The notes beneath the pieces were generated by a model. That model did not search any database and was not told the DNA's origin. It saw nothing but the letters and a program-made list of their open reading frames with translations. Source: Streptomyces sp. 8K308 (GTDB taxonomy: Bacteria > Actinomycetota > Actinomycetes > Streptomycetales > Streptomycetaceae). From it: DNA of 64,000 nucleotides. Both the position numbers and the translations under genes were made by a program. This document shows, in pieces, positions 1 to 64,000 of this stretch. Every line of letters starts with the position of its first letter. Position 1 is the first letter of the stretch. Where the stretch lies: the NCBI RefSeq assembly GCF_004348315.1, contig NZ_SMKC01000004.1, forward strand, positions 1 to 64,000, given 5' to 3'.

Positions 1-60
1 GGCCAACACCGCCGCAGGCCAACACCGCCGCAGGGCAACACCGCCGCAGGGCAAGGCACC
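1..60. repeat. Short tandem repeat, 16-bp unit, about 3.3 copies
   Basis: The unit GGCCAACACCGCCGCA occurs at 1-16 and 17-32. A one-base variant (GGGC...) is at 33-48 and a broken fourth copy starts at 49. The array runs off the left edge, so its full length is unknown. It lies downstream of the pheT stop codon, in a 204-bp stretch without a gene. No function can be assigned; replication slippage explains it well enough. Confidence 0.75.
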
Positions 61-204
61 GGGCGCGCGGAGCGCGCCGGTGACCCGGGCCTGCGGGCCG
101 CGCGCCCGCGCCGTGGCCCGCGCCAAGCGCACAGCGACACCGCGGCGAAGCCGCCGTCAGTGCCCCTGCGGGCCGGCCGCGCGGCGGTGGCCCCGGCCTA
201 GCCG

Positions 205-2730
205 CTACCGCTGGGTCGCGCCCGTGCGGGCCGTCGCGGCGGCTACCGCCGCCTCGCGGGCCGCCGTCGTCTCCTCGGCCGTCAGCGTCCGGTCCGGCGC
301 CCGGAACCGCAGCGCGTAGGCGAGCGACTTGCGGCCCGCGCCCACCTGCTCGCCGGTGAAGACGTCGAACAACCGCAGCGACTCCAGCAGTTCCCCCGCC
401 CCCTCCCGCAGCGCCGCCGCCACCTCGGCCGCCGGGACCGAGGCGTCGACGACCAGCGCCACGTCCTGGGTGGCCACCGGGAACGAGGACACGGCGGGGG
501 CCGCCAGCGCGCCGGCGCCCGCCCGCTGGAGCGCGTCCAGGTCGGCCTCCATCGCGCAGGTGCGCTCCGGCAGGCCGAGCGCCTTGATCACCCGGGGGTG
601 CAGCTCACCCGCGTGGCCGACGAGCGTGCGCTCGCCGTCCACCACCGCGTACAGCGCCGCGCACCGCCCGGGGTGCCATGGGGCGTGCTGGTCGTTGGCC
701 ACGGCGAGCTCGGCGCCGGCCTCGGCGGCCACGGTGCGGGCGGCCTCGACGGCGTCCGCCCAGCCGGCCGGGCGGCCCGCGCCCCACCAGCCGGCGGGCT
801 CGCGGGAGCCGGCGAGCACCACGGCGACGCGCCGCGGCTGCTGCGGCAGCGCCGCGTTCAGCAGGGCGATCTCCTCGTCGGACGGCCGCCCGGTGACCGG
901 CAGCCGGACAGGCGCCGGCTCCTCGCCGGTGGGCCGGAAGACCAGGCCGGTCTCGAACAGGGCCAGGTCGCCGGTGCCTCGGCCGACGTTGCGCCGCAGC
1001 GCCTCGAGCAGCCCGGGCAGCAGCGTGGTGCGCAGCGCCGGCTCCTCGTCGGAGAGCGGGTTGACGAGGCGGACGGTGCGCCGGCGGTCGTCGTCCTCCG
1101 GGAGGCCGAGCGCGTCGAGCTGGGCCTGCCCGAGGAACGGGTAGCTGGGCGCCTCGACGTAGCCGGCGCCGGCCAGCGCCCGGCCGACCCGCCGGTGCAG
1201 CCGCTGCCGCTCGGTCAGGCCGCGGCCCGGCTTGGGGCGCGGCAGCGTGGACGGCAGGGCCGCATAGCCCTCGAGGCGGATGACCTCCTCGGCCAGGTCG
1301 TTGGGGTCGGTGAGGTCGGGGCGCCAGCTCGGCGGGCTGACGGTCAGCAGGTCGGTGCCGGTGACCGTGCAGCCGATCTCCTGGAGCCGGCGCACCACGG
1401 TCTCGCGGCCGTAGGTCATGCCGGCGACCCGGTCGGGGTGGTCGGCGCGGATGGTGATGGTCACCGGGGGCGCCTCGGTGGCGACCTCGGTGACGCCGGG
1501 CTGCGCGGTGCCGCCGCCGAGCAGCACAAGCAGGTCGACGGCGCGCTGCGCGGCCGCGCCGGCGGCCCTCGGGTCGACGCCGCGCTCGAAGCGGCGGGAC
1601 GCCTCGCTGGAGAGCTTGTGCCGGCGGGCGGTGCGGGCGATGGCGACCGAGTCGAAGTGCGCGGCCTCCAGCACGATCTCGGTGGTGCCGCGGCCCTCGC
1701 CGATCAGCGGCTCCGGCTCGTCGCTCGGCGCGTCGGCGATCTCCGTGTCCTGGCCGCCCATGACGCCGGCCAGGCCGATGGGCCCGTTGGCGTCGAAGAT
1801 CACCAGGTCCTCGGTGTCGAGCGCACGGCGCGCGCCGTCCAGCGTGGTGAGTTTCTCGCCCGGCTGGGCGCGGCGCACGCCGATCGGGCCGCTGACCCGG
1901 GCGTGGTCGTAGGCGTGCAGCGGCTGGCCGATCTCCAGCATCACGTAGTTGGTGATGTCCACGGCGAGCGAGATGGGCCGCATGCCGGCCTTCTGCAGCC
2001 GCCGCTGGAGCCAGATGGGCGACCGGGCCTCGGGCCGCACCCCGGTGACGGTGCGGGCGATGAATCGGTCGCAGCCGGGGTCGGCGACACGGACCGGGAA
2101 GCCCTCGGCGTTGGGCACCGGCACGTCGAGCAGCGCCGGGTCGCGCAGCGGCAGTCCGAAGGCGGTGGCGGTCTCGCGGGCGATACCGCGCATCGACAGG
2201 CAGTAGCCGCGGTCGGTGGTGACGGCGATGTCCAGCACCTCGTCGACGATCTCGAGCAGCTCGATGGCGTCGGTGCCGGCCTCGTGCTCGGGGGGCAGGA
2301 CGATGATGCCGTCGTGGTCGTCGCCGATGCCGAGCTCGCGGGCGGAGCAGATCATGCCCTCGGAGACCCTGCCGTAGGTCTTGCGGGCGGTGATCTCGAA
2401 GCCGCCGGGCAGCGTGGCGCCTGGCAGCACGACCACGACCTTGTCGCCGACGCGGAAGTTGCGGGCGCCGCAGATGATGTTCTGCGGCTGGCCGGTGCCG
2501 TTGGCGGTGCCGACGTCCACCTGGCAGTAGCGGATCGGCTTCTTGAACTCGGTGAGCTCCTCGATGGCCAGCACCTGGCCGACGACCAGGGGTCCGGTGA
2601 GGTCGGCGCCGAGCCGCTCAACGGTCTCGACCTCGAGGCCGGCCGAGATCAGCCGGGCCGCGACCTCGCGGCCGGTGATCCCCGCCGGCAGGTCCACGTA
2701 TTCCCGCAGCCAGGAAAGCGGGGCGCGCAT
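205..2730 (-). CDS. pheT: Phenylalanine--tRNA ligase beta subunit
   Basis: This is the beta chain of the alpha2-beta2 cytosolic enzyme that charges tRNA-Phe. It has 841 residues, near the usual bacterial length. The N-terminal [15 protein letters not shown] is typical of PheT, an EMAP/OB-type tRNA-binding domain follows at about 40-150 ([17 protein letters not shown]), then the B3/B4 editing and B5 regions. The C terminus is an FDX-ACB anticodon-binding domain ([15 protein letters not shown] to DRTLTAEE). Its ATG shares one base with the pheS stop codon (TGATG), so the pair is translationally coupled in a pheS-pheT operon. No frame disruption is seen. Confidence 0.97.
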
Positions 2731-3860
2731 CAGATCTCCATCCCGAACGGCCGGGTGAACCGCACGTCACCCTCGATCATGTCTCGCATGTCTACGATGC
2801 TGTGGCGGAACATCAGCAGGCGCTCGATGCCGAAGCCGAAGGCGAAGCCGCTGTACCGCTCGGGGTCGATACCGCAGGCCACGAGCACGCGCGGGTTGAC
2901 CACGCCGCAGCCGCCGAGCTCGATCCAGCCCTCGCTCGAGCAGGTGCGGCAGGGCCGGTCCGGGTTGCCGACAGACTCGCCGCGGCAGCGGAAGCACACC
3001 ATGTCCATCTCGGCGGACGGCTCGGTGAACGGGAAGTAGTTGGGCCGCAGCCGGGTGCGCATCCCCTCGCCGAAGAGCGACTGGACCATGTGGTCGAGGG
3101 TGCCCTTGAGGTCGGCCATGGTCAGACCCTCGTCGATGGCCAGCAGCTCGACCTGGTTGAAGACGGGGGTGTGGGTGGCGTCCAGCTCGTCGGTGCGGTA
3201 GACGCGGCCCGGGCAGATCACGTAGATGGGCGGCTCGCGGTCCAGCATCGAGCGGATCTGCACCGGCGAGGTGTGGGTGCGCAGCACCAGGTCGGCCTCG
3301 GAGCCGCCGGCCCCGCCCTCCCCGCCGGCGAGGAAGAAGGTGTCGTGGGTGGTGCGCGCGGGGTGGTCGGGGCCGATGTTGAGCGCGTCGAAGTTGAACC
3401 ACTCGGCCTCGACCTCGGGGCCCTCCGCGACCTCGTAGCCCATGGCCGTGAAGATGTCCTCGATGCGCTCGGAGAGCGTGGTCAGCGGGTGTCGGGCGCC
3501 GGCCGGGCGCCGGTCGTAGGGGAGGGTGACGTCCACCGCCTCTTCGACCAGCACGCGCTCGTCCCGCTCGGCCTCCAGCTCCTCCTGGCGGGCGGCGAGG
3601 GCGCCGCCGACGGCCTTCCTCGCCTGGCCGACGCGCCGGCCGGCCTCGGCCTTGGCGTGCGGCGGGAGCGCGCCGATCTCGCGGTTGGCCAGGGCGAGGG
3701 GCGACCGGTCTCCGGCGTGGGCCACCTTGACCTCGCGCAGCGCGTCGAGGCTGTCGGCGGCCGCGATGGCCGCGAGCGCCTCGTCGCGCGCTCGGTCGAT
3801 CTCTTCCGGTTTCAGTGCCTCGACCTCGACAGGGTCGTACGACTTGTTGGGTGCCGACAT
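2730..3860 (-). CDS. pheS: Phenylalanine--tRNA ligase alpha subunit
   Basis: This is the catalytic alpha chain of phenylalanyl-tRNA synthetase, 376 residues. A helical N-terminal coiled-coil arm (about 1-110) is followed by the class II aminoacyl-tRNA synthetase core. Motif 2 is visible around [19 protein letters not shown], and the motif 3 region [19 protein letters not shown] is near the C terminus. The cysteine-rich stretch [19 protein letters not shown] is common in actinobacterial PheS. The ATG at 3860 is preceded on the minus strand by a purine-rich GGAAGAG ribosome binding site. It is the first gene of the pheST operon; the 158 bp upstream contain GC-rich complementary stretches and no clear T-box. 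Confidence 0.97.
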
Positions 3861-4018
3861 CTCTTCCGTTGCTTCCGTTTGGCGTGGCGCCCCGCTGCGC
3901 GCCCCGCGCCGAGTCTACGGGGGCACGCGGTGGGCGTGGGCATGCGGTGCGAAGGGGGGTGTGCGCCCGCGGTGACGGCCGGCGGTGATCCGGTGCGACC
4001 GGTGACGATCGCCTGCGG

Positions 4019-5125
4019 TCACGAGAGGAACGCCGGGGTACCCGCGGGCAGGGTAAATCGGAACCTGGCGCCGCCCCTGGACGAGCGGCCGACCGAGACG
4101 GTGCCGCCGTGGGCCTCGACGATGCCCTTGACGATGTAGAGGCCGAGCCCGGTGCCACCCCGGTCGCTGCCGCGCCAGAAGCGCGTGAAGACCCGGTGCA
4201 CGGCGTCCTCCGGGATGCCTGGGCCCTCGTCGCTCACGGTGACCGATGTCCCTTCCTGACTCGGGCCGCCTTCCGGCGTCGGCTGGGGGAGGGCGCCGGA
4301 CGGCACCCTGTCCACCTCGATGGTGACGGTTCCCGCACCGTGCCGCACGGCGTTTTCGAGCAGGTTGCCGAGCACCTGGTCGATCTTGTCGGGGTCCGCC
4401 CACAGGCCGGGCAGCGAGCCGGCGATCCTCAGGTCGAAGCGGTCGGCCTGGACGCCGCCGTTGACCAGGGTGTCGACGTGGCGGCGGACCGCCTCGTCGA
4501 GCTTGACGGGCTGGCGGCGGATCTCCAGGCGGCCGGAGTCGATCCGGGAGACGTCGAGCAGCTCGGTGATCAGCCGGGTGACGCGGTCCGCGTCGCAGTC
4601 GACGGTCTGCAGCATCAGCTTCTTCTGCTCGTCGGTGAACCGCTCCCACTTGTCGAGCATGGTGGCGGTGAAGCCCTTGACCGAGGTGAGCGGGGAGCGC
4701 AGCTCGTGGGCGACGGTGGCGATCAGCTCCGCGTTGCCGCGCTCGGCGCGCCCGCCGGTGTGGGCGCCGCGCAGAGTGAGGACGAGGCGGCGCAGCGGCC
4801 CTGCCGGGCGGGACCGCGCGTAGCGGGCGGTGACCAGCACCTCCTGGCCGCTGGGCAGCAGCAGGGTGCGCTCCGGCTGCCCAGGGCGGTCGGCGAGGCC
4901 GTGGTAGGGGTCGGTCAGCCGCCACCAGTCGCGGCCGTCCGTGGCCTCGAGGGGCAGCGCCTCCTCGACGGGGCGGCCGAGCGCCTCGGCGGCCGGGCGG
5001 CCGGTCAGGCGGGCCGCCTCGGCGTTGAAGCAGATGACCAGGCCGGCGTCGTCGGCGACGACGAGCCCGTCGGGCAGGTCGTCGGGCCGCAGGTCGAGCT
5101 CCCCGGCACCGGCTTCGGTGTCCAT
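4019..5125 (-). CDS. PAS-domain sensor histidine kinase, orphan
   Basis: A signal-transducing autokinase of about 368 residues. A PAS-like domain (about 12-90, DLPDGLVVADDAGLVICFNAEAARL) is followed by a HisKA dimerisation helix with the phospho-accepting histidine in AHELRSPLTSVKG. The C-terminal HATPase_c domain has the N box (LGNLLENAVRHG), G1 box (DEGPGIP), F box and G2 box (GTGLGLYIVKG). No transmembrane segment is seen, so it is probably cytosolic. No response regulator gene is adjacent. The start is set at the ATG at 5125 because the open frame further upstream is not conserved-looking. The input signal is unknown. Confidence 0.85.
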   Translation of the reverse strand: MDTEAGAGELDLRPDDLPDGLVVADDAGLVICFNAEAARLTGRPAAEALGRPVEEALPLEATDGRDWWRLTDPYHGLADRPGQPERTLLLPSGQEVLVTARYARSRPAGPLRRLVLTLRGAHTGGRAERGNAELIATVAHELRSPLTSVKGFTATMLDKWERFTDEQKKLMLQTVDCDADRVTRLITELLDVSRIDSGRLEIRRQPVKLDEAVRRHVDTLVNGGVQADRFDLRIAGSLPGLWADPDKIDQVLGNLLENAVRHGAGTVTIEVDRVPSGALPQPTPEGGPSQEGTSVTVSDEGPGIPEDAVHRVFTRFWRGSDRGGTGLGLYIVKGIVEAHGGTVSVGRSSRGGARFRFTLPAGTPAFLS

Positions 5126-5244
5126 CCCCGTCCGCCCCTCTCGCAGTGCGGTCAGCGTACTAGGACCTTCGGGCCCATCCCTCCCCCGCGGCGGCGGGCG
5201 GTGATCGTGCGGGCGCCCTGCCGGCCGATCGTCCGCCGCGCCCG

Positions 5245-6096
5245 CTACGACGCCGCCCGGCACCCGCCTGGCGCGCGCTGGGCGCGCGCCGAGGCGTACA
5301 GGCAGACGGCCGCGGCGGTGGCCAGGTTCAGGCTCTCGGCGCGGCCGTGGATGGGCACCCGCACGACGGCGTCGGCCAGCGCCCGGGTCTCGGCGGGCAG
5401 GCCCCAGGCCTCGTTGCCGAAGATCCAGGCGGTCGGCCCGCCCATGGCGTCGGCGTCGAGCTCGGCGTCCAGGTCGCGGTCGCCGCCGCCGTCGGCCGCC
5501 AGCACCCTGGTACCCGCGGCGGCCAGGCCGGCGACGGCGCGCTCCACGGGGACGCCGACGGCCACCGGCAGGTGGAACAGGCTGCCGACCGAGGCCCGCA
5601 CCGCCTTGGGGTTGTAGAGGTCGACGGAGGCGTCGGTGAGGATCACGGCGTCGGCGCCGGCCGCGTCGGCGCAGCGCAGCACGGTGCCGGCGTTGCCCGG
5701 GTCGCGGACGTGGGCGAGGACGGCGACCAGCCTGGGCCGGGCGGCCAGGATCTCCTCGACCGGGCGGTCGAGGAAGCGGCAGACGCCCACCATGCCCTGG
5801 GGGGTGACGGTCTGCGAGATGCTAGCGACGATCTCCTCGGTCGCCCGGTGCACCGGGACGCCCGTGGCCAGGGCGGCCTCGACGATGTCGCCGTGCCGCT
5901 CGGCGGCCTCCGGGGTGGCGAACAGCTCGAGCAGGGTGCGCTCGCCGCCCGCCCGGTGGTCGGCGGCCTCCCGCACCGCCTGCGGCCCCTCGGCGAGGAA
6001 CCTGCGCTCCTTGCCCCGGAAGCTGCGGCGGGCCAGCCGCCGGGCGGCGACGACGCGCGGGGAGCGTGGGGAGGTCAGCTCGGCGGCGGGGGGCAT
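5245..6096 (-). CDS. TrmH/SpoU family RNA 2'-O-ribose methyltransferase
   Basis: A knotted SPOUT-fold methylase of 283 residues, predicted to methylate a ribose 2'-OH in rRNA or tRNA using S-adenosylmethionine. An N-terminal substrate-binding domain (about 1-110) precedes the SpoU catalytic region. Motif 1 is VRDPGNAGTVLRCADAAGAD, motif 2 is IFGNEAWGLP, and motif 3 is PIHGRAESLNLATAAAV, which forms the cofactor knot. The ATG at 6096 (MPPAAELTSPRS) is chosen over the longer frame because the upstream part overlaps a strong terminator hairpin. It lies just after rplT, an arrangement common in Streptomyces. The exact target nucleotide cannot be told from sequence. Confidence 0.88.
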   Translation of the reverse strand: MPPAAELTSPRSPRVVAARRLARRSFRGKERRFLAEGPQAVREAADHRAGGERTLLELFATPEAAERHGDIVEAALATGVPVHRATEEIVASISQTVTPQGMVGVCRFLDRPVEEILAARPRLVAVLAHVRDPGNAGTVLRCADAAGADAVILTDASVDLYNPKAVRASVGSLFHLPVAVGVPVERAVAGLAAAGTRVLAADGGGDRDLDAELDADAMGGPTAWIFGNEAWGLPAETRALADAVVRVPIHGRAESLNLATAAAVCLYASARAQRAPGGCRAAS

Positions 6097-6165
6097 GGTG
6101 TGGGACTCGCTATCTCTTCGGCTCGAGCGGTGGTACGCGTGGCCGCACCGGGACCGCTGAAAGCA

Positions 6166-6196
6166 CGGACCCGCAGGCATGCGGCCTGCGGGTCCG
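6166..6196 (-). terminator. Strong hairpin at the end of the infC-rpmI-rplT operon
   Basis: Perfect 13-bp arms (CGGACCCGCAGGC and its complement) flank a 5-nt loop, 33 bp downstream of the rplT stop. There is no long T tract, as is usual for Streptomyces terminators. It should end the ribosomal protein transcript before the methylase gene. Confidence 0.75.
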
Positions 6197-6229
6197 GACT
6201 CGGTCTGCCGGCGAGGAGCTTCGGCTCGC

Positions 6230-6616
6230 TCAGGCGGCGGCCCTGGGGGCGTTGACGTCACTGGGCAGCGCCTTCTGGGCCGTCTCGACCAGGACCGCGA
6301 ACGCGTTCGGGTCGTTGACCGCGAGCTCGGCGAGCATCTTGCGGTCCACCTCGATCTCGGCGGCCTTCAGGCCCTGGATGAACCGGTTGTAGGTGACGCC
6401 GTTGGCACGGGCGGCAGCGTTGATCCGCTGGATCCACAGCTGCCGGAAGTCGCCCTTGCGCTTCTTACGGTCGTTGTAGTTGTAGACGAGGGAGTGGGTG
6501 ACCTGCTCCTTCGCCTTGCGGTAGAGGCGCGAGCGCTGACCGCGGTAGCCGCTGGCCTGCTCGAGAACAGCCCGGCGCTTCTTGTGGGCGTTGACTGCCC
6601 GCTTGACGCGTGCCAC
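6230..6616 (-). CDS. rplT: 50S ribosomal protein L20
   Basis: An assembly-essential protein of the large subunit that binds 23S rRNA early. The 128-residue product opens with [20 protein letters not shown] and contains the diagnostic [15 protein letters not shown] and [13 protein letters not shown] segments. It is the last gene of infC-rpmI-rplT and is followed by a strong hairpin. In several bacteria L20 represses its own operon by binding the infC leader; a structured leader exists here too (see the infC leader entry), but binding is inferred. Confidence 0.98.
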
Positions 6617-6724
6617 GTGTGTACTCCTTGTAGGGGGGCCGCGGGATGGTCACGCGGCCCGGAACGGATGGGTCCCGGTCGAACGCCCGGGTGTCCGCGG
6701 CCGGTCGGCCGGCGGACCGCCGGG

Positions 6725-6919
6725 TCACTTGCCGAGAAGCTTCTTGATCCTCTTGGCGTCGGCCGGAGCCGCCTCCGTCACACCGGCGAGGCGACGGGTC
6801 AGCGTCGACGGCTTGTGCTCCAGGTAGTGACGGCGACCGGCGCGAGGGCGCATCACCTTGCCGGAACCAGTGATCTTGAATCGCTTACTGGCACCGCTGT
6901 GCGTCTTGTTCTTCGGCAT
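6725..6919 (-). CDS. rpmI: 50S ribosomal protein L35
   Basis: A small basic large-subunit protein of 64 residues ([20 protein letters not shown] ... RRLAG), of normal family length. It sits between infC and rplT in the near-universal infC-rpmI-rplT order, with 63 bp to infC and 108 bp to rplT. The ATG at 6919 is preceded by a GAGGAG-type ribosome binding site on the minus strand. Confidence 0.98.
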
Positions 6920-6982
6920 GTCGCCGTTCTCTCCTCGTCCTCTTCCTGATCCTTGACACCCGGCAGGGGGCGCCGGCCCTCG

Positions 6983-7573
6983 TCAGGCCGACGCCTTGCC
7001 CTGCTGGCGCTCGGCCTTGCGGGCGGCCTGGGCCTCCCGCGCCTCGGCCATCGCCTCGGTCTTCTTCTTGTGCGGACCGAGAACCATGATCATGTTGCGC
7101 CCGTCCTGCTTAGGGTTTGACTCAACAAAGCCCAGATCCTGGACGTCCTCAGCGAGCCGCTGCAGCAGCCGGTAGCCCAGCTCGGGGCGGGACTGCTCAC
7201 GACCGCGGAACATGATCGTGATCTTGACCTTGTCCCCCTGCTTGAGGAACCGGACGACGTGACCCTTCTTGGTGTCGTAGTCGTGCGGATCGATCTTCGG
7301 CCGGAGCTTCATCTCCTTGATCACCGTGTGCGCCTGGTTCTTGCGCGCCTCACGGGCCTTCATGGCCGACTCGTACTTGAACTTTCCGTAGTCCATGAGC
7401 TTGCAGACCGGCGGGCGGGCGTTGGCCGCCACCTCGACCAGGTCCAGGTCGTACTCCTGGGCAAGCTCCAGGGCCTTGGCAAGCGGCACGATGCCGACCT
7501 GCTCGCCACTGGGACCGACGAGTCGCACCTCGGGTACGCGAATCCGGTCGTTGATACGGGGCTCGGCGCTGAT
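6983..7573 (-). CDS. infC: Translation initiation factor IF-3 with an ATC start codon
   Basis: IF-3 binds the 30S subunit and discriminates against non-canonical start codons. The product has about 196 residues. The N domain runs from [20 protein letters not shown], then comes a lysine-rich linker and a C domain ([30 protein letters not shown]). The best start is ATC at 7571-7573 because GAGGAGG lies 4 nt upstream and homology begins there. The nearest conventional start is GTG at 7597, which would place the Shine-Dalgarno sequence inside the coding region. AUU/AUC/AUA starts are characteristic of infC and support self-regulation, since IF-3 represses initiation at such codons. Confidence 0.93.
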
Positions 7574-7657
7574 GGGGCCTCCTCGGTTGCGCCGCACGGT
7601 TGCCTGGCGGACAGCCGTGCCGGGATCGTTCCTGGTGGACAGCCGTTCGACGACGCG

Positions 7658-7772
7658 AAAAACGCCCCGAACGGCACACAGGCGGGGCTCCTTAGTAGAC
7701 CGGGAGCACCGCCGCAGAATCACCGCGGGGCGCAGCCTGACCATTGACCTGCCGGCCCAACGGGCCAGCCAG
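7658..7772 (-). promoter_or_regulatory. Structured infC leader with a terminator-like attenuator hairpin
   Basis: On the minus strand a hairpin with arms GCCCCG and CGGGGC (plus coordinates 7664-7669 and 7683-7688) is followed directly by GTTTTT, forming an intrinsic-terminator shape 85 bp before the infC start. A second hairpin lies upstream (arms 7751-7758 and 7762-7769, 3-nt loop). A terminator inside an untranslated leader suggests transcription attenuation. By analogy with L20-controlled leaders in other phyla, L20 is a candidate effector; that part is inference. Confidence 0.6.
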
Positions 7773-7951
7773 GTGGGAGTACGGAGCCTCCACTTGCGGG
7801 CCGGGCACACATACATGTCCGGCCGGTCGCATACCAGGCTACACCACCCGGGGGACAGTCGCTTCCCGGCGGGATGCCGCCGTTCTTCGACGGTATCCGG
7901 CCGACCGGGGGCCGCGCGAAGCTCGGTCCGCACGGGCCTACCCTGGACGGC

Positions 7952-8362
7952 ATGAGCGAGACCGCACCGACCGACCTTCCCGGCGAGCCCCACGCCCCCG
8001 CAGCGCCCGACGTCGAGGGCCTGACCCGCGACATCGCCGACGTGCCGGCGGTCGAGGTGATCACCACCGTGGCGGTGCACCTGATGAGCTCGGCCGCGGT
8101 CAACCTGGGCCTCGCCGAGGGCGGCGAGGAGCACAAGGACCTGGACGAGGCGCGCAAGCTGATCACCGCGCTCGCCGGTCTGGTCACGGCCAGCGCCACC
8201 GAGGTGGGCTCCTACCACGCGGCGCCTCTGCGGGACGGCCTGAAGTCGCTGCAGCTGGCGTTCCGCGAGGCGTCCGCGGTGCCGGACGAGCCGGGCCAGG
8301 GCCCCGGTGAGAAGTTCACCGGGCCGGTCATCGGCTCGCCCGCCTCGCGTTCGCGTCGCTGA
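7952..8362 (+). CDS. DUF1844 domain protein
   Basis: A small soluble protein of 136 residues belonging to the DUF1844 group found beside infC in actinobacteria. The core (about 30-105) contains the recognisable [21 protein letters not shown] and [15 protein letters not shown] segments; the ends are proline-rich and disordered. The ATG at 7952 is preferred over the upstream in-frame ATG because similarity starts there. It diverges from the infC leader. Its 3' end overlaps the converging MIP channel gene by 35 bp, and a 48-bp palindrome begins 7 bp after its stop codon. Function is unknown. Confidence 0.85.
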
Positions 8363-9128
8363 ACCAGCCGCCGTAGCCGTTCTTGTGCACCAGCTGGTGC
8401 ACAAGAACGGCTACGGCCGCGCCGACCAGCGGGGCCACGATGAACAGCCACAGCTGCGAGAGCGCAGAGCCGGTGGCGAAAATCGCGGTAGCGAGGCTGC
8501 GCGCCGGGTTGACGCCGGCGCCGGTGAGCGGGATGCCGACCAGGCTCACCGCGCCGAGTGCCAGGCCGATGGGCACCCCGTCGAGGGCGCGGAGCGCGGG
8601 GCCGGGCCCCGGGGTCGCCGCGAGGTAGACGAAGACCAGCAGGAACGTCAGCAGCGCCTCGATGACGAACGCGCCGCCGAGCGAGATGCCCACCGCCGAG
8701 CGGCTGTCGAAGCCGTTGCTGCCGAAGGCGCCGTGGGTGCCGAGCCCCGGCACCTGCTTGGCCACCAGGAAGAGCAGCGCGGCGCCGACGATCGCCCCGG
8801 CGATCTGGGCGACCCAGTAGGCGATGGCGGTTCGCGGGTCCATCCGTCCGGCGAGCAGCACGCCGAGCGTCACCGCTGGGTTGACGTGCGCCCCCGAGAC
8901 GTGCCCGAACATGTAGACGAGGCCGAGCAGCACGAAGGCGAAGGCCAGCGAGATGCCCAGGGTTCCGATGAACTCCCCGGCGAGCACCGCTGACCCCACG
9001 GCGAAGAAGACCAGGAGCAGGGTGCCCACGAACTCGGCCGCGAGGGGCCGCGGGTCTATCGAGCCGGGGCCCTCGGCGGGGCGGGTGTCAGCGGAGTCGG
9101 TCGTGCCGGGCTCGGTCTCGGCGGCCAT
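8328..9128 (-). CDS. MIP-family channel (aquaporin/glycerol facilitator type)
   Basis: An integral membrane channel of 266 residues with six predicted helices. Both half-helix NPA motifs are present: [12 protein letters not shown] in loop B and [16 protein letters not shown] in loop E, the latter followed by the conserved arginine. An acidic, disordered N terminus (about 1-28) precedes helix 1 ([21 protein letters not shown]). The ATG at 9128 has AGGAGG upstream. Water versus small-solute selectivity cannot be decided from the filter residues with confidence. The end of helix 6 and the C-terminal tail ([16 protein letters not shown]) are encoded by a perfect 48-bp palindrome, and this half of it uses codons (GTA, GTT, CTT) that are unusual for the region. 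Confidence 0.92.
8370..8417. repeat. Perfect 48-bp palindrome at the convergent DUF1844/MIP junction
   Basis: Two 24-nt arms (8370-8393 and 8394-8417) are exact reverse complements with no spacer; identity breaks at the next base on both sides. It lies inside the MIP coding sequence and 7 bp past the DUF1844 stop codon. In RNA it would form a very stable hairpin, so it may end transcription from the left-hand gene. Origin and function are discussed in the findings. Confidence 0.95.
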
Positions 9129-9241
9129 GGCGCCCTCCTGTGCCAGACGTCGGTCGTGCTGGCAGTCTCCGGCACCCGCCCACGGCCCGCATGCGCATGC
9201 GGCCATGTGGGTGGCCGGTCGCGCCCGGCCCGCCCGCGGGC

Positions 9242-9970
9242 TCAGCGGCGGTAGGTGGGCTCGCCTGGCAGCTTCGCGTCGGGGGGCAGCACGGCGAGTT
9301 GCAGGCCGCGCACCAGGTGGGCGCGGAGCGTGGCGTCGGCGGCCAGCGCGCCGGCCAGCCGGCGCACGGTGTCGGTGGTGGGGGCGGCCGGATCGAGCAG
9401 CAGCGCCAGGGTCGCGTCGGCGTCCCGGCCGCCCGGCACCAGGCGGGCGACGCGCACGGCCGGCTCGGCGGCGAGCGCCGCGCGGACGGCGTCCACCACG
9501 GCGGGTGCGCTCGCGGGATCGCCGCCGGCGGCGACGGCGCGCAGCGCGGGTCCCGAGAGCTCGTAGCTGACCGGCCCCGCCACGTCGACGACGAGGGCGC
9601 CGGCGTTCTCCTGGACGGCGGCGCGCAGCGCCTGCGCGGTGGTCACGGCGACCGGGCGGGCGTCCGGACGCCAGCGGGCCAGGGTCCCGGTGGCGGTGAA
9701 GACCGGCAACGCGCGGCGGCCGCCGGGCAGTTCGAGGGTGAGGACGGCCATCTCGCTGCTCTTCTCGCGGCGCAGCCCGTCGGGTCCTGTCTCGGCCTCG
9801 CCGAGGACGGCGACGACCGGGACCAGCAGCCGGGCCCCGCCGAGCGCGGCCACCAGGCTCGGCTCGGTGCCCGGATCGCGCGCCCAGGCGTCGAGTGCCT
9901 CCCGCACCGTGGGGTCGGCCGTGCCGTCGTCGTGGGCGAACGCGGGCTGCGGGATGTTCTTCAGGGCCAC
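9242..9970 (-). CDS. SseB-like protein of unknown function
   Basis: A soluble protein of about 242 residues resembling the SseB/YfeC-type family common in actinobacteria (IPQPAFAHDDGTADPTVREAL, then LLVPVVAVLGE, followed by EMAVLTLELPGGRRALPVFTATGTLARW). The C-terminal part (about 150-230) carries the DAVRAALAAEPAVRVARLVPG segment often seen in these proteins. The start is the GTG at 9970; the long open frame upstream is not coding-like. There is no signal peptide or catalytic motif. It is followed by the MIP gene 113 bp downstream on the same strand. No biochemical role can be given. Confidence 0.75.
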   Translation of the reverse strand: MALKNIPQPAFAHDDGTADPTVREALDAWARDPGTEPSLVAALGGARLLVPVVAVLGEAETGPDGLRREKSSEMAVLTLELPGGRRALPVFTATGTLARWRPDARPVAVTTAQALRAAVQENAGALVVDVAGPVSYELSGPALRAVAAGGDPASAPAVVDAVRAALAAEPAVRVARLVPGGRDADATLALLLDPAAPTTDTVRRLAGALAADATLRAHLVRGLQLAVLPPDAKLPGEPTYRR

Positions 9971-10226
9971 GGCGACGAGCGTAGGCGAAGCGCACGGCGC
10001 GCCGTCCCGCCGGGTCCCCGCGCCGGCGGCGAACGGAAGGGCCGACCGGGTGTCCCTCCTCCGGGGCATGTTCGCGCGACACGGTCGGGTGCCGGCCACG
10101 TATGGCGGCGGCGGGTGATATCGGGGCTCGCCGGCCGACGCCGCGTGATCCTCGTCACGCGCCGTTACGCGTTCTTCATGCGGGAGGCGGTGACTCGGCC
10201 ACCTGTGCGGGATACGGTGCGGAGTC

Positions 10227-11222
10227 ATGAGCCTGATCCCCGGTCCGTTGGCACGGCGGATCCGGCCTGCCCTGGTCGTGAACGCCGCGCTCGCCACCTC
10301 GCTGCTCGCCGTCACGGCGGCCGGCGACTCCGCCGTGGACGCCGCCGACGCGGTACTGGGCGCCGCCGACCGGCCGGCCGAGGGCGCGCGGGACTCGGCG
10401 GACCCTGCGCCGCCCACGGGCCGGACCGCCTCGGGCGCGGCGCCCAACGCGCTGGCGCCGGGCAGCCCGGACGCCGCGCTCGCCGAGTCGCTCGCCCCGC
10501 TGCTGCGGGACGAGCGCGTCCGGATATCCGTCACGGTGCTCGCCGAGGACACCGGGCTCACCGCCACCTTCGGCACCGGGCGGTTCGACACGGCGAGCAT
10601 CGTGAAGGTGGACATCCTGGCCGCGCTGCTGCTCATGGCCCAGGACGAGGGGCGCGAGCTGACGGCCGCAGAGCGCGCCCAGGCCGCCGTGATGATCCAG
10701 CACAGCGACAACGAAGCGGCCGACGAGCTGTGGCGCGCCATCGGCGGCCGGCGCGGCCTGGACGCGGCCAACGCCCGCCTCGGGCTCACCGAGACCGAGG
10801 GCGGCACCCAGGGGCACTGGGGGCTGACCCAGACCACGAGCGCCGACCAACTGGCGCTGCTGCGCGCCGTGTACGGCGCGAACTCCCCGCTCACCGCCGA
10901 GTCGCGCGGCTATCTGCGGGAGCTGATGGGCGCGGTGGCGCCCGAGCAGCGGTGGGGCATATCGGCCGCCGCCGACGGCGGCTTCGAGCTCAAGAACGGC
11001 TGGCTGCCGCGCTCCCGTACGGAGCTGTGGGACGTCAACAGCATCGGCCGCGTGACCGTCGACGGCCGGTCCTATCTGGTGGCGGTGGTCTCGGACGGGC
11101 ACGCCGGCTTCGAGGACGGCGTGCGCCTGGTCGAGGATGCCGCGCAGGCGGCGGTCGCCGCGGTCACGACGGATCCGGAGGCCAGCTGGAGCGCGAGCCG
11201 AAGGCTGGGCCCGATCGCCTGA
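10227..11222 (+). CDS. Secreted class A beta-lactamase-like serine hydrolase
   Basis: An exported 331-residue protein of the penicillin-binding/beta-lactamase superfamily. After a hydrophobic N terminus (about 15-40) and an Ala/Pro-rich linker, the catalytic S-x-x-K is TASIVKVDIL and the SDN-type motif is QHSDNEAADELW. The usual KTG triad is replaced by KNG in GGFELKNGWLP. Loss of canonical KTG and the genomic setting point to a housekeeping hydrolase or peptidase rather than a resistance enzyme; that is inference. Its last 59 bp overlap the 3' end of the converging mycosin-like gene. Confidence 0.83.
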   Translation: MSLIPGPLARRIRPALVVNAALATSLLAVTAAGDSAVDAADAVLGAADRPAEGARDSADPAPPTGRTASGAAPNALAPGSPDAALAESLAPLLRDERVRISVTVLAEDTGLTATFGTGRFDTASIVKVDILAALLLMAQDEGRELTAAERAQAAVMIQHSDNEAADELWRAIGGRRGLDAANARLGLTETEGGTQGHWGLTQTTSADQLALLRAVYGANSPLTAESRGYLRELMGAVAPEQRWGISAAADGGFELKNGWLPRSRTELWDVNSIGRVTVDGRSYLVAVVSDGHAGFEDGVRLVEDAAQAAVAAVTTDPEASWSASRRLGPIA

Positions 11223-12426
11223 GCCGGTCGCCGAGCAGCGCCCGCACCCGGCCGGCTACGCCGCCGAGCGCTCCCGCCACGCCCAGCAGGATCACGCCGA
11301 GTGCGCCTGCGGTGGGGGCGAGCCACGCGGCGCCGCCCGAGCCCTCCTCGACCTCGCGCGGCCCGGGACCGAAGTACTCCTCCTCGTAGGGTCCTGTGGC
11401 GGGCACGAGTTGGCGCCCGGTGAGCTCGGCCGCCGCCTCGATGGCCGCGGCCGCGTCGACGACGCCGGCGCCGACCGCGTCGTTCCGCCCGCCCTCGGGT
11501 GGCTGTTGGGCGGTCTCCGTGAGCACGCGCCGCACCTGGGACGGGGTGAGGTCCGGGTTGGCGGCCAGCATCAGCGCCGCCGTGCCGGAGACGAAGGCGG
11601 CGGCGGCCGAAGTGCCCCAGCCGGCGTAGTAGCGGCCGTCCGGGTCGGCCACTATGACGCCCTTGCCGGGGGCGCTGAGCGTGGCGTACCAGCGGCGGGT
11701 GGAGAACTCGGCGGGTCCTCCGGTGCGGTCGACGGCGGCGACGGCGATGACGCCCGGGTAGCCGGCCGGGTAGGAGACCGGGTCGCCGCGCTCGCCGCCG
11801 TTGCCGGCCGAGGCGATGACCACGGCGCCGCTGGCCAGCGCGTAGCGGACGGCGGCGTCCTCCTCGGGGTCGGGGTGGGCGGACTCGCTGTCGTCGCCGA
11901 GCGAGAGGTTGATGACGTCGGCGCCCTGGTCGGCGGCCCAGCGGATGCCCTCGGCGACCGCGCCGGCGCGCGCCTCCCTGGCCTCGTCGCGGGCCGGGTC
12001 GTCGTCCTCGAGCAGCACCCGCACGGGCAGGATCTCGGCCTGCGGGGCGACGCCGATGACCCCGCTCCCCCGGGCCGCGCCATGGCCGCGGCCGGCGATG
12101 ATGCCGGCCATGGCCGTGCCGTGGGCGGCCCAGGTGGGGTCGCCCGGCTCGGCGCCCATGCCGACGAGGTCGCGTCCGTCGCGCACGGCGCCGGCAAGGT
12201 CCGGGTGGCTGGCGTCGACGCCGGTGTCGAGGACGGCGACGGTGATCCCGTCGCCGCGGGTGTACTCCCAGGCCTCGGTGGCGTTGATGGCGTCGAGGGC
12301 CCACTGCTGCTGGTCGCGGATGGAGTCGGCGTGGGCGGTGGGCGCGGCGCCGGGCAGCAGTTGGGTGGCGGTCAGGGCGCCGAGCGCGAGGGCGAGCGCC
12401 GGCAGCCGGCGAGGGAAGAACGTCAT
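11164..12426 (-). CDS. Mycosin-like S8 serine protease, membrane anchored
   Basis: An exported subtilisin-fold protease of 420 residues with a signal peptide (MTFFPRRLPALALALGALTA). The catalytic triad is Asp67 (VAVLDTGVD), His102 (AAHGTAMAGI) and Ser273 (GWGTSAAAAFVSG), with oxyanion Asn209 (SAGNGG). A C-terminal transmembrane helix (about 375-395, GALGVILLGVAGALGG) is followed by a basic tail, as in MycP proteins of type VII secretion. Its start overlaps the upstream gene by 4 bp. No ESX core genes are in this window, so a direct secretion role is not shown. Confidence 0.88.
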   Translation of the reverse strand: MTFFPRRLPALALALGALTATQLLPGAAPTAHADSIRDQQQWALDAINATEAWEYTRGDGITVAVLDTGVDASHPDLAGAVRDGRDLVGMGAEPGDPTWAAHGTAMAGIIAGRGHGAARGSGVIGVAPQAEILPVRVLLEDDDPARDEAREARAGAVAEGIRWAADQGADVINLSLGDDSESAHPDPEEDAAVRYALASGAVVIASAGNGGERGDPVSYPAGYPGVIAVAAVDRTGGPAEFSTRRWYATLSAPGKGVIVADPDGRYYAGWGTSAAAAFVSGTAALMLAANPDLTPSQVRRVLTETAQQPPEGGRNDAVGAGVVDAAAAIEAAAELTGRQLVPATGPYEEEYFGPGPREVEEGSGGAAWLAPTAGALGVILLGVAGALGGVAGRVRALLGDRLRRSGPAFGSRSSWPPDPS

Positions 12427-13175
12427 CGCGCCTCCTGGGTCCTGGCCTCGGCCGCCTGTCCGAGGCCGGTCTCGATCTGGTCGGCGATGCCCTGGGCGTC
12501 GTGGCCGAGACCGGCGAGGGCGACGGTGGAGTCCGCGTCCTCGGCGGTGGCCTCGGCGGCCGGCTCGGGCTCGGCGACCTCGCGGCCGTCGGCGAAGCCC
12601 GTCACGGTGTAGAGGACGACGGGGAGTTCGGTGAGGACGCGCAGCGACCAGGAGGCGCGCTGGGCGTCGCCGAAGTCCTCGGCGACGGTGCCGGGGGCCG
12701 CGTAGGGCTTGGGCAACAGGTCGGCGCGGCCCGCGAGTTCCTGGTCGGCGAAGCGGCCGCTGAGCGTGGTCGTCTCGGCCGCGTCGGCCTCGGTGAAGAG
12801 CAGGCCCACGGTGGTGACGGTGGTCTCGGTCTCGTCAGTGTAGGTGGCGCGCACCAGTCGGTGGCAGCCGGCGTCGGCCAACGCCTCGGCGAGCAGCGGG
12901 TCGAGGGCTTCGGCGCAGGCGCCGTCGGGGGCGACGGCCACGCGTATCCAGCGGCGGTCGGCGCGGCCCGGGCCGGCACCCTCTCCGTCGATCTCGGGTG
13001 GGAAGAGCTCGTCCACGGGGAGGTCGCGCCAGAGCTCGCGGGCGTCGTCGAAGGCGGTGCCGGTCGCGCCGTCGCCGCCGGTGAGCCAGGCGCCGGCGGC
13101 CGCGCCGCCGAGCAGCCCGGTGCCGAGCACCAGGCCGGCCGCCGTCAGCCGCAGCACCTTCCGTATCGGGGCCAT
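12423..13175 (-). CDS. Membrane-anchored partner of the mycosin-like protease
   Basis: A 250-residue protein with a single N-terminal hydrophobic segment (about 9-30, LTAAGLVLGTGLLGGAAAGAWL) and an extracytoplasmic domain rich in acidic residues. It contains two cysteines (GACAEAL, DAGCHRL) that could pair. The stop/start overlap with the protease gene (4 bp) indicates coupled expression and probable joint function. I do not recognise the fold; such a gene commonly precedes mycosin-like proteases in Streptomyces. A substrate, inhibitor or chaperone role is possible but unproven. Confidence 0.75.
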   Translation of the reverse strand: MAPIRKVLRLTAAGLVLGTGLLGGAAAGAWLTGGDGATGTAFDDARELWRDLPVDELFPPEIDGEGAGPGRADRRWIRVAVAPDGACAEALDPLLAEALADAGCHRLVRATYTDETETTVTTVGLLFTEADAAETTTLSGRFADQELAGRADLLPKPYAAPGTVAEDFGDAQRASWSLRVLTELPVVLYTVTGFADGREVAEPEPAAEATAEDADSTVALAGLGHDAQGIADQIETGLGQAAEARTQEAR

Positions 13176-13196
13176 GCGATCCTCCGCACCTTGCTC

Positions 13197-14153
13197 TCAA
13201 CCCTGGCGGCCGCGGCGCCGCGCGGTGAACTCCGCTCGGACCCAGGCCCAGGAGACCTTCTGTACCAGCAGTGTGAGGGTTCCGGCGACCAGGATTCCCC
13301 CGAGGTTCACGCCCAACTGCAGCATGGAGCCGAGTGCTTCCGTCACGTGACCGTAGCTCAGCGCGAGGGCGGCGTGGCCGGCCGCCGGGACGGTGGTGAC
13401 GGAGATCGTCACGCCCACCAGCGCGGCCGACTTCGCCGAGGTGAGGGAGACCATGCCGGCGACGCCGGCCAACAGGGCCACCACGAACGACATCGTGTCC
13501 GGCTGCCAGACGAACTCGACCATCGGATGCGGCTGTTCGAACCGCTCCTGGGAGAAGAGGCCGAAGGCGTCCATCAGCAGTGCGAAGCACGCCGTCAGCA
13601 GCATCGCCAGCGGGAAGCCGACGAGCAGCGCCACCAGCGACCGCAGGCCGAGCCGGGGCGCCCGCGCGGCCAGGCTGGTGCAGACCCCCGCCAGAGGGCC
13701 GAACTCGGGACCGACCACCATCGCGCCGACGATCAGGATCTCGCTGTCGAGCAGCACCCCGCAGGCGGCCAGCATCGTGGCCACGGTCAGGAAGACCAGG
13801 TAGGTGAACGTCAGTCGCGACTCCTCCTGCGTGGAGTCGATCAACGACTCCCACAGCACGGCGTCCACGCCGGCCCCGGGGGCCTCATCCCGGGCCCGCT
13901 CCGAACGCTGGGAGAGCGACAGGTCGATGTCCTCGACCGCGACCGAGCCCTCCTCGGCGAGGCCGAGGGCGCGCAGCCGCCGCAGCAACTCGTCGGCGGC
14001 CTCCCGCGCAACGTCGCACAGCACGAGGTCGCCCACCGGATCCCGCGCCGCGCCGGGTAGCACGGCGAGGTGCGCCGTACCGACGGTCGACGTCAGCTCC
14101 GCGACGACCTCATCGGTGCGGGCCGCCGGGGTGATGATCCGCAGATGCAGCAT
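13197..14153 (-). CDS. DUF389 integral membrane protein
   Basis: A 318-residue protein with an N-terminal ferredoxin-like soluble domain (about 1-105; MLHLRIITPAARTDEVVAEL) and six or so transmembrane helices from about 125 onward. The DUF389 signature is clear in STQEESRLTFTYLVFLTVATM and LDSEILIVGAMVVGPEFGPLAG. The start at 14153 is the ATG where the conserved N terminus begins. It precedes the mycosin pair by 22 bp on the same strand, so it may share a transcript. The family has no established transport substrate. Confidence 0.85.
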   Translation of the reverse strand: MLHLRIITPAARTDEVVAELTSTVGTAHLAVLPGAARDPVGDLVLCDVAREAADELLRRLRALGLAEEGSVAVEDIDLSLSQRSERARDEAPGAGVDAVLWESLIDSTQEESRLTFTYLVFLTVATMLAACGVLLDSEILIVGAMVVGPEFGPLAGVCTSLAARAPRLGLRSLVALLVGFPLAMLLTACFALLMDAFGLFSQERFEQPHPMVEFVWQPDTMSFVVALLAGVAGMVSLTSAKSAALVGVTISVTTVPAAGHAALALSYGHVTEALGSMLQLGVNLGGILVAGTLTLLVQKVSWAWVRAEFTARRRGRQG

Positions 14154-14187
14154 TCCGGCAGCGTACTTAGGCCCGGCACCCGACCGG

Positions 14188-14772
14188 TCAGCCGCTCGCG
14201 CCCTCGGGGTCGACGGGTGCGCCGTCGCCGTGGGCCGGCAGGTCGCCGCGCTCCGCGGGGACGCCGGCGTCGCCCTGGGCCTCCGGCAGGGTCGCGGCGA
14301 GCTCCTCGTCGTCGGCCGGGTGGGCCTCGTCGAGCGCGGCGCGCAGGGTCTCGCGGGTGACGGTGTCGGAGGGGCCCTCGACCGTGACGGTGTGCCCGTC
14401 CTCCTCGCGCAGGTAGGCGTGCGTGTCGCCCGCGCGGTACCAGACGTGCTCCCCGTCCGGCTCGCAGCCGCAGGTGGCCGGGTCCACCGTGCCGCGGTCC
14501 ACGACCAGGTGGATGGTCGCGCCGTCGGCGGAGGCGACATAGGTGCTCTGGAAGCCGTCGGCGCCCGCGGGGGCCACCGACTGCGGCGCCAGCTCGAAGC
14601 CGGAGACCTCGGTGACGTAGACCAGCTCGACGGCCGACTCCAGGGCCGCGGCGCGCGCCTCGAGTTCGGCGCGGTCGGGGCTCGCGCCCGCGCCGCAGGC
14701 GGTCAGCGGTATCGCGAGGGTGAGGGGGAGCAGCACGGCTCTTCGTCTTATGCCGTCATCATCCGCCATCAT
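14188..14772 (-). CDS. Putative lipoprotein of unknown function
   Basis: A 194-residue exported protein with a lipobox (LAIPLTACGAG, lipidated Cys at about 26) after a short basic N terminus. The mature part has a possible disulphide pair (TCGCEPDGEH) and a long acidic C-terminal tail. The start ATG overlaps the LysR stop codon as ATGA, so translation is coupled to the regulator gene. It resembles the small lipoproteins that monitor or bind ligands at the membrane, but no family is recognised. Confidence 0.68.
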   Translation of the reverse strand: MMADDDGIRRRAVLLPLTLAIPLTACGAGASPDRAELEARAAALESAVELVYVTEVSGFELAPQSVAPAGADGFQSTYVASADGATIHLVVDRGTVDPATCGCEPDGEHVWYRAGDTHAYLREEDGHTVTVEGPSDTVTRETLRAALDEAHPADDEELAATLPEAQGDAGVPAERGDLPAHGDGAPVDPEGASG

Positions 14773-15671
14773 CCGCCGGCGCCCTTCGTGACCGCGCGGC
14801 AGGCGTCGACATAGGCGCGGACGAGTGGCCGCTGGTCGTCGGCGTGCCAGGCCACGGCCAGTCGGGACGGGGAGAGTCCGGTGACGGGGCGGGTGGTGAC
14901 GCCGCCGCGGGTGAGGAGCGGGGCGTTGCCGGCGGCGAGGAGGCAGATGCCGCGGCCGTCGACGAGGGCCTCGTAGGTTTCGTCCGTGCTGCCGACCTCG
15001 TCGCCGATGCGGGGTGGGCGGCCGGCGCGGGCGTCCACAGCGAGGAAGTGGTCCCGGAGCGGGCCGGTGCTGTGCGGCAGGGCCAGGAAGGGCTCGTCGA
15101 GCAGGTCGGCGAAGGGGATGGTGGACCGGGCCGCCAGCGGGTGGTTCTCGGGGAGGGCGACGACGCGCGGCTCCTCGGCGACGACCAGCCAGCGGTAGCG
15201 GTCGGCGTCGACGAGGGGGAGCCAGAGGAACGCGACGTCCGAGGTGCCGTCGGCGAGGCCGGCCGAGGGGTCGTCCCAGCCGACCTGGCGCAGCCGCAGC
15301 TCGGCGTCCGGGTGGGCCGCGGTGAAGCGGGAGCGGATGGCCGGCAGCAGGCCGCCGCGCCCCGGGCTGGTGCTCCAGCCGACGCTGAGGGTGGCGCGCT
15401 GCACGGCCTTGGCCCGCTCGACGGCGCTCGCCGCCTCGTCCCACGCCGCCAGCGTGCGACGGGCGTGCGGCAGCAGCGCGGTGCCGACCGCGGTGAGCCG
15501 CACCTCACGCCGGTCGCGTTCGAACAGTGGAGCGCCGAGCTGGCGCTCCAGCGCCCTGATCTGCTTGCTGAGCGCCGGCTGCGAGACATAGAGCCGTTCC
15601 GCGGCCAGGGTGAAGTGGAGCTCCTCGGCGACGGCCACGAAGTAGCGGAGCTCTCGCGCGTGCACGTCCAT
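14769..15671 (-). CDS. LysR-family transcriptional regulator
   Basis: A 300-residue regulator with an N-terminal winged helix-turn-helix (about 5-62, LRYFVAVAEELHFTLAAERLYVSQPALSKQIRALE) and a periplasmic-binding-like effector domain from about 90 on. It is divergent from an SDR oxidoreductase, the usual arrangement for an activator and its target. A 15-bp inverted repeat lies exactly at its start codon and no ribosome binding site is present, so its mRNA may be leaderless and autorepressed. The effector is unknown. Confidence 0.9.
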   Translation of the reverse strand: MDVHARELRYFVAVAEELHFTLAAERLYVSQPALSKQIRALERQLGAPLFERDRREVRLTAVGTALLPHARRTLAAWDEAASAVERAKAVQRATLSVGWSTSPGRGGLLPAIRSRFTAAHPDAELRLRQVGWDDPSAGLADGTSDVAFLWLPLVDADRYRWLVVAEEPRVVALPENHPLAARSTIPFADLLDEPFLALPHSTGPLRDHFLAVDARAGRPPRIGDEVGSTDETYEALVDGRGICLLAAGNAPLLTRGGVTTRPVTGLSPSRLAVAWHADDQRPLVRAYVDACRAVTKGAGG

Positions 15672-15684
15672 AACCCATGGTTAT
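15670..15684. promoter_or_regulatory. LysR-type operator between lysR and the SDR gene
   Basis: ATAACC and GGTTAT arms are separated by three bases. The repeat touches the LysR start codon (15669-15671) and lies 75 bp before the SDR start. The symmetry matches the T-N11-A operator pattern of LysR regulators. Confidence 0.7.
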
Positions 15685-15759
15685 CACGGGCGGTCTTGGA
15701 CGGGCGGGCGGGATACCCCGGAGGCTGGGCGCATCAGGACCCCGCGTGAGGAGACACGA

Positions 15760-16587
15760 ATGAGCAGGGTATGGCTGGTGACCGGCGCGAACAGCGGTTT
15801 CGGGCGGGCGATCACCGAGGCCGCGGTCGCGGCAGGGGACGTGGTGGTGGCGACCGCGCGCCGCGTCGAGGCGCTGGCGGACGTGGTGGCCGCGCATCCG
15901 GACCAGGTCGAGGCGCTGCGTCTCGACGTCACGGACGCGGCCGGCATCGAGGCGACGGTGCGCGACGTGACCGGCCGGCATGGGCGGATCGACGTGCTGG
16001 TCAACAACGCGGGCCGGACCCACGTCGGGGCGGTCGAGGAGACCTCGGACGCGGAGCTGCGCGCTCTCTTCGACCTGCACGTGTTCGGTCCCGCGGCGCT
16101 GACCCGGGCCGTGCTGCCCGGCATGCGCGCCCGGCGTTCCGGCGCGATCGTGCAGCTCAGCAGTGTCGGCGGGCAGGCCTCGATGGCCGGGTTCGGCGCC
16201 TACTGCGGCACCAAGTTCGCGCTCGAGGGCATGTCCGAGGCGCTGGCGGAGGAGGTGGGCCCGCTCGGCGTGAAGGTGCTGATCGTGGAGCCGGGCGCGT
16301 TCCGCACCGAGTTGTTCGGCAACCGGGGCGTGAGCGCGGAGATCGACGACTACGCGGACACCGTGGGCCCGACCAGGAGCATGGTCGAGGGCGGCCACGG
16401 CACCCAGCCGGGCGACCCGGCCAGGGCGGCGGCCGCGATCCTCGCCGCGCTGGACGCCGACGAGACGCCGCTCCGGCTCGCGCTCGGCTCCGACGCCATC
16501 GACACCATCCTCGACCACCTCGACCGGGTGCGGACCGACCTCACGGTCTGGGAGTGGGTGGGGCGTGACACCGCCTTCTCCCGGTGA
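15760..16587 (+). CDS. Short-chain dehydrogenase/reductase (classical SDR)
   Basis: An NAD(P)-dependent oxidoreductase of 275 residues with a Rossmann fold. The cofactor-binding glycine motif is VTGANSGFGRAI, the structural NNAG is present (DVLVNNAGRTHVG), and the catalytic Ser-Tyr-Lys set is SSVGGQASMAGFGAYCGTK. The substrate-binding C-terminal region begins after EPGAFRTELFG. It is transcribed divergently from a LysR regulator through a short operator region, which suggests inducible control. The substrate cannot be told; many such enzymes act on small ketones or aldehydes. Confidence 0.92.
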   Translation: MSRVWLVTGANSGFGRAITEAAVAAGDVVVATARRVEALADVVAAHPDQVEALRLDVTDAAGIEATVRDVTGRHGRIDVLVNNAGRTHVGAVEETSDAELRALFDLHVFGPAALTRAVLPGMRARRSGAIVQLSSVGGQASMAGFGAYCGTKFALEGMSEALAEEVGPLGVKVLIVEPGAFRTELFGNRGVSAEIDDYADTVGPTRSMVEGGHGTQPGDPARAAAAILAALDADETPLRLALGSDAIDTILDHLDRVRTDLTVWEWVGRDTAFSR

Positions 16588-16676
16588 GGACGCGACGAGC
16601 ATGACGAACGACACGCCTGTGCCCGAAATCGGGCACAGATGTTGCGGGCAGGTCCCCTGATCCGCAGTATCAAGGG

Positions 16677-16952
16677 GTGCTCGAACGCCGACCGTCCCAT
16701 GACGACCTCGTGGACCACCTGGTGCGCACCACGCCGCTCGCCCGCGGTGAGGCTGCCCGGGTGGTTCTCGACGTGTTGGCGTACTTCGACGAGACGGCCG
16801 AGGAATACGTCCGGAGGCGGCACCGGGAGCTGCGCGGCCGCGGACTCGGCAACGACGCGATCTTCGAACGGATCGCGGAGGAGCTGCCGCGCCGCGCCGT
16901 GGCGCCGCCGGCGCTCTCGCTGCGGCAGCTGCGGCGGATCGTCTACGGATAG
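16677..16952 (+). CDS. Small conserved helical protein upstream of glmS
   Basis: A 91-residue, highly charged and mostly helical protein (LERRPSHDDLVDHLVRTTPLARGEAARVVLDVLAYFDETAEEYVRRRH...). The start is a GTG at 16677 with a weak AAGGGG upstream. The gene ends 62 bp before glmS on the same strand, so the two could be co-transcribed. It has no signal peptide, membrane segment or known motif. The codon pattern supports coding; function is unknown. Confidence 0.65.
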   Translation: MLERRPSHDDLVDHLVRTTPLARGEAARVVLDVLAYFDETAEEYVRRRHRELRGRGLGNDAIFERIAEELPRRAVAPPALSLRQLRRIVYG

Positions 16953-17014
16953 CGGCGCGTCGGCGGGCCGGCTCAGAATCGCGGGAACTACAGGAAGTCG
17001 CAGGAGGACCCTCT

Positions 17015-18835
17015 ATGTGCGGAATCGTGGGATACATCGGAAAGCGTGATGTCGCGCCCCTCCTGCTGGAGGGCCTGCAGCGCCTGGAGTACCGCGGCTA
17101 CGACTCGGCCGGCATCGCCATCCAGAGCAGCGGCAAGGCGGGCGGGCTCAAGACCGTCAAGAACGCCGGGCGGGTCCGCGACCTGGAGGCCAAGGTGCCG
17201 GCCAGGTTCTCCGGCACCGCCGGCATCGCGCACACCCGCTGGGCCACCCACGGCGCCCCCAACGACACCAACGCCCACCCGCACCTGGACGCCTCCGGCC
17301 GCGTCGCCGTCGTCCACAACGGCATCATCGACAACTGCGCCGAGCTGCGCGCCAAGCTGACCGCGGACGGCGTCGAGCTGGCCTCCGAGACCGACACCGA
17401 GGTGCTGGCCCACCTCGTCGGCCGCGCCCAGGCCGAGACCCTGGAGGAGAAGGTCCGCGAGGCGCTGCGCTACGTCGAGGGCACCTACGGCATCGCCGTG
17501 CTGCACGCCGACTTCCCCGACCGGATCGTGGTGGCGCGCAACGGCTCGCCCGTGGTGCTCGGCATCGGCGAGAAGGAGATGTTCGTCGCCTCCGACGTCG
17601 CCGCGCTCATCAGCCACACCCGCCAGGTCATCACCCTGGACGACGGCGAGATGGCCACCATCAAGGCCGACGACTACCGCACCTACACCACCGACGGCAG
17701 CCGCACCGCCGCCGCGCCGACCACCGTGGAGTGGGAGGCCGAGAGCTGGGACATGGGCGGCCACGACACCTACATGCACAAGGAGATCGCCGAGCAGCCC
17801 GACGCCGTCGACCGGGTCCTGCGCGGCCGGATCGACGACCGGTTCGCCACCGTGCGGCTCGGCGGCCTCAACCTGGACGCGCGCGCCGCCCGCGGGGTGC
17901 GCCGGGTGAAGATCCTGGGCTGCGGCTCCGCCTACCACGCCGGCCTGATCGGCGCCCAGCTGATCGAGGAGCTGGCCAGGATCCCCGCCGACGCCGAGCC
18001 GGCCAGCGAGTTCCGCTACCGCAACGCCGTCGTCGACCCGGACACCCTCTACATCGCGACCAGCCAGTCAGGCGAGACCTACGACACGCTGGCCGCCGTC
18101 CAGGAGCTCAAGCGCAAGGGCGCCATGGTGCTCGGCGTGGTCAACGTGGTCGGCAGCGCCATCGCGCGCGAGACCGACGGCGGCGTCTACGTGCACGCCG
18201 GGCCCGAGGTGTGCGTGGTGTCCACCAAGTGCTTCACCAACACCGCCGTCGCCTTCGCGCTGCTCGCCCTGCACCTGGGCAGGATCAGGGACCTGTCGGT
18301 GGCGGACGGCCGGCGGATCATCGAGGGGCTGCGCAAACTGCCCGAGCAGATCGAGCAGATCCTGGCTGACGAGGAGCGGATCGCCAAGCTGGCGGCCGAG
18401 TTCGCCGAGGCCAGGAGCATGATGTTCGTGGGCCGGGTGCGGGGCTTCCCGGTGGCCAAGGAGGCCTCGCTCAAGCTCAAGGAGGTCTCGTACATCCACG
18501 CCGAGGCCTACCCGGCCTCCGAGCTCAAGCACGGGCCGCTGGCGTTGATCGAGCCGGCCGTGCCCACGGTGGCGATCATCCCGAACGACGAGCTGCTGGA
18601 GAAGAACCGGGCCACGCTCGAGGAGATCAAGGCCCGCAGCGGGCGGATCCTCGCGGTGGCGCACGAGGAGCAGCCCAAGGCCGACGACACGATCGTGGTG
18701 CCGCGCAACGAGCCGGAGCTCGACCCGGTGCTGATGGGCATCCCGCTGCAGCTGCTCGCCTACCACACGGCGCTCGCGCTCGGCCGGGACATCGACAAGC
18801 CGCGGAACCTGGCGAAGTCCGTGACCGTGGAGTAG
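17015..18835 (+). CDS. glmS: Glutamine--fructose-6-phosphate aminotransferase (isomerizing)
   Basis: Makes glucosamine-6-phosphate from fructose-6-phosphate and glutamine, the entry step to UDP-GlcNAc for peptidoglycan. The 606 residues are the normal length. The N-terminal class II glutaminase domain starts with the catalytic cysteine (MCGIVGYIGKRD) and has the LQRLEYRGYDSAGIA and HNGIIDNCAEL segments. Two SIS sugar-isomerase domains follow (CGSAYHAG, ATSQSGETYDTL, EVSYIHAEAYPASELKHGPLAL), ending in KSVTVE. A strong AGGAGG lies upstream. No glmS ribozyme is visible in the short leader, as expected outside Firmicutes. Confidence 0.97.
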   Translation: MCGIVGYIGKRDVAPLLLEGLQRLEYRGYDSAGIAIQSSGKAGGLKTVKNAGRVRDLEAKVPARFSGTAGIAHTRWATHGAPNDTNAHPHLDASGRVAVVHNGIIDNCAELRAKLTADGVELASETDTEVLAHLVGRAQAETLEEKVREALRYVEGTYGIAVLHADFPDRIVVARNGSPVVLGIGEKEMFVASDVAALISHTRQVITLDDGEMATIKADDYRTYTTDGSRTAAAPTTVEWEAESWDMGGHDTYMHKEIAEQPDAVDRVLRGRIDDRFATVRLGGLNLDARAARGVRRVKILGCGSAYHAGLIGAQLIEELARIPADAEPASEFRYRNAVVDPDTLYIATSQSGETYDTLAAVQELKRKGAMVLGVVNVVGSAIARETDGGVYVHAGPEVCVVSTKCFTNTAVAFALLALHLGRIRDLSVADGRRIIEGLRKLPEQIEQILADEERIAKLAAEFAEARSMMFVGRVRGFPVAKEASLKLKEVSYIHAEAYPASELKHGPLALIEPAVPTVAIIPNDELLEKNRATLEEIKARSGRILAVAHEEQPKADDTIVVPRNEPELDPVLMGIPLQLLAYHTALALGRDIDKPRNLAKSVTVE

Positions 18836-18853
18836 GGCGCGAGGCGGGCGCAG

Positions 18854-18903
18854 GGCGGCCCCCGGAGCGGTGCGTGCCACCATACGCACCACCGGGGGCC
18901 GCC
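18854..18903 (+). terminator. Terminator hairpin after glmS
   Basis: Arms GGCGGCCCCCGG (18854-18865) and its exact complement (18892-18903) enclose an inner stem formed by GGTGCGT and ACGCACC. It begins 18 bp after the glmS stop codon and has no T tract. Confidence 0.8.
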
Positions 18904-19357
18904 ATTTGCGCCGGCGTCGCCCATTACGCCGGCGGGGAGAAGCCGCCGCCAGGTCCGTCACCTCCCGGCCGGCGGCCCGAGTTCTGTCTGACCGCTGTCC
19001 CTTTTATGCCCGTCACAAACGCACAATCCACCATCCCGAGGCGACGAATTTGGTGAATGCTCGGTGAGCGGTCGCCTCCTGGCGCGTAGCGCCAGTGGAT
19101 GCCGGGGTGCGGTGCGCGGCCGGCGGGCGCGGGTCTCCGCGCGCCCGCCGGCGAAAGCCGGCACCGGCGCGGCCACCGGGTGGTGACGGCCGACCTGGGC
19201 CGTGAGCGGCCAAGATCTCGGTGGCGGGACCGCCTGGGGCCAGGTCCGCCGACACGCGAGTGCTGGCCAGCGCAGCGGGGCTGGCGGGGGGAACGTGGTC
19301 AAGCCCCCCGCAGGGGAATCGGCAGGGGATCTGCGGCCAAGCCCCCGGAGGGCACCC
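18904..19357. other. Gene-free interval with several hairpins and an AT-richer patch
   Basis: No convincing coding region is present. Besides the flanking terminators it holds a CTGGCGC/GCGCCAG hairpin (19079-19095) and a 13-bp-stem hairpin (19119-19152). A locally AT-richer stretch at about 19005-19065 includes TTTTATG and AATTTGG. The patch looks like promoter DNA, yet it faces no gene within 290 bp. A small RNA is possible but not supported by more than these features. Confidence 0.4.
19284..19311 (-). terminator. Terminator hairpin downstream of the universal stress gene
   Basis: Perfect arms GCGGGGGG (19284-19291) and CCCCCCGC (19304-19311) with a 12-nt loop lie 46 bp past the stop codon of the minus-strand stress gene. 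This is the expected place for its terminator. Confidence 0.6.
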
Positions 19358-19882
19358 TCAGGGGATGACGATCACGGGGCGCCTGGCCCGGCGGGCGAGG
19401 CGGCTGGAGACCGAGCCGAAGATGCGGCCGAGCAGGCCGTGCGTCGTGCCCACCACGATCGCGTCGGCCGCGTACTCCTGGCCGACCTCCTCGAGCTCGT
19501 GGCAGATGTCCCCGCCGCGCTCGAGCAGCACCCACGGCACGTCGGACAGGTAGTCCGAGCAGGCCAGCTCGAGGCCGAGCACCTCGGTGCGGTGGTCGGG
19601 GACGTCTACCAGGGCCGGCGGCTCGCAGCCCGCCCAGACCGTGGTCGGCAGCCGGTTGGCGACGTGGACGATGATCAGCCCGCAGTTGGACCTGTTGGCC
19701 ATGCCCACCGCGTACGCGAGGGCACGCTCGCTCGACGTCGAGCCGTCGAAGCCGACCACCACACCATGCTGGAACGCGGGGTCGTGCGATGTGTGCGACT
19801 CCTCCACCGGATCAGGCGTGGTGGACGAGGGATCGACGACGCGTCTGCGATCCGCTGGTTCGGGAAACTCGTATCCAGCCAT
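19358..19882 (-). CDS. Universal stress protein (UspA family)
   Basis: A single-domain Usp of 174 residues with a 35-residue disordered N-terminal extension. The fold begins at HGVVVGFDGSTSSERALAYAVGMA. The ATP-binding glycine motif near the C terminus is intact (VVGTTHGLLGRIFGSVSSRLARRARRPVIVIP, matching G-x2-G-x9-G-S/T), so it is probably a nucleotide-binding type. The ATG at 19882 follows GAGGCTCCG. It stands alone between the glmS terminator region and the long adpA upstream region. Role in stress or dormancy is family-based inference. Confidence 0.92.
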   Translation of the reverse strand: MAGYEFPEPADRRRVVDPSSTTPDPVEESHTSHDPAFQHGVVVGFDGSTSSERALAYAVGMANRSNCGLIIVHVANRLPTTVWAGCEPPALVDVPDHRTEVLGLELACSDYLSDVPWVLLERGGDICHELEEVGQEYAADAIVVGTTHGLLGRIFGSVSSRLARRARRPVIVIP

Positions 19883-20591
19883 CGGAGCCTCAGCGGTGGG
19901 TCAGTGAGGAAGCCTCGGGGTCATACCGGCGATGGAGGCGGAGGAACGTTGGTCGTGATGTCACGGGTTCCTCCTCCAGAGTACGGCGTTAGCTACCTAG
20001 TGCCCAGGGACGGTGCGTACAACCCCTGAAACCAGGCACGGAACCGTGACCGAGCAGCATGCCCTACCGGCGGCCTGGGACGCAATGCTTTCGGACACAT
20101 TGCGGTACCTCCGCTGCCGGAGCGTGACCGGTCGCCCGCCCCGGCGCCTTCTCTTCTTGACATGTCCGCCCTACCTGCAACGATGCGCCCGGCGCGCGCC
20201 CCAGGGGCAAGGTTGCGCGGTAGGTGGCGCCCGGCGTGCGGCTGGTGCGACTGTCTTGCTGACGACTTTTATTTTCAGCCAACTTCCCCTTGGATGAACC
20301 GCGTTGCCCACCTGTCACGCCAACCCCATGGGTATACCTTCGAGGAGAGCCGTGCCGGGCCGTCCGCCCCACCCGTGACATGTCACCGAGGAAAGGCGCA
20401 CTTCCCCCAACTGCTCCTACGTGTAACGCTTCCTGATCGAATGCTTCGCGCCACGTTGTCATGTCGATTTAGCGCCGAGTGATGAACTTGTCCCGCCGAC
20501 CTCGCCTGACACAGTAGATTCGATCTTGGCAATCACGTCGGGGGAAACGTGCAGGACCGAGAGGATGCGACGACCGAGGGAACTGAGGAGC
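19883..20591 (+). promoter_or_regulatory. Long regulatory region upstream of adpA
   Basis: These 709 bp contain no convincing gene and are less GC-rich than their surroundings in places (20266-20310, 20410-20530). Candidate promoter elements are TTGACA at 20157-20162 and, nearer the gene, TAGATT at 20515-20520 with an imperfectly spaced TTGTCC. A 9-of-10 match to the AdpA consensus TGGCSNGWWY lies on the minus strand at 20444-20453. In Streptomyces adpA is controlled from a long upstream region including autoregulation; these particular sites are unverified. Confidence 0.5.
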
Positions 20592-21701
20592 ATGAGCCAG
20601 GACCCAACGCACGGCCCCGAGCCCGCCGTCAAGCTCGCTGCCCGACGCCGCCGCGAAGTCGTCGCGGTGCTGCTGTTCAGCGGCAGTCCCATGTTCGAAA
20701 GCTCCATCCCGCTGTCCGTCTTCGGCGTCGACCGCCAGGATGCCGGGGTGCCGCGATACCGGTTGCTCGCCTGCGCCGGCGAGGAGGGGCCGCTGCGCAC
20801 CACCGGCGGCCTCGAGCTGCGCGCCCCCTACGGGCTGGGCGCCGTGGCGCGGGCCGGCACGGTGATCGTGCCGGCCTGGCGGTCCATCACCGGGCCGCCA
20901 CCGGCCGCGGCGCTCGCGGCCCTGCGCCGCGCGCACAGCGAGGGAGCCAGGATCGTCGGGCTGTGCACGGGCGCCTTCGCGCTCGGGGCGGCCGGCCTGC
21001 TCGACGGCAGGCCGGCGACCACCCACTGGATGTACGCCCCCACGCTCGCCAAGCGCTACCCGTCGGTCCACGTGGACCCCAGGGAGCTCTTCGTGGACGA
21101 CGGGGACATCCTGACGTCGGCCGGCACGGCCGCCGGCATCGACCTGTGCCTGCACATCGTGCGCCAGGACCACGGCCCCGAGGCCGCCGCCGCCCTGGCC
21201 CGCCGCCTGGTGCTGCCGCCCCGGCGGGGGAACGGCGTGGAGACCGGGCAGCACCGGCATCTCGACAGGTCTTTACCAGAGGACATCGGAGCCGACCCGC
21301 TGGCCGAGGTGGTGGCCTGGGCTCTCGAGCACCTGCACGAGCAGTTCGACGTGGAGACGCTCGCGGCCCGCGCCTACATGAGCCGTCGCACCTTCGACCG
21401 GCGTTTCCGTGCCCTCACTGGGAGCGCTCCCCTGCAGTGGCTGATCACCCAGCGGGTGCTGCAGGCGCAGCGGCTGCTCGAGGTGTCCGACTACTCGGTG
21501 GACGAGGTCGCGGGCCGCTGCGGATTCCGGTCCCCGGTGGCGCTGCGCGGTCACTTCAGGCGGCAGCTGGGGGCCTCCCCGGCCGCCTACCGGGCCGCGT
21601 ACCGGGCGCGCCAGCAGGACAGTACGGCAGGCCGCGCCAAGCCCGTGGGGGACGGCTTCTCGCCCCGCCTGCCGGGCCAGCGCGGGCGCCCGGCGCCGTA
21701 A
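20592..21701 (+). CDS. adpA: AdpA, AraC/XylS-family central regulator of development and secondary metabolism
   Basis: A 369-residue global regulator of Streptomyces morphological differentiation and antibiotic genes. The N-terminal DJ-1/PfpI-like dimerisation domain spans about 25-195 (VAVLLFSGSPMFESSIPLSVFG, GLCTGAFALGAAGLLDGRP). The C-terminal double helix-turn-helix AraC domain spans about 245-345 (LAARAYMSRRTFDRRFRALTG, VAGRCGFRSPVALRGHFRRQLG). The ATG at 20592 follows GAGGAG. A TTA leucine codon at 21273-21275, in the interdomain linker (DRSLPEDIG), makes translation depend on the bldA tRNA, exactly as in known adpA genes. It is followed by orn, the standard Streptomyces order. Confidence 0.97.
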   Translation: MSQDPTHGPEPAVKLAARRRREVVAVLLFSGSPMFESSIPLSVFGVDRQDAGVPRYRLLACAGEEGPLRTTGGLELRAPYGLGAVARAGTVIVPAWRSITGPPPAAALAALRRAHSEGARIVGLCTGAFALGAAGLLDGRPATTHWMYAPTLAKRYPSVHVDPRELFVDDGDILTSAGTAAGIDLCLHIVRQDHGPEAAAALARRLVLPPRRGNGVETGQHRHLDRSLPEDIGADPLAEVVAWALEHLHEQFDVETLAARAYMSRRTFDRRFRALTGSAPLQWLITQRVLQAQRLLEVSDYSVDEVAGRCGFRSPVALRGHFRRQLGASPAAYRAAYRARQQDSTAGRAKPVGDGFSPRLPGQRGRPAP

Positions 21702-21766
21702 GGCCAGGCGGGCGCGGGAGGGCGTTGCAGTGAGCCGGTCGCACAGAGCGACGTAAGGTTGTTCGC

Positions 21767-22363
21767 ATGAACGATCGCTTGGTGTGGATCGACTGCGAGA
21801 TGACCGGGCTCTCGCTGGCCGACGACGCGCTCATCGAGGTCGCCGCGCTGGTGACCGACTCGGAGCTCAACGTGCTCGGCGAGGGGGTGGACATCGTGAT
21901 CCGCCCCCCGGCCGAGGCGCTGGCCTCGATGCCGGAGGTGGTGCGCACCATGCACACCGCGTCGGGGCTGCTCGACGAGCTGGACGCGGGCACCACGCTG
22001 GCGGACGCCGAGCGGCAGGTCCTCGACTACGTGCGCGAGCACGCCCCCGAGGCCGGCAAGACGCCCCTCTGCGGCAACTCGATCGGCACCGACCGCGGCT
22101 TCCTCGCCCGTGACATGCCGCGGCTCGAGTCCCACCTGCACTACCGCGTGATCGACGTGTCCTCCGTCAAGGAGCTGGCCCGCCGCTGGTACCCGAGGGC
22201 GTACTTCAACAGCCCCGAGAAGGCCGGCAGCCACCGCGCCCTCGCCGACATCAGGGAGTCCATCGCGGAGCTGCGCTACTACCGGGAGGCCATCTTCGTG
22301 CCGCAGCCCGGGCCAGACTCCGAGGCGGCCCGCAGGATCGCCGCCCAGCACGTGGTCTCCTGA
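21767..22363 (+). CDS. orn: Oligoribonuclease
   Basis: A DEDDh 3'-5' exonuclease of 198 residues that degrades 2- to 5-mer RNA and, in Streptomyces and others, pGpG from cyclic-di-GMP turnover. The acidic motifs are visible: Exo [10 protein letters not shown], Exo II near [16 protein letters not shown], and Exo III with the catalytic His/Asp in [19 protein letters not shown]. The ATG at 21767 starts [17 protein letters not shown]. It lies 65 bp after adpA, the conserved adpA-ornA order; loss of ornA affects development in Streptomyces. Confidence 0.97.
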
Positions 22364-22432
22364 CCCGCTGACCGGCGAAACCACCCCCGGCGACCCTGTA
22401 TGCTTTTGAACCGGTCGCTGCGGCGGCACATG

Positions 22433-22508
22433 GTGGGCGTAGCTCAGTTGGTAGAGCACCTGGTTGTGGTCCAGGTGGCCGCGGGTTCGAGTCCCGTCGC
22501 TCACCCCA
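22433..22508 (+). tRNA. tRNA-His (GTG)
   Basis: The full cloverleaf is present: acceptor GTGGGCG/CGCTCAC, D arm, anticodon loop TTGTGGT with anticodon GTG, and the T arm GGTTCGAGTCC. The CCA end is encoded at 22506-22508. A G at 22432 can supply the G-1 that pairs with C73, the identity element of tRNA-His. Confidence 0.97.
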
Positions 22509-22602
22509 AGTCTCAGCACGGCCCGGCTCGCGGATGCGCGGTCGGGCCTTTCGCATGCCCTGGCCCAGGCCATCGCGACGGGTGAGATGGGAGTGAAGTA
22601 CG

Positions 22603-23283
22603 TCACACCATGCCGGCCGGGTTCTCGCTGCGAACCATCCGCTGGCGGGGCAGCGCGTGGCGCGGCGGACTGATCAGAGTGATCTGCCGAACGATCTGGT
22701 GGAAGGCCACGAGCGCCGAAATGGGGGGCAGACCTGCCACGGCCACGTCGGTCATGGTGGGTGGCGCCTGTGCTACGCAGAGCGCGACCGCGAGCCCGGA
22801 GAAGAGGACGACGACCGCCCAGGAGTGCCGAGCGTGCCGCTGGTGCAGGGCGGCGCGCAGGATGGAGAGCGAGGCGACCAGCCAGGGGCCGTAGATCAGC
22901 AGCGGCCAGCAGGCGGTGAGCGCGGCGGACGAGCCCGGGCTGGCGACCTGGCGCAGCGGCTCGTAGGAGATCAGCCCGCCGAGCACGCTCAGCATCGCCA
23001 CCAGGACGGCGGCCGCCGCGGCGAGCAGCAGGCTCGACCAGCGCACCCACCGCACCTTCGCCGGTTGGCTCGACCACTGCACGCGCCGGCGGCGGCCGCG
23101 GTGGCGCGGCAGGGAGGCGGCGGGCGGCGGGTGGTGAATCGGAGGCCCGAAGATGCCGGCGAGCGGCGTGGTGTCGTCGGAGATCCCCCAGTTCTCTGAG
23201 CGGGACCGGAGTTCGGGCGGTACCAGGAGACCTGTCTCCTGGGCGGGGTGCCAGGGGGCGTCACACTGCTCATGCGTCGTCAT
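22603..23283 (-). CDS. DUF2637-like membrane protein
   Basis: A 226-residue protein with a cytosolic, basic N-terminal half (about 1-75, ending RHRGRRRRVQW) and about four transmembrane helices (SSLLLAAAAAVLVAMLSVLGGLISY, LTACWPLLIYGPWLVASLSIL, WAVVVLFSGLAVALCVAQA, and a fourth weaker one). The layout resembles the DUF2637/SpdB-type proteins of Streptomyces, though the assignment is tentative. The ATG at 23283 is chosen because the extended frame lacks a coding pattern. It sits next to the tRNA-His gene as a single-gene unit. Function unknown. Confidence 0.65.
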   Translation of the reverse strand: MTTHEQCDAPWHPAQETGLLVPPELRSRSENWGISDDTTPLAGIFGPPIHHPPPAASLPRHRGRRRRVQWSSQPAKVRWVRWSSLLLAAAAAVLVAMLSVLGGLISYEPLRQVASPGSSAALTACWPLLIYGPWLVASLSILRAALHQRHARHSWAVVVLFSGLAVALCVAQAPPTMTDVAVAGLPPISALVAFHQIVRQITLISPPRHALPRQRMVRSENPAGMV

Positions 23284-23475
23284 CGGTTTGGGTCCTCGGC
23301 TAGTTGGTGTCACATTCCAGCAACGATGCGCGTGTCGCGGAGATGTGGGGCATTGGGGTGAAGGCGGCGGGTAGGACGGCTCGGCACGATGCCTTGACCA
23401 AACGGAGCCCACGATCTTGGGTGTTGGCATGCGCCACCGGGGAATCCGATCGCACATATGTCAGCGGGGGGCCTG

Positions 23476-25050
23476 ATGACCGATCCGACGGAGAAGCCGC
23501 TTTCGGACGAGGCGCTGTTGGCGCGGGTCAGGCGGGGGGACGAGGCGGCCTTCGGCGAGCTCTACCAGCGGCACGTCGGGGGAGTCAGGCGCTACGCCCG
23601 ACTGTGCTGCCGGGACTCGCACCTGGTCGAGGACCTGACGGCCGAGGTGTTCGCGCGGACGCTGCGCCTGGTGCGCGCCGGCGCCGGGCCCGACGCGTCG
23701 GTGCGGGGGTACCTGCTGACCACGCTGCGGCGGGTGGCCGCGCAGTGGGGTGCGGAGGGCCGCATGGAGCAACCGGTGGCGGAAACGGAACAGTTGGCGC
23801 CGGCCGGCCGGTCCGTCGGCGCGCCGTCCGACGCGCTCGCGCTCTCCAGGGCCGACCGGTCGATGGCCGCCCGCGCCTTCCGCAGTCTGCCCGAGCGCTG
23901 GCGGGCCGTGCTGTGGCACACCACGGTGGAGAACGAGCCGGTCAGCCGGGTCGCGCCGCTGCTCGGGCTGACCCCCAACGCGACGGCCGTGCTGGCGTTC
24001 CGCGCCCGGGAGGGGCTGCGCACCGCCTACCTCCAGGCCCACGTGTCCTCGTCGTTGACCAGGCAGGAGGAGTGCCGGGAGTACGCGGGCCGGCTCGGCG
24101 CCTACGCGCGGGGGAGTTCGCGGCGCCGGGGCTTCCGTGCACTGCGCCGGCACCTGGACGGCTGCACGCGGTGCAGGTCGGCCTACTTGGAACTGGTGGA
24201 CCTCAACGCGACGCTGCGCGGCCTCGTGCCCGCGGGGCTGATCGCCTTCTTCACGACCTCCAGGATCGCCGGCGGGTCGGTGGGCATCGCCGCCGAGTTG
24301 AGCCCGGCCGGCGCGGTCGGCGCCGTGGGTGCGGTCGGTGCTGGCGGGGTGTTCGGCAAGGCGGCGGTCACCGCGTCGTTCGCGCTGGCCACCGGGGCGA
24401 TGGCGGTGGTCCCGATGCCGGCGCCCCTGCCGGGGCCAGGCCAGCAGGGGCCGCCGGCCGCGACGGCGGTGGTGGATCCAGGAGGGCCGGAGCCGGGCGG
24501 GGAGCCGGCGGACGCCCTGCACCTTCCCGAGCCGTCGGGGAACGCGTCGACCCCCGCGCTGCCGGCGCAGCGGCAGGCGCCGGAGAGCGCGCCGTCGGAC
24601 GCCCGGGAGTGTCCCCCACCGGACTGCGACACGGCTGCCGCGGACCCCTCCGCCGAGGCGGGCCCCTCCGAGGCGAGCGGCGAGGCGGCTGCCGGGGGCT
24701 CGGACGGGGCCGGCGTCGCGGGCCGGGACGGGACCCTGCCGGAGACCGCGGCGACGCCCGCGACGCCCACGACCGACGCGACACCGGCGACACCGGCGAC
24801 ACCGACGACCCCGTTGGACGGCGCCGTTGGCCGGAACCAGGACGAGGACCGGGGGCAGGCGAGCGGTCGCGTCCCGAGCACCCTGGGCCGTTCCGACGAC
24901 CAGGGCGAGGACGAGCAGGTGGTCGACGAGACGGAGCCGGCGGTCGCCGATGAGGAGCAGGACTCGTCGGGCGACAGCCCGATGGTCGTCCCGTCCCAGA
25001 GCCCGTCTCCTGACCAGCCCCGGGTGCCGGCCCAGCGGTCCACCCCCTGA
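23476..25050 (+). CDS. ECF-type sigma factor fused to a zinc anti-sigma-like motif and long C-terminal extension
   Basis: A 524-residue RNA polymerase sigma factor. Region 2 spans about 20-90 (DEAAFGELYQRHVGGVRRYARLCC, VEDLTAEVFARTLRLV). Region 4 spans about 130-185 (SLPERWRAVLWHTTVENEPVSRVAPLLGLTPNATAVLAFRAREGLR). Cys200 and the H-x3-C-x2-C set His226/Cys230/Cys233 then match zinc-binding anti-sigma domains. A hydrophobic stretch (about 285-312, possible membrane segment) and a low-complexity tail rich in Ala/Pro/Thr/Glu follow. ATG 23476 is preferred over 23458 because GGGGGG precedes it. Regulation in cis by the fused zinc motif is inferred. Confidence 0.85.
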   Translation: MTDPTEKPLSDEALLARVRRGDEAAFGELYQRHVGGVRRYARLCCRDSHLVEDLTAEVFARTLRLVRAGAGPDASVRGYLLTTLRRVAAQWGAEGRMEQPVAETEQLAPAGRSVGAPSDALALSRADRSMAARAFRSLPERWRAVLWHTTVENEPVSRVAPLLGLTPNATAVLAFRAREGLRTAYLQAHVSSSLTRQEECREYAGRLGAYARGSSRRRGFRALRRHLDGCTRCRSAYLELVDLNATLRGLVPAGLIAFFTTSRIAGGSVGIAAELSPAGAVGAVGAVGAGGVFGKAAVTASFALATGAMAVVPMPAPLPGPGQQGPPAATAVVDPGGPEPGGEPADALHLPEPSGNASTPALPAQRQAPESAPSDARECPPPDCDTAAADPSAEAGPSEASGEAAAGGSDGAGVAGRDGTLPETAATPATPTTDATPATPATPTTPLDGAVGRNQDEDRGQASGRVPSTLGRSDDQGEDEQVVDETEPAVADEEQDSSGDSPMVVPSQSPSPDQPRVPAQRSTP

Positions 25051-25110
25051 GCGCCCTCCGCACCCCCATAGGATCGGAGGCCGGCCGAGCAGCCCGACCC
25101 GCGGGGGATC

Positions 25111-25824
25111 ATGGACATCGCTGACATCAACGAACTGTGGGACCGCGTGACCGGCACCCAGCCCGAGCCCGAGCTCTGGCTGATAGTCGGCGCGGCCGTC
25201 GTCGCCCTCGCGGCGGTCGCGCCGTACGGCGTGTGGCGGGTGGCCCGCAACACCATCACCATCGCCCACGAGGGCGGCCACGGCCTGGTGGCCCTGCTGA
25301 CCGGCCGCAAGCTGGAGGGCATACGCCTGCACTCCGACACCTCGGGCCTGACCGTCTCGCGCGGCAAGCCCACCGGCATCGGCATGATCCTCACCGCGGC
25401 CGCCGGCTACACCGCCCCCTCGCTGCTCGGCCTCGCCGGCGCCGCGCTGCTCTCCGCGGGCCGCATCACCCTGCTGCTCTGGGGCGCGACCGCCCTGCTG
25501 CTCGCGCTGCTCGTCATGGTCCGCAACGCCTACGGCGCGCTCACCGTGGTCCTCACCTCGGCCGCCTTCCTGCTGGTCTCCTGGCTCACCGAGCCCGACG
25601 TGCAGGCCGCCTTCGCCTATGTCGTGGTGTGGTTCCTGCTCCTTGGGGGCGTACGCCCGGTGTTCGAGCTCCAGGCCAAGCGCCGGCGCGGCGCCGCCCG
25701 GGACTCCGACGCCGACCAGCTCGCCCGGCTCACCAGCGTCCCCCCGCTGATGTGGCTGATCCTCTTCCACGCCGTGTCCCTCACCTCGCTCACCGGCGGC
25801 GGACGCTGGCTCCTCGACCTCTGA
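25111..25824 (+). CDS. M50-like membrane metalloprotease
   Basis: A 237-residue polytopic protein with about six transmembrane helices. The zinc ligand motif HEGGH occurs in TIAHEGGHGLVALLTGRKLEG early in the chain, as in the M50B-like group (DUF5009/Stage IV FB-like relatives), and a basic cytoplasmic segment (AKRRRGAARDSDADQLARL) lies near the end. It is the first gene of a compact set with aroA (30 bp) and rsgA. Intramembrane proteolysis is the likely activity by family; the substrate is unknown. The nearby sigma factor with a possible membrane segment is a speculative partner. Confidence 0.82.
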   Translation: MDIADINELWDRVTGTQPEPELWLIVGAAVVALAAVAPYGVWRVARNTITIAHEGGHGLVALLTGRKLEGIRLHSDTSGLTVSRGKPTGIGMILTAAAGYTAPSLLGLAGAALLSAGRITLLLWGATALLLALLVMVRNAYGALTVVLTSAAFLLVSWLTEPDVQAAFAYVVVWFLLLGGVRPVFELQAKRRRGAARDSDADQLARLTSVPPLMWLILFHAVSLTSLTGGGRWLLDL

Positions 25825-25854
25825 CAGCGGGCCTCGCGCACTAAAGTGAGGGGC

Positions 25855-27210
25855 ATGACCGACCACAGCGAAAGCCTCGCCCTCTGGCCCGCGCCGCTCG
25901 CCGATGGCGCCGTCGACGCCACCGTGACCGTCCCCGGATCCAAGTCGGTCACCAACCGGGCGTTGATCCTCGCCGCCCTGGCGGCCGACCCCGGCTGGCT
26001 GCGCCGCCCGCTGCGTTCCCGTGACACCCTGCTGATGGCGGACGGGCTGCGCGCCCTCGGCATCGGCATCGAGGAGACCGTCTCCTCGGACTCCCCGGTC
26101 TCCGGGCTGCCGCTCGGCCGCGGCGAGTCCTGGCGGATCATCCCGGCCGCGCCGCAGGCCCCCGCCACCGTCGACGTCGGCAACGCCGGCACGGTGATGC
26201 GCTTCCTGCCGCCCCTCGCCTCCCTGGCTGACGGCTCGGTCAGGTTCGACGGCGACAAGCGGTCCCACGAGCGCCCGCTGCACGGTCTCATCGCCGCCCT
26301 GCGCGCCCTCGGCGTGCGGATCGAGGACGGCGGGCGTGGCGCGCTGCCGCTGACCCTGCACGGCGCCGGCTCGGTCGAGGGCGGGTACGTGGAGGTGGAC
26401 GCGTCGTCCTCCTCGCAGTTCATCAGCGCGCTGCTGCTCTCCGCGCCGCGCTTCAACCAGGGCGTGGAGGTGCGGCACGTCGGCGCCACGCTGCCGTCCA
26501 TGCCGCACATCCGGATGTCCGTCGACATGCTGCGGAAGGCCGGCGCCCAGGTCGACTCGCCCGACTCGGGCGGCGAGCCCAACGTGTGGCGGGTCAGGCC
26601 AGGCGCGCTGCTCGGCGGCGACCTGGTGATCGAGCCCGACCTGTCCAACGCCCAGCCGTTCCTGGCCGCCGCCCTGGTCACCGGCGGCCGCGTCACCATC
26701 CCCGACTGGCCGCGCGCCACCACGCAGCCGGGCGACGCGCTGCGCCGCATCTTCACGGAGATGGGCGGCTCCTGCGTGCTCGACGACCGTGGCCTGACCC
26801 TCACCGGCACCGGCCGGGTGCGGGGCATCGACGCCGACCTGAGCGAGGTCGGCGAGCTGACCCCGGGCATCGCGGCGGTGGCGGCGCTGGCCGAGGGCGA
26901 GTCGGTGCTGCGCGGCGTCGCGCACCTGCGGCTGCACGAGACTGACCGGCTCGCCGCGCTCACCAAGGAGATCAACTCGCTGGGCGGCGACGTCACCGAG
27001 ACCGCCGACGGGCTGCGGATCCGCCCCAGGCCGCTGCACGGCGGCGTCTTCCACACCTACGAGGACCACCGGCTCGCCACGGCCGGCGCGGTGCTCGGCC
27101 TGCTGGTCAAGGGCGTGGAGGTGGAGAACGTCGCCACCACGGGCAAGACCATGCCGGACTTCCCCGACCTGTGGCACGGCATGTTGGCGGCACCGGGCGA
27201 GAGAGCCTGA
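25855..27210 (+). CDS. aroA: 3-phosphoshikimate 1-carboxyvinyltransferase (EPSP synthase)
   Basis: Transfers the enolpyruvyl group of PEP to shikimate-3-phosphate in aromatic amino acid synthesis. The 451-residue product has the expected inside-out barrel motifs: TVPGSKSVTNRALIL near the N terminus, VGNAGTVMRFLPPLA for PEP binding, and HLRLHETDRLAAL towards the C terminus. The ATG at 25855 follows GTGAGGGG. It is closely spaced with the protease gene upstream and rsgA downstream (16 bp), so all three likely share an mRNA. Confidence 0.97.
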   Translation: MTDHSESLALWPAPLADGAVDATVTVPGSKSVTNRALILAALAADPGWLRRPLRSRDTLLMADGLRALGIGIEETVSSDSPVSGLPLGRGESWRIIPAAPQAPATVDVGNAGTVMRFLPPLASLADGSVRFDGDKRSHERPLHGLIAALRALGVRIEDGGRGALPLTLHGAGSVEGGYVEVDASSSSQFISALLLSAPRFNQGVEVRHVGATLPSMPHIRMSVDMLRKAGAQVDSPDSGGEPNVWRVRPGALLGGDLVIEPDLSNAQPFLAAALVTGGRVTIPDWPRATTQPGDALRRIFTEMGGSCVLDDRGLTLTGTGRVRGIDADLSEVGELTPGIAAVAALAEGESVLRGVAHLRLHETDRLAALTKEINSLGGDVTETADGLRIRPRPLHGGVFHTYEDHRLATAGAVLGLLVKGVEVENVATTGKTMPDFPDLWHGMLAAPGERA

Positions 27211-27226
27211 GAGGCCGCGGCCCGCC

Positions 27227-28231
27227 ATGCGCCGGTACGGCAAGCACACCGACGAGGACGACGTCCGTGTCCGCCCCAGCCGGCGGGGCAGCCGGCCGCG
27301 CACGCACCGGCGTCCCAAGCACGAGGACGCCGCCGAGGGCTTCGTGGTCACGGTGGACCGCGGCCGGTTCACCTGCCTCGTCGAGGACCGTGTGGTCACG
27401 GCGATGAAGGCCAGGGAGCTGGGCCGCAAGAGCGTGGTGGTGGGCGACCGGGTGGCCGTCGTGGGCGACCTGTCAGGGGACAAGGACACCCTGGCCAGGA
27501 TCGTCAGGATCGAGGACCGCAGCTCGACGCTGCGGCGGACGGCGGACGACGACGACCCGTTCGAGCGGGTGGTGGTCGCCAACGCCGACCAGCTGGCGAT
27601 CGTCACGGCGCTGGCCGACCCCGAGCCGCGGCCCCGGCTGATCGACCGCTGCCTGGTGGCGGCCTACGACGCGGGGCTCGACCCGCTGCTGATCCTGACC
27701 AAGGCCGATCTGGCGCCGGCCGAGCCGCTGTTGGAGACATACGCGCCGCTCGGCATCCGCCATGTGGTCACCACCGCCGAGGAGTTCGGCGGCGACCCGG
27801 CGGCCGTGGCGCGGGTGCGCGAGCTGCTCGTCGACCGGGTCACGGCCTTCGTCGGGCACAGCGGGGTGGGCAAGACGACGCTGGTCAACACGCTGGTGCC
27901 GGGGCGGCGGCGGGCCACGGGCGAGGTCAACGTGGTCACCGGGCGCGGCCGGCACACCACCGTCTCGGCGCTCGCGCTGCCGCTGCCCGGCGCGCCGGGC
28001 TGGGTCATCGACACGCCGGGGGTGCGCTCGTTCGGGCTGCACCACGTGCAGCCGTCCCGGGTGATCCACGCCTTCCCCGACCTGGAGCCCGGCACGGCCG
28101 ACTGCCCGCGCGCCTGCTCCCACGACGAGCCGGACTGCGCGCTCGACACGTGGGTGGCCGAGGGCCACGCGGAGCCGGCCAGGCTCGCCTCGCTGCGACG
28201 GCTGCTCGCCTCCCGGGAGCGGGCGGACTGA
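27227..28231 (+). CDS. rsgA: Ribosome small-subunit-dependent GTPase A
   Basis: A circularly permuted GTPase (334 residues) that aids late 30S maturation. An N-terminal OB-fold (about 35-110) is followed by permuted G motifs in the order G4 (ILTKADLAP), G1 (GHSGVGKTTLVNTL) and G3 (DTPGVRSFG). The C-terminal zinc-binding region has the conserved cysteines and histidine (DCPRACSHDEPDC). The N terminus is basic and disordered (RVRPSRRGSRPRTHRR). It is translated from an ATG 16 bp after aroA and converges on the tetR gene. Confidence 0.96.
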   Translation: MRRYGKHTDEDDVRVRPSRRGSRPRTHRRPKHEDAAEGFVVTVDRGRFTCLVEDRVVTAMKARELGRKSVVVGDRVAVVGDLSGDKDTLARIVRIEDRSSTLRRTADDDDPFERVVVANADQLAIVTALADPEPRPRLIDRCLVAAYDAGLDPLLILTKADLAPAEPLLETYAPLGIRHVVTTAEEFGGDPAAVARVRELLVDRVTAFVGHSGVGKTTLVNTLVPGRRRATGEVNVVTGRGRHTTVSALALPLPGAPGWVIDTPGVRSFGLHHVQPSRVIHAFPDLEPGTADCPRACSHDEPDCALDTWVAEGHAEPARLASLRRLLASRERAD

Positions 28232-28287
28232 GCTGGCGCGTCGTGCTCGGCGGTCTGGTCGGGCCCGCGCCGTCGAGTCGCCCACCG

Positions 28288-28737
28288 TCAGGGCGCGATC
28301 AGGTGGGAGACGGCGAGTCGGATGGCGGATTCGCAGTCGATGGCGGAGGTGTGCGGCAGGGCGCGGGCGGCGCGGTCCCGTAACTCGCTGATCAGTCGCG
28401 CCGGCGGTACGCCGATCGGCGGCGCGCCAGCGCAGTGGCAGCCGGTGAGGGCGGCGCGCACCACGCGGTCGGCGCGGGCGGTGGCCAGGATCCAGTCGGC
28501 GGCGCCGCCCAGCGAACGGCGTCGGGCGAGTTGGGCGGCGAAGCCGTCGATGAGCAGGGTCGTGCGGTGGGCGGCGAGGGCGGCGCCGAGCCCCTCCTTG
28601 TCCCCGAACTCGTTGTAGAGGGTCTGCCGCGAGACGCCGGCCGCCGCGGCCACCTCCACCATCCGGACGCGCCGCCAGGGGCGCCGCTCCAGGGCTGCGC
28701 CGGCCGCCTCGAGCAGTGACTCACGCGCGGTGGGCAT
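28288..28737 (-). CDS. TetR-family transcriptional regulator
   Basis: A short 149-residue repressor. The N-terminal TetR helix-turn-helix spans about 5-52 ([33 protein letters not shown]). The C-terminal ligand domain is unusually short for the family, though no frame disruption is seen. The ATG at 28737 follows GGAGG. It diverges from the HisN-type gene, and a 15-bp inverted repeat lies between them (28787-28801), a likely operator. Ligand unknown. Confidence 0.88.
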
Positions 28738-28786
28738 CGTCGCCTCCTCGCCTGCCGGGGCCCCGACGCCCCGGTGCGGCACAGGA

Positions 28787-28801
28787 TTGACGCGAGGTCA
28801 A
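28787..28801. promoter_or_regulatory. Candidate TetR operator overlapping a -35 element
   Basis: TTGAC and GTCAA arms are separated by five bases. TTGACG at 28787 can itself serve as the -35 box for the downstream phosphatase gene. The position midway between divergent genes fits repression of both. Confidence 0.5.
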
Positions 28802-28855
28802 GGGCTGTCAAGGTGCCTCGCGACGGCCGGAGAGCCGGTGCCGGATACTGGGGGC

Positions 28856-29650
28856 ATGGCCGACTACCACGATGATCTGCGTCTCGCCCACGTGCTGGCC
28901 GACGCCGCCGACGCCGCGACGATGGAGCGGTTCAAGGCGCTCGACCTGAAGGTCGACACCAAGCCGGACATGACGCCGGTCAGCGAGGCCGACACGGCCG
29001 CCGAGGAGCTGATCAGGTCGGCACTCCAGCGGGCCAGGCCGCGAGACGCGGTGCTTGGCGAGGAGTTCGGCAGTGAGGGGCAGGGCCCGCGCCGCTGGAT
29101 CGTCGATCCGATCGACGGCACCAAGAACTACGTGCGGGGCGTCCCCGTGTGGGCCACGCTGATCGCCCTGCTGGAGCGGGGCGAGGGTGGGGACCGGCCG
29201 GTGGTCGGCGTGGTGTCGGCGCCGGCGCTCGGCCGTCGCTGGTGGGCGGCCGAGGGGGCCGGCGCGTACACCGGGCGCAGCCTGGCGGCGGCGACCCGGC
29301 TGCGGGTGTCGGCCGTGTCGGAGCTGGCCGACGCCTCGTTCTCCTACTCCTCACTCGGCGGCTGGGAGGAGCTCGGCCGGCTCGACGCCTTCCTCCAGCT
29401 GGGCCGGGACTGCTGGCGCACCCGGGCCTTCGGCGACTTCTGGTCCTACATGATGGTGGCCGAGGGCGCCGTCGACATGTGCGCCGAGCCCGAGCTCTCG
29501 CTGTGGGACATGGCGGCGCCGGCGATCGTGGTGACCGAGGCAGGCGGCCGGTTCACCGGCCTCGACGGGCGCGCGGGGCCGCACAGCGGCAACGCGGCGG
29601 CGTCCAACGGCCTGCTCCACGACGAGCTGCTGCGTCGCCTGGGGCGCTGA
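28856..29650 (+). CDS. hisN: Inositol-monophosphatase-family phosphatase (HisN-type histidinol-phosphatase)
   Basis: A Mg-dependent, lithium-sensitive-type phosphatase of 264 residues. The metal-binding motifs are present: [27 protein letters not shown], and the C-terminal [19 protein letters not shown]. Actinobacterial members with this look ([26 protein letters not shown]) act as histidinol-phosphate phosphatase, the penultimate histidine step; the closely related inositol-1-phosphatase role is the alternative. The ATG at 28856 is favoured by similarity. It converges on katA with a large hairpin between. Confidence 0.88.
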
Positions 29651-29843
29651 CGCGGGTTCGCGTGCGCGGGCTGCGCCACGGCGAACTGCTGCGGAGGCTC
29701 GGGGTCTGGCGCGCGAGGAGGCCGCCGGAACCGCGCGCGCGGGCACGACGGGCGGCCGTCGGTCCGTACGACCGGGGCGACCGCCGTCGTGGCCGAACCG
29801 CCGGAGGCACGTGGTGGCCGAACCGCCGGTAGGCGCGTCGCGG

Positions 29844-29887
29844 CCTGGGTCGGTCGGTGCGCGCACGCGCGCACCGACCGACCCAGG
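29844..29887. terminator. Bidirectional terminator between hisN and katA
   Basis: Arms of 21 bp (29844-29864 and 29867-29887) are exact complements around a 2-nt centre. The right edge lies 21 bp beyond the katA stop codon. The 193 bp between the hisN stop and the hairpin hold only a 16-bp direct repeat (GTGGCCGAACCGCCGG, twice around 29787-29830) and no gene. Confidence 0.85.
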
Positions 29888-29908
29888 CGTGGTACGGCAA
29901 GGGCACCG

Positions 29909-31375
29909 TCACCGGCCGCGGAGGGCCTGGACCGCGGCCTGGAGCCGCTTGCCGTAGTCCTCGTCCGCCTTGCGGAAGTTCTCGATCGCCCGCTCGGCGA
30001 TGTCGTCGCGGGAGACCTGGGCGATGAAGCCCGCCAGGTTGGCGACCAGCCGCTCCCGCTCCTCCTCCGACATCAGCCGGTAGAGGTTGCCGGCCTGTAC
30101 GAAGTCGTCGTCCTCGGCGTGGACGGGGGTCGGGTGGTCGCCGGTGGCGCCGGTGACGGGCACCGGCTCCCACAGCGGGCGGCCGGTCTGGGCCGGGCCG
30201 CCGAAGCTGTTGGGCTCGTAGTTCTTGGCGCCGCCGTGCCGGCCGTCGTAGGCGAAGCCGTCCCGGCCGTGACTGCGGGCCTCGGTGGCGTGCGGGCGGT
30301 TGACCGGCAGGTGGTCGGCGTTGATGCCGACCCGGTAGCGGTGCGCGTCGCCGTACGCGAAGAGCCGGCCCTGGAGCATCTTGTCGGGCGAGGGGCCGAT
30401 GCCCGGCACGAAGTGGTGCGGGGAGAAGATCGACTGCTCGACCTCGGCGAAGACGTTCTCCGGGTTGCGGTTGAGCTCCAGCCTGCCGATCTCGATCGGC
30501 GGGTAGTCGGCGTGCGGCCAGACCTTGGTCAGGTCGAACGGGTTGAACCGGTAGGTGGCGGCGTCCGCGGCCGGCATGATCTGCACCTGGACGGTCCAGC
30601 TGGGGAAGTCGCCGTTCTCGATGGCGACGCGCAGGTCGCGCTGGTGGCTGTCCGGGTCCCGGCCGGCGAGCGCGGCGGCCTCCTCGGCCGTCAGGTTCCT
30701 GATGCCCTGGTCGGTCTTGAAGTGGTACTTGACCCAGAAGACCTCGCCCGCCTCGTTGCTCCACTGGAAGGTGTGGGAGCCGAACCCGTCCATGTGGCGG
30801 TAGCTGGCGGGGATGCCGCGGTCGCCGAACAGCCAGGTCACCTGGTGGGTGGACTCGGGGCTCAGACCCCAGAAGTCCCAGACGTTGTCCGCCTCCTGGG
30901 AGCCCGTGTACGGGTCACGCTTCTGCGTGTGGATGAAGTCGGGGAACTTGATGGCGTCCCTGATGAAGAACACCGGGGTGTTGTTGCCGACGAGGTCGTA
31001 GTTGCCCTCCTCGGTGTAGAACTTCAGCGCGAAGCCGCGCGGGTCGCGCACGGCGTCGGCCGAGCCCAGGCTGCCGGCGACGGTGGAGAGGCGCAGGAAG
31101 ACCTCGGTCTGCTTGCCGACCTCGGAGAGGAACCCGGCCCTGGTGTACGGCGTCACGTCGGCCGTCACCGTGAAGGTGCCGTAGGCGCCGGCGCCGCGGG
31201 CGTGCACGACGCGCTCCGGGATCCGCTCGCGGTTGAAGTGCGCGAGCTTCTCGATCAGGAGTTGGTCCTGGATGAGGCCAGGGCCGCCGACACCGGCGGA
31301 CTGGCTGTTCTGGTTGTCCGCCACCGGGGCACCGGCCTCAGTGGTCAGCGGTCCGGATGCGATCTGGTCGGTCAT
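29909..31375 (-). CDS. katA: Monofunctional haem catalase
   Basis: A clade-3-type small-subunit catalase of 488 residues that dismutates hydrogen peroxide. The distal histidine is in [12 protein letters not shown], the distal asparagine region is [25 protein letters not shown], and the proximal haem-ligand tyrosine is in [14 protein letters not shown]. The ATG at 31375 ([17 protein letters not shown]) is the start that matches the family. It diverges from the Fur-family catR. Its promoter, with the CatR-type box between -35 and -10, lies at 31461-31488. Confidence 0.97.
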
Positions 31376-31460
31376 CTGCCTGGCACGCCCTTCGGATGCT
31401 TGTGGAGTACTGCCGGGTTGTCGATCTGCCGCGCGGCCCCCTTGGCCGTTGACAGAACCG

Positions 31461-31488
31461 ATCCTATATTGGACTTTGTCCAAGTCAA
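31461..31488 (-). promoter_or_regulatory. katA promoter with Fur/CatR-type operator in the spacer
   Basis: On the minus strand -35 TTGACT (31483-31488) and -10 TAGGAT (31461-31466) are 16 bp apart. The spacer holds the palindrome TTGGAC-N3-GTCCAA (plus 31469-31483). A repressor bound there would block polymerase directly, and the same site lies upstream of divergent catR. Confidence 0.82.
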
Positions 31489-31547
31489 GATTGTGCCCGA
31501 AACCGAACCATGTCCGAGGTGCCGGGTGCCCAGCTAGGGTGGAAGGC

Positions 31548-31991
31548 ATGAGTGATCTCCTGCAACGACTCCGCGAGCGCGGATGGCGGCTCACCGCGCA
31601 GCGCCGGGTCATCGCCGAGGTGCTGGACGGCGAGCACGTGCACTTCACGGCCGACGAGGTGCACGCCAGGGCCGTCGAGCGCCTCCCGGAGATCTCCCGC
31701 GCCTCCGTCTACAACACCCTCGGCGAGCTGGTAGCGCTCGGCGAGGTGATCGAGGTCACCACGGACGGGCGCGCCAAGCGGTACGACCCCAACGCCCACC
31801 AGCCGCACCAGCACCTCGTCTGCTCGGGCTGCGGCGCGATGCGGGACGTGCGGCTCGCCGGCGACCCGATGCGGGCCCTGCCCGAGGACGAGCGCTTTGG
31901 CTTCACCGTCTCGGACGTGACCGTCACGTACTACGGCCGTTGCCCCGAGTGTGGGGCCGGCGATTTGCGGGATGCGTCGGCCGCCGACTAA
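31548..31991 (+). CDS. catR: Fur-family peroxide-sensing repressor (CatR/PerR type)
   Basis: A 147-residue metal-dependent repressor. A winged-helix DNA-binding domain (about 1-80, [47 protein letters not shown]) is followed by a dimerisation domain with two CxxC zinc motifs (VCSGCG and CPECG) and histidines (HQPHQHLVC) for the regulatory metal. Divergence from katA and the shared palindrome identify it as the peroxide-responsive catalase repressor. Its stop lies only 14 bp before an initiator tRNA gene. Confidence 0.93.
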
Positions 31992-32005
31992 GGTGGAGAA
32001 CACGA

Positions 32006-32079
32006 CGCGGGGTGGAGCAGCTCGGTAGCTCGCTGGGCTCATAACCCAGAGGTCGCAGGTTCAAATCCTGTCCCCGCTA
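32006..32079 (+). tRNA. Initiator tRNA-fMet (CAT)
   Basis: The anticodon loop is CTCATAA with three G-C pairs (GGG/CCC) in the anticodon stem. The first acceptor position is a C1-U72 mismatch. Both are initiator features. The T loop is GGTTCAAATCC. CCA is not encoded. Confidence 0.95.
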
Positions 32080-32088
32080 CTGAAGACG

Positions 32089-32117
32089 AAGGCCCGGATT
32101 CCTCGGATCCGGGCCTT
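32089..32117 (+). terminator. Hairpin after tRNA-fMet
   Basis: Arms AAGGCCCGGAT (32089-32099) and ATCCGGGCCTT (32107-32117) with a 7-nt loop, 9 bp after the tRNA. It would end the tRNA transcript and any catR read-through. Confidence 0.75.
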
Positions 32118-32155
32118 CGTGCTGCGCGTTCCGGGCCACGCGGGAGAATCGGTCC

Positions 32156-33049
32156 ATGGATGCTACTCTCCAGTACCTTCTGGGTCTGCTCGATCTGGAG
32201 CCCATCGAGCAGGACATATTCCGGGGCGCCAGCCACGACTGGGTGGTCCCCAGGGTCTTCGGCGGCCAGGTCGCCGCGCAGGCCCTGGTCGCCGCCTGCG
32301 GGACCGCGCCGGAGGAGCGGCTGCCGCACTCGCTGCACTCCTACTTCCTGCGCCCAGGCGACCCGGGGGCGCCCATCGTCTACACGGTCGACCGGATCAG
32401 GGACGGCCGTTCTTTCACCACCCGCCGGGTGGTCGCCGTCCAGCACGGCCAGCCGATCTTCCACCTCTCGGCCTCCTTCCAGGAGGCGGAGGAGGGCCTG
32501 GACCACCAGGAGCCGATGCCGGAGGCCCCCGACCCCGAGACGCTGCCCACCGCCGACGAGCTGCTGCCGCGCCACGCCCACCGGTTCCTCGACCCCGCCG
32601 TGGTCGACCTGCTGCTCGAGGCCAGGCGCGCCATCGACCTGCGGTATGTCGACGAGCCGCCGTTCGCCACCGCCGGGCGGCCGCGGGAGCCACGCTCGCA
32701 GGTGTGGTTCCGGGTCAACGGCAAGCTGGACGGCGACCGGGACACGCCCGTCTCGCACCTGTGCCTCGGCACCTACGTCTCCGACATGACGCTCCTCGAC
32801 TCGGTGTTGCTCGCACACGGTAGGGGCGGTTGGACGGTGGGTGACATCGTCGGCGCCAGCCTGGACCACGCCATGTGGTTCCACCGGCCGTTCCGGGCCG
32901 ACGAGTGGCTCCTCTACGACACCGACTCCCCGTCGTCCCAGGGCGGCCGGGGCCTGGCCCACGGCCGGATCTTCACCCGCGACGGACGGCTGGCCGTCAC
33001 GGTGATGCAGGAGGGCCTCATGCGCGTCCCCCGGGCCGGGCGGGCCTAG
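32156..33049 (+). CDS. tesB: Acyl-CoA thioesterase II
   Basis: A TesB-type thioesterase of 297 residues that hydrolyses medium- and long-chain acyl-CoA. The double hot-dog layout is evident: the N-terminal unit (GGQVAAQALVAACGTAPEERLPHSLHSYFLRPGDP, RSFTTRRVVAVQHGQPIFHLSASFQ) and the C-terminal unit (LDHAMWFHRPFRADEWLLYDTDSPS, GRIFTRDGRLAVTVMQEGLMR). Known catalytic Asp and Gln regions are conserved-looking. It stands alone after the tRNA-fMet terminator. Confidence 0.93.
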   Translation: MDATLQYLLGLLDLEPIEQDIFRGASHDWVVPRVFGGQVAAQALVAACGTAPEERLPHSLHSYFLRPGDPGAPIVYTVDRIRDGRSFTTRRVVAVQHGQPIFHLSASFQEAEEGLDHQEPMPEAPDPETLPTADELLPRHAHRFLDPAVVDLLLEARRAIDLRYVDEPPFATAGRPREPRSQVWFRVNGKLDGDRDTPVSHLCLGTYVSDMTLLDSVLLAHGRGGWTVGDIVGASLDHAMWFHRPFRADEWLLYDTDSPSSQGGRGLAHGRIFTRDGRLAVTVMQEGLMRVPRAGRA

Positions 33050-33377
33050 GCCCTGCCCGGGCGAGTCAGTCCCGGATGATCGTGATCGGCGGCAGTGGGC
33101 GACCCGTGGACCGGCTCGGCGCGGCTCGCTCGGCCGGGACCCCTCCCGCCCGAACGGCGGGCGCGGCGGGTGAGTCCCGCCTGGCCGGCGTTCAGGCGAT
33201 CGGCATGCCGGCCGGGGTACGGCTCACGCACGAGGCGGCCCCTCTGGCCTGACGCGGCGTCAAGGACGAGCCCCCGCCCGTGTCGCAGTGAGAATCACCA
33301 TGTGGACCCCCTGTGTCTCGGCACCTACGTTTGCCGCGAGACAACGATCAGGCATATGCCATGACGGGGGAGTCACA
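33050..33377 (+). other. Gene-free interval upstream of the sialidase
   Basis: These 328 bp carry no convincing gene. Just before the sialidase start are GGGGGAG (ribosome binding site, at 33365-33371) and a less GC-rich patch (33290-33362) that could hold its promoter. No clear terminator for tesB is seen beyond GC-rich complementary stretches. A 21-nt near-copy of a tesB segment is present at 33310-33330. Confidence 0.4.
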
Positions 33378-34652
33378 GTGAGCTCGACAGCCTTGAACCG
33401 CAGAACCGCGATCGTCGCCGGTCTCGGCGCCGCACTGGCCGGCGCGGTCGTCACCCTGGGCCGGCCGACGACCGCGGCGGCGGCGGTGGACGACCCCGCC
33501 AGGAACGCCGCGCCGTACCACCGCGCGTTCCCCCTCTTCCGCAGCGCCAACATGTCGTCACCCGACCGGCTCTCCTCCGGAGTCGGCTTCCACTCGTTCC
33601 GGATCCCCGCCGTGGTCACCACGAGCACCGGCCGGATCCTGGCGTTCGCGGAAGGGCGCCGGCACGACAACCGTGACCACGGCGACATCAACCTCGTCTA
33701 CAAGCGCACCAGGACCACCACCAGCCACGGGGCGAACCCCGGTGACTGGGGGCCCCTGCGGGAGATCGCCGGCACCGGCACCGGCACCGGCACCTGGGGC
33801 AACCCCACGCCGGTCGTGGACGGCACGACCATCTACCTGTTCATGTCCTGGAACGCGAGCGACCGCAGCTTCAAGGGCGGCGACCTCCTGCCGGACGGCT
33901 CCCGCACCAGGAAGGTCGACTCGACCGAGGCGGGCCGCCGCCACCTCTATCTGACCAGGAGCACCGACGACGGCAACACCTGGTCGACGCCCCGGCGGGT
34001 GACCTCGCAACTCACCCCGAGCGGCTGGGCCTGGGACGCGGTCGGCCCCGGCAACGGCATCCGCATGCGCTCCGGAGAGCTGGTCATACCGGCGCAGGGC
34101 CGGAACATCATCGGCCGCGGCTCCGCCGGCAACCGGACCTGGTCCTACCAGTCGCTGTCCCAGCAGTACAACGAGGGCACCATCGCGCAGACCCCGGACG
34201 GCAACCTCTACCGCAACGACCGCCCCCTGAGGGGCGACCACCGCATGGTCGCCCGCGGCACCCTGAGCCGGTTCGGCTCGTTCGCCGCGGACACCGGGCT
34301 GCCCGACCCCGGCTGCCAGGGCTCGGTCCTCTCCTACAACCTCGGCACGCCGGCCCGCACCATCTTCCTGAACTGCGCCTCGACCAGCAGCCGCGACCGG
34401 ACACTCCGGGTGCGCATCAGCTACGACGCGGACGCGCGCACCTACGCCTACAGCCGCCGTCTGAACGACGCCCGCGTCTCCGGGGTCGGCAGGGAGGGCG
34501 GCTACACCAGCATGACCAAGACCGCGGACAACCGGATCGGCGCCCTGATCGAGACCGACTTCTTCAACGACGGCAACGGCGGGAACTCCTACCGCGCCCT
34601 CCTCTGGCGACGGTTCAACCTGTCCTGGATCCTCAACGGCCCGGACAACTGA
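33378..34652 (+). CDS. Secreted sialidase/neuraminidase (GH33-type), Tat substrate
   Basis: An exported exo-sialidase of 424 residues with a six-bladed propeller. The N terminus carries a twin-arginine signal (NRRTAIVAGLGAALAGAV ... AAAA). The FRIP motif (HSFRIPAVVTTSTGRILAFAEGR) provides the first active-site arginine, and an Asp box is visible (STDDGNTWS). Acidic segments such as HGDINLVYKRT fit the catalytic Asp region. The GTG at 33378 is selected because GGGGGAG precedes it and the signal peptide begins there. It is a single-gene unit; release of sialic acid from host or environmental glycans is the family role. Confidence 0.87.
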   Translation: MSSTALNRRTAIVAGLGAALAGAVVTLGRPTTAAAAVDDPARNAAPYHRAFPLFRSANMSSPDRLSSGVGFHSFRIPAVVTTSTGRILAFAEGRRHDNRDHGDINLVYKRTRTTTSHGANPGDWGPLREIAGTGTGTGTWGNPTPVVDGTTIYLFMSWNASDRSFKGGDLLPDGSRTRKVDSTEAGRRHLYLTRSTDDGNTWSTPRRVTSQLTPSGWAWDAVGPGNGIRMRSGELVIPAQGRNIIGRGSAGNRTWSYQSLSQQYNEGTIAQTPDGNLYRNDRPLRGDHRMVARGTLSRFGSFAADTGLPDPGCQGSVLSYNLGTPARTIFLNCASTSSRDRTLRVRISYDADARTYAYSRRLNDARVSGVGREGGYTSMTKTADNRIGALIETDFFNDGNGGNSYRALLWRRFNLSWILNGPDN

Positions 34653-34685
34653 GGAACCGTCGCGTTCGGCGGCACCGACCCGGGA

Positions 34686-35513
34686 TCAGCAGGTGAACGG
34701 CGGCGCGTGGAGGCTGCCGAGGAGGGAAAGGGCCTGGGCGCTCGGCGTGTGCGGGGCCGCGTGGTAGACGACGAGCTGCTGGCCGGGGGCGGCGCGCACG
34801 TCGAAGGTCTGGTAGGTGAGGGACAGGGCGCCCACCTCGGGGTGGTCGAGCTCCTTGGGGCCCTGGCCCTTGAGACGCACGGCGTGCGCGTGCCACAGCG
34901 TGGCGAACTCGTCGCCGGCCGCGAGCAACGCGTCCACGACCTCGCGCAGCCGTGAGTGCTCGGGGTCGGGGCCCGTCCCGTGGCGGAGGCTGGCGACGGT
35001 CGTCTCCGCCACCTCGGGCCAGTGGCGGTAGAACGAGCGGGCCACCGGGTCGAGGAAGGCCATCAGCGCCAGGTTGTCCAGCCGCCTGAAGGGCGAGAAC
35101 AGCGCGGCGGCCAGCGCGTTGGCGGCCAGGACGTCGAGCGCCGCGTCGAGGACGAGGGCCGGGGTGTGCGCGTAGCCGTCGAGCAGCGCCCGCAGCTCGG
35201 GCGAGACCCGCCGGACGGCGGCCGAGCCGCGGGCGTCCCGGGCGGCGCCGGCCAGCCGGAAGAGGTGGTCCCTGGACTCGCCGTCCAGCCGGAGGGCGTC
35301 GCCCAGGGCGTTCAGCACCTGCGGGGAGGGGTGCCGCTCGCGTCCCTGTTCGAGGCGGGCGTAGTAGTCGCCGTTGACGCCGGCCAGCACCGCCACCTCC
35401 TCGCGCCGCAGCCCCGGCACGCGGCGCCGGCCGTAGCTGGCCAGGCCGAGATCCTCGGGGCCGAGGCGGGCGCGCCGGGCGCGCAGGAAGTCGCCGAGTG
35501 CGTTGTCGCTCAC
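34686..35513 (-). CDS. Xre-type regulator with MmyB-like ligand domain
   Basis: A 275-residue transcription factor. The N-terminal Xre helix-turn-helix (about 5-75; LGDFLRARRARLGP, RRVPGLRREEVAVLAGVNGDYYARLEQGRERHPSPQVL) is followed by an MmyB-type PAS-like domain (about 105-270; DAALDVLAANALAAALF, PEVGALSLTYQTFDVRAAPGQQLVVYHA), which in characterised relatives binds fatty acids. The start is the GTG at 35513. Such regulators often control a divergent oxidoreductase; here the upstream neighbour is a histidine phosphatase on the same strand, so its target is unclear. Confidence 0.9.
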   Translation of the reverse strand: MSDNALGDFLRARRARLGPEDLGLASYGRRRVPGLRREEVAVLAGVNGDYYARLEQGRERHPSPQVLNALGDALRLDGESRDHLFRLAGAARDARGSAAVRRVSPELRALLDGYAHTPALVLDAALDVLAANALAAALFSPFRRLDNLALMAFLDPVARSFYRHWPEVAETTVASLRHGTGPDPEHSRLREVVDALLAAGDEFATLWHAHAVRLKGQGPKELDHPEVGALSLTYQTFDVRAAPGQQLVVYHAAPHTPSAQALSLLGSLHAPPFTC

Positions 35514-35605
35514 GAGCTCAGCGTAGGCGCGGGCCGGCTCCGGCCGCCTGGGTGCGTCGCACCCAGGCAACGACCGTCCTGGCCGCTGAGCGTGGCGACC
35601 GGCTG

Positions 35606-36268
35606 TCAGACGTCCTCGACGCTGGCCCCCGCGGGCCCGCTGTCGACCGGGCCGCTGTCCTCGGCGCCGACGGCCCGGCCCTCCCACGTGAGGGTCAGCC
35701 AGCCCTCGTCGGGCGAGCCGGAGAGGACCACGATCCCGGTGTTCCGCAGCTCGTGAGTGGAGGCGAAGGCGACGTCGACGTTCGCCGCCCGCGCGGCCAC
35801 CCACATGCGGATGGCGGCGCCGTGGCTCACCATGGCCACCGTCCCGGCCCCGGAGGCCGCGGCCTCCGCGACGACGGCGTCGAAGCGCCCAAGCGCCTCC
35901 GCCCCGCGCTCCCCGCCCGGCATCCGGAGCTCCGTCTCGCCCGCCGACCAGGCGAAGACCGTGGTCAGGTACGTCTCGACGGCCGGGTCGTCGCCCCGCA
36001 TCTCCAGATCGCCGGCGGACAGCTCCCGGATGCCGTCCCGCACCAGGACCTCCAGGCCCGTCGCGGCGGCCAGCGGGGCCGCGGTGAGCTGCGTGCGGAT
36101 CAGGGTGGACGCGTAGAGCGCGCCGATCTCCTCCGCGGCGAGCGCCTCGGGCAGGGCCGCCGCCTGCTGCTGCCCCAGGGGGGTCAGCGCCGGCCCGGGC
36201 ACGGCCGTGTCCAGGAGGTGCTTGAGGTTGGACGGGGTCTGGCCGTGGCGTATCAGCAGCAAACGCAT
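35606..36268 (-). CDS. Histidine phosphatase superfamily protein
   Basis: A 220-residue phosphoglycerate-mutase-like phosphatase. The phospho-accepting histidine is in the N-terminal RHG motif (LLLIRHGQTPSNLKHLLDTAVPGPALTPLGQQQA), the second catalytic histidine is in VAMVSHGAAIRMWV, and arginine/glutamate of the pocket lie in STLIRTQLTAAPLA and IRELSAGDLEMRGDD. It is soluble with a short acidic tail. Substrate not determinable; neighbours do not suggest a pathway. Confidence 0.9.
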   Translation of the reverse strand: MRLLLIRHGQTPSNLKHLLDTAVPGPALTPLGQQQAAALPEALAAEEIGALYASTLIRTQLTAAPLAAATGLEVLVRDGIRELSAGDLEMRGDDPAVETYLTTVFAWSAGETELRMPGGERGAEALGRFDAVVAEAAASGAGTVAMVSHGAAIRMWVAARAANVDVAFASTHELRNTGIVVLSGSPDEGWLTLTWEGRAVGAEDSGPVDSGPAGASVEDV

Positions 36269-36359
36269 GGAATCGGTCTGTCTCCAGGGATCGGTCGCGG
36301 ACCTTCCACTGTGCCACCACGCCGACCGGCGCGGCGGACGCCGGTCGGCGGGCGAGGCC

Positions 36360-37353
36360 TCAGCCCCGGGCGTCCGCCCTTTCGGCCGGATCGGGCGCGG
36401 CGCCGTCGGCCTGCTCCGCGGCCTTCCGCATCGCCGCCAGGCTGGTGATCGTCGTGACGAGGAGCACGCCGCAGATGACGCCCAGCGAGACGGGGGTGGA
36501 GACCTCCGGCACGTGCAGGCTCGTCGTCTCGTGGATGCCGTGCAGGACCAGCTTCACGCCGATGAACGCGAGGATGACCGACAGGCCGTAGGACAGGTGG
36601 ACCAGCTTCTTCAGCAGCCCGACGATGAGAAAGTACAGCTGGCGCAGTCCCATCAAGGCGAAGGCGTTCGCCGTGAAGACGATGTACGGGTCCTGGGTCA
36701 GGCCGAAGATCGCCGGGATCGAGTCCACCGCGAAGAGGATGTCCGTGAGGCCGATCGCCAGCATGACGATCAGCATGGGGGTGACCAGCCGCCTGCCGTT
36801 CTCGTGGATGACCAGCCTCGTGCCGTGCCACCTGTCCGTGGAGGGCACGCGCCGCTGAATGGCCTTCAACAGGCGCCCCTCCTCCCAGTCCTCGTCCGTC
36901 TCGTCGGCCCGGGCCTCCTGGATGAACTTCCAGGCGGTCCAGACGAGGAAGGCGCCGAAGACGAAGAAGACCCAGGCGAACCTGTCGATCGCGGCGGCGC
37001 CGGCGGCGATGAAGACGGCGCGCATCACCAGCGCGATCAGCACGCCGATCATCAGCACGCGCTGCTGGTAGATCGACGGAACCGCGAACTTCGCCATGAT
37101 CAGCACGAACACGAAGAGGTTGTCGACGCTGAGCGACTTCTCGGTGATGTAGCCCGCGAAGAACTCGCCGGACGCCCCTCCGTCCCCCCCAGACCAGCAG
37201 GCCGAGGCCGAAGAGCACGGCGAGCACGACCCAGACGATCGTCCAGACACCCGCTTCCCTGACCGAGACCTCGTGCGGCTTGCGGCCACCTATGAAGAAG
37301 TCGGCCGCGATGAGCACACACAGCCCGACGACCGTGAGCACCCACACGGTCAT
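36360..37353 (-). pseudogene. TerC/Alx-family membrane protein gene interrupted by a frameshift
   Basis: The product would be a TerC-type integral membrane protein of about 330 residues. The first part (MTVWVLTVVGLCVLIAADFF ... GLGLLVWGG) is in one frame. The rest (GEFFAGYITEKSLSVDNLF, GLTDILFAVDSIPAIFGLTQDPYIVFTANAFALMGLRQLYF) is in another. The shift occurs at a run of seven G on the coding strand (37184-37190); six would restore a continuous TerC sequence. Everything else, including the acidic residues in the membrane helices, is intact, so this is a very recent mutation, a phase-variable tract or a sequencing error. TerC proteins are linked to metal export. Confidence 0.85.
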
Positions 37354-37445
37354 GGAGACGACCAACCCTGATCCCTCCCTGTGAATGAACCACCAACGGC
37401 ACAAGGGTGACCAGGGTTTGGTAAAGCAGGCGTCAAGGGCACGCG

Positions 37446-38240
37446 CTACGCGGGGGAGAGGCCGGCCGCGTCCAACAGGTAGGCGGTGAGCGGCTCGTAG
37501 AAGCGCGGGCTGGTGACGTAGTCGTCGAGCGGCACGCACACCGTGAGCGTGCCCTCCGCCTCGCCGAGGAAGAGCGCCGGGTCGTTGCTGTCGGCGTAGC
37601 CGATGGTGTCGATGCCGCGCTCGGCGGCGCAGCCGGCCCAGCCGTGGTCGGCGATCACCAGGTTGGGCAGGGCCTCGCCCTCCTGCGGGAGGGCGTCCAG
37701 GATCTCGGCCATCGGGCGCGGTGAGTGGGTGTGCCAGAGCGAGGCGCCGCGCTCGTAGACGGCGACGCCGGCGAACTGGGCGATGCGGCCCTCGTCTGCG
37801 GTGAGGCCGAGCGGCACCCGCACCAGCTCGCAGCCGGCGGCCAGGAGGGCGGCGGCGGTGCGGGCGTGCACGTCGAGCAGCCCGCCGGGGTGGCCGGTGG
37901 CCACCAGCACCCGCTGCCGGTCGGCGACCGCCTTGCGCAGCAGTGTCGCGGCCCGGTCAAGGGCGTCGACGGTCAGCTCGGGGTCGATGGTGTCCTGGCC
38001 CTGCCGGTGCTCCGGGTCCTCGTCGACGCCGCACCGCTCGGCCATCACCGCGAGCACGTCCTGCTCGTCGGTCCAGCGGTCACCGAGTTCGAGGCCGAGC
38101 CAGAAGTAGCGGTTGCCGTTGGCCAGCTCCCGGTAGTGCGCCAGGTTGTTCTCCCGGGGGGTGGCGACCTCGCCCGCGATCCTGGTCTGTATGAGGTGGT
38201 CGATCAGTTCGGCTCGGGAGGGGACGGCGGAGGTCGGCAT
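37446..38240 (-). CDS. Conserved actinobacterial protein, phosphatase-like annotation uncertain
   Basis: A soluble protein of 264 residues (MPTSAVPSRAELIDHLIQTRIAGEVATPRENNLAHY...). It has an alpha/beta pattern with candidate pocket motifs QRVLVATGHPGGLLDVHARTAAALLAAGC and NLVIADHGWAGCAAERGIDTIGYADSNDPAL, and a possible catalytic Asp/His pair in the latter. Similar Streptomyces proteins are sometimes named phosphatases; I see no classical phosphatase motif and treat that as unproven. Good codon pattern throughout. It lies 92 bp upstream of terC on the same strand. Confidence 0.7.
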   Translation of the reverse strand: MPTSAVPSRAELIDHLIQTRIAGEVATPRENNLAHYRELANGNRYFWLGLELGDRWTDEQDVLAVMAERCGVDEDPEHRQGQDTIDPELTVDALDRAATLLRKAVADRQRVLVATGHPGGLLDVHARTAAALLAAGCELVRVPLGLTADEGRIAQFAGVAVYERGASLWHTHSPRPMAEILDALPQEGEALPNLVIADHGWAGCAAERGIDTIGYADSNDPALFLGEAEGTLTVCVPLDDYVTSPRFYEPLTAYLLDAAGLSPA

Positions 38241-38429
38241 ACGGCAAGTATCGCCTGGCGGGTGAACTTACGGTGGCGGTGTCGCCGAGCTGTGATCTCG
38301 TCGTGTGGGGTAGGTCATCCGATGTATGCCGGGCGCGGACGATCCTCCCGTCGGTCGAGGTGGGGGCGGGTGGCCAGGGCCTAGCGTCGGGAGCGTTCGT
38401 GGCGGACGTTCGAGAGGGGACGCGGGACG

Positions 38430-38624
38430 ATGGCTCCTGGCAAGGTACGGCTGGCCGAGGGTGGGGCGCTGGTCGTGGGCGGCGGCCTGCTCCGGCTCTT
38501 CGGCGGCGACCTGGAGCTCGGCTGGTTCGACGCGCACCCGCTCGGCGTGGTCCTGATGGTGGTCGGCGGCGTCCAACTGCTGGAGGGCGCCTGGCGGTTG
38601 AGGCGGGGGCGGGAGTCGGCGTGA
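38430..38624 (+). CDS. Small two-helix membrane protein
   Basis: A 64-residue protein with two short hydrophobic helices (LAEGGALVVGGGLLRLFGG and LGVVLMVVGGVQLLEGAWRL) joined by an acidic turn and ending in a basic tail. It resembles the small Streptomyces membrane proteins grouped under DUF5708-like names; this link is tentative. The ATG at 38430 follows GGGACG, a weak ribosome binding site. It is transcribed alone, between two minus-strand genes. Confidence 0.55.
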   Translation: MAPGKVRLAEGGALVVGGGLLRLFGGDLELGWFDAHPLGVVLMVVGGVQLLEGAWRLRRGRESA

Positions 38625-38675
38625 GCTGCGGCGCGGGACAAGGACAGCGGCGACGAGGGCGGGCCTGGCGGCTGG

Positions 38676-39572
38676 TCAGCGGCGGGCGAAGGCCGTCGCG
38701 AGCTGGTCGAGCAGCGCCGTGGCGGACGGGTGGGGGGCACGCCGCGGGGTGATCGCGTGGATGCCGCGGGTCGGGGGATCGACGAGGGGAACCGTGGTGA
38801 CGTCGGCCCGCAGCGCGCCCGTCAACGCCCCGGGGACCAGGGCGATGGCGTGACCGGTCGCGACCAGGGCCGTCTTGCCCGGCAGATCGGCCGCGGCGAG
38901 GTCGATGCGGGCGGTGACGCCGGCGCGGGCGGCGTGCTGGCGCAGCAGCGCCGCGGAGCCGTCGTTGTCCTCGACCCACGTCTGGTCGGCCAGCGCCCGG
39001 ATGTCCACCGGGCCGTGCCCCGCCTGTGGGTGGCCGAGGGGCAGCACGACGACCATCTCGTCCATCCCCAGGAACCGGCGCTCGACGCGCGGGTCGTCTG
39101 GCAGCCCGGGCGGCGCGTCGGTGACGACGGCGACGTCGAGATCGCCGGCGATCACCCGGTCGTGCAGCCGCGCGCTGAGTCCGGGCGACAGGCTCCACGG
39201 CAGCGGTCCTGCCACGTCAAGCAGGCGGCGGATCGCCGCGGGCACAAGGCCGGCGGCCAGCGACGGCGTCGCGCCGACGGTCAGCGGCCGACTCGGCGCC
39301 CCGTCGCGAACCTCCCGCACGGCGCGCACGGCGCGGTCGGCCTCGTTGAGCGCGACCAGGGCGTGGCGACGGAACACCTCCCCGGCGGCCGTCGGGCGCA
39401 CGCCGCGCACCTGCCGTTCCACCAGCGCCACCCCGAGCTGGCGCTCGAGACCGGCGACCTGCCGGGAGACGGCGGACTGGGTGTAACCGAGCTCGGCGGC
39501 GGCCGCCGACAGCGAGCCGAGCCGGCACACCACCACGAACGTCCGCCACGCGGTCAGTTCCATGCGGGCCAT
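38676..39572 (-). CDS. LysR-family transcriptional regulator
   Basis: A 298-residue regulator. The N-terminal helix-turn-helix (about 5-65) includes AAELGYTQSAVSRQVAGLERQLGVALVERQ; the effector domain follows from about 95 (PLTVGATPSLAAGLVP) with the typical DLDVAVVTDAPPG and ATGHAIALVPGAL segments. It diverges from a dehydrogenase gene, with a 15-bp inverted repeat between them. The start is ATG at 39572 or the in-frame ATG at 39563. Effector unknown. Confidence 0.9.
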   Translation of the reverse strand: MARMELTAWRTFVVVCRLGSLSAAAAELGYTQSAVSRQVAGLERQLGVALVERQVRGVRPTAAGEVFRRHALVALNEADRAVRAVREVRDGAPSRPLTVGATPSLAAGLVPAAIRRLLDVAGPLPWSLSPGLSARLHDRVIAGDLDVAVVTDAPPGLPDDPRVERRFLGMDEMVVVLPLGHPQAGHGPVDIRALADQTWVEDNDGSAALLRQHAARAGVTARIDLAAADLPGKTALVATGHAIALVPGALTGALRADVTTVPLVDPPTRGIHAITPRRAPHPSATALLDQLATAFARR

Positions 39573-39586
39573 CGTACGCGGTGGGT

Positions 39587-39601
39587 ATGCGTGGCACGCA
39601 T
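39587..39601. promoter_or_regulatory. LysR-type operator between regulator and dehydrogenase
   Basis: ATGCGT and ACGCAT arms flank three bases. The site lies 15 bp upstream of the LysR start and 60 bp upstream of the dehydrogenase start, and fits the T-N11-A operator form. Confidence 0.62.
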
Positions 39602-39660
39602 GGCTGACCTGCGAGATCCGCGCTTGTCGCAGGCCTGGCGCGGTCCGCAGGCTGGGACGC

Positions 39661-40821
39661 ATGACCGAACCGCACACGATCGCCGTCCTCGGCCTGGGCC
39701 GCATGGGCACCGCGATCGCCACCCGACTCGCCGACCACGACCGCGCCTCGGAGGTCGTCGGTTGGACCCGCTCCGGACGCGGCGCGGCGGGCGCCGTCCG
39801 GACGACCGGCGACCCGAACGACGCCGTGGCCAAGGCCGACATCGTCCTGCTTGCGCTGTTCGACGGCCCGGCCTGCCGGCAGGTCGTCGACCGGGTCCAC
39901 GGTTCCCTGCGTCCGGACGCGATCGTGCTGAACACCGGCACCATCGCCCCCGATGAGGCGGCGGAGCTGGCCAGGCGGCTCGGCAAGAGCTACGTCCACG
40001 CGCCGGTGCTCGGCTCCGTGCCGGCCGTCGCGGCCGGCGCCCTGCGGATCCTCGCCGCCGCCGACCAAAGCGCGTTCGACCTGGCCCGGCCGGTCCTGGA
40101 AGCGCTCGGCACCGTGCACCGGATCGACGACGCCGCCACCGCCGCCGCGCTCAAGCTGGTCGCCAACAGTGGTCTCGCCGGGGCCGTCCTCGCGCTCCGC
40201 GAGGCGCTGCGGCAGGCGGACGCGCTCGGCCTGGCGCGTGAACAGGTGCTCGACGTCCTCGAACTCGGCCCGCTCGGCGGGCTCGTCGCGCGCAAGTGGA
40301 CGTTCCTCCTCGGTGAGCCGACCACGGCCGAGTTCACGATCGGCGCGCTCGCCAAGGACATGGCGCTGCTGGCCGCCGCGTCAGAAAGCCCCCTGCGCGG
40401 CGCGGCCGAGCTCGCCGACACCGGCGCGGACCCGGAGGCCGACATCGCCGTCGCCGCCACGGTCCCCGCCGTGGACGACGCCGTGCTCGAACCCCTGCGC
40501 GCCTACATCCGCGGCCACGCCACCGGCGACCCCACCCACTTCCGCGCGGCCTTCCTGCCCACCGCCCACGTCGAGGGGGTCAGGGACGGCGCGTTCGTCT
40601 CATGGCCGCTGGAAGACTACTGCGCCCTCTTCGACGGCCGGCCGGCCCCGGACGAACCGGCCCGCTCCCGCCGCGTCGACGCCGTCGACGTCCACGGCAC
40701 CGTCGCGACCGCGACCATGACCCTCCGCCACGGCGCGGACACCTTCACCGACGTCTTCCTGCTGGTCCACGTCGACGGCCGCTGGCGCATCGTCAACAAG
40801 GCGTACCACCGGCACGCCTGA
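39661..40821 (+). CDS. NADP-dependent beta-hydroxyacid/imine reductase-like dehydrogenase fused to an NTF2-like domain
   Basis: A two-domain protein of 386 residues. Residues about 1-275 form a 6-phosphogluconate/3-hydroxyisobutyrate-dehydrogenase-like enzyme: dinucleotide motif IAVLGLGRMGTAIATRLA, substrate loop VLNTGTIAPDEAAELARRL, and catalytic-region helix ALKLVANSGLAGAVLALREAL. From about 280 a second domain appears (VPAVDDAVLEPLRAYIRGHATGDPTHFRAAF ... DTFTDVFLLVHVDGRWRIVNKAYHRHA), matching the lumazine-binding/NTF2-like group. The reading frame is continuous across the junction. Control by the divergent LysR is likely. Substrate unknown. Confidence 0.85.
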   Translation: MTEPHTIAVLGLGRMGTAIATRLADHDRASEVVGWTRSGRGAAGAVRTTGDPNDAVAKADIVLLALFDGPACRQVVDRVHGSLRPDAIVLNTGTIAPDEAAELARRLGKSYVHAPVLGSVPAVAAGALRILAAADQSAFDLARPVLEALGTVHRIDDAATAAALKLVANSGLAGAVLALREALRQADALGLAREQVLDVLELGPLGGLVARKWTFLLGEPTTAEFTIGALAKDMALLAAASESPLRGAAELADTGADPEADIAVAATVPAVDDAVLEPLRAYIRGHATGDPTHFRAAFLPTAHVEGVRDGAFVSWPLEDYCALFDGRPAPDEPARSRRVDAVDVHGTVATATMTLRHGADTFTDVFLLVHVDGRWRIVNKAYHRHA

Positions 40822-40885
40822 CGGCCCGATCGGTGTCCCGAGCGGTCATCGCGCGGTGCGGGGGAGCGCCGGCGAACTGGAGGGC

Positions 40886-40960
40886 TCAGGGCAGTGTCAG
40901 GATCTACGGTCCTTCGTTCGTGGTGGCCACCGTGTGCTCGGAGTGGACCGGCCGGCCGCC
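40886..40960 (-). pseudogene. Remnant of the 3' end of a methionine aminopeptidase gene
   Basis: About 75 bp are nearly 90 percent identical, in the same orientation, to the last 75 bp of the intact map gene at 46421-46495, including its TGA stop. Read in frame it gives EHTVATTNEGP, then a TAG nonsense codon, then ILTLP and stop, against EHTVAITNEGPRILTLP in map. Similarity ends abruptly on the 5' side. It marks the far end of a 5.5-kb segment that ends at map (see findings). Confidence 0.85.
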
Positions 40961-41093
40961 GCCTGGGCTCGGCGCCCGAACGCCGGCTCGTCAGGCGCCC
41001 GTCGCACAGTCCCGACTCGACGTGCCCTCCGACACGCGCTCGGTTGACTGGGCAAGGCTGTAAGGTTTCGCGCTCTGCCGGACATTACTGGGC

Positions 41094-41606
41094 ATGGAAT
41101 TGGAAACTCGGGCCGATGAGTTCGACCGGCTCTACCGGGCGACCTACCGCCGGGTGTTCGCCTACGTCCTCCGTCGGCTCAGCGAGACGGCCGCGCAGGA
41201 CGTGGTGTCCGAGGTGTACACGGTGGCGTGGCGGAAACGTCGGCACCTGCCCGAAGACGATCACGAGGCGGCGTTGTGGTTGTTCGGCATCGCCCGCAAC
41301 GTTCTCGCGAACCAGGCTCGGAGTCAGCGGCGCTGGGCGCGGCTGATGCTCCGCGTGGCGGAGCATCCCCCGCCCCCGGCCGTCGACGACCAGCACGGCG
41401 TCGGGCTCGCGTTGACCGCCCTGTCGGCCGTCGACCAGGAAGTCCTGCGGCTCGCGTACTGGGACGACCTGCCCCACCGCGACATCGCCGTGATCCTTGG
41501 CGTCTCGGCCGCGGCCGTGACCACCCGACTGTCCCGCGCCCGGGAGCGGCTGCGTGCCGCCCTGGACACCCAGAGGAACGAGGCGAACACCCATGCCGAT
41601 GTCTGA
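41094..41606 (+). CDS. ECF RNA polymerase sigma factor
   Basis: A 170-residue extracytoplasmic-function sigma factor. Region 2 spans about 5-70 (FDRLYRATYRRVFAYVLRRL, AQDVVSEVYTVAWRKR, WLFGIARNVLANQARSQRRW) and region 4 about 108-160 (ALSAVDQEVLRLAYWDDLPHRDIAVILGVSAAAVTTRLSRARERLR). There is no C-terminal extension. The stop overlaps the start of a membrane protein by 14 bp, the classic position of an anti-sigma or sensor partner. A subtilisin follows. No -35/-10 autoregulatory box is recognised in the 272 bp upstream. Confidence 0.92.
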   Translation: MELETRADEFDRLYRATYRRVFAYVLRRLSETAAQDVVSEVYTVAWRKRRHLPEDDHEAALWLFGIARNVLANQARSQRRWARLMLRVAEHPPPPAVDDQHGVGLALTALSAVDQEVLRLAYWDDLPHRDIAVILGVSAAAVTTRLSRARERLRAALDTQRNEANTHADV

Positions 41607-42285
41607 CGAGGAGCTGGAGCAGATGTTTCGTAGCGCGGACCCGGTCGCTCACCGGACCCTGCCCGACCCGCCGCCCTTCCGTCCCCGGGCCCGTTTCCGG
41701 CGAAGGTTCGTCATTCCCGTGGTGGCCGCGCTGGCCATCGGCGGGGCGACCGCTGCCGGAACGACCTGGATCGTCGGAGACGGTGAGGGACACTCCTTCG
41801 ACTCGACCACCGTCAGCTGCATGGCCGCCCACGGCAGGGGCGACGCCGTCGTCGGTTTCAACCCGGTGACCGACGACCCGCTCGAACAGTGCGCCGAGGC
41901 GTGGGAGGGGATGCTGGACGAGCCGGTCCCCGCTGAACTCACCGCCTGCGTGGGCTGGAACGGGAGCGGCGACTCCGTTCATGTGTGGCCGGGCAGTGGC
42001 CCGGAGGTGTGCGTCGACCACGAGAGCGACCCGTGGGCCGGGCCGACGCCGGAACAGCTGGACTTCGGACAGTTCCGGCTGGACCTGGAGAGTCGGCTCC
42101 CCTCGGGCGAGTGCCTGCCGCGTGCCGAGATCGAGGGCCTGCTCTCCCGGCTCCTGGCGGAGAACCAGCTGGAGGGCTGGACGGTCCACATCGTCGATTC
42201 GCCCAACGAGGCCGTGAGCGAGGACTGCATGGAGCTGGCGCACTACCTGGAGGACGACCGGGAGGTGTGGATTCAGGCGCTCTGA
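41593..42285 (+). CDS. Single-pass membrane protein coupled to the ECF sigma factor, candidate anti-sigma
   Basis: A 230-residue protein with a short cytoplasmic N terminus (about 1-36, MPMSDEELEQMFRSADP), one transmembrane helix (about 40-60, FVIPVVAALAIGGATAAGTTW) and an acidic outer domain. The outer domain has cysteines (SCMAAHG, EQCAEAW, TACVGWN, EVCVDHE, GECLPRA, EDCMELA) able to form disulphides. The 14-bp overlap with the sigma gene and the topology suggest a membrane anti-sigma factor, but the cytoplasmic part lacks the H-x3-C-x2-C zinc motif. The CDS type is sure, the role is inferred. Confidence 0.75.
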   Translation: MPMSDEELEQMFRSADPVAHRTLPDPPPFRPRARFRRRFVIPVVAALAIGGATAAGTTWIVGDGEGHSFDSTTVSCMAAHGRGDAVVGFNPVTDDPLEQCAEAWEGMLDEPVPAELTACVGWNGSGDSVHVWPGSGPEVCVDHESDPWAGPTPEQLDFGQFRLDLESRLPSGECLPRAEIEGLLSRLLAENQLEGWTVHIVDSPNEAVSEDCMELAHYLEDDREVWIQAL

Positions 42286-42348
42286 GCCGGAGTGTCACAC
42301 ATCGCCGGCGCATGAGCGTCATGCCCATCCCACTTCGAAGGAGATCGA

Positions 42349-45300
42349 GTGCGTCAGAGAAAACGCAAGGCCGCCGGGGCCGTGCTGGCCGTGGCCTTGG
42401 CCGCGGCCCTCGCGTCCGCGGGGGGCGCGGAGGCGGCCGGGTCCGGGGCATCGCCGGCCGCGGACCACACTGCCTCGTGGGTCACCCTGGTCACCGGAGA
42501 CCGCGTGCTGCTCGACGCGGACGGTGACCTCGCGCGACTGGTCCCGGCCGAGGGACGGGCGGACATACCCGTGTCGGTGCGCGAGGAGAACGGCGGCTTG
42601 TTCGTCGTGCCGGCCGACGCCCTGGCCCTGATCCGCCAGGGCACCGTGGACGAGCGGCTGTTCGATGTCAGGGAGCTGAGCCGGCCCGAGTACCGCCGGC
42701 TCGCCGGCGAGGGCGTGCCAGCCATCGTGCGCTACGACGGCGAGCGCCCCGCCCGGCTGTTCGCGGCCGGCGGCCCCGAGGTTCGGGCCGAACTGCCCAG
42801 CGTGAACGGCGAGGCCGTGACCTTCGCCCCGGAGAACGCCGCCGCCGCGTGGCAGGCGCTGACCGGACCGCGCACCCTCGCCTCGGGGGTGGCCTCCCTC
42901 GCGCTGGACAGCCTCCGGCGGGCTGCTCTGGACACGAGCGTGCCCCAAGTGGGCGCGCCCGAGGCATGGGCGACGGGCCTCGACGGCGCGGGCGTGACCA
43001 TCGCCGTCCTCGACACGGGCATCGACGCCACCCACCCAGACCTCGCCGGCGCCAAGGTGGCCGCCGAGGCGAACTTCTCGGAGGCGCCAGGACCTGAGGA
43101 CCGCTACGGCCACGGCACCCATGTGGCGTCGATCGCGGCCGGCACCGGCGCGCACTCCGGCGGCACCCACACGGGTGTGGCGCCCGGGGCCACGCTGCTC
43201 AACGGCAAGGTGCTGGACGACAGCGGCTCGGGACTTGACTCCGGGATCATCGCGGGCATGGAGTGGGCGGTCGGACAGGGCGCCGACATCGTCAACATGA
43301 GCCTGGGCGGCGCGGACACCGAGGGCCTCGATCCCCTGGAAGAGGCCGTCAACCGGCTCTCCGCGGAGTCTGGCGTGCTGTTCGTGGTGGCCGCGGGCAA
43401 CGACGGCCCGCAGGCCGGCACCGTGAGCAGCCCCGGCAGTGCGGACGCCGCCCTCACCGTCGGGGCGGTGGACGACTCCGACGCCCTGGCCGACTCCTCC
43501 TCGACCGGTCCGCGCGCCGGCGGCGGGGCCCTCAAGCCCGATCTCACCGCCCCGGGCGTGGACATCGGCGCGGCAGCGGCCCCTGGCAGTGTCCTGGCTG
43601 AGGAGGGCGTGCCCGTCGGCGACGGCTATGTCGCGCTCTCGGGCACCTCGATGGCCGCGCCGCACGTGGCGGGCGCGGCGGCGCTGCTGGCCCAGCGTCA
43701 TCCCGACTGGACCGGTGCGCGACTGCGGGCCGCGCTCGTCTCGGCCGCTCAACCCCTCGACGGGTATGGGGCGTTCCAGCAGGGCAGCGGTCGGCTGGAC
43801 GTGGCCCGGGCCATCGAGCAGACCGTCGTGGCGGAATCCGGCGCGCTCGACTTCGGCACGGCGGCCTGGCCACACGAGGACGACGGGCCCGTCACCGAGG
43901 AGCTGACCTACGCCAACCTCGGCGACACGGACGTCACCCTCGACCTCGCCGTCGCCGGAATCGGGCCGGACGGTGCCCCGGCCCCCGGGAGCATGTTCAC
44001 CCTCGATACGACGCGGGTCCAGGTACCTGCCGGCGGCACCGCCACCGTGGCCGTCGCCGCCGACACCTCGCTCGGCGGCGAACTCCACGGCGCCTACAGC
44101 GCGTTCGTCACCGCAACGGGTGCCGGGCAGACCGTGCGCACGGCCGGTGCCGTGGACCGCGAGCCCGAGCTGTACGAGATCCGGGGCGAGGCACTGGACG
44201 CGGACGGTGCCCCCCTCACTGACTGGTGGGCCGTGGCTCTCAACCTCGAAACCGGCGAGACCCATCCGCTCGCCGGCGAGACCGCCGACGGCGCGGTTCG
44301 GGTACCGCCGGGCGACTACCTCGTGGTGGCCGACCACGGCGGATCCGGCGAGAAGCCGAGCGATGTTACCGTCTTCACCCAGTCGCTGCTCGCGCTGCGC
44401 GAGGACACCACGGTGACCTTCGACGTCCGGGAGGCGGCGGACCTGGACATGGGGGTCTTCGACCCGGACGCCGAGGCGACGATGCTCCAGGCGGCGATTC
44501 TCAGCGAAGACGGCGACTTCAACCTGGGGTGGTTCACCACCCGCCCTGAAGTGACGGCCCTGCGGACCCTGGGGCAGGGCCCGGAGCTGACCGGCCGGCA
44601 GTTGACGTCGGAGATCGGCGCGGCCTGGTCGGACGGCGCGGACACGGAGTACCGGGCGGCGCACCGGCGCACCGGCTCGTTCTTCACCGGCCTGACCGAT
44701 CAGGTCGAGCGAGCCGAGGTCTCCGAGCTGAGGATCGGCCACGGTACCCCGGCCCCGGGCCTGTTGGGCACGCTGAGCGTCGAAACATCGATGTCCTTCG
44801 ATCTGACCGGCGAGCCGCGCGAGCTCCCGCGGAACGCGACCGTGTATGTCACGGGCGGCGTCCCATGGCAGCACAGCCTCCGGGTGGTCCGCGGCGAGGA
44901 CGACCAGGGGGAGGGGTACCAGCTGTTCGCGCGCCCTCAGATATACGAGCCGGGGGCGACGCACCGGTTCACCATCAACTCCGGCGTGTTCGGCCCGGGC
45001 ATCGGCCCGGCGGACGAGTTCTCCCGCACCGGCAACGTGTTGACCGCCAGTCTGGGTGACCTCCTCGCGGACGGCGCCGGGAACAGGAACCTGAACCCCT
45101 TCGCCGAGGGCACGACCACCCTCTCCCGCGACGGCGTGGTCATCGCCACCGAGGAGGCGCCGCTGAGCTGGTCCGAGTTCGAAGTGCCGCCGGAGGAGGC
45201 GCGTTACGAGCTGGCCACCACGGTCACCGGCGACTGGCCGGTGAGCACCGAGGTCTCCGCCACGTTCGCCTTCGACTCGGCGCTCGTGGCGAGTGAAGAG

Positions 45301-45612
45301 CCCGAGCAACTGCCGTTCTCCATCGTCCGATTCACGCCGTGCCTGACTCTGGACAGCACGGCGCCTGCGGGGCGGCGCATGCGGGTGCCAGTGACCGTCC
45401 ATGGCTCGGCCGCCGGGGACAACCTGGGGTCGCTGGCGATCGAGGTCTCCTACGACGGTGGCGAGAGCTGGCGGGAGGTGCTGGTGAGGGACGGACAGAT
45501 CACCGTGACCAACCCCGCCGCTGGCGGCAGCGTCTCCTTCCGCGCCGAGGTCGCCGACCGCGCCGGAAACACCACCGTCCAGAGGATCACCGACGCCTAC
45601 CGCACCATGTGA
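42349..45612 (+). CDS. Large secreted subtilisin-family serine protease
   Basis: A 1087-residue exported S8 peptidase. A signal peptide (about 1-29) and a propeptide region precede the catalytic domain (about 195-500). The triad is Asp222 (VLDTGIDATHP), His255 (YGHGTHVASIAAG) and Ser434 (LSGTSMAAPHVAG), with oxyanion Asn351 (AAGNDGP). The ~590-residue C-terminal part looks like beta-sandwich repeats (ELTYANLGDTDVTLDLAV; YELATTVTGDWPVSTEVSATFAF; SYDGGESWREVLV), as in PA/Fn3-type extensions. GTG 42349 is preceded by GGAGATC. It follows the ECF pair by 63 bp and is a plausible regulon member. Confidence 0.94.
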   Translation: MRQRKRKAAGAVLAVALAAALASAGGAEAAGSGASPAADHTASWVTLVTGDRVLLDADGDLARLVPAEGRADIPVSVREENGGLFVVPADALALIRQGTVDERLFDVRELSRPEYRRLAGEGVPAIVRYDGERPARLFAAGGPEVRAELPSVNGEAVTFAPENAAAAWQALTGPRTLASGVASLALDSLRRAALDTSVPQVGAPEAWATGLDGAGVTIAVLDTGIDATHPDLAGAKVAAEANFSEAPGPEDRYGHGTHVASIAAGTGAHSGGTHTGVAPGATLLNGKVLDDSGSGLDSGIIAGMEWAVGQGADIVNMSLGGADTEGLDPLEEAVNRLSAESGVLFVVAAGNDGPQAGTVSSPGSADAALTVGAVDDSDALADSSSTGPRAGGGALKPDLTAPGVDIGAAAAPGSVLAEEGVPVGDGYVALSGTSMAAPHVAGAAALLAQRHPDWTGARLRAALVSAAQPLDGYGAFQQGSGRLDVARAIEQTVVAESGALDFGTAAWPHEDDGPVTEELTYANLGDTDVTLDLAVAGIGPDGAPAPGSMFTLDTTRVQVPAGGTATVAVAADTSLGGELHGAYSAFVTATGAGQTVRTAGAVDREPELYEIRGEALDADGAPLTDWWAVALNLETGETHPLAGETADGAVRVPPGDYLVVADHGGSGEKPSDVTVFTQSLLALREDTTVTFDVREAADLDMGVFDPDAEATMLQAAILSEDGDFNLGWFTTRPEVTALRTLGQGPELTGRQLTSEIGAAWSDGADTEYRAAHRRTGSFFTGLTDQVERAEVSELRIGHGTPAPGLLGTLSVETSMSFDLTGEPRELPRNATVYVTGGVPWQHSLRVVRGEDDQGEGYQLFARPQIYEPGATHRFTINSGVFGPGIGPADEFSRTGNVLTASLGDLLADGAGNRNLNPFAEGTTTLSRDGVVIATEEAPLSWSEFEVPPEEARYELATTVTGDWPVSTEVSATFAFDSALVASEEPEQLPFSIVRFTPCLTLDSTAPAGRRMRVPVTVHGSAAGDNLGSLAIEVSYDGGESWREVLVRDGQITVTNPAAGGSVSFRAEVADRAGNTTVQRITDAYRTM

Positions 45613-45689
45613 GTGCCCGAGCACGAGCCCTGCTCTCAGGTTCCTCACAGACGGAGACGGTTTGACCTCGACACGTGTCACGCCTGAAG

Positions 45690-45722
45690 GGGCGTCCCGT
45701 AGCGTGACAGGACGGGACGCCC
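45690..45722. terminator. Terminator between the subtilisin and toxin genes
   Basis: Arms GGGCGTCCCGT (45690-45700) and ACGGGACGCCC (45712-45722) surround an 11-nt loop at a convergent gene junction, 77 bp after the protease stop and 16 bp after the toxin stop on the other strand. Confidence 0.75.
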
Positions 45723-45738
45723 TCGACCGGAACGAGCG

Positions 45739-46131
45739 CTACTTGTTCAGATCCATCACCCGTGTGCCAGTGCCCTGGTAAGCGTCAGGGGCGAGCGTGG
45801 CGACGATGGCGCCCTCCGGGTGTTCGAAGGAGGGCGCGGCGACCTGGACCGCATGGGCGATGCCCGGGGTGAGGCCGGGGGACGCGCAGAGTTGGGAGAC
45901 GGCCAGTATGTCGGAGAACGTCAGATCGACGGCGTTCAGCACTTCCAGCGCCCCGACGTGGGCCGCGACGCCGTGACGCTCACGGTCCGCCTCCAGCACG
46001 CACAGCACCGGGACCCACAGCTTGGTGCTCGGATCGCGGTAGGCGCGATGGATCAGGGCCGAGGCGTTGCGGTTGCCCGAGCCGAGCGCCAGCAGGGTCG
46101 GTTGATCGATGACCAGATGGTGTTGGATCAC
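45739..46131 (-). CDS. Putative PIN-like toxin
   Basis: A 130-residue protein with the look of a small PIN-fold nuclease: an early aspartate in MIQHHLVIDQPTLLALGSG, a helical glutamate (PVLCVLEADRERHG), and the terminal alpha/beta region HAVQVAAPSFEHPEGAIVATLAPDAY. The acidic cluster is less complete than in classical VapC, so activity is uncertain. Its start overlaps the antitoxin stop by 4 bp (ATGA), the usual type II toxin-antitoxin arrangement. Cleavage of RNA is a family-level inference only. Confidence 0.72.
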   Translation of the reverse strand: MIQHHLVIDQPTLLALGSGNRNASALIHRAYRDPSTKLWVPVLCVLEADRERHGVAAHVGALEVLNAVDLTFSDILAVSQLCASPGLTPGIAHAVQVAAPSFEHPEGAIVATLAPDAYQGTGTRVMDLNK

Positions 46132-46391
46132 GCGGTGACCTCGGAGCCGCCTGCGAAGGCGTCCTGGATCTTGCGCCGCATGCGTTCGTCGTCTTCGGCG
46201 GTGAGGTGGACGCCGAAGTGCTCCGCGATGTAGGCGCGTGCCTTCTCGGCGCGGTCCTCGCGTTCCTGGGGGGTGAGCGTCGACTCGGCGAACTCCTGGA
46301 CGAGCGAGCGGATCGATGTGCCGCGAGCTTCGGCGAGTACCGCCAGCCGGTCGCGGACGTGGTCAGGGACGCGGATCATGACGTCGGGCAT
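46128..46391 (-). CDS. Ribbon-helix-helix antitoxin
   Basis: An 87-residue protein with an N-terminal ribbon-helix-helix fold (MPDVMIRVPDHVRDRLAVLAEARGTSIRSLVQEFAE) and a charged, flexible C-terminal tail (ERMRRKIQDAFAGG) that would wrap the toxin. It precedes the toxin with a 4-bp overlap. A 21-bp inverted repeat (46397-46417) begins 6 bp before its start and overlaps the promoter, so it should repress its own operon. The start is ATG 46391; the mRNA is probably leaderless. Confidence 0.83.
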   Translation of the reverse strand: MPDVMIRVPDHVRDRLAVLAEARGTSIRSLVQEFAESTLTPQEREDRAEKARAYIAEHFGVHLTAEDDERMRRKIQDAFAGGSEVTA

Positions 46392-46396
46392 GGAGA

Positions 46397-46417
46397 GAGT
46401 ATACGCCCCGTATACTC
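46397..46417. promoter_or_regulatory. Operator/promoter of the toxin-antitoxin operon
   Basis: Perfect arms GAGTATAC and GTATACTC are separated by GCCCC. The minus-strand TATACT inside the arm nearest the antitoxin can act as the -10 box, placing the transcription start at or next to the antitoxin ATG. The site lies 3 bp from the map stop codon. Confidence 0.72.
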
Positions 46418-46420
46418 GAT

Positions 46421-47188
46421 TCAGGGCAGCGTCAGGATCCGCGGTCCCTCGTTCGTGATGGCCACCGTGTGCTCGAAGTGGGCCGCCCGGCTGCCGTCGT
46501 TGGTGCGGAGGGTCCAGCCGTCGGCCGCCGGGTGGTAGTCGTCCCGGCCGCCGGCCAGCAGCATCGGCTCGATGGCCAGCACCAGGCCGTGCTTCAGCGG
46601 GTAACCCCGGCCCGGCCGGCCCTCGTTGGGGACGTCGGGCGCCTCGTGCATCCGGCGGCCGATGCCGTGGCCGCCGAAGCCGTCGGGGATGCCGTAGCCG
46701 GCGGTCCTGGCGACCCGGCCGATGGCGTGGGCGATGTCGCCGATCCTGGCGCCGACGACGGCCGCCGCGATGCCGGCGTTCAGGGCCTCCCGGGTGGTGT
46801 CGAGCAGCCGCTGGTCCTCCGCGTCGGCCTCCCCGATGGTGAAGCTGATGGCCGAGTCGCTCGCCCAACCGTCCAGGTACGCACCGCAGTCCACGCTCAG
46901 CAGGTCGCCGTCGCGCAGCCGGTAGTCGGTGGGGATGCCGTGCACGATCGCGTCGTTGACGGAGGCGCAGATGACGCCCGGGTAGGGCGTCGGCGCGAAG
47001 CCTGGGTGGTAGTCGAGGAAGGCCGGCTTGGCCCCGGCGTCGCGGATGACCGCGTGTGCGATCTCGTCGAGATCCCGCAGCGACACGCCGGGGCGCGCCG
47101 CCTCCCGCACGGCGGCCAGCGCGCGGGCCGTCACCCGCCCCGACTCGCGCATCGTCTCCAGCGCCGCGTCCGTCTTGATCTCCACCAT
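46421..47188 (-). CDS. map: Type I methionine aminopeptidase
   Basis: Removes the initiator methionine from nascent proteins. The 255-residue protein has the pita-bread fold with all metal ligands: the aspartates in LLSVDCGAYLDGWASDSAISF, the histidine in GHGIGRRMHEAP, and the glutamates in AIEPMLLAGG and HFEHTVAITNEGP. It diverges from a small Xre regulator. A decayed copy of its last 75 bp is found 5.5 kb away (40886-40960). Streptomyces often carry two or three map genes, so this may be an accessory copy. Confidence 0.95.
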   Translation of the reverse strand: MVEIKTDAALETMRESGRVTARALAAVREAARPGVSLRDLDEIAHAVIRDAGAKPAFLDYHPGFAPTPYPGVICASVNDAIVHGIPTDYRLRDGDLLSVDCGAYLDGWASDSAISFTIGEADAEDQRLLDTTREALNAGIAAAVVGARIGDIAHAIGRVARTAGYGIPDGFGGHGIGRRMHEAPDVPNEGRPGRGYPLKHGLVLAIEPMLLAGGRDDYHPAADGWTLRTNDGSRAAHFEHTVAITNEGPRILTLP

Positions 47189-47215
47189 GCCGATGCTCCT
47201 CCCGCGCCAATTCTT

Positions 47216-47225
47216 ATACCGGTAT
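47216..47225. promoter_or_regulatory. Candidate Xre operator between map and xre
   Basis: The palindrome ATACCGGTAT lies in the 50-bp divergent gap, 13 bp before the Xre start and 27 bp before the map start. The surrounding TTATACC...TATTAGTATC is AT-rich for this genome and probably contains both promoters. Confidence 0.5.
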
Positions 47226-47238
47226 TAGTATCACGGGC

Positions 47239-47505
47239 ATGGTACGCACTCCACTCACCCCCGAGGAGCGCGCGCGGGGTCGCTTCCTCGGCGCCCTGCT
47301 GCGTGAGGCGCGCGGCGAACGCAGCATGTCCGAGGTCGCGGCGGCGGCCGGGATCTCCGCTGAGACGCTGCGCAAGATCGAGACGGGGCGGGCGCCGACC
47401 CCGGCCTTCTTCACGATCGCGGCCCTGGCCGGCGCGCTCGGCCTCTCGCTCGACGAGGTGGCCGCCGCCTGCGCACCGGAGGAACGGAGCACGGCGGCGG
47501 CCTGA
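47239..47505 (+). CDS. Small Xre-type helix-turn-helix regulator
   Basis: An 88-residue protein consisting almost entirely of an Xre DNA-binding domain (FLGALLREARGERSMSEVAAAAGISAETLRKIETGRAPTPAFFTIAALAGALGLSLDEVAAAC). The ATG at 47239 lies 13 bp from a 10-bp palindrome. Position opposite map suggests that it regulates map and itself. There is no ligand domain. Confidence 0.85.
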   Translation: MVRTPLTPEERARGRFLGALLREARGERSMSEVAAAAGISAETLRKIETGRAPTPAFFTIAALAGALGLSLDEVAAACAPEERSTAAA

Positions 47506-47517
47506 GCGCGCACCGCG

Positions 47518-48165
47518 TCACCTGCGCCAGAACAGGTGGTGCGTCACGCCGCTCGGGCTGGGCACGACGTCGAGGTGGAACCGGTCGAGCAGCTCGTCCG
47601 GTGACTCCCAGAGGCGCAGCCCTGACCCGAGCTTCACCGGCGAGACCGCCACGTGCATGGCGTCGACGAGGTCGGCGTCGAGGAACTCCCGGATGGTGCT
47701 GACCCCGCCGCCGAGCCGGACGTCCTTGCCGCGCGCCGCCTCCCGGGCCCGGTCGAGGACCGCGGCCGGGTCGCCAAAGACGAAGTGGAACGTGGTGTCG
47801 GAGAGCGTGAACGAGGGACGCGGGTGGTGGGTCATGACGAACACCGGCGTGTGGAACGGCGGCTCGTCACCCCACCATCCCCGCCACTCGTGGTCCTGCC
47901 AGGGGCCGCGCTGCGGTCCGAACTTGTTGCGGCCCATGATCTCGGCGCCGATGTTGTTGGCGAAGTCCCGCGTGAAGTAGTCGTCGAGACCGCGGCTCCC
48001 CCCGGGGTCCGTGCGGGTGGGCCAACTCGCCGTGGCCCCGCCCCAGGAGAACAGGCGCTCGGGGCGGTCTACCCGGCCGAACGGACGCTCCAGGCTCTGG
48101 TGCTCGCCGGCGCCGATCCCGTCGCTCGAGACGTTGAAGTTCTGGACTCTCAGCAGCTGGCTCAT
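47518..48165 (-). CDS. Dihydrofolate reductase-like (RibD C-terminal) protein
   Basis: A 215-residue reductase of the YwjB/RibD-C group. The N terminus (MSQLLRVQNFNVSSDGIGAGEHQSLERPFG) and the cofactor regions IMGRNKFGPQRGPW, PVFVMTHHPRPSF and DVRLGGGVSTIREFLDADLVDAMHVAVSPVKLGSGLRLW are typical. The ATG at 48165 has GGAGGAGGA upstream. NADPH is the likely cofactor; these proteins are widespread and their physiological substrate is generally unknown. It converges on xre with 12 bp between stop codons. Confidence 0.9.
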   Translation of the reverse strand: MSQLLRVQNFNVSSDGIGAGEHQSLERPFGRVDRPERLFSWGGATASWPTRTDPGGSRGLDDYFTRDFANNIGAEIMGRNKFGPQRGPWQDHEWRGWWGDEPPFHTPVFVMTHHPRPSFTLSDTTFHFVFGDPAAVLDRAREAARGKDVRLGGGVSTIREFLDADLVDAMHVAVSPVKLGSGLRLWESPDELLDRFHLDVVPSPSGVTHHLFWRR

Positions 48166-48322
48166 CCGGCTCCTCCTCCACTCCGTGGTCGGTACGCCGG
48201 TTGGACCACCGGCGGGGGCGAAACTCATCGCCCCGAGCGGAGCCGACGTCGGGCGGGGCGGTGCCGTGGACCCGGCGTCGGGGCCGGGGCCACGGCGGAG
48301 CAGGCCGTCGCGGTCCGCGCGG

Positions 48323-49111
48323 CTACGGCGCGAGCCGCTGGAACAGCATCAGCCACTGCGGCGGGCTGACCACCCCCACCGCCGCGTCGGCCGGGATCCC
48401 GGCCGCGCGCAGCGCGTCACGGACCCGGGCCGCCCGGCGCCGCCGGGAGAGGGTGGCCCGCAGCGAGCCGCCGACGCCGGTGAAGCCCTCGGCGACCAGC
48501 GCCCGGTACGCCGGCAGCCGGTGCCCGGGCAGCAGCGGCTCGGTCCTGCGGGTGATCCGCAGCACCGCGGAGTCGGTGCGCGGCACCGGCGTGAAGTGCT
48601 CGCGGCGGATCCGTGGCCCGAGCTCCCAGCCGTGCTCGGGCCAGCTGGTGACCGTCAGCAGCGGCCACGTGCCGAAGTCGCCGGTGCGGCGCCGCGCGAA
48701 CTCCAGCTGGGTGACGAGCGTCGCCGAGGTCAGCGCCCGTGCGCCGAGGCACCAGCGCACGATGTCCGTGGTGCGCGAGTAAGGGATGTTGCCGACCACC
48801 GCGAACGGGGTGCGCGGCGGGGCGGCGCGCAGGAAGTCGCCGGCCACGACGCGCACGTTCCGCGCCGGGGCGAGGCGGGCCGGGAGCCGGCGGGAGAGCG
48901 CCGGGTCGATCTCGTAGGCGACGACCCGGCCGGCCGAGCCGGCGAGCACCCGGGTCAGCGTGCCCTCGCCGGCGCCCGGCTCGAGCACCGTCTCGTCGGG
49001 CCGCAGCCGCGCGGTCCGCACGATCATGCCGAGCACGCCGGGCTCGTGGAGGAAGTTCTGTGAGAAGGCCCTCCGCCTGGCGCGGGGGTGGTGGATGCGC
49101 TCGCGTGCCAT
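48323..49111 (-). CDS. erm: Erm-family 23S rRNA (adenine-N6)-methyltransferase
   Basis: Methylates A2058 of 23S rRNA, giving resistance to macrolides, lincosamides and streptogramin B. The 262-residue protein has SAM motif I VLEPGAGEGTLTRVLAG, motif II YEIDPALSRRLP, and the catalytic motif IV NIPYSRTTDIVRWCLG. That last motif marks Erm rather than KsgA (which has NLPY). A basic N terminus (ARERIHHPRARRRAFSQNFLHEPGVLG) is also typical. Translation is predicted to be controlled by the leader at 49112-49363. It diverges from a large ABC exporter. The organism is likely to make or meet such antibiotics; no biosynthetic genes are in view. Confidence 0.93.
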   Translation of the reverse strand: MARERIHHPRARRRAFSQNFLHEPGVLGMIVRTARLRPDETVLEPGAGEGTLTRVLAGSAGRVVAYEIDPALSRRLPARLAPARNVRVVAGDFLRAAPPRTPFAVVGNIPYSRTTDIVRWCLGARALTSATLVTQLEFARRRTGDFGTWPLLTVTSWPEHGWELGPRIRREHFTPVPRTDSAVLRITRRTEPLLPGHRLPAYRALVAEGFTGVGGSLRATLSRRRRAARVRDALRAAGIPADAAVGVVSPPQWLMLFQRLAP

Positions 49112-49120
49112 GAAGGCTCA

Positions 49121-49268
49121 CGTCCTCGTGTGTGCGAGGACAGGCCGGGGCGGCGGTAGGGAGACGCGAGAGGGTGCCGACGGCCTGTCCGGTGGTCAGA
49201 GACACACGGACGGCCCTGATCGGGCACGGGAGAGCTGGCTACTGCGGGACGCTCAGGCGCCGGACAGG
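49121..49268 (-). promoter_or_regulatory. Four-segment translational attenuator of erm
   Basis: In minus-strand order: segment 1 CCTGTCCGG (49260-49268, codons 32-35 of the leader peptide), segment 2 CCGGACAGGCC (49182-49192), segment 3 GGCCTGTCCTCG (49135-49146), segment 4 CGAGGACG (49121-49128, containing the erm GAGGA ribosome binding site). Pairings 1:2 (9 bp), 2:3 (9 bp) and 3:4 (7 bp) are all perfect. 1:2 plus 3:4 hides the ribosome binding site; stalling over segment 1 would favour 2:3 and expose it. Confidence 0.85.
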
Positions 49269-49363
49269 TCCCCCAGGACCAGGGCCGGGCGCCGGTGCGC
49301 AGGCGGGCGTTCGTCGCCGGTCTGCGCAACGGCGCACAGACCGCGGATGAAGGTCGCTCCCAT
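49253..49363 (-). CDS. Leader peptide of erm, 36 residues
   Basis: A short open frame starting ATG at 49363 and ending TGA at 49253-49255. The peptide begins MGATFIRGLCAVAQTG and ends PALVLGDLSGA. It contains HRRP and RP-rich codons in the middle. Segment 1 of the attenuator spans its last codons (32-35), so a ribosome stalled shortly before would switch the hairpins. A further bulged hairpin covers codons 8-15. It has no ribosome binding site, consistent with a leaderless mRNA from the promoter at 49371-49400. Which codon causes stalling is unknown. Confidence 0.72.
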   Translation of the reverse strand: MGATFIRGLCAVAQTGDERPPAHRRPALVLGDLSGA

Positions 49364-49370
49364 GGCCGCG

Positions 49371-49400
49371 ACGCTACGCACGCCGCCCGGCCCCGCGCAA
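49371..49400 (-). promoter_or_regulatory. erm leader promoter
   Basis: -35 TTGCGC (minus strand; 49395-49400) and -10 TAGCGT (49371-49376) are 18 bp apart. The -10 ends 7 bp before the leader ATG, so transcription should begin at or next to that codon. Confidence 0.6.
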
Positions 49401-49507
49401 CCGGATTACCGTTCCGACGATCAGCGGTTCATAGTGTTGCTGTGGGATGAAATCCGCAGGTCCCGGCGTTTGGCTTCCCTGGGATACGACAGCGAGGGAG
49501 AGACGGC

Positions 49508-52500
49508 GTGCCCAGTGGTGGTGGTCGTGGTGGTGGTCGTGGTGGTGGATGGATACGGCGGCTGACCGCCTACTGCTGGCGTTACCGCCGCAACCTGCTG
49601 CTCTCCGTGGGCGCCTCGCTGGTCGGCATGGCCGTGATGGCGCTGATGCCGCTGATCATCAAGAACGTCATCGACGACGTCGTGGTCGGCGGCCAGGGCG
49701 GGCTCGGCGGGCAGATCGGACTGCTGATCGCCGCCGCCGTCCTCGTCTACGCGCTCACCTTCATCCGCCGCTACTACGGCGGCCGGCTCGGCATCGACGT
49801 CCAGCACGACCTGCGGACCGAGATCTTCCGCACCATCACCCGCCTCGACGGCCGCCGCCAGGACCAGCTGTCCACCGGGCAGGTCGTCGGCCGCGCCACC
49901 AGCGACCTCCAGCTCATCCAGGGCCTGCTCTTCATGCTGCCGATGACCATCGGCAACCTGATGCTCTTCGCGGTCTCGCTGCTCGTGATGGTCACCCTCT
50001 CGCCGCCGCTGACCCTGGTCGCACTCGCCGTCGGCCCCGCCCTCTGGTTCATCACCGTCCGCAGCCGCGACCGGCTCTTCCCCGCCACCTGGTACGCGCA
50101 GCAGCGCGCCGCCGAGGTGGCCGGCGTGGTCGACGGCGCCGTCACCGGCGTCCGCGTCGTCAAGGGCTTCGGGCAGGAGGACCAGGAGACCGGCAAGCTG
50201 CGCGACGTCAGCCGCCGGCTCTTCGGCGCCCGGATGCGCACCGTCCGGCTCAACGCCCGCTACACCCCGGCGCTCCAGGCCGTGCCCGCGCTCGGGCAGG
50301 TCGCCATGCTGGCGCTCGGCGGCTGGATGGCGACCCGGGGCCAGATCTCGCTTGGCACCTTCGTCGCCTTCTCCACCTACCTCGCGCAACTCGTCGGCCC
50401 GGTCCGGATGTTCACCCTCATCCTGACCATGGGCCAGCAGGCGCGGGCCGGTGTCGAGCGGGTCATCGAACTCATCGACACCCGGCCCGAGATCACCGAG
50501 GCCCCGGACGCGCACACGCTGCCGGCCGACGCCCCGGCCACCGTCGAGTTCGACCGCGTCTCCTTCGGCTACGGTCCGGAGCGGCCCGTGCTGCGCGACC
50601 TCAGCCTGCGCATCGAGCCGGGCGAGACGCTCGCCGTCGTCGGCCCCTCTGGCAGCGGCAAGTCCACCGTCTCCCTGCTGCTGCCGCGCTTCTACGACCC
50701 CGACGAGGGCGCCGTCAGGATCGGCGGCGAGGACGTCAGGCACCTCACCTACGACTCGCTGCGCACCGCCATCGGCCTGGTCCCCGAGGACAGCTTCCTC
50801 TTCTCCGACACCATCCGCGCCAACCTCGCCTACGGGCACCCGGAGGCCGACGAGCGGCAGATCAGGGCCGCCGCCAGGGCCGCCCAGGCCGAGGACTTCA
50901 TCCTGGCGCTCCCCGACGGCTACGACACCGTCATCGGCGAGCAGGGCCTGACCCTCTCCGGCGGCCAGCGGCAGCGGATCGCGCTGGCCCGCGCCATCCT
51001 CACCGACCCCAGGCTCCTGATCCTGGACGACGCCACCTCGGCCGTGGACGCCCGCGTCGAGCACGAGATCCACAGCGCGCTGAAGTCCGTGATGGCGGAC
51101 CGCACCACCCTGCTGATCGCCCACCGCCAGTCCACGCTCCAGCTCGCCGACCGGATCGCCGTGCTGGACGGCGGCCGGCTCGTCGACACCGGAAGCCACG
51201 AGGAGCTCGTCGAGCGCTGCGAGCTCTACCGCGCCCTGCTCGCCGACCCCGGCGAGCTCGGCGGCGTCGAGCGCGACCCTGCCGGGGTCGAGGCCGAGCC
51301 GGCCGGCGACCCCTGGCCGGACGTGACCGAGGTCCAGGACGAGGAGGCCGGCAGCCCGGAGCTGCGGGCCCGGGTCGCCGCCCTGCCGCCCGCCACCGAC
51401 ACGCCCGACATCGACGAGGCGCGGGCCGCGCGCCCCGAGACCGAGTACGGGCTGCGCCGGCTGCTCGCCGGCCTCGGCCGCCCGCTGCTGGTCGCCCTGC
51501 TGCTCGTGGTCGCCGACGCCGCCGCCTCCCTGGCGGTTCCGGTGCTGATCAGGCACGGCATCGACCAGGGCGTGGAGCGGGCCGCGCTCGGCGCCGTGTG
51601 GGCCGCGTCCGGCATCGCGCTCGCCGTGGTGCTCGGCCAGTGGGCCGCCCAGTACGGCGCGATCCGCGCGGTCGGCCGCACCGGCGAGCGTGCCCTCTAC
51701 TCGCTGCGCGTCAAGATCTTCGCCCAGCTCCAGCGGCTCGGCCTCGACTACTACGAGCGCGAGCAGGCCGGCCGGGTGATGACCAGGATGACGACGGATG
51801 TCGACGCCCTGACGACCTTCCTCCAGACGGGGCTCACCCAGGCGCTGGTCGCCGTGCTCACCTTCTTCGGCATCATGGGCGTGCTGATCGCCATCGACGT
51901 CCAGCTGGCCCTCATCGTGCTGGCCACCCTGGTGCCGCTGGCCGCCGGCACCGTGGTGTTCCGCCGGCACAGCTCGCGCGCCTACGAGCTGGCGCGCGAG
52001 CGGGTCAGCGGCGTCAACGCCGACCTCCAGGAGTCCGTGGCCGGGCTGCGGATCGTCCAGGCCTTCAGGCGCGAGCGGGACGGCTACGAGCGCTTCACCG
52101 ACCGCTCCGACGGCTACCGGCAGGCCAGGGTGCACGGCCAGTGGCTGATCTCCGTCTACTTCCCCTTCGTGCAGCTGCTCGCCAGCCTGGCCACCGCCGG
52201 GGTGCTGGTGGTCGGCGCCGGCCGGGTCGGGGACGGCACCCTGACCGCCGGGGCCCTGGTCGCCTACCTCCTCTACATCGAGCTGTTCTTCGCCCCCGTC
52301 CAGCAGCTCTCCCAGGTCTTCGACGGCTACCAGCAGGCCGTCGTCTCGCTCGGCCGCATCCAGGAGCTCCTGCGCGAGCGCACCTCGACGCCGGCCCCCG
52401 AGCGGCCGACCGGCGTCGAGTCGCTGCGTGGCGAGCTGGAGTTCGACGACGTCCGGTTCGCCTACCGGGGCGCCGACGACGAGGCGCTGGCCGGCGTCAC

Positions 52501-53215
52501 CCTGCGGGTGCCGGCCGGGCAGACCGTCGCCTTCGTCGGCGAGACCGGCGCCGGCAAGTCCACCCTGGTCAAGCTGGTGGCGCGCTACCACGACCCGACG
52601 GCGGGCGCGGTGCGGGTGGACGGCACCGACCTGCGCGAACTCGACCTCGCCGGCTACCGGCACAGGCTCGGCGTGGTGCCGCAGGAGCCCTACCTGTTCC
52701 CCGGCACCGTGCGGGACGCCATCGCCTACGGCCGGCCAGCGGCGACCGACGCCGAGGTGGAGGCGGCGGCCAGGGCGGTCGGGGCGCACGCCATGATCGC
52801 CGCGCTCCCCGGCGGCTACCGGCACCGGGTCGCCGAGCGCGGCCGCAACCTCTCGGCCGGCCAGCGCCAGCTGATCGCCCTGGCCCGCGCCGAACTGGTG
52901 CGGCCCGACATCCTGCTGCTCGACGAGGCCACCGCGGCGCTCGACCTCGCCACCGAGTCCCTGGTCAACCAGGCCACCGATCGCCTGGCCGGCAGCCGCA
53001 CCACCCTGGTGGTGGCCCACCGCCTCAGCACCGCCGCTCGCGCCGACCGCGTCGTCGTCCTCGACCACGGCCGGATCGTGGAGGACGGTCCGCACGCGGA
53101 TCTCCTCGCCGCCGGCGGGCGCTACGCCCGCCTGTGGGCCAGCTACACCGGCGCGGAACAAGGCGCCGAGACCACGGCGGACGACACGGAGGCGCTGCAG
53201 TCGGTCAAGCCATGA
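49508..53215 (+). CDS. Tandem-fused ABC exporter (two complete TMD-NBD half transporters)
   Basis: A 1235-residue single-chain exporter in order TMD1-NBD1-TMD2-NBD2. Walker A motifs are GPSGSGKST (about 379) and GETGAGKST (about 1011); signature motifs are LSGGQRQRIALARA and LSAGQRQLIALARA; Walker B sets are LLILDDATSAVD and ILLLDEATAALD. The first NBD thus has Asp in place of the catalytic glutamate, suggesting an asymmetric, degenerate site. A Gly/Arg-rich N-terminal run (GGGRGGGRGGG) precedes the first helix. GTG 49508 has GAGGGAGAG upstream. Divergence from erm suggests drug export, but the substrate is not shown. Confidence 0.92.
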   Translation: MPSGGGRGGGRGGGWIRRLTAYCWRYRRNLLLSVGASLVGMAVMALMPLIIKNVIDDVVVGGQGGLGGQIGLLIAAAVLVYALTFIRRYYGGRLGIDVQHDLRTEIFRTITRLDGRRQDQLSTGQVVGRATSDLQLIQGLLFMLPMTIGNLMLFAVSLLVMVTLSPPLTLVALAVGPALWFITVRSRDRLFPATWYAQQRAAEVAGVVDGAVTGVRVVKGFGQEDQETGKLRDVSRRLFGARMRTVRLNARYTPALQAVPALGQVAMLALGGWMATRGQISLGTFVAFSTYLAQLVGPVRMFTLILTMGQQARAGVERVIELIDTRPEITEAPDAHTLPADAPATVEFDRVSFGYGPERPVLRDLSLRIEPGETLAVVGPSGSGKSTVSLLLPRFYDPDEGAVRIGGEDVRHLTYDSLRTAIGLVPEDSFLFSDTIRANLAYGHPEADERQIRAAARAAQAEDFILALPDGYDTVIGEQGLTLSGGQRQRIALARAILTDPRLLILDDATSAVDARVEHEIHSALKSVMADRTTLLIAHRQSTLQLADRIAVLDGGRLVDTGSHEELVERCELYRALLADPGELGGVERDPAGVEAEPAGDPWPDVTEVQDEEAGSPELRARVAALPPATDTPDIDEARAARPETEYGLRRLLAGLGRPLLVALLLVVADAAASLAVPVLIRHGIDQGVERAALGAVWAASGIALAVVLGQWAAQYGAIRAVGRTGERALYSLRVKIFAQLQRLGLDYYEREQAGRVMTRMTTDVDALTTFLQTGLTQALVAVLTFFGIMGVLIAIDVQLALIVLATLVPLAAGTVVFRRHSSRAYELARERVSGVNADLQESVAGLRIVQAFRRERDGYERFTDRSDGYRQARVHGQWLISVYFPFVQLLASLATAGVLVVGAGRVGDGTLTAGALVAYLLYIELFFAPVQQLSQVFDGYQQAVVSLGRIQELLRERTSTPAPERPTGVESLRGELEFDDVRFAYRGADDEALAGVTLRVPAGQTVAFVGETGAGKSTLVKLVARYHDPTAGAVRVDGTDLRELDLAGYRHRLGVVPQEPYLFPGTVRDAIAYGRPAATDAEVEAAARAVGAHAMIAALPGGYRHRVAERGRNLSAGQRQLIALARAELVRPDILLLDEATAALDLATESLVNQATDRLAGSRTTLVVAHRLSTAARADRVVVLDHGRIVEDGPHADLLAAGGRYARLWASYTGAEQGAETTADDTEALQSVKP

Positions 53216-53327
53216 GCGGGCGCTGGGCGGGCGCTCGGCCCGCGGAGGCGTGGCGGCCGGTGGGGCCGCGCGGCGAGTGCGTGGGGGGTCCTGGCCGGTG
53301 GGAGCGTCGGCTCAGCCGCCGGCCAGG

Positions 53328-53552
53328 CTAACGGTTGCGTGGGTGCTGGCGGGCCACCCGCTCGTTGCCCCGTCGGTAGTTTCCCGTCCAGCGGGCCATC
53401 ACCAGCTGCGGGTCCCCGCCCGGCGCCGCGATCGCCGCCAGGAACTCCCGCGCCCGCTCATCCCGCAGCACCGCGGCCACCCGCCCCCGGTGCGTGACCC
53501 GCACGCTGCCGTCCGCCCGCACGTCGTACGCGAAGCCGTTCGCTTTTCCCAT
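53328..53552 (-). CDS. Conserved small protein of unknown function
   Basis: A 74-residue basic protein (MGKANGFAYDVRADGSVRVTHRGRVAAVLRDERAREFL...), of a type found widely in Streptomyces and always short. A beta-hairpin-like start (YDVRADGSVRVTHRGR) is followed by an ARWTGNYRRGNE segment. The ATG at 53552 is clear from similarity of the opening. It may be transcribed with the sugar ABC permease genes, since only 50 bp separate them. No function is known. Confidence 0.75.
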   Translation of the reverse strand: MGKANGFAYDVRADGSVRVTHRGRVAAVLRDERAREFLAAIAAPGGDPQLVMARWTGNYRRGNERVARQHPRNR

Positions 53553-53602
53553 GCGCCGGACCCTATCCAGCCGGCGTTGGTTCGCCGGGCTGCGGCTTCC
53601 GT

Positions 53603-54847
53603 TCACGCCCGGCCGTGTGCCTTCTGGAGGCGGCGGGAGAGGGCGTCGATGGCCACGGCGGCCAGGAGCACGCCGCCGGTGATCATGAACTGGACGGCGA
53701 CCTGGATGCCCAGCAGGGCCATGCCGGACGCGATCGACTGGATGACCAGGACGCCGAGCAGCGCGGACCAGATGGAGCCCCGTCCGCCGAACAGGCTGGT
53801 GCCGCCGATGACGGCCGCCGCGATGACGTTCATCAGCAGGTCGCCGGAGCCGGACGCGTGGCTGGCCGAGGTGATCCGCGAGGCCAGGAAGATCCCGCCG
53901 ACCGCCGCCATGGTCCCGGACAGGGCGAACACCGTGATCCGCAGCCGGACCACGTTGACGCCCGCCCGTCGGGCCGCCTCGACGCCGCCGCCGAGGGCGA
54001 AGACCCGGCGGCCGTAGGCGGTCCTGCGCAGCAGGAAGTCCAGGCCGAGGAGGACAGCCAGGAAGATCAGCACGGCGAGCGGCAGCCCCTGGAACGCGCT
54101 GAGCACGGCGGCGGTCGTGAACGCCACCGCCGCCAGGAGGCCCGTGCGCGCCACGATCTCGCCGCGCGGCCGGGCCGGCACGCCAGCGCTGGTGCGGCGG
54201 CGGCGCTCCAGCCAGGAGAGCAGGAAGTACCCGGACACGCCGAGCGCGGCGATCCCGTAGGCGGCCACGGCATGCGTGAAGTAGTAGCTGGTGAGGGTGG
54301 CGACCAGGCCCTCGTCGTTGAGGTTGATCGTGCCGCTGGTGCCCAGGACGAGGAGCATCAGGCCGTTCCAGCCCAGCAGCCCGGCCAGCGTGACCACGAA
54401 CGCGGGTGCGCCCATCCGGGCGACGAAGACGCCGTGCACCGCACCGGCGCCCACGCCGCAGAGCACCGCGAGCAGGAGCGCGAGCCACTCGGCCAGGCCG
54501 TGGTTCACGTTCAGCACGGCGAACACCGCGGCGGCCAGGCCGCTGACCGAGCCGACCGACAGGTCGATGTCGCCGACCAGCAGGACGAAGACGATGCCGA
54601 CGGTGATCATGCCGATGCCGACCGTGTCCACGCCGAGGTTGGAGAGGTTGCGGGGCGAGAGGAAGGCGGAGTCCAGGCTCTCGAAGACCACCCAGATGAC
54701 GATGAGCCCGGCGACCACCGGGAGCGAGCCGAGTTCACCGCCGCGCGCCCGGCACCGGAACTCGTCGACGTACCCCCGGAGACCCGGACCGCGGACGATC
54801 CGGCGGGGGTCGTGCTGGGGCGGGGCGTTCTCCCGGTTCACGGCCAT
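53603..54847 (-). CDS. Sugar ABC transporter permease (XylH/RbsC type)
   Basis: An integral membrane permease of 414 residues with about ten helices. A cytoplasmic N terminus (about 1-45) precedes GLIVIWVVFESLDSAFLSPRNLSNL. Permease-family signatures GDIDLSVGSVSGLAAAV and FLASRITSASHASGSGDLLMNVIAAAVIGGTSLFGGRGS are present. It overlaps the ATPase gene by 10 bp. With the ATPase and the lipoprotein it forms a complete carbohydrate importer. Pentose (xylose or ribose type) is the likely sugar by resemblance only. Confidence 0.92.
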   Translation of the reverse strand: MAVNRENAPPQHDPRRIVRGPGLRGYVDEFRCRARGGELGSLPVVAGLIVIWVVFESLDSAFLSPRNLSNLGVDTVGIGMITVGIVFVLLVGDIDLSVGSVSGLAAAVFAVLNVNHGLAEWLALLLAVLCGVGAGAVHGVFVARMGAPAFVVTLAGLLGWNGLMLLVLGTSGTINLNDEGLVATLTSYYFTHAVAAYGIAALGVSGYFLLSWLERRRRTSAGVPARPRGEIVARTGLLAAVAFTTAAVLSAFQGLPLAVLIFLAVLLGLDFLLRRTAYGRRVFALGGGVEAARRAGVNVVRLRITVFALSGTMAAVGGIFLASRITSASHASGSGDLLMNVIAAAVIGGTSLFGGRGSIWSALLGVLVIQSIASGMALLGIQVAVQFMITGGVLLAAVAIDALSRRLQKAHGRA

Positions 54848-55617
54848 GCCCGCCCCGGCCGCGTCGGCGCGTTGTCGGTGGCTCCGGTGATGGAGGAGAT
54901 GATCTGCTCCTGCGAGGTGGTGTTCACGTCGAAGAAGCCGTTGTTGCGGCCCAGGCGCAGCACCGCGACCTGGTCGGCGACGGCTTTGACGTCGGCGAGG
55001 TTGTGGCTGATGATCAGCACCCCGAGGCCGCGCTCGCGCATCTGGTCGATGAGGTCGAGCGCGTGGGTGGTCTGCTCGACGCCGAGCGCCGCGGTCGGCT
55101 CGTCGAACACGACGACCTCGGGCTCGCCGAGCAGCGCCCGGCAGATAGCCACCGCCTGCCGCTGCCCCTGGGAGAGGGAGGCGACAGGGGTGCGCAGGAT
55201 GGGGACCCGGATGGCCAGGCTCGACAGCAGTTCGTGGGCGCGGCGCTCCATCTCGACCTCGTCGAGGACGCCCGCCCGAAGAAGCTCACGGCCGAGGAAC
55301 AGGTTGCCGACGACGTCCAGGTTCTCGCACAGGGAGAGGTCCTGGTAGACGGTGGCGATGCCCAGGGCCTGGGCGTCGTGCGGGCGCTGGAGGCGGACGG
55401 ATCTCCCCTTCCACTCCAGCAGGCCCTCGTCGGCCGGGTCGGCCCCGGCGATCACCTTGACCAGGGTGGACTTGCCGGCACCGTTGTCACCCACCAGGGC
55501 GCAGACCTCGCCGCCGTGGATCTCGAGGTCGACGTCCGTCAACGCCCGGACGGCACCGAACCGCTTGGAGACCCCGCGCAGGCACAGCAGGGGCGCGGGG
55601 GTGCGCTCGAGTGCCAT
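54838..55617 (-). CDS. Sugar ABC transporter ATP-binding protein
   Basis: A single-domain ATPase of 259 residues: Walker A VGDNGAGKST, Q-loop VYQDLSLCENL, signature LSQGQRQAVAICRALL, Walker B VVVFDEPTAALG, and switch histidine LIISHNL. Most sugar ATPases of this type (RbsA/XylG) have two nucleotide-binding halves of ~500 residues; this one has one, an arrangement known in some actinobacterial CUT2 systems. AGGAGGTGATC precedes the ATG at 55617. Gene order is binding protein, ATPase, permease. Confidence 0.92.
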   Translation of the reverse strand: MALERTPAPLLCLRGVSKRFGAVRALTDVDLEIHGGEVCALVGDNGAGKSTLVKVIAGADPADEGLLEWKGRSVRLQRPHDAQALGIATVYQDLSLCENLDVVGNLFLGRELLRAGVLDEVEMERRAHELLSSLAIRVPILRTPVASLSQGQRQAVAICRALLGEPEVVVFDEPTAALGVEQTTHALDLIDQMRERGLGVLIISHNLADVKAVADQVAVLRLGRNNGFFDVNTTSQEQIISSITGATDNAPTRPGRAWP

Positions 55618-55656
55618 GTGCGATCACCTCCTGGCGGACGGCGGGTCGAACGGGCG

Positions 55657-56757
55657 CTAGTCGAGGAGGCCGGCGCGACGGCAGTCGTCCTCGAACCGCC
55701 GGGTGCAGAGCTGGTCGATGGTGACCAGGCCGTCGCGGACGACGGTGTCCTCGATGTCGTCGACCGTCACGGATACCGGGGTGGCCAGTACCGCGGGTAT
55801 GTCGTCGGCGCCGTCGGTGGCGACCCGGTCCCGCGCGATGTCGTCGAGCGGTTCCCCGCGCGTCAGGGCGACGGCCAGCTCGGCGGCGGGGCGCGCCTCG
55901 TCCTCGTAGGGCTTGTAGACGGTCTGGTACTGGGTGCCGGCGACGATGCGCTGCAGGGCCGCCAGTTCCGCGTCCTGGCCGGTGACGGGCGGCAGCGGGT
56001 CGATCCTGGCGGCCCTGAGGGCGGCGACGGTGCCGGCGGCGACGCTGTCGTTGGCGGCGAGGACGCCGTGGATCTCCTCGGGGCCGAGGTCGGCGACGGC
56101 CGCGGTCACGTTGCCGTAGGCGAACCTGGAGATCCAGCCGGGCGTGTCGTACTCCCTGAGGATGTCCACCTCGCCCTCGAGTACGGAGAGCGCGCCCTCC
56201 CGGAACAGGGCCGTGTTCGGGTCGGTCGGGGAGCCGTTCACCATGACGATCTGGTCTCCGCCCCGCTCGTCCAGGGCCCGCAGCAGCGCCTCGCCCTGCT
56301 CCCTGCCGACCTGTCTGTTGTCGAAGGAGACGTAGGCGGAGACGGGGCCCTCGGCGAGACGGTCGTAGGCGACGACGGGGATGCCCGCCTCCTCCGCGCG
56401 TTCGACGGAGGAGTGGATCGCGGTGGCGTCGACGGCGGTGAGGATGATCGCCCCGACGCCCCTGGTGATCATGGAGTCCATCTGCTGCTGCTGGACGGCC
56501 ACGTCGTTCTGGGCGTTGACGGCCTCCAGGCGGCAGTCCCCGCACAGCTCCCTGACCCGCCGCTCCATCAACGGACGGTCGAAGCTCTCCCAGCGCGCGA
56601 CCTGCTTGTCCGGGAGGAGCAGCCCGACCTCGAAGCCGCTCTCCTGACGGCCGCGCTCCCCGCCGCCGCCTGGATTCCGTTCGCCGCACGCGGCCAGGCC
56701 TGCGGCGAGGGACGCCGCGACCACGACGACCGCGGCGCCCCGGGTGACCGTCGCCAT
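55657..56757 (-). CDS. Sugar-binding lipoprotein of the ABC importer (XylF/RbsB type)
   Basis: A 366-residue extracellular binding protein. The signal peptide ends in a lipobox (SLAAGLAACGERN, lipidated Cys at about 24). The periplasmic-binding fold is visible: VGLLLPDKQVARWESFDRPLMERRVRELC, VARWESF sugar-contact region, LTAVDATAIHSSVERAEEAGIPVVAYDR, and VYKPYEDEARPAAELAVAL near the hinge. It is the first gene of the operon. Ligand likely a pentose by resemblance to XylF-type proteins, unproven. Confidence 0.92.
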   Translation of the reverse strand: MATVTRGAAVVVVAASLAAGLAACGERNPGGGGERGRQESGFEVGLLLPDKQVARWESFDRPLMERRVRELCGDCRLEAVNAQNDVAVQQQQMDSMITRGVGAIILTAVDATAIHSSVERAEEAGIPVVAYDRLAEGPVSAYVSFDNRQVGREQGEALLRALDERGGDQIVMVNGSPTDPNTALFREGALSVLEGEVDILREYDTPGWISRFAYGNVTAAVADLGPEEIHGVLAANDSVAAGTVAALRAARIDPLPPVTGQDAELAALQRIVAGTQYQTVYKPYEDEARPAAELAVALTRGEPLDDIARDRVATDGADDIPAVLATPVSVTVDDIEDTVVRDGLVTIDQLCTRRFEDDCRRAGLLD

Positions 56758-56814
56758 CGGCGCCTCCGACCACGGCTGGGGATGCGTGAAACCGCCTGTT
56801 GGGCATATGCAACG

Positions 56815-59286
56815 CTAAGCGGACGAAGGGTGCAACTCGCCCAGATCGATCTCGCCCCACACCTGCTTGCCGCCGCTGAGCGGGACGGCACCCCAGGAGG
56901 CGGTGACGGCCTCGATCAGCAGCAGGCCGCGGCCACCGGTCGCCTCCCAGTCCACACTGGTCGGCTTCACCGGGGTGCGCGGCGAGGAGTCGCTGACCGC
57001 GATCCGCAGGTGGTCGCCGGCGAGCGTGAGATCCAGCCGCACCTGGCCCTGGGTGTGCACCATGGCGTTGGTGACCAGCTCGGAGACGACCAGCAGGGCC
57101 AGGTCGGAGCCGGCCGCCACGTCCCAGGCGCGCAGGGTCCGCTCGGTGAAGCGACGCGCGTGGCTGACGGCGTCGGGCAACCGCCACAGTGCCCAGCTGG
57201 CGCGGCGCGGCCTGACCCTGGTCCCGTCGTAGCGCAACAGCAGCAGCGCCACGTCGTCGTCGCGCCGGTCGGCGCCGCCGATCAGCGCGTCGGCCAGCCG
57301 GGCGGCATCGGAAGGATCGGTGGCGGACATGATGTCCCGCACCCGGCGCAGCCCGTCCTCCAGGTGCAGGGTCGACGACTCCACCAGGCCGTCCGTCACC
57401 AGCGTGAGAACCGTTCCCGGGGCCAGGCCGACCGTGGTCATGGGGAAGTCGGCGTCGGCGACGATGCCCAGCGGGGGCCCGCCCTCGACCTCGACCTCGT
57501 GGGTTCCGCCGTCCGGGTCACGCAGCAGCGGAGGCAGGTGTCCGGCCCGCACGAACCAGGTGCCGCCCTCCTCCATGTCCATGGCGACATAGCAGCAGGT
57601 CGCGAACAGGTCCGTCTCCATGCCGACCAACAGGCGGTTGGCGTGCGAGACGACCACGTCGGGGGAGTGGCCCTCCACCGCGTAGGCCCTGATGGCCGTG
57701 CGGATCTGGCCCATGATCGTGGCCGCGGCCGCGCTGTGTCCCTGCACGTCCCCGATGACCAGCGCCACATGCCGGTCGGTCAGCTGGATCACGTCGTACC
57801 AGTCGCCCCCCACGTCGAGCCCCACCGTGGCGGGCAGATAACGGGCGACGGCGACTCCGCCCGGCAGCCGGGGCAGGGTGCGGGGCAGCAGGCTGCGCTG
57901 GAGCATGGCGGCGAGCTCGTGCTGGGCGTCGAACGCGCGGGCGCGCACCAGCGCCTGCCCCACGAGACGGGCGGCCGCGGACAGCAGGAACCGCTCCTCG
58001 GGGCCGAACTCGTGCGGCTCCTCCCAGCCGACCAGGCACACCCCGGCGGCCTGGCCGTCGGCCGGCAGCGGCACGACGGCCAGGCCGCCGGGACCGACGC
58101 CCGTGAGCTCCCGCTCCAGATCGGCGCCGGCCGGCCACAGGCTCATCCGGCCCTCCCGCAGCGCGGCGCGCAGCGTCGGCAGCAGGGGGGCGCCGACGGC
58201 GGACGTCGGAGGGAAGACCGGCGTGTCGGGCCACTGGGAGCGCCAGGTCTCCGGCCAGGCGGCGGGTTCCGGCGGATCGAGCGCCCTGACCAGCAGCCGG
58301 TCGGCCTCCCACCCGGCGAGCGCCACCCGGTCCGCTCCCAGCTCGCGCAGCGCCGCGACCGCCACCTCACTGACGTCGTGCACGGTCACCGCGGTGGCCA
58401 GGGTGGCGGAGAGCCGCTGCACCCGGGAGACGTCGTTGGCGCTGGGCCGCAGGTGGGAGGCGTCCGCCACCACGCCGAGCACCCGCTCGGGCCGCCCGGC
58501 CTCGTCCGAGAGCAGCCGGCAGCGCAGGTGCAGCCAGCGCAGCTCGCCGTTCGGCCGGCGGGTCCTGAACTCCAGCTCCCGACTGCCGGAGGCCGACGTG
58601 GGGGGCTCGACCATGGACGTCAGCGCGGGGAGGTCCTCGGGCACCGTGCGCGCGATCATGGTTTCCACGCGGCTGTCGAAATCGTCCGCCGACAGGCCCA
58701 TGAGGTCGAGCAGCGTGGGATCCGCATCGACCCGCCCGCTGCTCAGCGTCAGAGTGAAACGGCCGAGCCGGACGCCGTCGGCGCCGCGCCCGAACACGCG
58801 CCGCGCCCGCGGCGTGCCATCGACCGCGAGCCGTTCGCCGACATGCTCGGCGTACATCTCAAGGACGGCACGCCGTTCGTCGTCGAAGCCCTCGGCGACC
58901 TCGTCGGCGACGACCAGGCAGCCCAGCGACCCGCCGTCACCCCCCAGCGGCAGCGCGCCGAGTGAGACGCCGACCGAGGGCTCCTCGGTGGCGGTGTCGC
59001 GACGGGCCGCCACGCCGGCGGCATCCAGCCACAGCGGGCGACCGGCGCGCCATGCCTCGGCGACGGGAGAGGGGCCGGCCGGCGCATAGCCCGGCGCGAG
59101 GCCGAACCGGGCGCTCGGGCCTCCCTCGGTCTCGGCCAGGCGCAGCTCGCCGGCGCCCGTGTCCAGCAGGTAGAGGGCGGCCAGCGCCGCCCCGCCGAAT
59201 ACCCGAGACCCTTCCGTCAACGCCTGTCGCCTCCGACTCGTCCACGTGTGCCGTATCCGAGCCCTTCCAGCGTAGGAACGAGCCAC
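56815..59286 (-). CDS. PAS/GAF-containing SpoIIE-type PP2C phosphatase with C-terminal HATPase domain
   Basis: A modular regulator of 823 residues, predicted to act in a partner-switching pathway controlling an alternative sigma factor. In order: GAF-like (about 25-150), PAS (about 170-290, LRWLHLRCRLLSDEAGRPERVLGVV), GAF (about 295-455), SpoIIE/PP2C phosphatase (about 470-680, DVGGDWYDVIQL, VIGDVQGHSAAAA, LVTDGLVES) and an RsbW-like HATPase (about 700-820, VVSELVTNAMVHTQG, GGRGLLLIEAVT). The longest start is GTG 59286; TTG 59220 has a better ribosome binding site (GGAGG). No anti-sigma antagonist lies next to it. Confidence 0.88.
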   Translation of the reverse strand: MARSYAGRARIRHTWTSRRRQALTEGSRVFGGAALAALYLLDTGAGELRLAETEGGPSARFGLAPGYAPAGPSPVAEAWRAGRPLWLDAAGVAARRDTATEEPSVGVSLGALPLGGDGGSLGCLVVADEVAEGFDDERRAVLEMYAEHVGERLAVDGTPRARRVFGRGADGVRLGRFTLTLSSGRVDADPTLLDLMGLSADDFDSRVETMIARTVPEDLPALTSMVEPPTSASGSRELEFRTRRPNGELRWLHLRCRLLSDEAGRPERVLGVVADASHLRPSANDVSRVQRLSATLATAVTVHDVSEVAVAALRELGADRVALAGWEADRLLVRALDPPEPAAWPETWRSQWPDTPVFPPTSAVGAPLLPTLRAALREGRMSLWPAGADLERELTGVGPGGLAVVPLPADGQAAGVCLVGWEEPHEFGPEERFLLSAAARLVGQALVRARAFDAQHELAAMLQRSLLPRTLPRLPGGVAVARYLPATVGLDVGGDWYDVIQLTDRHVALVIGDVQGHSAAAATIMGQIRTAIRAYAVEGHSPDVVVSHANRLLVGMETDLFATCCYVAMDMEEGGTWFVRAGHLPPLLRDPDGGTHEVEVEGGPPLGIVADADFPMTTVGLAPGTVLTLVTDGLVESSTLHLEDGLRRVRDIMSATDPSDAARLADALIGGADRRDDDVALLLLRYDGTRVRPRRASWALWRLPDAVSHARRFTERTLRAWDVAAGSDLALLVVSELVTNAMVHTQGQVRLDLTLAGDHLRIAVSDSSPRTPVKPTSVDWEATGGRGLLLIEAVTASWGAVPLSGGKQVWGEIDLGELHPSSA

Positions 59287-59366
59287 CGGGTCAGCGAGTC
59301 AGCACGGCGCCAGGGAGAGCCGCCGGCAGCGGCCGACCTCCCGACCACCCGGCCCCGGCGGGCGGT

Positions 59367-59876
59367 CTAGGCCGGCTGCGGGCGCCCTGGCTCGGTCAGC
59401 AGCTCGGCCAGATAGGTGTCCACCAGCTGGAGCTGACCGCCCTGCGGTGGCTCCCCGCCGTCCCACCAGGTGATCGCGGATATCTCCTCGTTGGGCGAGA
59501 ACGGAGCCGGCTCCTCGGCCTCGGCCAGCGCGGCCCGGAAGATCGCGCCGCGCAGCTCCGGCTTGTTGGCGAAGGCGGTGAGCGCGAAACCGGCGAAGCG
59601 CAGCTCCTCCGGGGGTATGGAGACCCTGGCCTCCTCCCACAGCTCGCGGGCCGCGGCCTGGCGCGGCGTCTCCCCCGGCTCGATGCCGCCGCCCGGCAGC
59701 TCCCAGCAGCCCCGACCGCGGTCCAGGACCAGCAGCACCCGGCCGCCCCGCTCCACCGCCACCAGGCAGTAGCCCACCGGGGCGTCGCCGAACTCGCTGC
59801 CCTCCGGGAGTCGGTCGAAGGCCAGCAGCCGGACCCCCAGCGGCCCGGTGGCCAGCGGTCGCGTCGTGTCGGTCAT
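59367..59876 (-). CDS. Nudix hydrolase
   Basis: A 169-residue pyrophosphohydrolase. The Nudix box is complete (GGGIEPGETPRQAAARELWEEARVS; G-x5-E-x7-R-E-U-x-E-E), within a beta-rich fold (VGYCLVAVERGGRVLLVLDRGRGCWELPGG). Substrate is not determinable; nucleotide diphosphate derivatives are usual. It lies between two SpoIIE-type phosphatase genes on the same strand, 64 bp upstream is the end of the second. The ATG at 59876 (MTDTTRPLATGPLG) is the likely start. Confidence 0.9.
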   Translation of the reverse strand: MTDTTRPLATGPLGVRLLAFDRLPEGSEFGDAPVGYCLVAVERGGRVLLVLDRGRGCWELPGGGIEPGETPRQAAARELWEEARVSIPPEELRFAGFALTAFANKPELRGAIFRAALAEAEEPAPFSPNEEISAITWWDGGEPPQGGQLQLVDTYLAELLTEPGRPQPA

Positions 59877-59940
59877 GGCGTCGAGCCTGCCACACGCCAC
59901 CGACAACGGCACCGGCCCCGGTGCCAGGGCCGCGCGGCTC

Positions 59941-61998
59941 TCACACCGGCACCGCGGCGTCCGGCGCGAACTCCGCCCAGATCGTCTTGCCGGTACTGGT
60001 CTGTCTGGAGCCCCAACGCTCCGTCAGCTGGGCCACGATGAACAGACCGCGCCCGCTCTCGTCGTACACCCGCGCCCGCCGCAGGTGGGGTGAGGTGCTG
60101 CTGCCGTCCGACACCTCGCAGATCAGGCCGTGCTCGCGGATCACCCGCAGCTGGATGGGTCCGCCGGCGTGCCGGATGGCGTTGGTCACCAGCTCGCTCA
60201 CCACCAGCTCGGTGGTGAACGCGGCGTCCGCGAGGCCCCATTCGGCCAGCTGCCCGGTGGCCAGCTCGCGTGCCGTGGCCACCGCCTCCGGGCTCGGCGT
60301 CACGTCCCAGGTGGCCACGTGCGCCGCGTCGAGCGCGTGCGTGCGGGCCAGCAGCAGCGCCACGTCGTCCTTCGGCCCCTCCTGGAGCATCGTCTTCAGC
60401 AGCGCGTCGCACGCCGTCTCGAGCGACGTCACCGGCTGGGAAAGCGCCTCCCGCAGCTCGGTGATGCCGCCGGTCGTCCCGTCGGCCCTGGACTCGAGCA
60501 GGCCGTTGGTGAACATCACCAGCACGCTGTCCTCCGGCAGCAACAGCTCGACCGACTCGAACGGCAGTCCGCCGATGCCGAGCGGTGGACCGGCGGGCAG
60601 CTCGATCTGGTCCACCCGGCCGTCCGGCAGCACCAGCGCGGGCAGCGGGTGCCCGGCCCTGGCGGCGGTGCAGGCGCGGGAGACCGGATCGTAGACGGCG
60701 TACAGACAGGTGGCGCTGAACCCCGCGCCCGGGCTGTCCTGTTCGGTCTCCGAGCGGAGCCGGATCATCACGTCGTCCAGGTGGGTCAGGAGCTCGTCGG
60801 GCGGCAGGTCGATGTCGGCGAGCGTCCGCACGGCCGACCGCAGCCGGCCCATGGTGGCCGTGGCGTACAGGCCGTGCCCCACCACGTCCCCCACCACCAG
60901 CGCCACCCGGGCGCCGGAGAGCTGGATGACGTCGTACCAGTCGCCGCCCACCCCGGCCTGGCCGCCGGCCGGCAGGTAACGGGTCGCGACGTCGACCGCC
61001 GCCAGTCGGGGCAGCCGCCGGGGCAGCATGCTGCGCTGGAGGGTGAGCGCGGTGCGGTGCTCGTGTGTGTAGCGGCGGGCGTTGTCCACGCAGACGGCGG
61101 CCCTGGCGGCGATCTCCTCGGCCAGCAGCAGGTCGTCGTCGTCGAACGGCTCCGACCGCTGGTGGCGGATGAACACCGCCACCCCCAGGGTGGTGCCGCG
61201 CGCCCGCAGCGGGACGGCGATGCCGGAGTTGAAGCCGAACTTCCTGGCGTGCTCCGCACGCTTGGGGTCCCGCTCCAGCCACTCAGGGAGCCGGTCCCCG
61301 GCGAGCCGCATCGGCTCGCGCACCGCCCGGCCCTCGGCCAGGCAGCGGGACAGGATGTACTCCTCCGGGTAGTAGGTCTCGTCGCCGGGCGCGACCACGG
61401 CCTCCGGGGCGCCCTCGAGCACCGACAGGTGCGCCACCCGACGCATCCGCAGCGCGCCGTGGATCGGCCCCGGATCCGGCTCCTCGCCGCGCAGCACCGG
61501 CTCGAAGAGATCGACGCACGAGAAGTCGGCCAGCCGCGGCACGGCCACGTCGGTCAGCTCCTGCGCGGTGCGGGTCACGTCGAGCGTCGAACCGATCCGC
61601 TCGCTCGCCACGGTCAGCAGGGTGAGCCGGTCCCTGGCGATCATCAGCCCGTTGACCCGCCGCTCGCGGTCGAACCGCACCCGGCAGACGATGAGCCCGA
61701 GCGCCGCGCCGAGGGTCACGATGCCAACCGCGAAGAGGCGGGAGACGAAGGTGACCTCGCTGGCGACGAGCCCGTAGACGACCAGACTGGTGGCGAGCGC
61801 GACGGCACCGACCAGCATGGTGGGCCACAGCGGCAGCAGCGCCCCGGCCACGACGGGCGCCAGCGCGGCGAAGCCGGCCCACCTGACCCGGCCGCCGACC
61901 TCGGCGTCGTAGACCGAGACGGCCGTGATCAGCGCGAGGCTGACGAACAGCAGCGTCAGCACGCCACCGCGACGAGCGCGATCCGGTAGCCAAGCCAC
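59941..61998 (-). CDS. Membrane-bound GAF/SpoIIE-type PP2C phosphatase with HATPase domain
   Basis: A 685-residue regulator like its neighbour at 56815, but membrane anchored. About four helices (1-110; LTLLFVSLALITAVSVYD, FAALAPVVAGALLPLWPTMLVGAVALATSLVVYGLV) are followed by a GAF domain (about 130-325). The PP2C/SpoIIE domain (about 340-550; GVGGDWYDVIQLSGARVALVVGDVVGHG, LVMFTNGLLES) and an RsbW-like HATPase (about 565-680; VVSELVTNAIRHAGG, GRGLFIVAQL) complete it. The start is GTG 61998. Both phosphatases may dephosphorylate the same anti-anti-sigma factors. Confidence 0.9.
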   Translation of the reverse strand: MAWLPDRARRGGVLTLLFVSLALITAVSVYDAEVGGRVRWAGFAALAPVVAGALLPLWPTMLVGAVALATSLVVYGLVASEVTFVSRLFAVGIVTLGAALGLIVCRVRFDRERRVNGLMIARDRLTLLTVASERIGSTLDVTRTAQELTDVAVPRLADFSCVDLFEPVLRGEEPDPGPIHGALRMRRVAHLSVLEGAPEAVVAPGDETYYPEEYILSRCLAEGRAVREPMRLAGDRLPEWLERDPKRAEHARKFGFNSGIAVPLRARGTTLGVAVFIRHQRSEPFDDDDLLLAEEIAARAAVCVDNARRYTHEHRTALTLQRSMLPRRLPRLAAVDVATRYLPAGGQAGVGGDWYDVIQLSGARVALVVGDVVGHGLYATATMGRLRSAVRTLADIDLPPDELLTHLDDVMIRLRSETEQDSPGAGFSATCLYAVYDPVSRACTAARAGHPLPALVLPDGRVDQIELPAGPPLGIGGLPFESVELLLPEDSVLVMFTNGLLESRADGTTGGITELREALSQPVTSLETACDALLKTMLQEGPKDDVALLLARTHALDAAHVATWDVTPSPEAVATARELATGQLAEWGLADAAFTTELVVSELVTNAIRHAGGPIQLRVIREHGLICEVSDGSSTSPHLRRARVYDESGRGLFIVAQLTERWGSRQTSTGKTIWAEFAPDAAVPV

Positions 61999-62168
61999 CC
62001 GTCAACCGTAACCGCGCGGGCCTCCCCCCGCCCGCGAAGCCCTACCCGCCCGGGCGGCCTGACGGCCGGCGCTACGAGGGCGACGCGACGTCGCCGGTTC
62101 GGGCCGAGGCTGAACCGTCCACGACCACGGGCTTCCGAAACGGAACCGACCGCCTCTTCCGTGCCGCG

Positions 62169-62540
62169 TCATACGGCGGTCAGCGCCACCATGACCGCCC
62201 AGCCGACGTAGAGGAGGTTGACCACCAGTCGGGCCATCGCGCCGACTGGCCGCTCCAGCCGACGCGGCCGACCGGGTCGCGCACGGTACAGGGCGTCGAG
62301 ATGGGAGGGCAGGTAGGTGGTGATGAGCGCGGCGGCGGCCCAGCCCCCGGCCCCTCGACCCCGCGGAGTCAGGATCAGCACGCCCACGACGATCTCCGCT
62401 GCCCCGCTTCCGGCAACGAGCACTCCGGCCAAGCCCAGCCAGGAAGGAACCAGGGTGCGGAAGTAGCCGGGAACCAGGAAGTGCGCGATTCCCACCGTGA
62501 TCAGGAAGACCGCCAACGCGATGGCCGAGATACCGTACAT
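62169..62540 (-). CDS. DoxX-like small membrane protein
   Basis: A 123-residue protein with four transmembrane helices (YGISAIALAVFLITVGIAHFLVPG, LAGVLVAGSGAAEIVVGVLIL, WAAAALITTYLPSHLDALYRA, MARLVVNLLYVGWAVMVALTAV). It belongs to the DoxX/DUF4267 type of small quinone-associated or membrane proteins. Its start codon is 6 bp from that of the divergent AraC gene, so each promoter lies inside the other's coding region. Function not known. Confidence 0.8.
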   Translation of the reverse strand: MYGISAIALAVFLITVGIAHFLVPGYFRTLVPSWLGLAGVLVAGSGAAEIVVGVLILTPRGRGAGGWAAAALITTYLPSHLDALYRARPGRPRRLERPVGAMARLVVNLLYVGWAVMVALTAV

Positions 62541-62546
62541 GAGGTG

Positions 62547-63389
62547 ATGGTTGTCTCCAGCCGCGCATGGGAGCTTGAACAGAACGATCGCCGGCTGGTC
62601 TTCGTCTCCGGCCCCGAGGCGACGCTGTTCGCCGAGTCCACCGCGTTCAGCGTCACCCGCCACTGCCATCCGGCATGGAAGGTCGTCCTGCCGATCGGCG
62701 GCCACGTCGAAGCCGGAGCGGGCGGGGGCCGTGCCATCGCGGCGGCCGGGATGATCGTGTCCCCTCAGCTCGCCCACACCTGTGCCGCGTCGTCGTCCTA
62801 CGCCGCCCTCTTCGTCGACCCCTGGACGCTCCGTCCCGGACTGGGGCTCACCCGCCTCGACAGGGCCGCGACACGGCGGATACTCGCGGCACTCGGCCCC
62901 GCTGGCCTTCCCGGCACCGGGGCCGACCTCGCCGCCGCCAAAGCCGAGCTCACCGACCTCGCCGGAGGCGGGTACTCCCTCGATCCACGCGCGGCCCACG
63001 CGGTCCGGGAGAGCACCCGCGCCGATCCCCGCGCCCACATCGGAGCCATTGCCGCCGATGTCGGGCTTTCGCCACCCCGAATGCGCGCCCTCGTCCGCAC
63101 ATCCGTCGGAATCCCGCTCGTGCGGCTGCGGCAGTGGTCACGGCTGCGCGCGGCCATCGCTGACCTGCCCGGCGAATCGGTGGCCGCGGCCGCGGCATCC
63201 GCGGGCTTCTCCGACCAGGCTCACCTGGCCCGCACGGCGCGAAACCTCCTCGGGCGCTCACCCGCCTCCATCGGACGGGCACCTGTCCCAGCGCGGCTGG
63301 GTGCGTCTGGCTCTCCGAGCGGCTCAATGCCGCCCCTCCGAAATCCGTTGGACACCTTCCGGGGGGTTCCACGAGCATCGGCGCGGTGA
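62547..63389 (+). CDS. AraC-family transcriptional regulator
   Basis: A 280-residue regulator. The N-terminal cupin-type domain (about 10-100; LVFVSGPEATLFAESTAFSVTRHCHPAWKVVLPIGGH) is followed by a C-terminal AraC DNA-binding domain (about 155-250; IAADVGLSPPRMRALVRTSVGIPLVRLRQWSRL and VAAAAASAGFSDQAHLARTARNLLGRSPAS). The ATG at 62547 is preceded by GAGG (and an in-frame GTG at 62544). It is likely to control the divergent doxX-like gene and the GNAT gene with which it overlaps by 4 bp. Ligand unknown. Confidence 0.85.
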   Translation: MVVSSRAWELEQNDRRLVFVSGPEATLFAESTAFSVTRHCHPAWKVVLPIGGHVEAGAGGGRAIAAAGMIVSPQLAHTCAASSSYAALFVDPWTLRPGLGLTRLDRAATRRILAALGPAGLPGTGADLAAAKAELTDLAGGGYSLDPRAAHAVRESTRADPRAHIGAIAADVGLSPPRMRALVRTSVGIPLVRLRQWSRLRAAIADLPGESVAAAAASAGFSDQAHLARTARNLLGRSPASIGRAPVPARLGASGSPSGSMPPLRNPLDTFRGVPRASAR

Positions 63390-63952
63390 CAGCTGAAGCC
63401 GATCGCCACAGGCCGTTCCCCGCCAGCCCGAAGCACGTGCGCTTCGTCGAGCTGTCCGGCGCGGTGATGTCCGCGCTGCTCGACGGGGACCTGCCCGCGG
63501 CCAGCAGGAAGGCCGGGGTGGCTCTGACCGAGTACTTCGTGAACGACAGCGCGCGGTGGCTGTGGAGGTTCCGCCTCGGTCAGATGGCCGCGGATCCCGG
63601 CCACGCCCGGTGGATGGCACGGCAGGCGGTAGTCGGGGACGAAGGTCTCGTCGTGGGACATGCGGGGTTCCACGGACCCCCCGACGAGGTGGGCATGGTT
63701 GAGATCGGCTACTCGGTTGCTCCCGAGTTCCGCCGTCAGGGGTATGCGCGGGCCATGCTGGTCGAGCTGTTGCGCCGGGCCGCCGCCGAGCCCGCGGTCA
63801 CGACCGTGCGGGCGACGATCAGTCCCGACAATGTGGCGTCCTTGGCCACGATCTCCGGCTACGGCTTCGTGGAGGTCGGGGAACAATGGGACGAAGAGGA
63901 CGGTCTCGAACTCATCTTCGAGGTCCCCGCCGGCCGGAGTCCGCTCACCTGA
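63386..63952 (+). CDS. GNAT-family N-acetyltransferase
   Basis: A 188-residue acetyl-CoA-dependent transferase. The pyrophosphate-binding motif A is EIGYSVAPEFRRQGYARAMLVELLRRA (R-x-x-G-x-A form), motif B follows (TVRATISPDNVASLATISGYGFVEVGEQWDEEDG). The N-terminal part is typical of the RimJ/RimL-like branch, so a protein or small-molecule amine may be the acceptor. It begins with GTG overlapping the AraC stop (GTGA), so both genes are in one transcript. Confidence 0.88.
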   Translation: MTAEADRHRPFPASPKHVRFVELSGAVMSALLDGDLPAASRKAGVALTEYFVNDSARWLWRFRLGQMAADPGHARWMARQAVVGDEGLVVGHAGFHGPPDEVGMVEIGYSVAPEFRRQGYARAMLVELLRRAAAEPAVTTVRATISPDNVASLATISGYGFVEVGEQWDEEDGLELIFEVPAGRSPLT

Positions 63953-64000
63953 CGGGAGGGACGGCAGGCCGGGACGGCCTCCCGCCCACTGGGGGGCCAG

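Follow-up and report, generated by a model that had tools for sequence, protein, structure and literature searches.

A predicted five-segment RNA attenuator and its leaderless leader peptide ahead of a chromosomal erm gene in Streptomyces sp. 8K308

Introduction

The chromosomal erm gene located in a 64,000-nucleotide stretch of DNA from Streptomyces sp. 8K308 (contig NZ_SMKC01000004.1, positions 1 to 64,000; hereafter the window) raises the question of how its expression is controlled by the sequence that precedes it. Leader-peptide control of erm genes is known in Streptomyces from ErmSF (TlrA) and ErmSV, and in ermC (pE194) a leader peptide with an IFVI stall at codon 9 governs four segments that form alternating hairpins, the last segment containing the ribosome-binding site. 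The original prediction, made from the window alone, interpreted the region as an attenuator of the ermC kind, in which segment 1 was placed in codons 32–35 of a 36-codon leader frame. In the present work, we have compared this region with those upstream of related erm genes. A real attenuator had been found; its first segment was misassigned, and a second conserved pairing and the WblC-type character of the promoter were missed. The species distribution of these elements and the control that they may exert are discussed below.

Materials and Methods

The clade set (n = 21) consisted of the window and 20 relatives chosen by leader motif. Four additional loci with a deviating or unresolved leader (viz. 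L012, L025, L097, and L100) were kept outside of this set; L012, L097, and L100 were included in the wider leader and geometry comparison, and L025 and L030 in the promoter-leader search only. The latter search relied on the promoter only, requiring a WblC-type promoter with up to 3 mismatches and a start codon 5–9 nt after the -10 element; L008, a member of the clade set, gave no match in it. In the helix scan, the strongest contiguous helix was sought between positions -30 to +47 around the presumed P-site codon and the downstream RNA, the presumed P-site codon being the X of R-X-R and, in the window, the codon set by register. Contiguous helices replaced an RNAduplex-style pairing, which produced long multi-loop duplexes that were uninterpretable.

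Results

The erm Gene, its Leader Frame and its Promoter

The frame at 49111–48326 encodes a protein of 262 aa that scores 326.4 bits against the NCBIfam model NF000337 (ErmE/H/O/R), whose cut-off is 320, in agreement with its original assignment as erm. The leader frame, the promoter and the four segments of the original prediction were likewise all found at the positions given for them (minus strand). The nearest relatives found, L007 and L088, have Erm proteins that are 88–90% identical to that of the window. The features of the gene, leader frame and promoter are as follows:

48326–49111, minus strand: erm, 23S rRNA (adenine-2058) methyltransferase of the ErmE/H/O/R type, 262 aa (NCBIfam model)
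49253–49363, minus strand: leader open reading frame, 36 codons and a stop codon (49255–49253), predicted leaderless, MGATFIRGLCAVAQTGDERPPAHRRPALVLGDLSGA (sequence, promoter-leader search)
49371–49376, minus strand: -10 element TAGCGT, separated by 7 nt from the leader ATG at 49363 (consensus match)
49395–49400, minus strand: -35 element TTGCGC (consensus match)
49404–49409, minus strand: WblC/WhiB7-type motif GTAATC, corresponding to GAAAWY of the consensus, with 3 bp between it and the -35 element downstream (published consensus, PMC7157823)

An ABC transporter frame (49508–53215, plus strand) is divergent from erm. Between the two genes, TTTCATCCCAC is present at 49442–49452 (minus strand), where AGCAACA follows it, and TTTCATCCCAC was seen in 7 of the 22 clade loci listed, 89–116 nt upstream of the leader start (89 nt in the window, L007, L015, and L089). 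A short GTGGTGGTGGTC-type repeat is located at 49515–49548, near the start of the transporter frame. A search of 48900–49600 against Rfam gave three matches up to E = 5, every one of them below its gathering score.

In the available text on S. coelicolor, the WblC/WhiB7 consensus is described as GAAAWY, 3 bp, TKGMNN, 16–19 bp, and TANNNT, and transcripts from such promoters are described as starting mostly 7 or 8 bp after the -10 element (PMC7157823). The promoter in the window (GTAATC-CGG-TTGCGC-18-TAGCGT) has a single mismatch to this consensus, and two or fewer mismatches are found in 18/21 clade leaders vs. 0/6300 shuffled upstream sequences. Of 117 non-duplicate actinobacterial erm loci (10 duplicate rows having been removed; strains of one Nocardia species remain and the loci are not fully independent), 101 gave a leader in the promoter-only search, compared with 15/585 shuffled upstream sequences. 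The distance from the -10 element to the leader start is 7 nt in 89 of these 101 loci and 6 or 8 nt in the remaining 12. On the basis of this consensus fit and of the nearly constant distance from the -10 element across erm loci, translation of the leader probably takes place on a leaderless mRNA, and erm probably belongs to the WblC regulon. The original prediction had positioned the promoter correctly without recognizing its WblC/WhiB7-type identity; its proposal of a leaderless leader peptide, with the leader ATG at the predicted transcription start, describes a design that recurs at the 101 loci, and the presence of an RNA attenuator with such a leader ahead of erm is well supported by the sequence comparisons. 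No promoter-leader combination was found at 16/117 loci, 11 of which (viz. L101, L103, L105, L107, L108, L111, L113, L122–L124, and L127) are from Streptomyces and have a 51–55% identical Erm; erm is perhaps under different control in these 11 loci.

A Predicted Chain of Five RNA Segments

Comparison of the clade set points to five segments, which are numbered I to V below. The remaining line describes segment 1 of the original prediction:

49277–49286, minus strand: segment I, GGCCCTGGTC, leader codons 26–29, the conserved first segment (clade comparison)
49207–49221, minus strand: segment II, GATCAGGGCC followed by GTCCG, able to pair with I or III (clade comparison)
49182–49192, minus strand: segment III, CCGGACAGGCC, originally segment 2 (clade comparison)
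49135–49146, minus strand: segment IV, GGCCTGTCCTCG, originally segment 3 (clade comparison)
49121–49128, minus strand: segment V, CGAGGACG, which includes the presumed erm ribosome-binding site, originally segment 4 (clade comparison)
49260–49268, minus strand: original segment 1, CCTGTCCGG, leader codons 32–35, pairing with III only in the window within the clade set (clade comparison, shuffles)

The three pairings originally described are all perfect in the window, viz. 9 bp for 1:2, 9 bp for 2:3, and 7 bp for 3:4, and they fare differently when compared with chance. The original segments 2 to 4 recur in all 20 clade relatives, and by this recurrence at variable spacing 2:3 and 3:4 exceed chance; across the 21 members, the share of paired cells is 96.8% for III:IV and 100% for IV:V, with the segments nearly invariant while the spacing from III to IV varies between 11 and 152 nt. 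The alternative hairpins III:IV and IV:V, the latter involving the presumed binding site in V, exist as sequence potential, and CGAGGAC is present at 49128–49122 (minus strand). In contrast to its 9 bp in the window, the 1:2 pairing amounts to 5 bp or less in the other 20 members, and a 9-bp match of the leader to the downstream RNA was attained by 52/400 shuffled leaders. The match between CCTGTCCGG and III is best treated as chance or as a very recent addition.

The conserved pairing of the leader, which was overlooked in the original prediction, is that of GGCCCTGGTC (49286–49277) with GATCAGGGCC (49221–49212). Eleven pairs of this I:II helix are formed in 85.7% of cells in the 21 clade members, and its 8-bp core is nearly invariant even though the distance from the leader stop codon to II ranges from 17 to 206 nt. 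Covariation of I:II is weak within the clade because little varies. At 40 Nocardia/Glycomyces-type loci, a helix of different sequence is located at the position of I:II and covaries clearly, with a total of 60 two-sided cells, of which 59 fall within I:II, vs. 22.6 upon shuffling (0/500), in a count for which the structure was drawn from the same alignment. The strongest I:II helix of the set, with 20 perfect bp, is that of L043 (Thermoactinospora rubra, Streptosporangiales), and in Glycomyces the leader frame stops inside the element (W to stop) while the RNA sequence is nonetheless kept. The four-segment arrangement of ermC is not what these comparisons reveal: the partner of the conserved segment I is II, which precedes III, the 1:2 pairing is unconserved, and the predicted arrangement is a five-segment chain, I:II:III:IV:V, in which each segment is able to pair with its neighbor.

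A direct pairing of II with the ribosome-binding site was considered as a common theme and dropped, as it is absent in both the window's clade (15 loci) and the ErmSV-like set (12 loci). Of the Streptosporangiales inspected, 4/5 have it, at the 9th percentile of shuffles or lower, and it is suggestive in some Nocardia. Where present, this pairing would most simply identify I:II as the ON state and so fix the sign of the switch, which we infer for the window's clade.

The II–III element is specific in its distribution. It occurs as one copy in its own genome (7.76 Mb, 703 contigs; exact pattern), and an RNA model of it matched 13/392 Streptomyces genomes under strict filters, in 12 of them just upstream of erm. 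The thirteenth match (G331) is weak at 36.7 bits; neither the frames around it nor the Erm search of that genome revealed an erm, and it was taken as chance. An Erm of 60% identity or more was found in 14 genomes, two of which (G330 and G073) gave no match to the model.

The Arrest Motif of the Leader Peptide

Two further features of the leader frame are required here:

49298–49309, minus strand: codons 19–22 (R-P-P-A), degenerate arrest motif, R-P-R in relatives (leader alignment)
49318–49343, minus strand: hairpin over leader codons 7–16 (sequence, clade comparison)

All 20 clade relatives carry R-P-R at one register, with an A-L-type stretch following at constant spacing (typically RPRxRRPALV). 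The leader of the window reads R19-P20-P21-A22-H23-R24-R25-P26-A27-L28-V29 and lacks an R-X-R, while the nearest relative keeps RPRARRPALV. In the promoter-leader search, R-X-R is present in 98/101 leaders, those of the window, L025, and L030 being the ones in which it is missing; L025, a Streptomyces relative, has a leader with IRPWHRQAL. At an identical or almost identical register, the motif is found as RMRRGPGALT in other Streptomyces, as RLRAARPALV in a Paractinoplanes, as RLRxxAWALP-like sequences in Nocardia, and as R(I/P)R...ALAR in several Streptosporangiales. The RMRRGPGALT leaders presumably represent the ErmSF/ErmSV leader type. In the original prediction, none of the familiar stalling motifs, such as IFVI or a plain R-L-R, had been recognized in the window's leader, and its stall signal had been suggested to be possibly new. 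Since the relatives carry R-X-R, the signal is probably not new in kind, and the window appears to hold a degenerate version of it. In view of this degenerate motif (R-P-P-A-H-R-R), the inducer range or inducibility of the window's leader has probably shifted.

The bulged hairpin originally noted over codons 8–15 is present at 49343–49318. A related GCGC-N(2–5)-GCGC core is found in 16/21 clade leaders, and in several of them this core is flanked by T-A or C-G.

Position of the Downstream Helix

In the available descriptions of R-X-R arrest in ErmDL and tlrB, X occupies the P site and the second R the A site (PMC8298421, PMC6851288). With the presumed P-site codon as the origin, 71/99 leaders have the start of their strongest downstream helix at +12 to +18 nt, where the edge of a stalled ribosome would lie, compared with 12.2 ± 3.1 and a maximum of 18 in 20 rounds in which the downstream RNA was shuffled. 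Leaders with a single R-X-R account for 49/66 starts in this range and leaders with several R-X-R for 21/32, the register of the latter having been chosen partly by the following A-L, which favors a fixed offset. Starts within the range were found for 15/15 ErmSV-like leaders (at +18), 17/23 Nocardia-like leaders (mostly +12), 16/23 leaders of the window's clade (mostly +16/17), 11/16 Glycomyces leaders (+12), 5/11 Streptosporangiales leaders (+13), and 7/11 others; the I:II helix of the window is at +16 to +26 by register. By strength, 23/99 single helices exceed all 20 of their shuffles, and that of the window was matched by 1/20. It is the common position of the helices, not their individual strength, that stands out.

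Toeprints at 15–16 nt are described in the available part of a study of such arrest (PMC6851288), and with this edge a ribosome stalled at R-X-R would not reach segment I in the clade and in the ErmSV-like set; elsewhere, the first few nucleotides of I would overlap with the ribosome. As a yardstick, the best helix in ermC was found at +9 to +17 from codon 9, its stall codon. The contrast in geometry with ermC is thus one of degree.

Folding with a Ribosome in Place

Masked folding was performed on the 21 leaders. With a ribosome at the R-X-R register, I:II has a probability above 0.5 in 18/21, and before V emerges III:IV is formed in 20/21, vs. 12/21 when I is covered (p = 0.0005). The corresponding values are 12/21 with no ribosome, 17/21 with a ribosome at the stop codon (p = 0.10 vs. 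R-X-R), and 18/21 with a ribosome at R-A-R, so that R-P-R and R-A-R are not told apart. In the window, the coordinates suggest that a terminating ribosome would be located just downstream of I and not on it. Once V has emerged, III:IV of at least 5 bp persists in 6/21 (R-X-R) vs. 3/21 (I covered), and the mean probability of IV:V falls only from 0.79 (I covered) to 0.74 (ribosome at R-X-R). Folding with a ribosome footprint had been proposed along with the original prediction; among these 21 leaders it gave no release of the binding site, V being mostly paired at every ribosome position, and it did not separate the models. These calculations weakly favor the direction of the switch that is proposed below.

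Discussion

A Proposed Two-layer Control Region

We consider it about an even chance (a probability of roughly 0.5) that the chromosomal erm gene is preceded by a two-layer control region, in which WblC-type transcription is combined with a five-segment RNA switch and stalling of the leader ribosome is the ON condition. In the first layer, suggested by the promoter, WblC/WhiB7 would raise transcription under ribosome-targeting drugs, and the transcript would start at or next to the leader ATG. The second layer, suggested by the conserved pairings, would consist of the five RNA segments, neighbors among which are able to pair. In the OFF state, leader ribosomes would run through I during transcription, resulting in II:III and IV:V and in a hidden erm binding site. 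In the ON state, a drug-bound ribosome would stall just upstream of I, at the position of the R-X-R of the relatives, and would leave I free at its leading edge, whereupon I:II could form, III would be freed for IV, and V would be exposed. Stalling is proposed to be the ON condition because I:II favors III:IV with V free, while a covered I favors II:III and IV:V. This model builds on the observed sequence, conservation and position of the segments, from which we infer the stalling by a drug and the sign of the switch.

A broader and clearly more tentative proposal is that actinobacterial erm genes share one design with a sign opposite to that of ermC, in which transcription from a WblC promoter would begin at the AUG of the leader itself and a stall at R-X-R would allow the next segment to fold at the leading edge of the ribosome and the erm start to be released, while run-through would erase this fold. 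The window would then have lost the arrest motif and kept the downstream parts, and its leader may respond to some other drug or signal.

Alternative Explanations

It is possible, though we would not expect it, that the design is functional in the clade while the copy in the window is decaying, such that it would not respond to macrolides and erm would be constitutive, silent or controlled by WblC only. The loss of R-X-R in the window, when L007 and L088 with their closely similar Erm proteins have kept it, and its lack in L025 and L030 speak for such decay. Against it, the window has kept an intact promoter, an intact erm frame and all five segments, and erythromycin stalling of ErmDL is described, in the part of the source that was available, as not exclusively dependent on R-L-R (PMC8298421). 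Decay of this one copy can hold together with the two-layer control region as the best explanation for the clade.

Masking of the classical kind could also act upon the conserved pair, such that a free I:II would be OFF and partial coverage of I by the stalled ribosome would be ON; this we regard as rather unlikely. The best helix of ermC is indeed close to the +12 to +21 of Nocardia/Glycomyces, and a stall at R-A-R instead of R-P-R would bring I to about +10 in the clade. However, I mostly starts at +16 to +18 in the clade and the ErmSV-like set, beyond the toeprint edge of 15–16 nt, and the parity of five segments and the direction seen in masked folding weakly favor the opposite sign.

Less probable still is a switch that acts on transcription, by premature and possibly Rho-dependent termination, and not on translation initiation. 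The ErmSF gene tlrA is reportedly controlled by transcription attenuation. In actinobacteria, attenuation of wblC/whiB7 and ABCF genes has been proposed, as far as the available text of these sources goes (PMC12421871, PMC4128351), and this too would favor such a switch; against it, 48900–49600 contains no site resembling an intrinsic terminator, and the conserved segment V itself holds the presumed binding site. The arrangement of the original prediction, in which a ribosome at about codons 24–32 would mask segment 1, is the most improbable. Its four segments all exist in the window with a perfect 1:2 pairing, but this pairing is not shared by the relatives and its length is attained by 52/400 shuffled leaders, and the conserved motif would place the stall well upstream of codon 32.

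If the two-layer control region is correct, the same type of drug-sensing leader, positioned alike with respect to the stalled ribosome, would precede many erm genes of soil actinobacteria, and one leaderless RNA would couple transcriptional control by WblC to control of translation. The copy in the window would then be a natural variant in which the RNA switch is kept and the standard arrest motif is missing, and which could help to show what else such leaders can sense.

Comparison with Known Systems

The closest known type for the attenuator of the window is probably that of ErmSF/ErmSV. Streptomyces loci with an about 50–54% identical Erm have MAANNAI...RMRRGPGALTGPG-like leaders, which we take to be of the ErmSF/ErmSV type; these share R-X-R and A-L in register with the clade, and their I:II is at +18 (15/15). 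They differ from the window in the sequences of the leader, I and II and in their downstream pairings. The ermC system shares with the window a leader peptide, alternating hairpins and a binding site in the last segment; it differs in its four segments, its IFVI stall and a helix at +9 to +17, whereas the window has five segments and a helix at +16 to +26.

WblC/WhiB7 regulon promoters resemble that of the window in motif, spacing and start position, as far as the available text describes them (PMC7157823), and the window differs in that its predicted start coincides with the start codon of a leader peptide. The ErmDL and tlrB leaders (B. subtilis) are described as arresting at R-X-R, the motif that is carried by the clade relatives and is missing in the window (PMC8298421, PMC6851288); in tlrB, the stalled ribosome directly blocks the sequestering hairpin, which differs from what is proposed here. 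In the model put forward for ermB, at least in the available portion of the source, the hairpin hiding the start has a segment in common with another hairpin further upstream, and arrest favors formation of the latter, which has the same sign as our proposal (PMC11264731), but its leader is unrelated and it involves two hairpins instead of a five-segment chain. The same source, a 2024 survey that covered 35 known erm genes together with 43 homologs, reports in its available text small upstream frames for part of them, with no universal conservation (PMC11264731). The promoter, frame and R-X-R recur in most of the actinobacterial loci examined here. No description of this leader family was found in the freely accessible literature searched, and we do not claim that it is unpublished. 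The attenuator is of a known kind, and its five-segment arrangement, shared geometry and lost arrest motif represent variant features of it.
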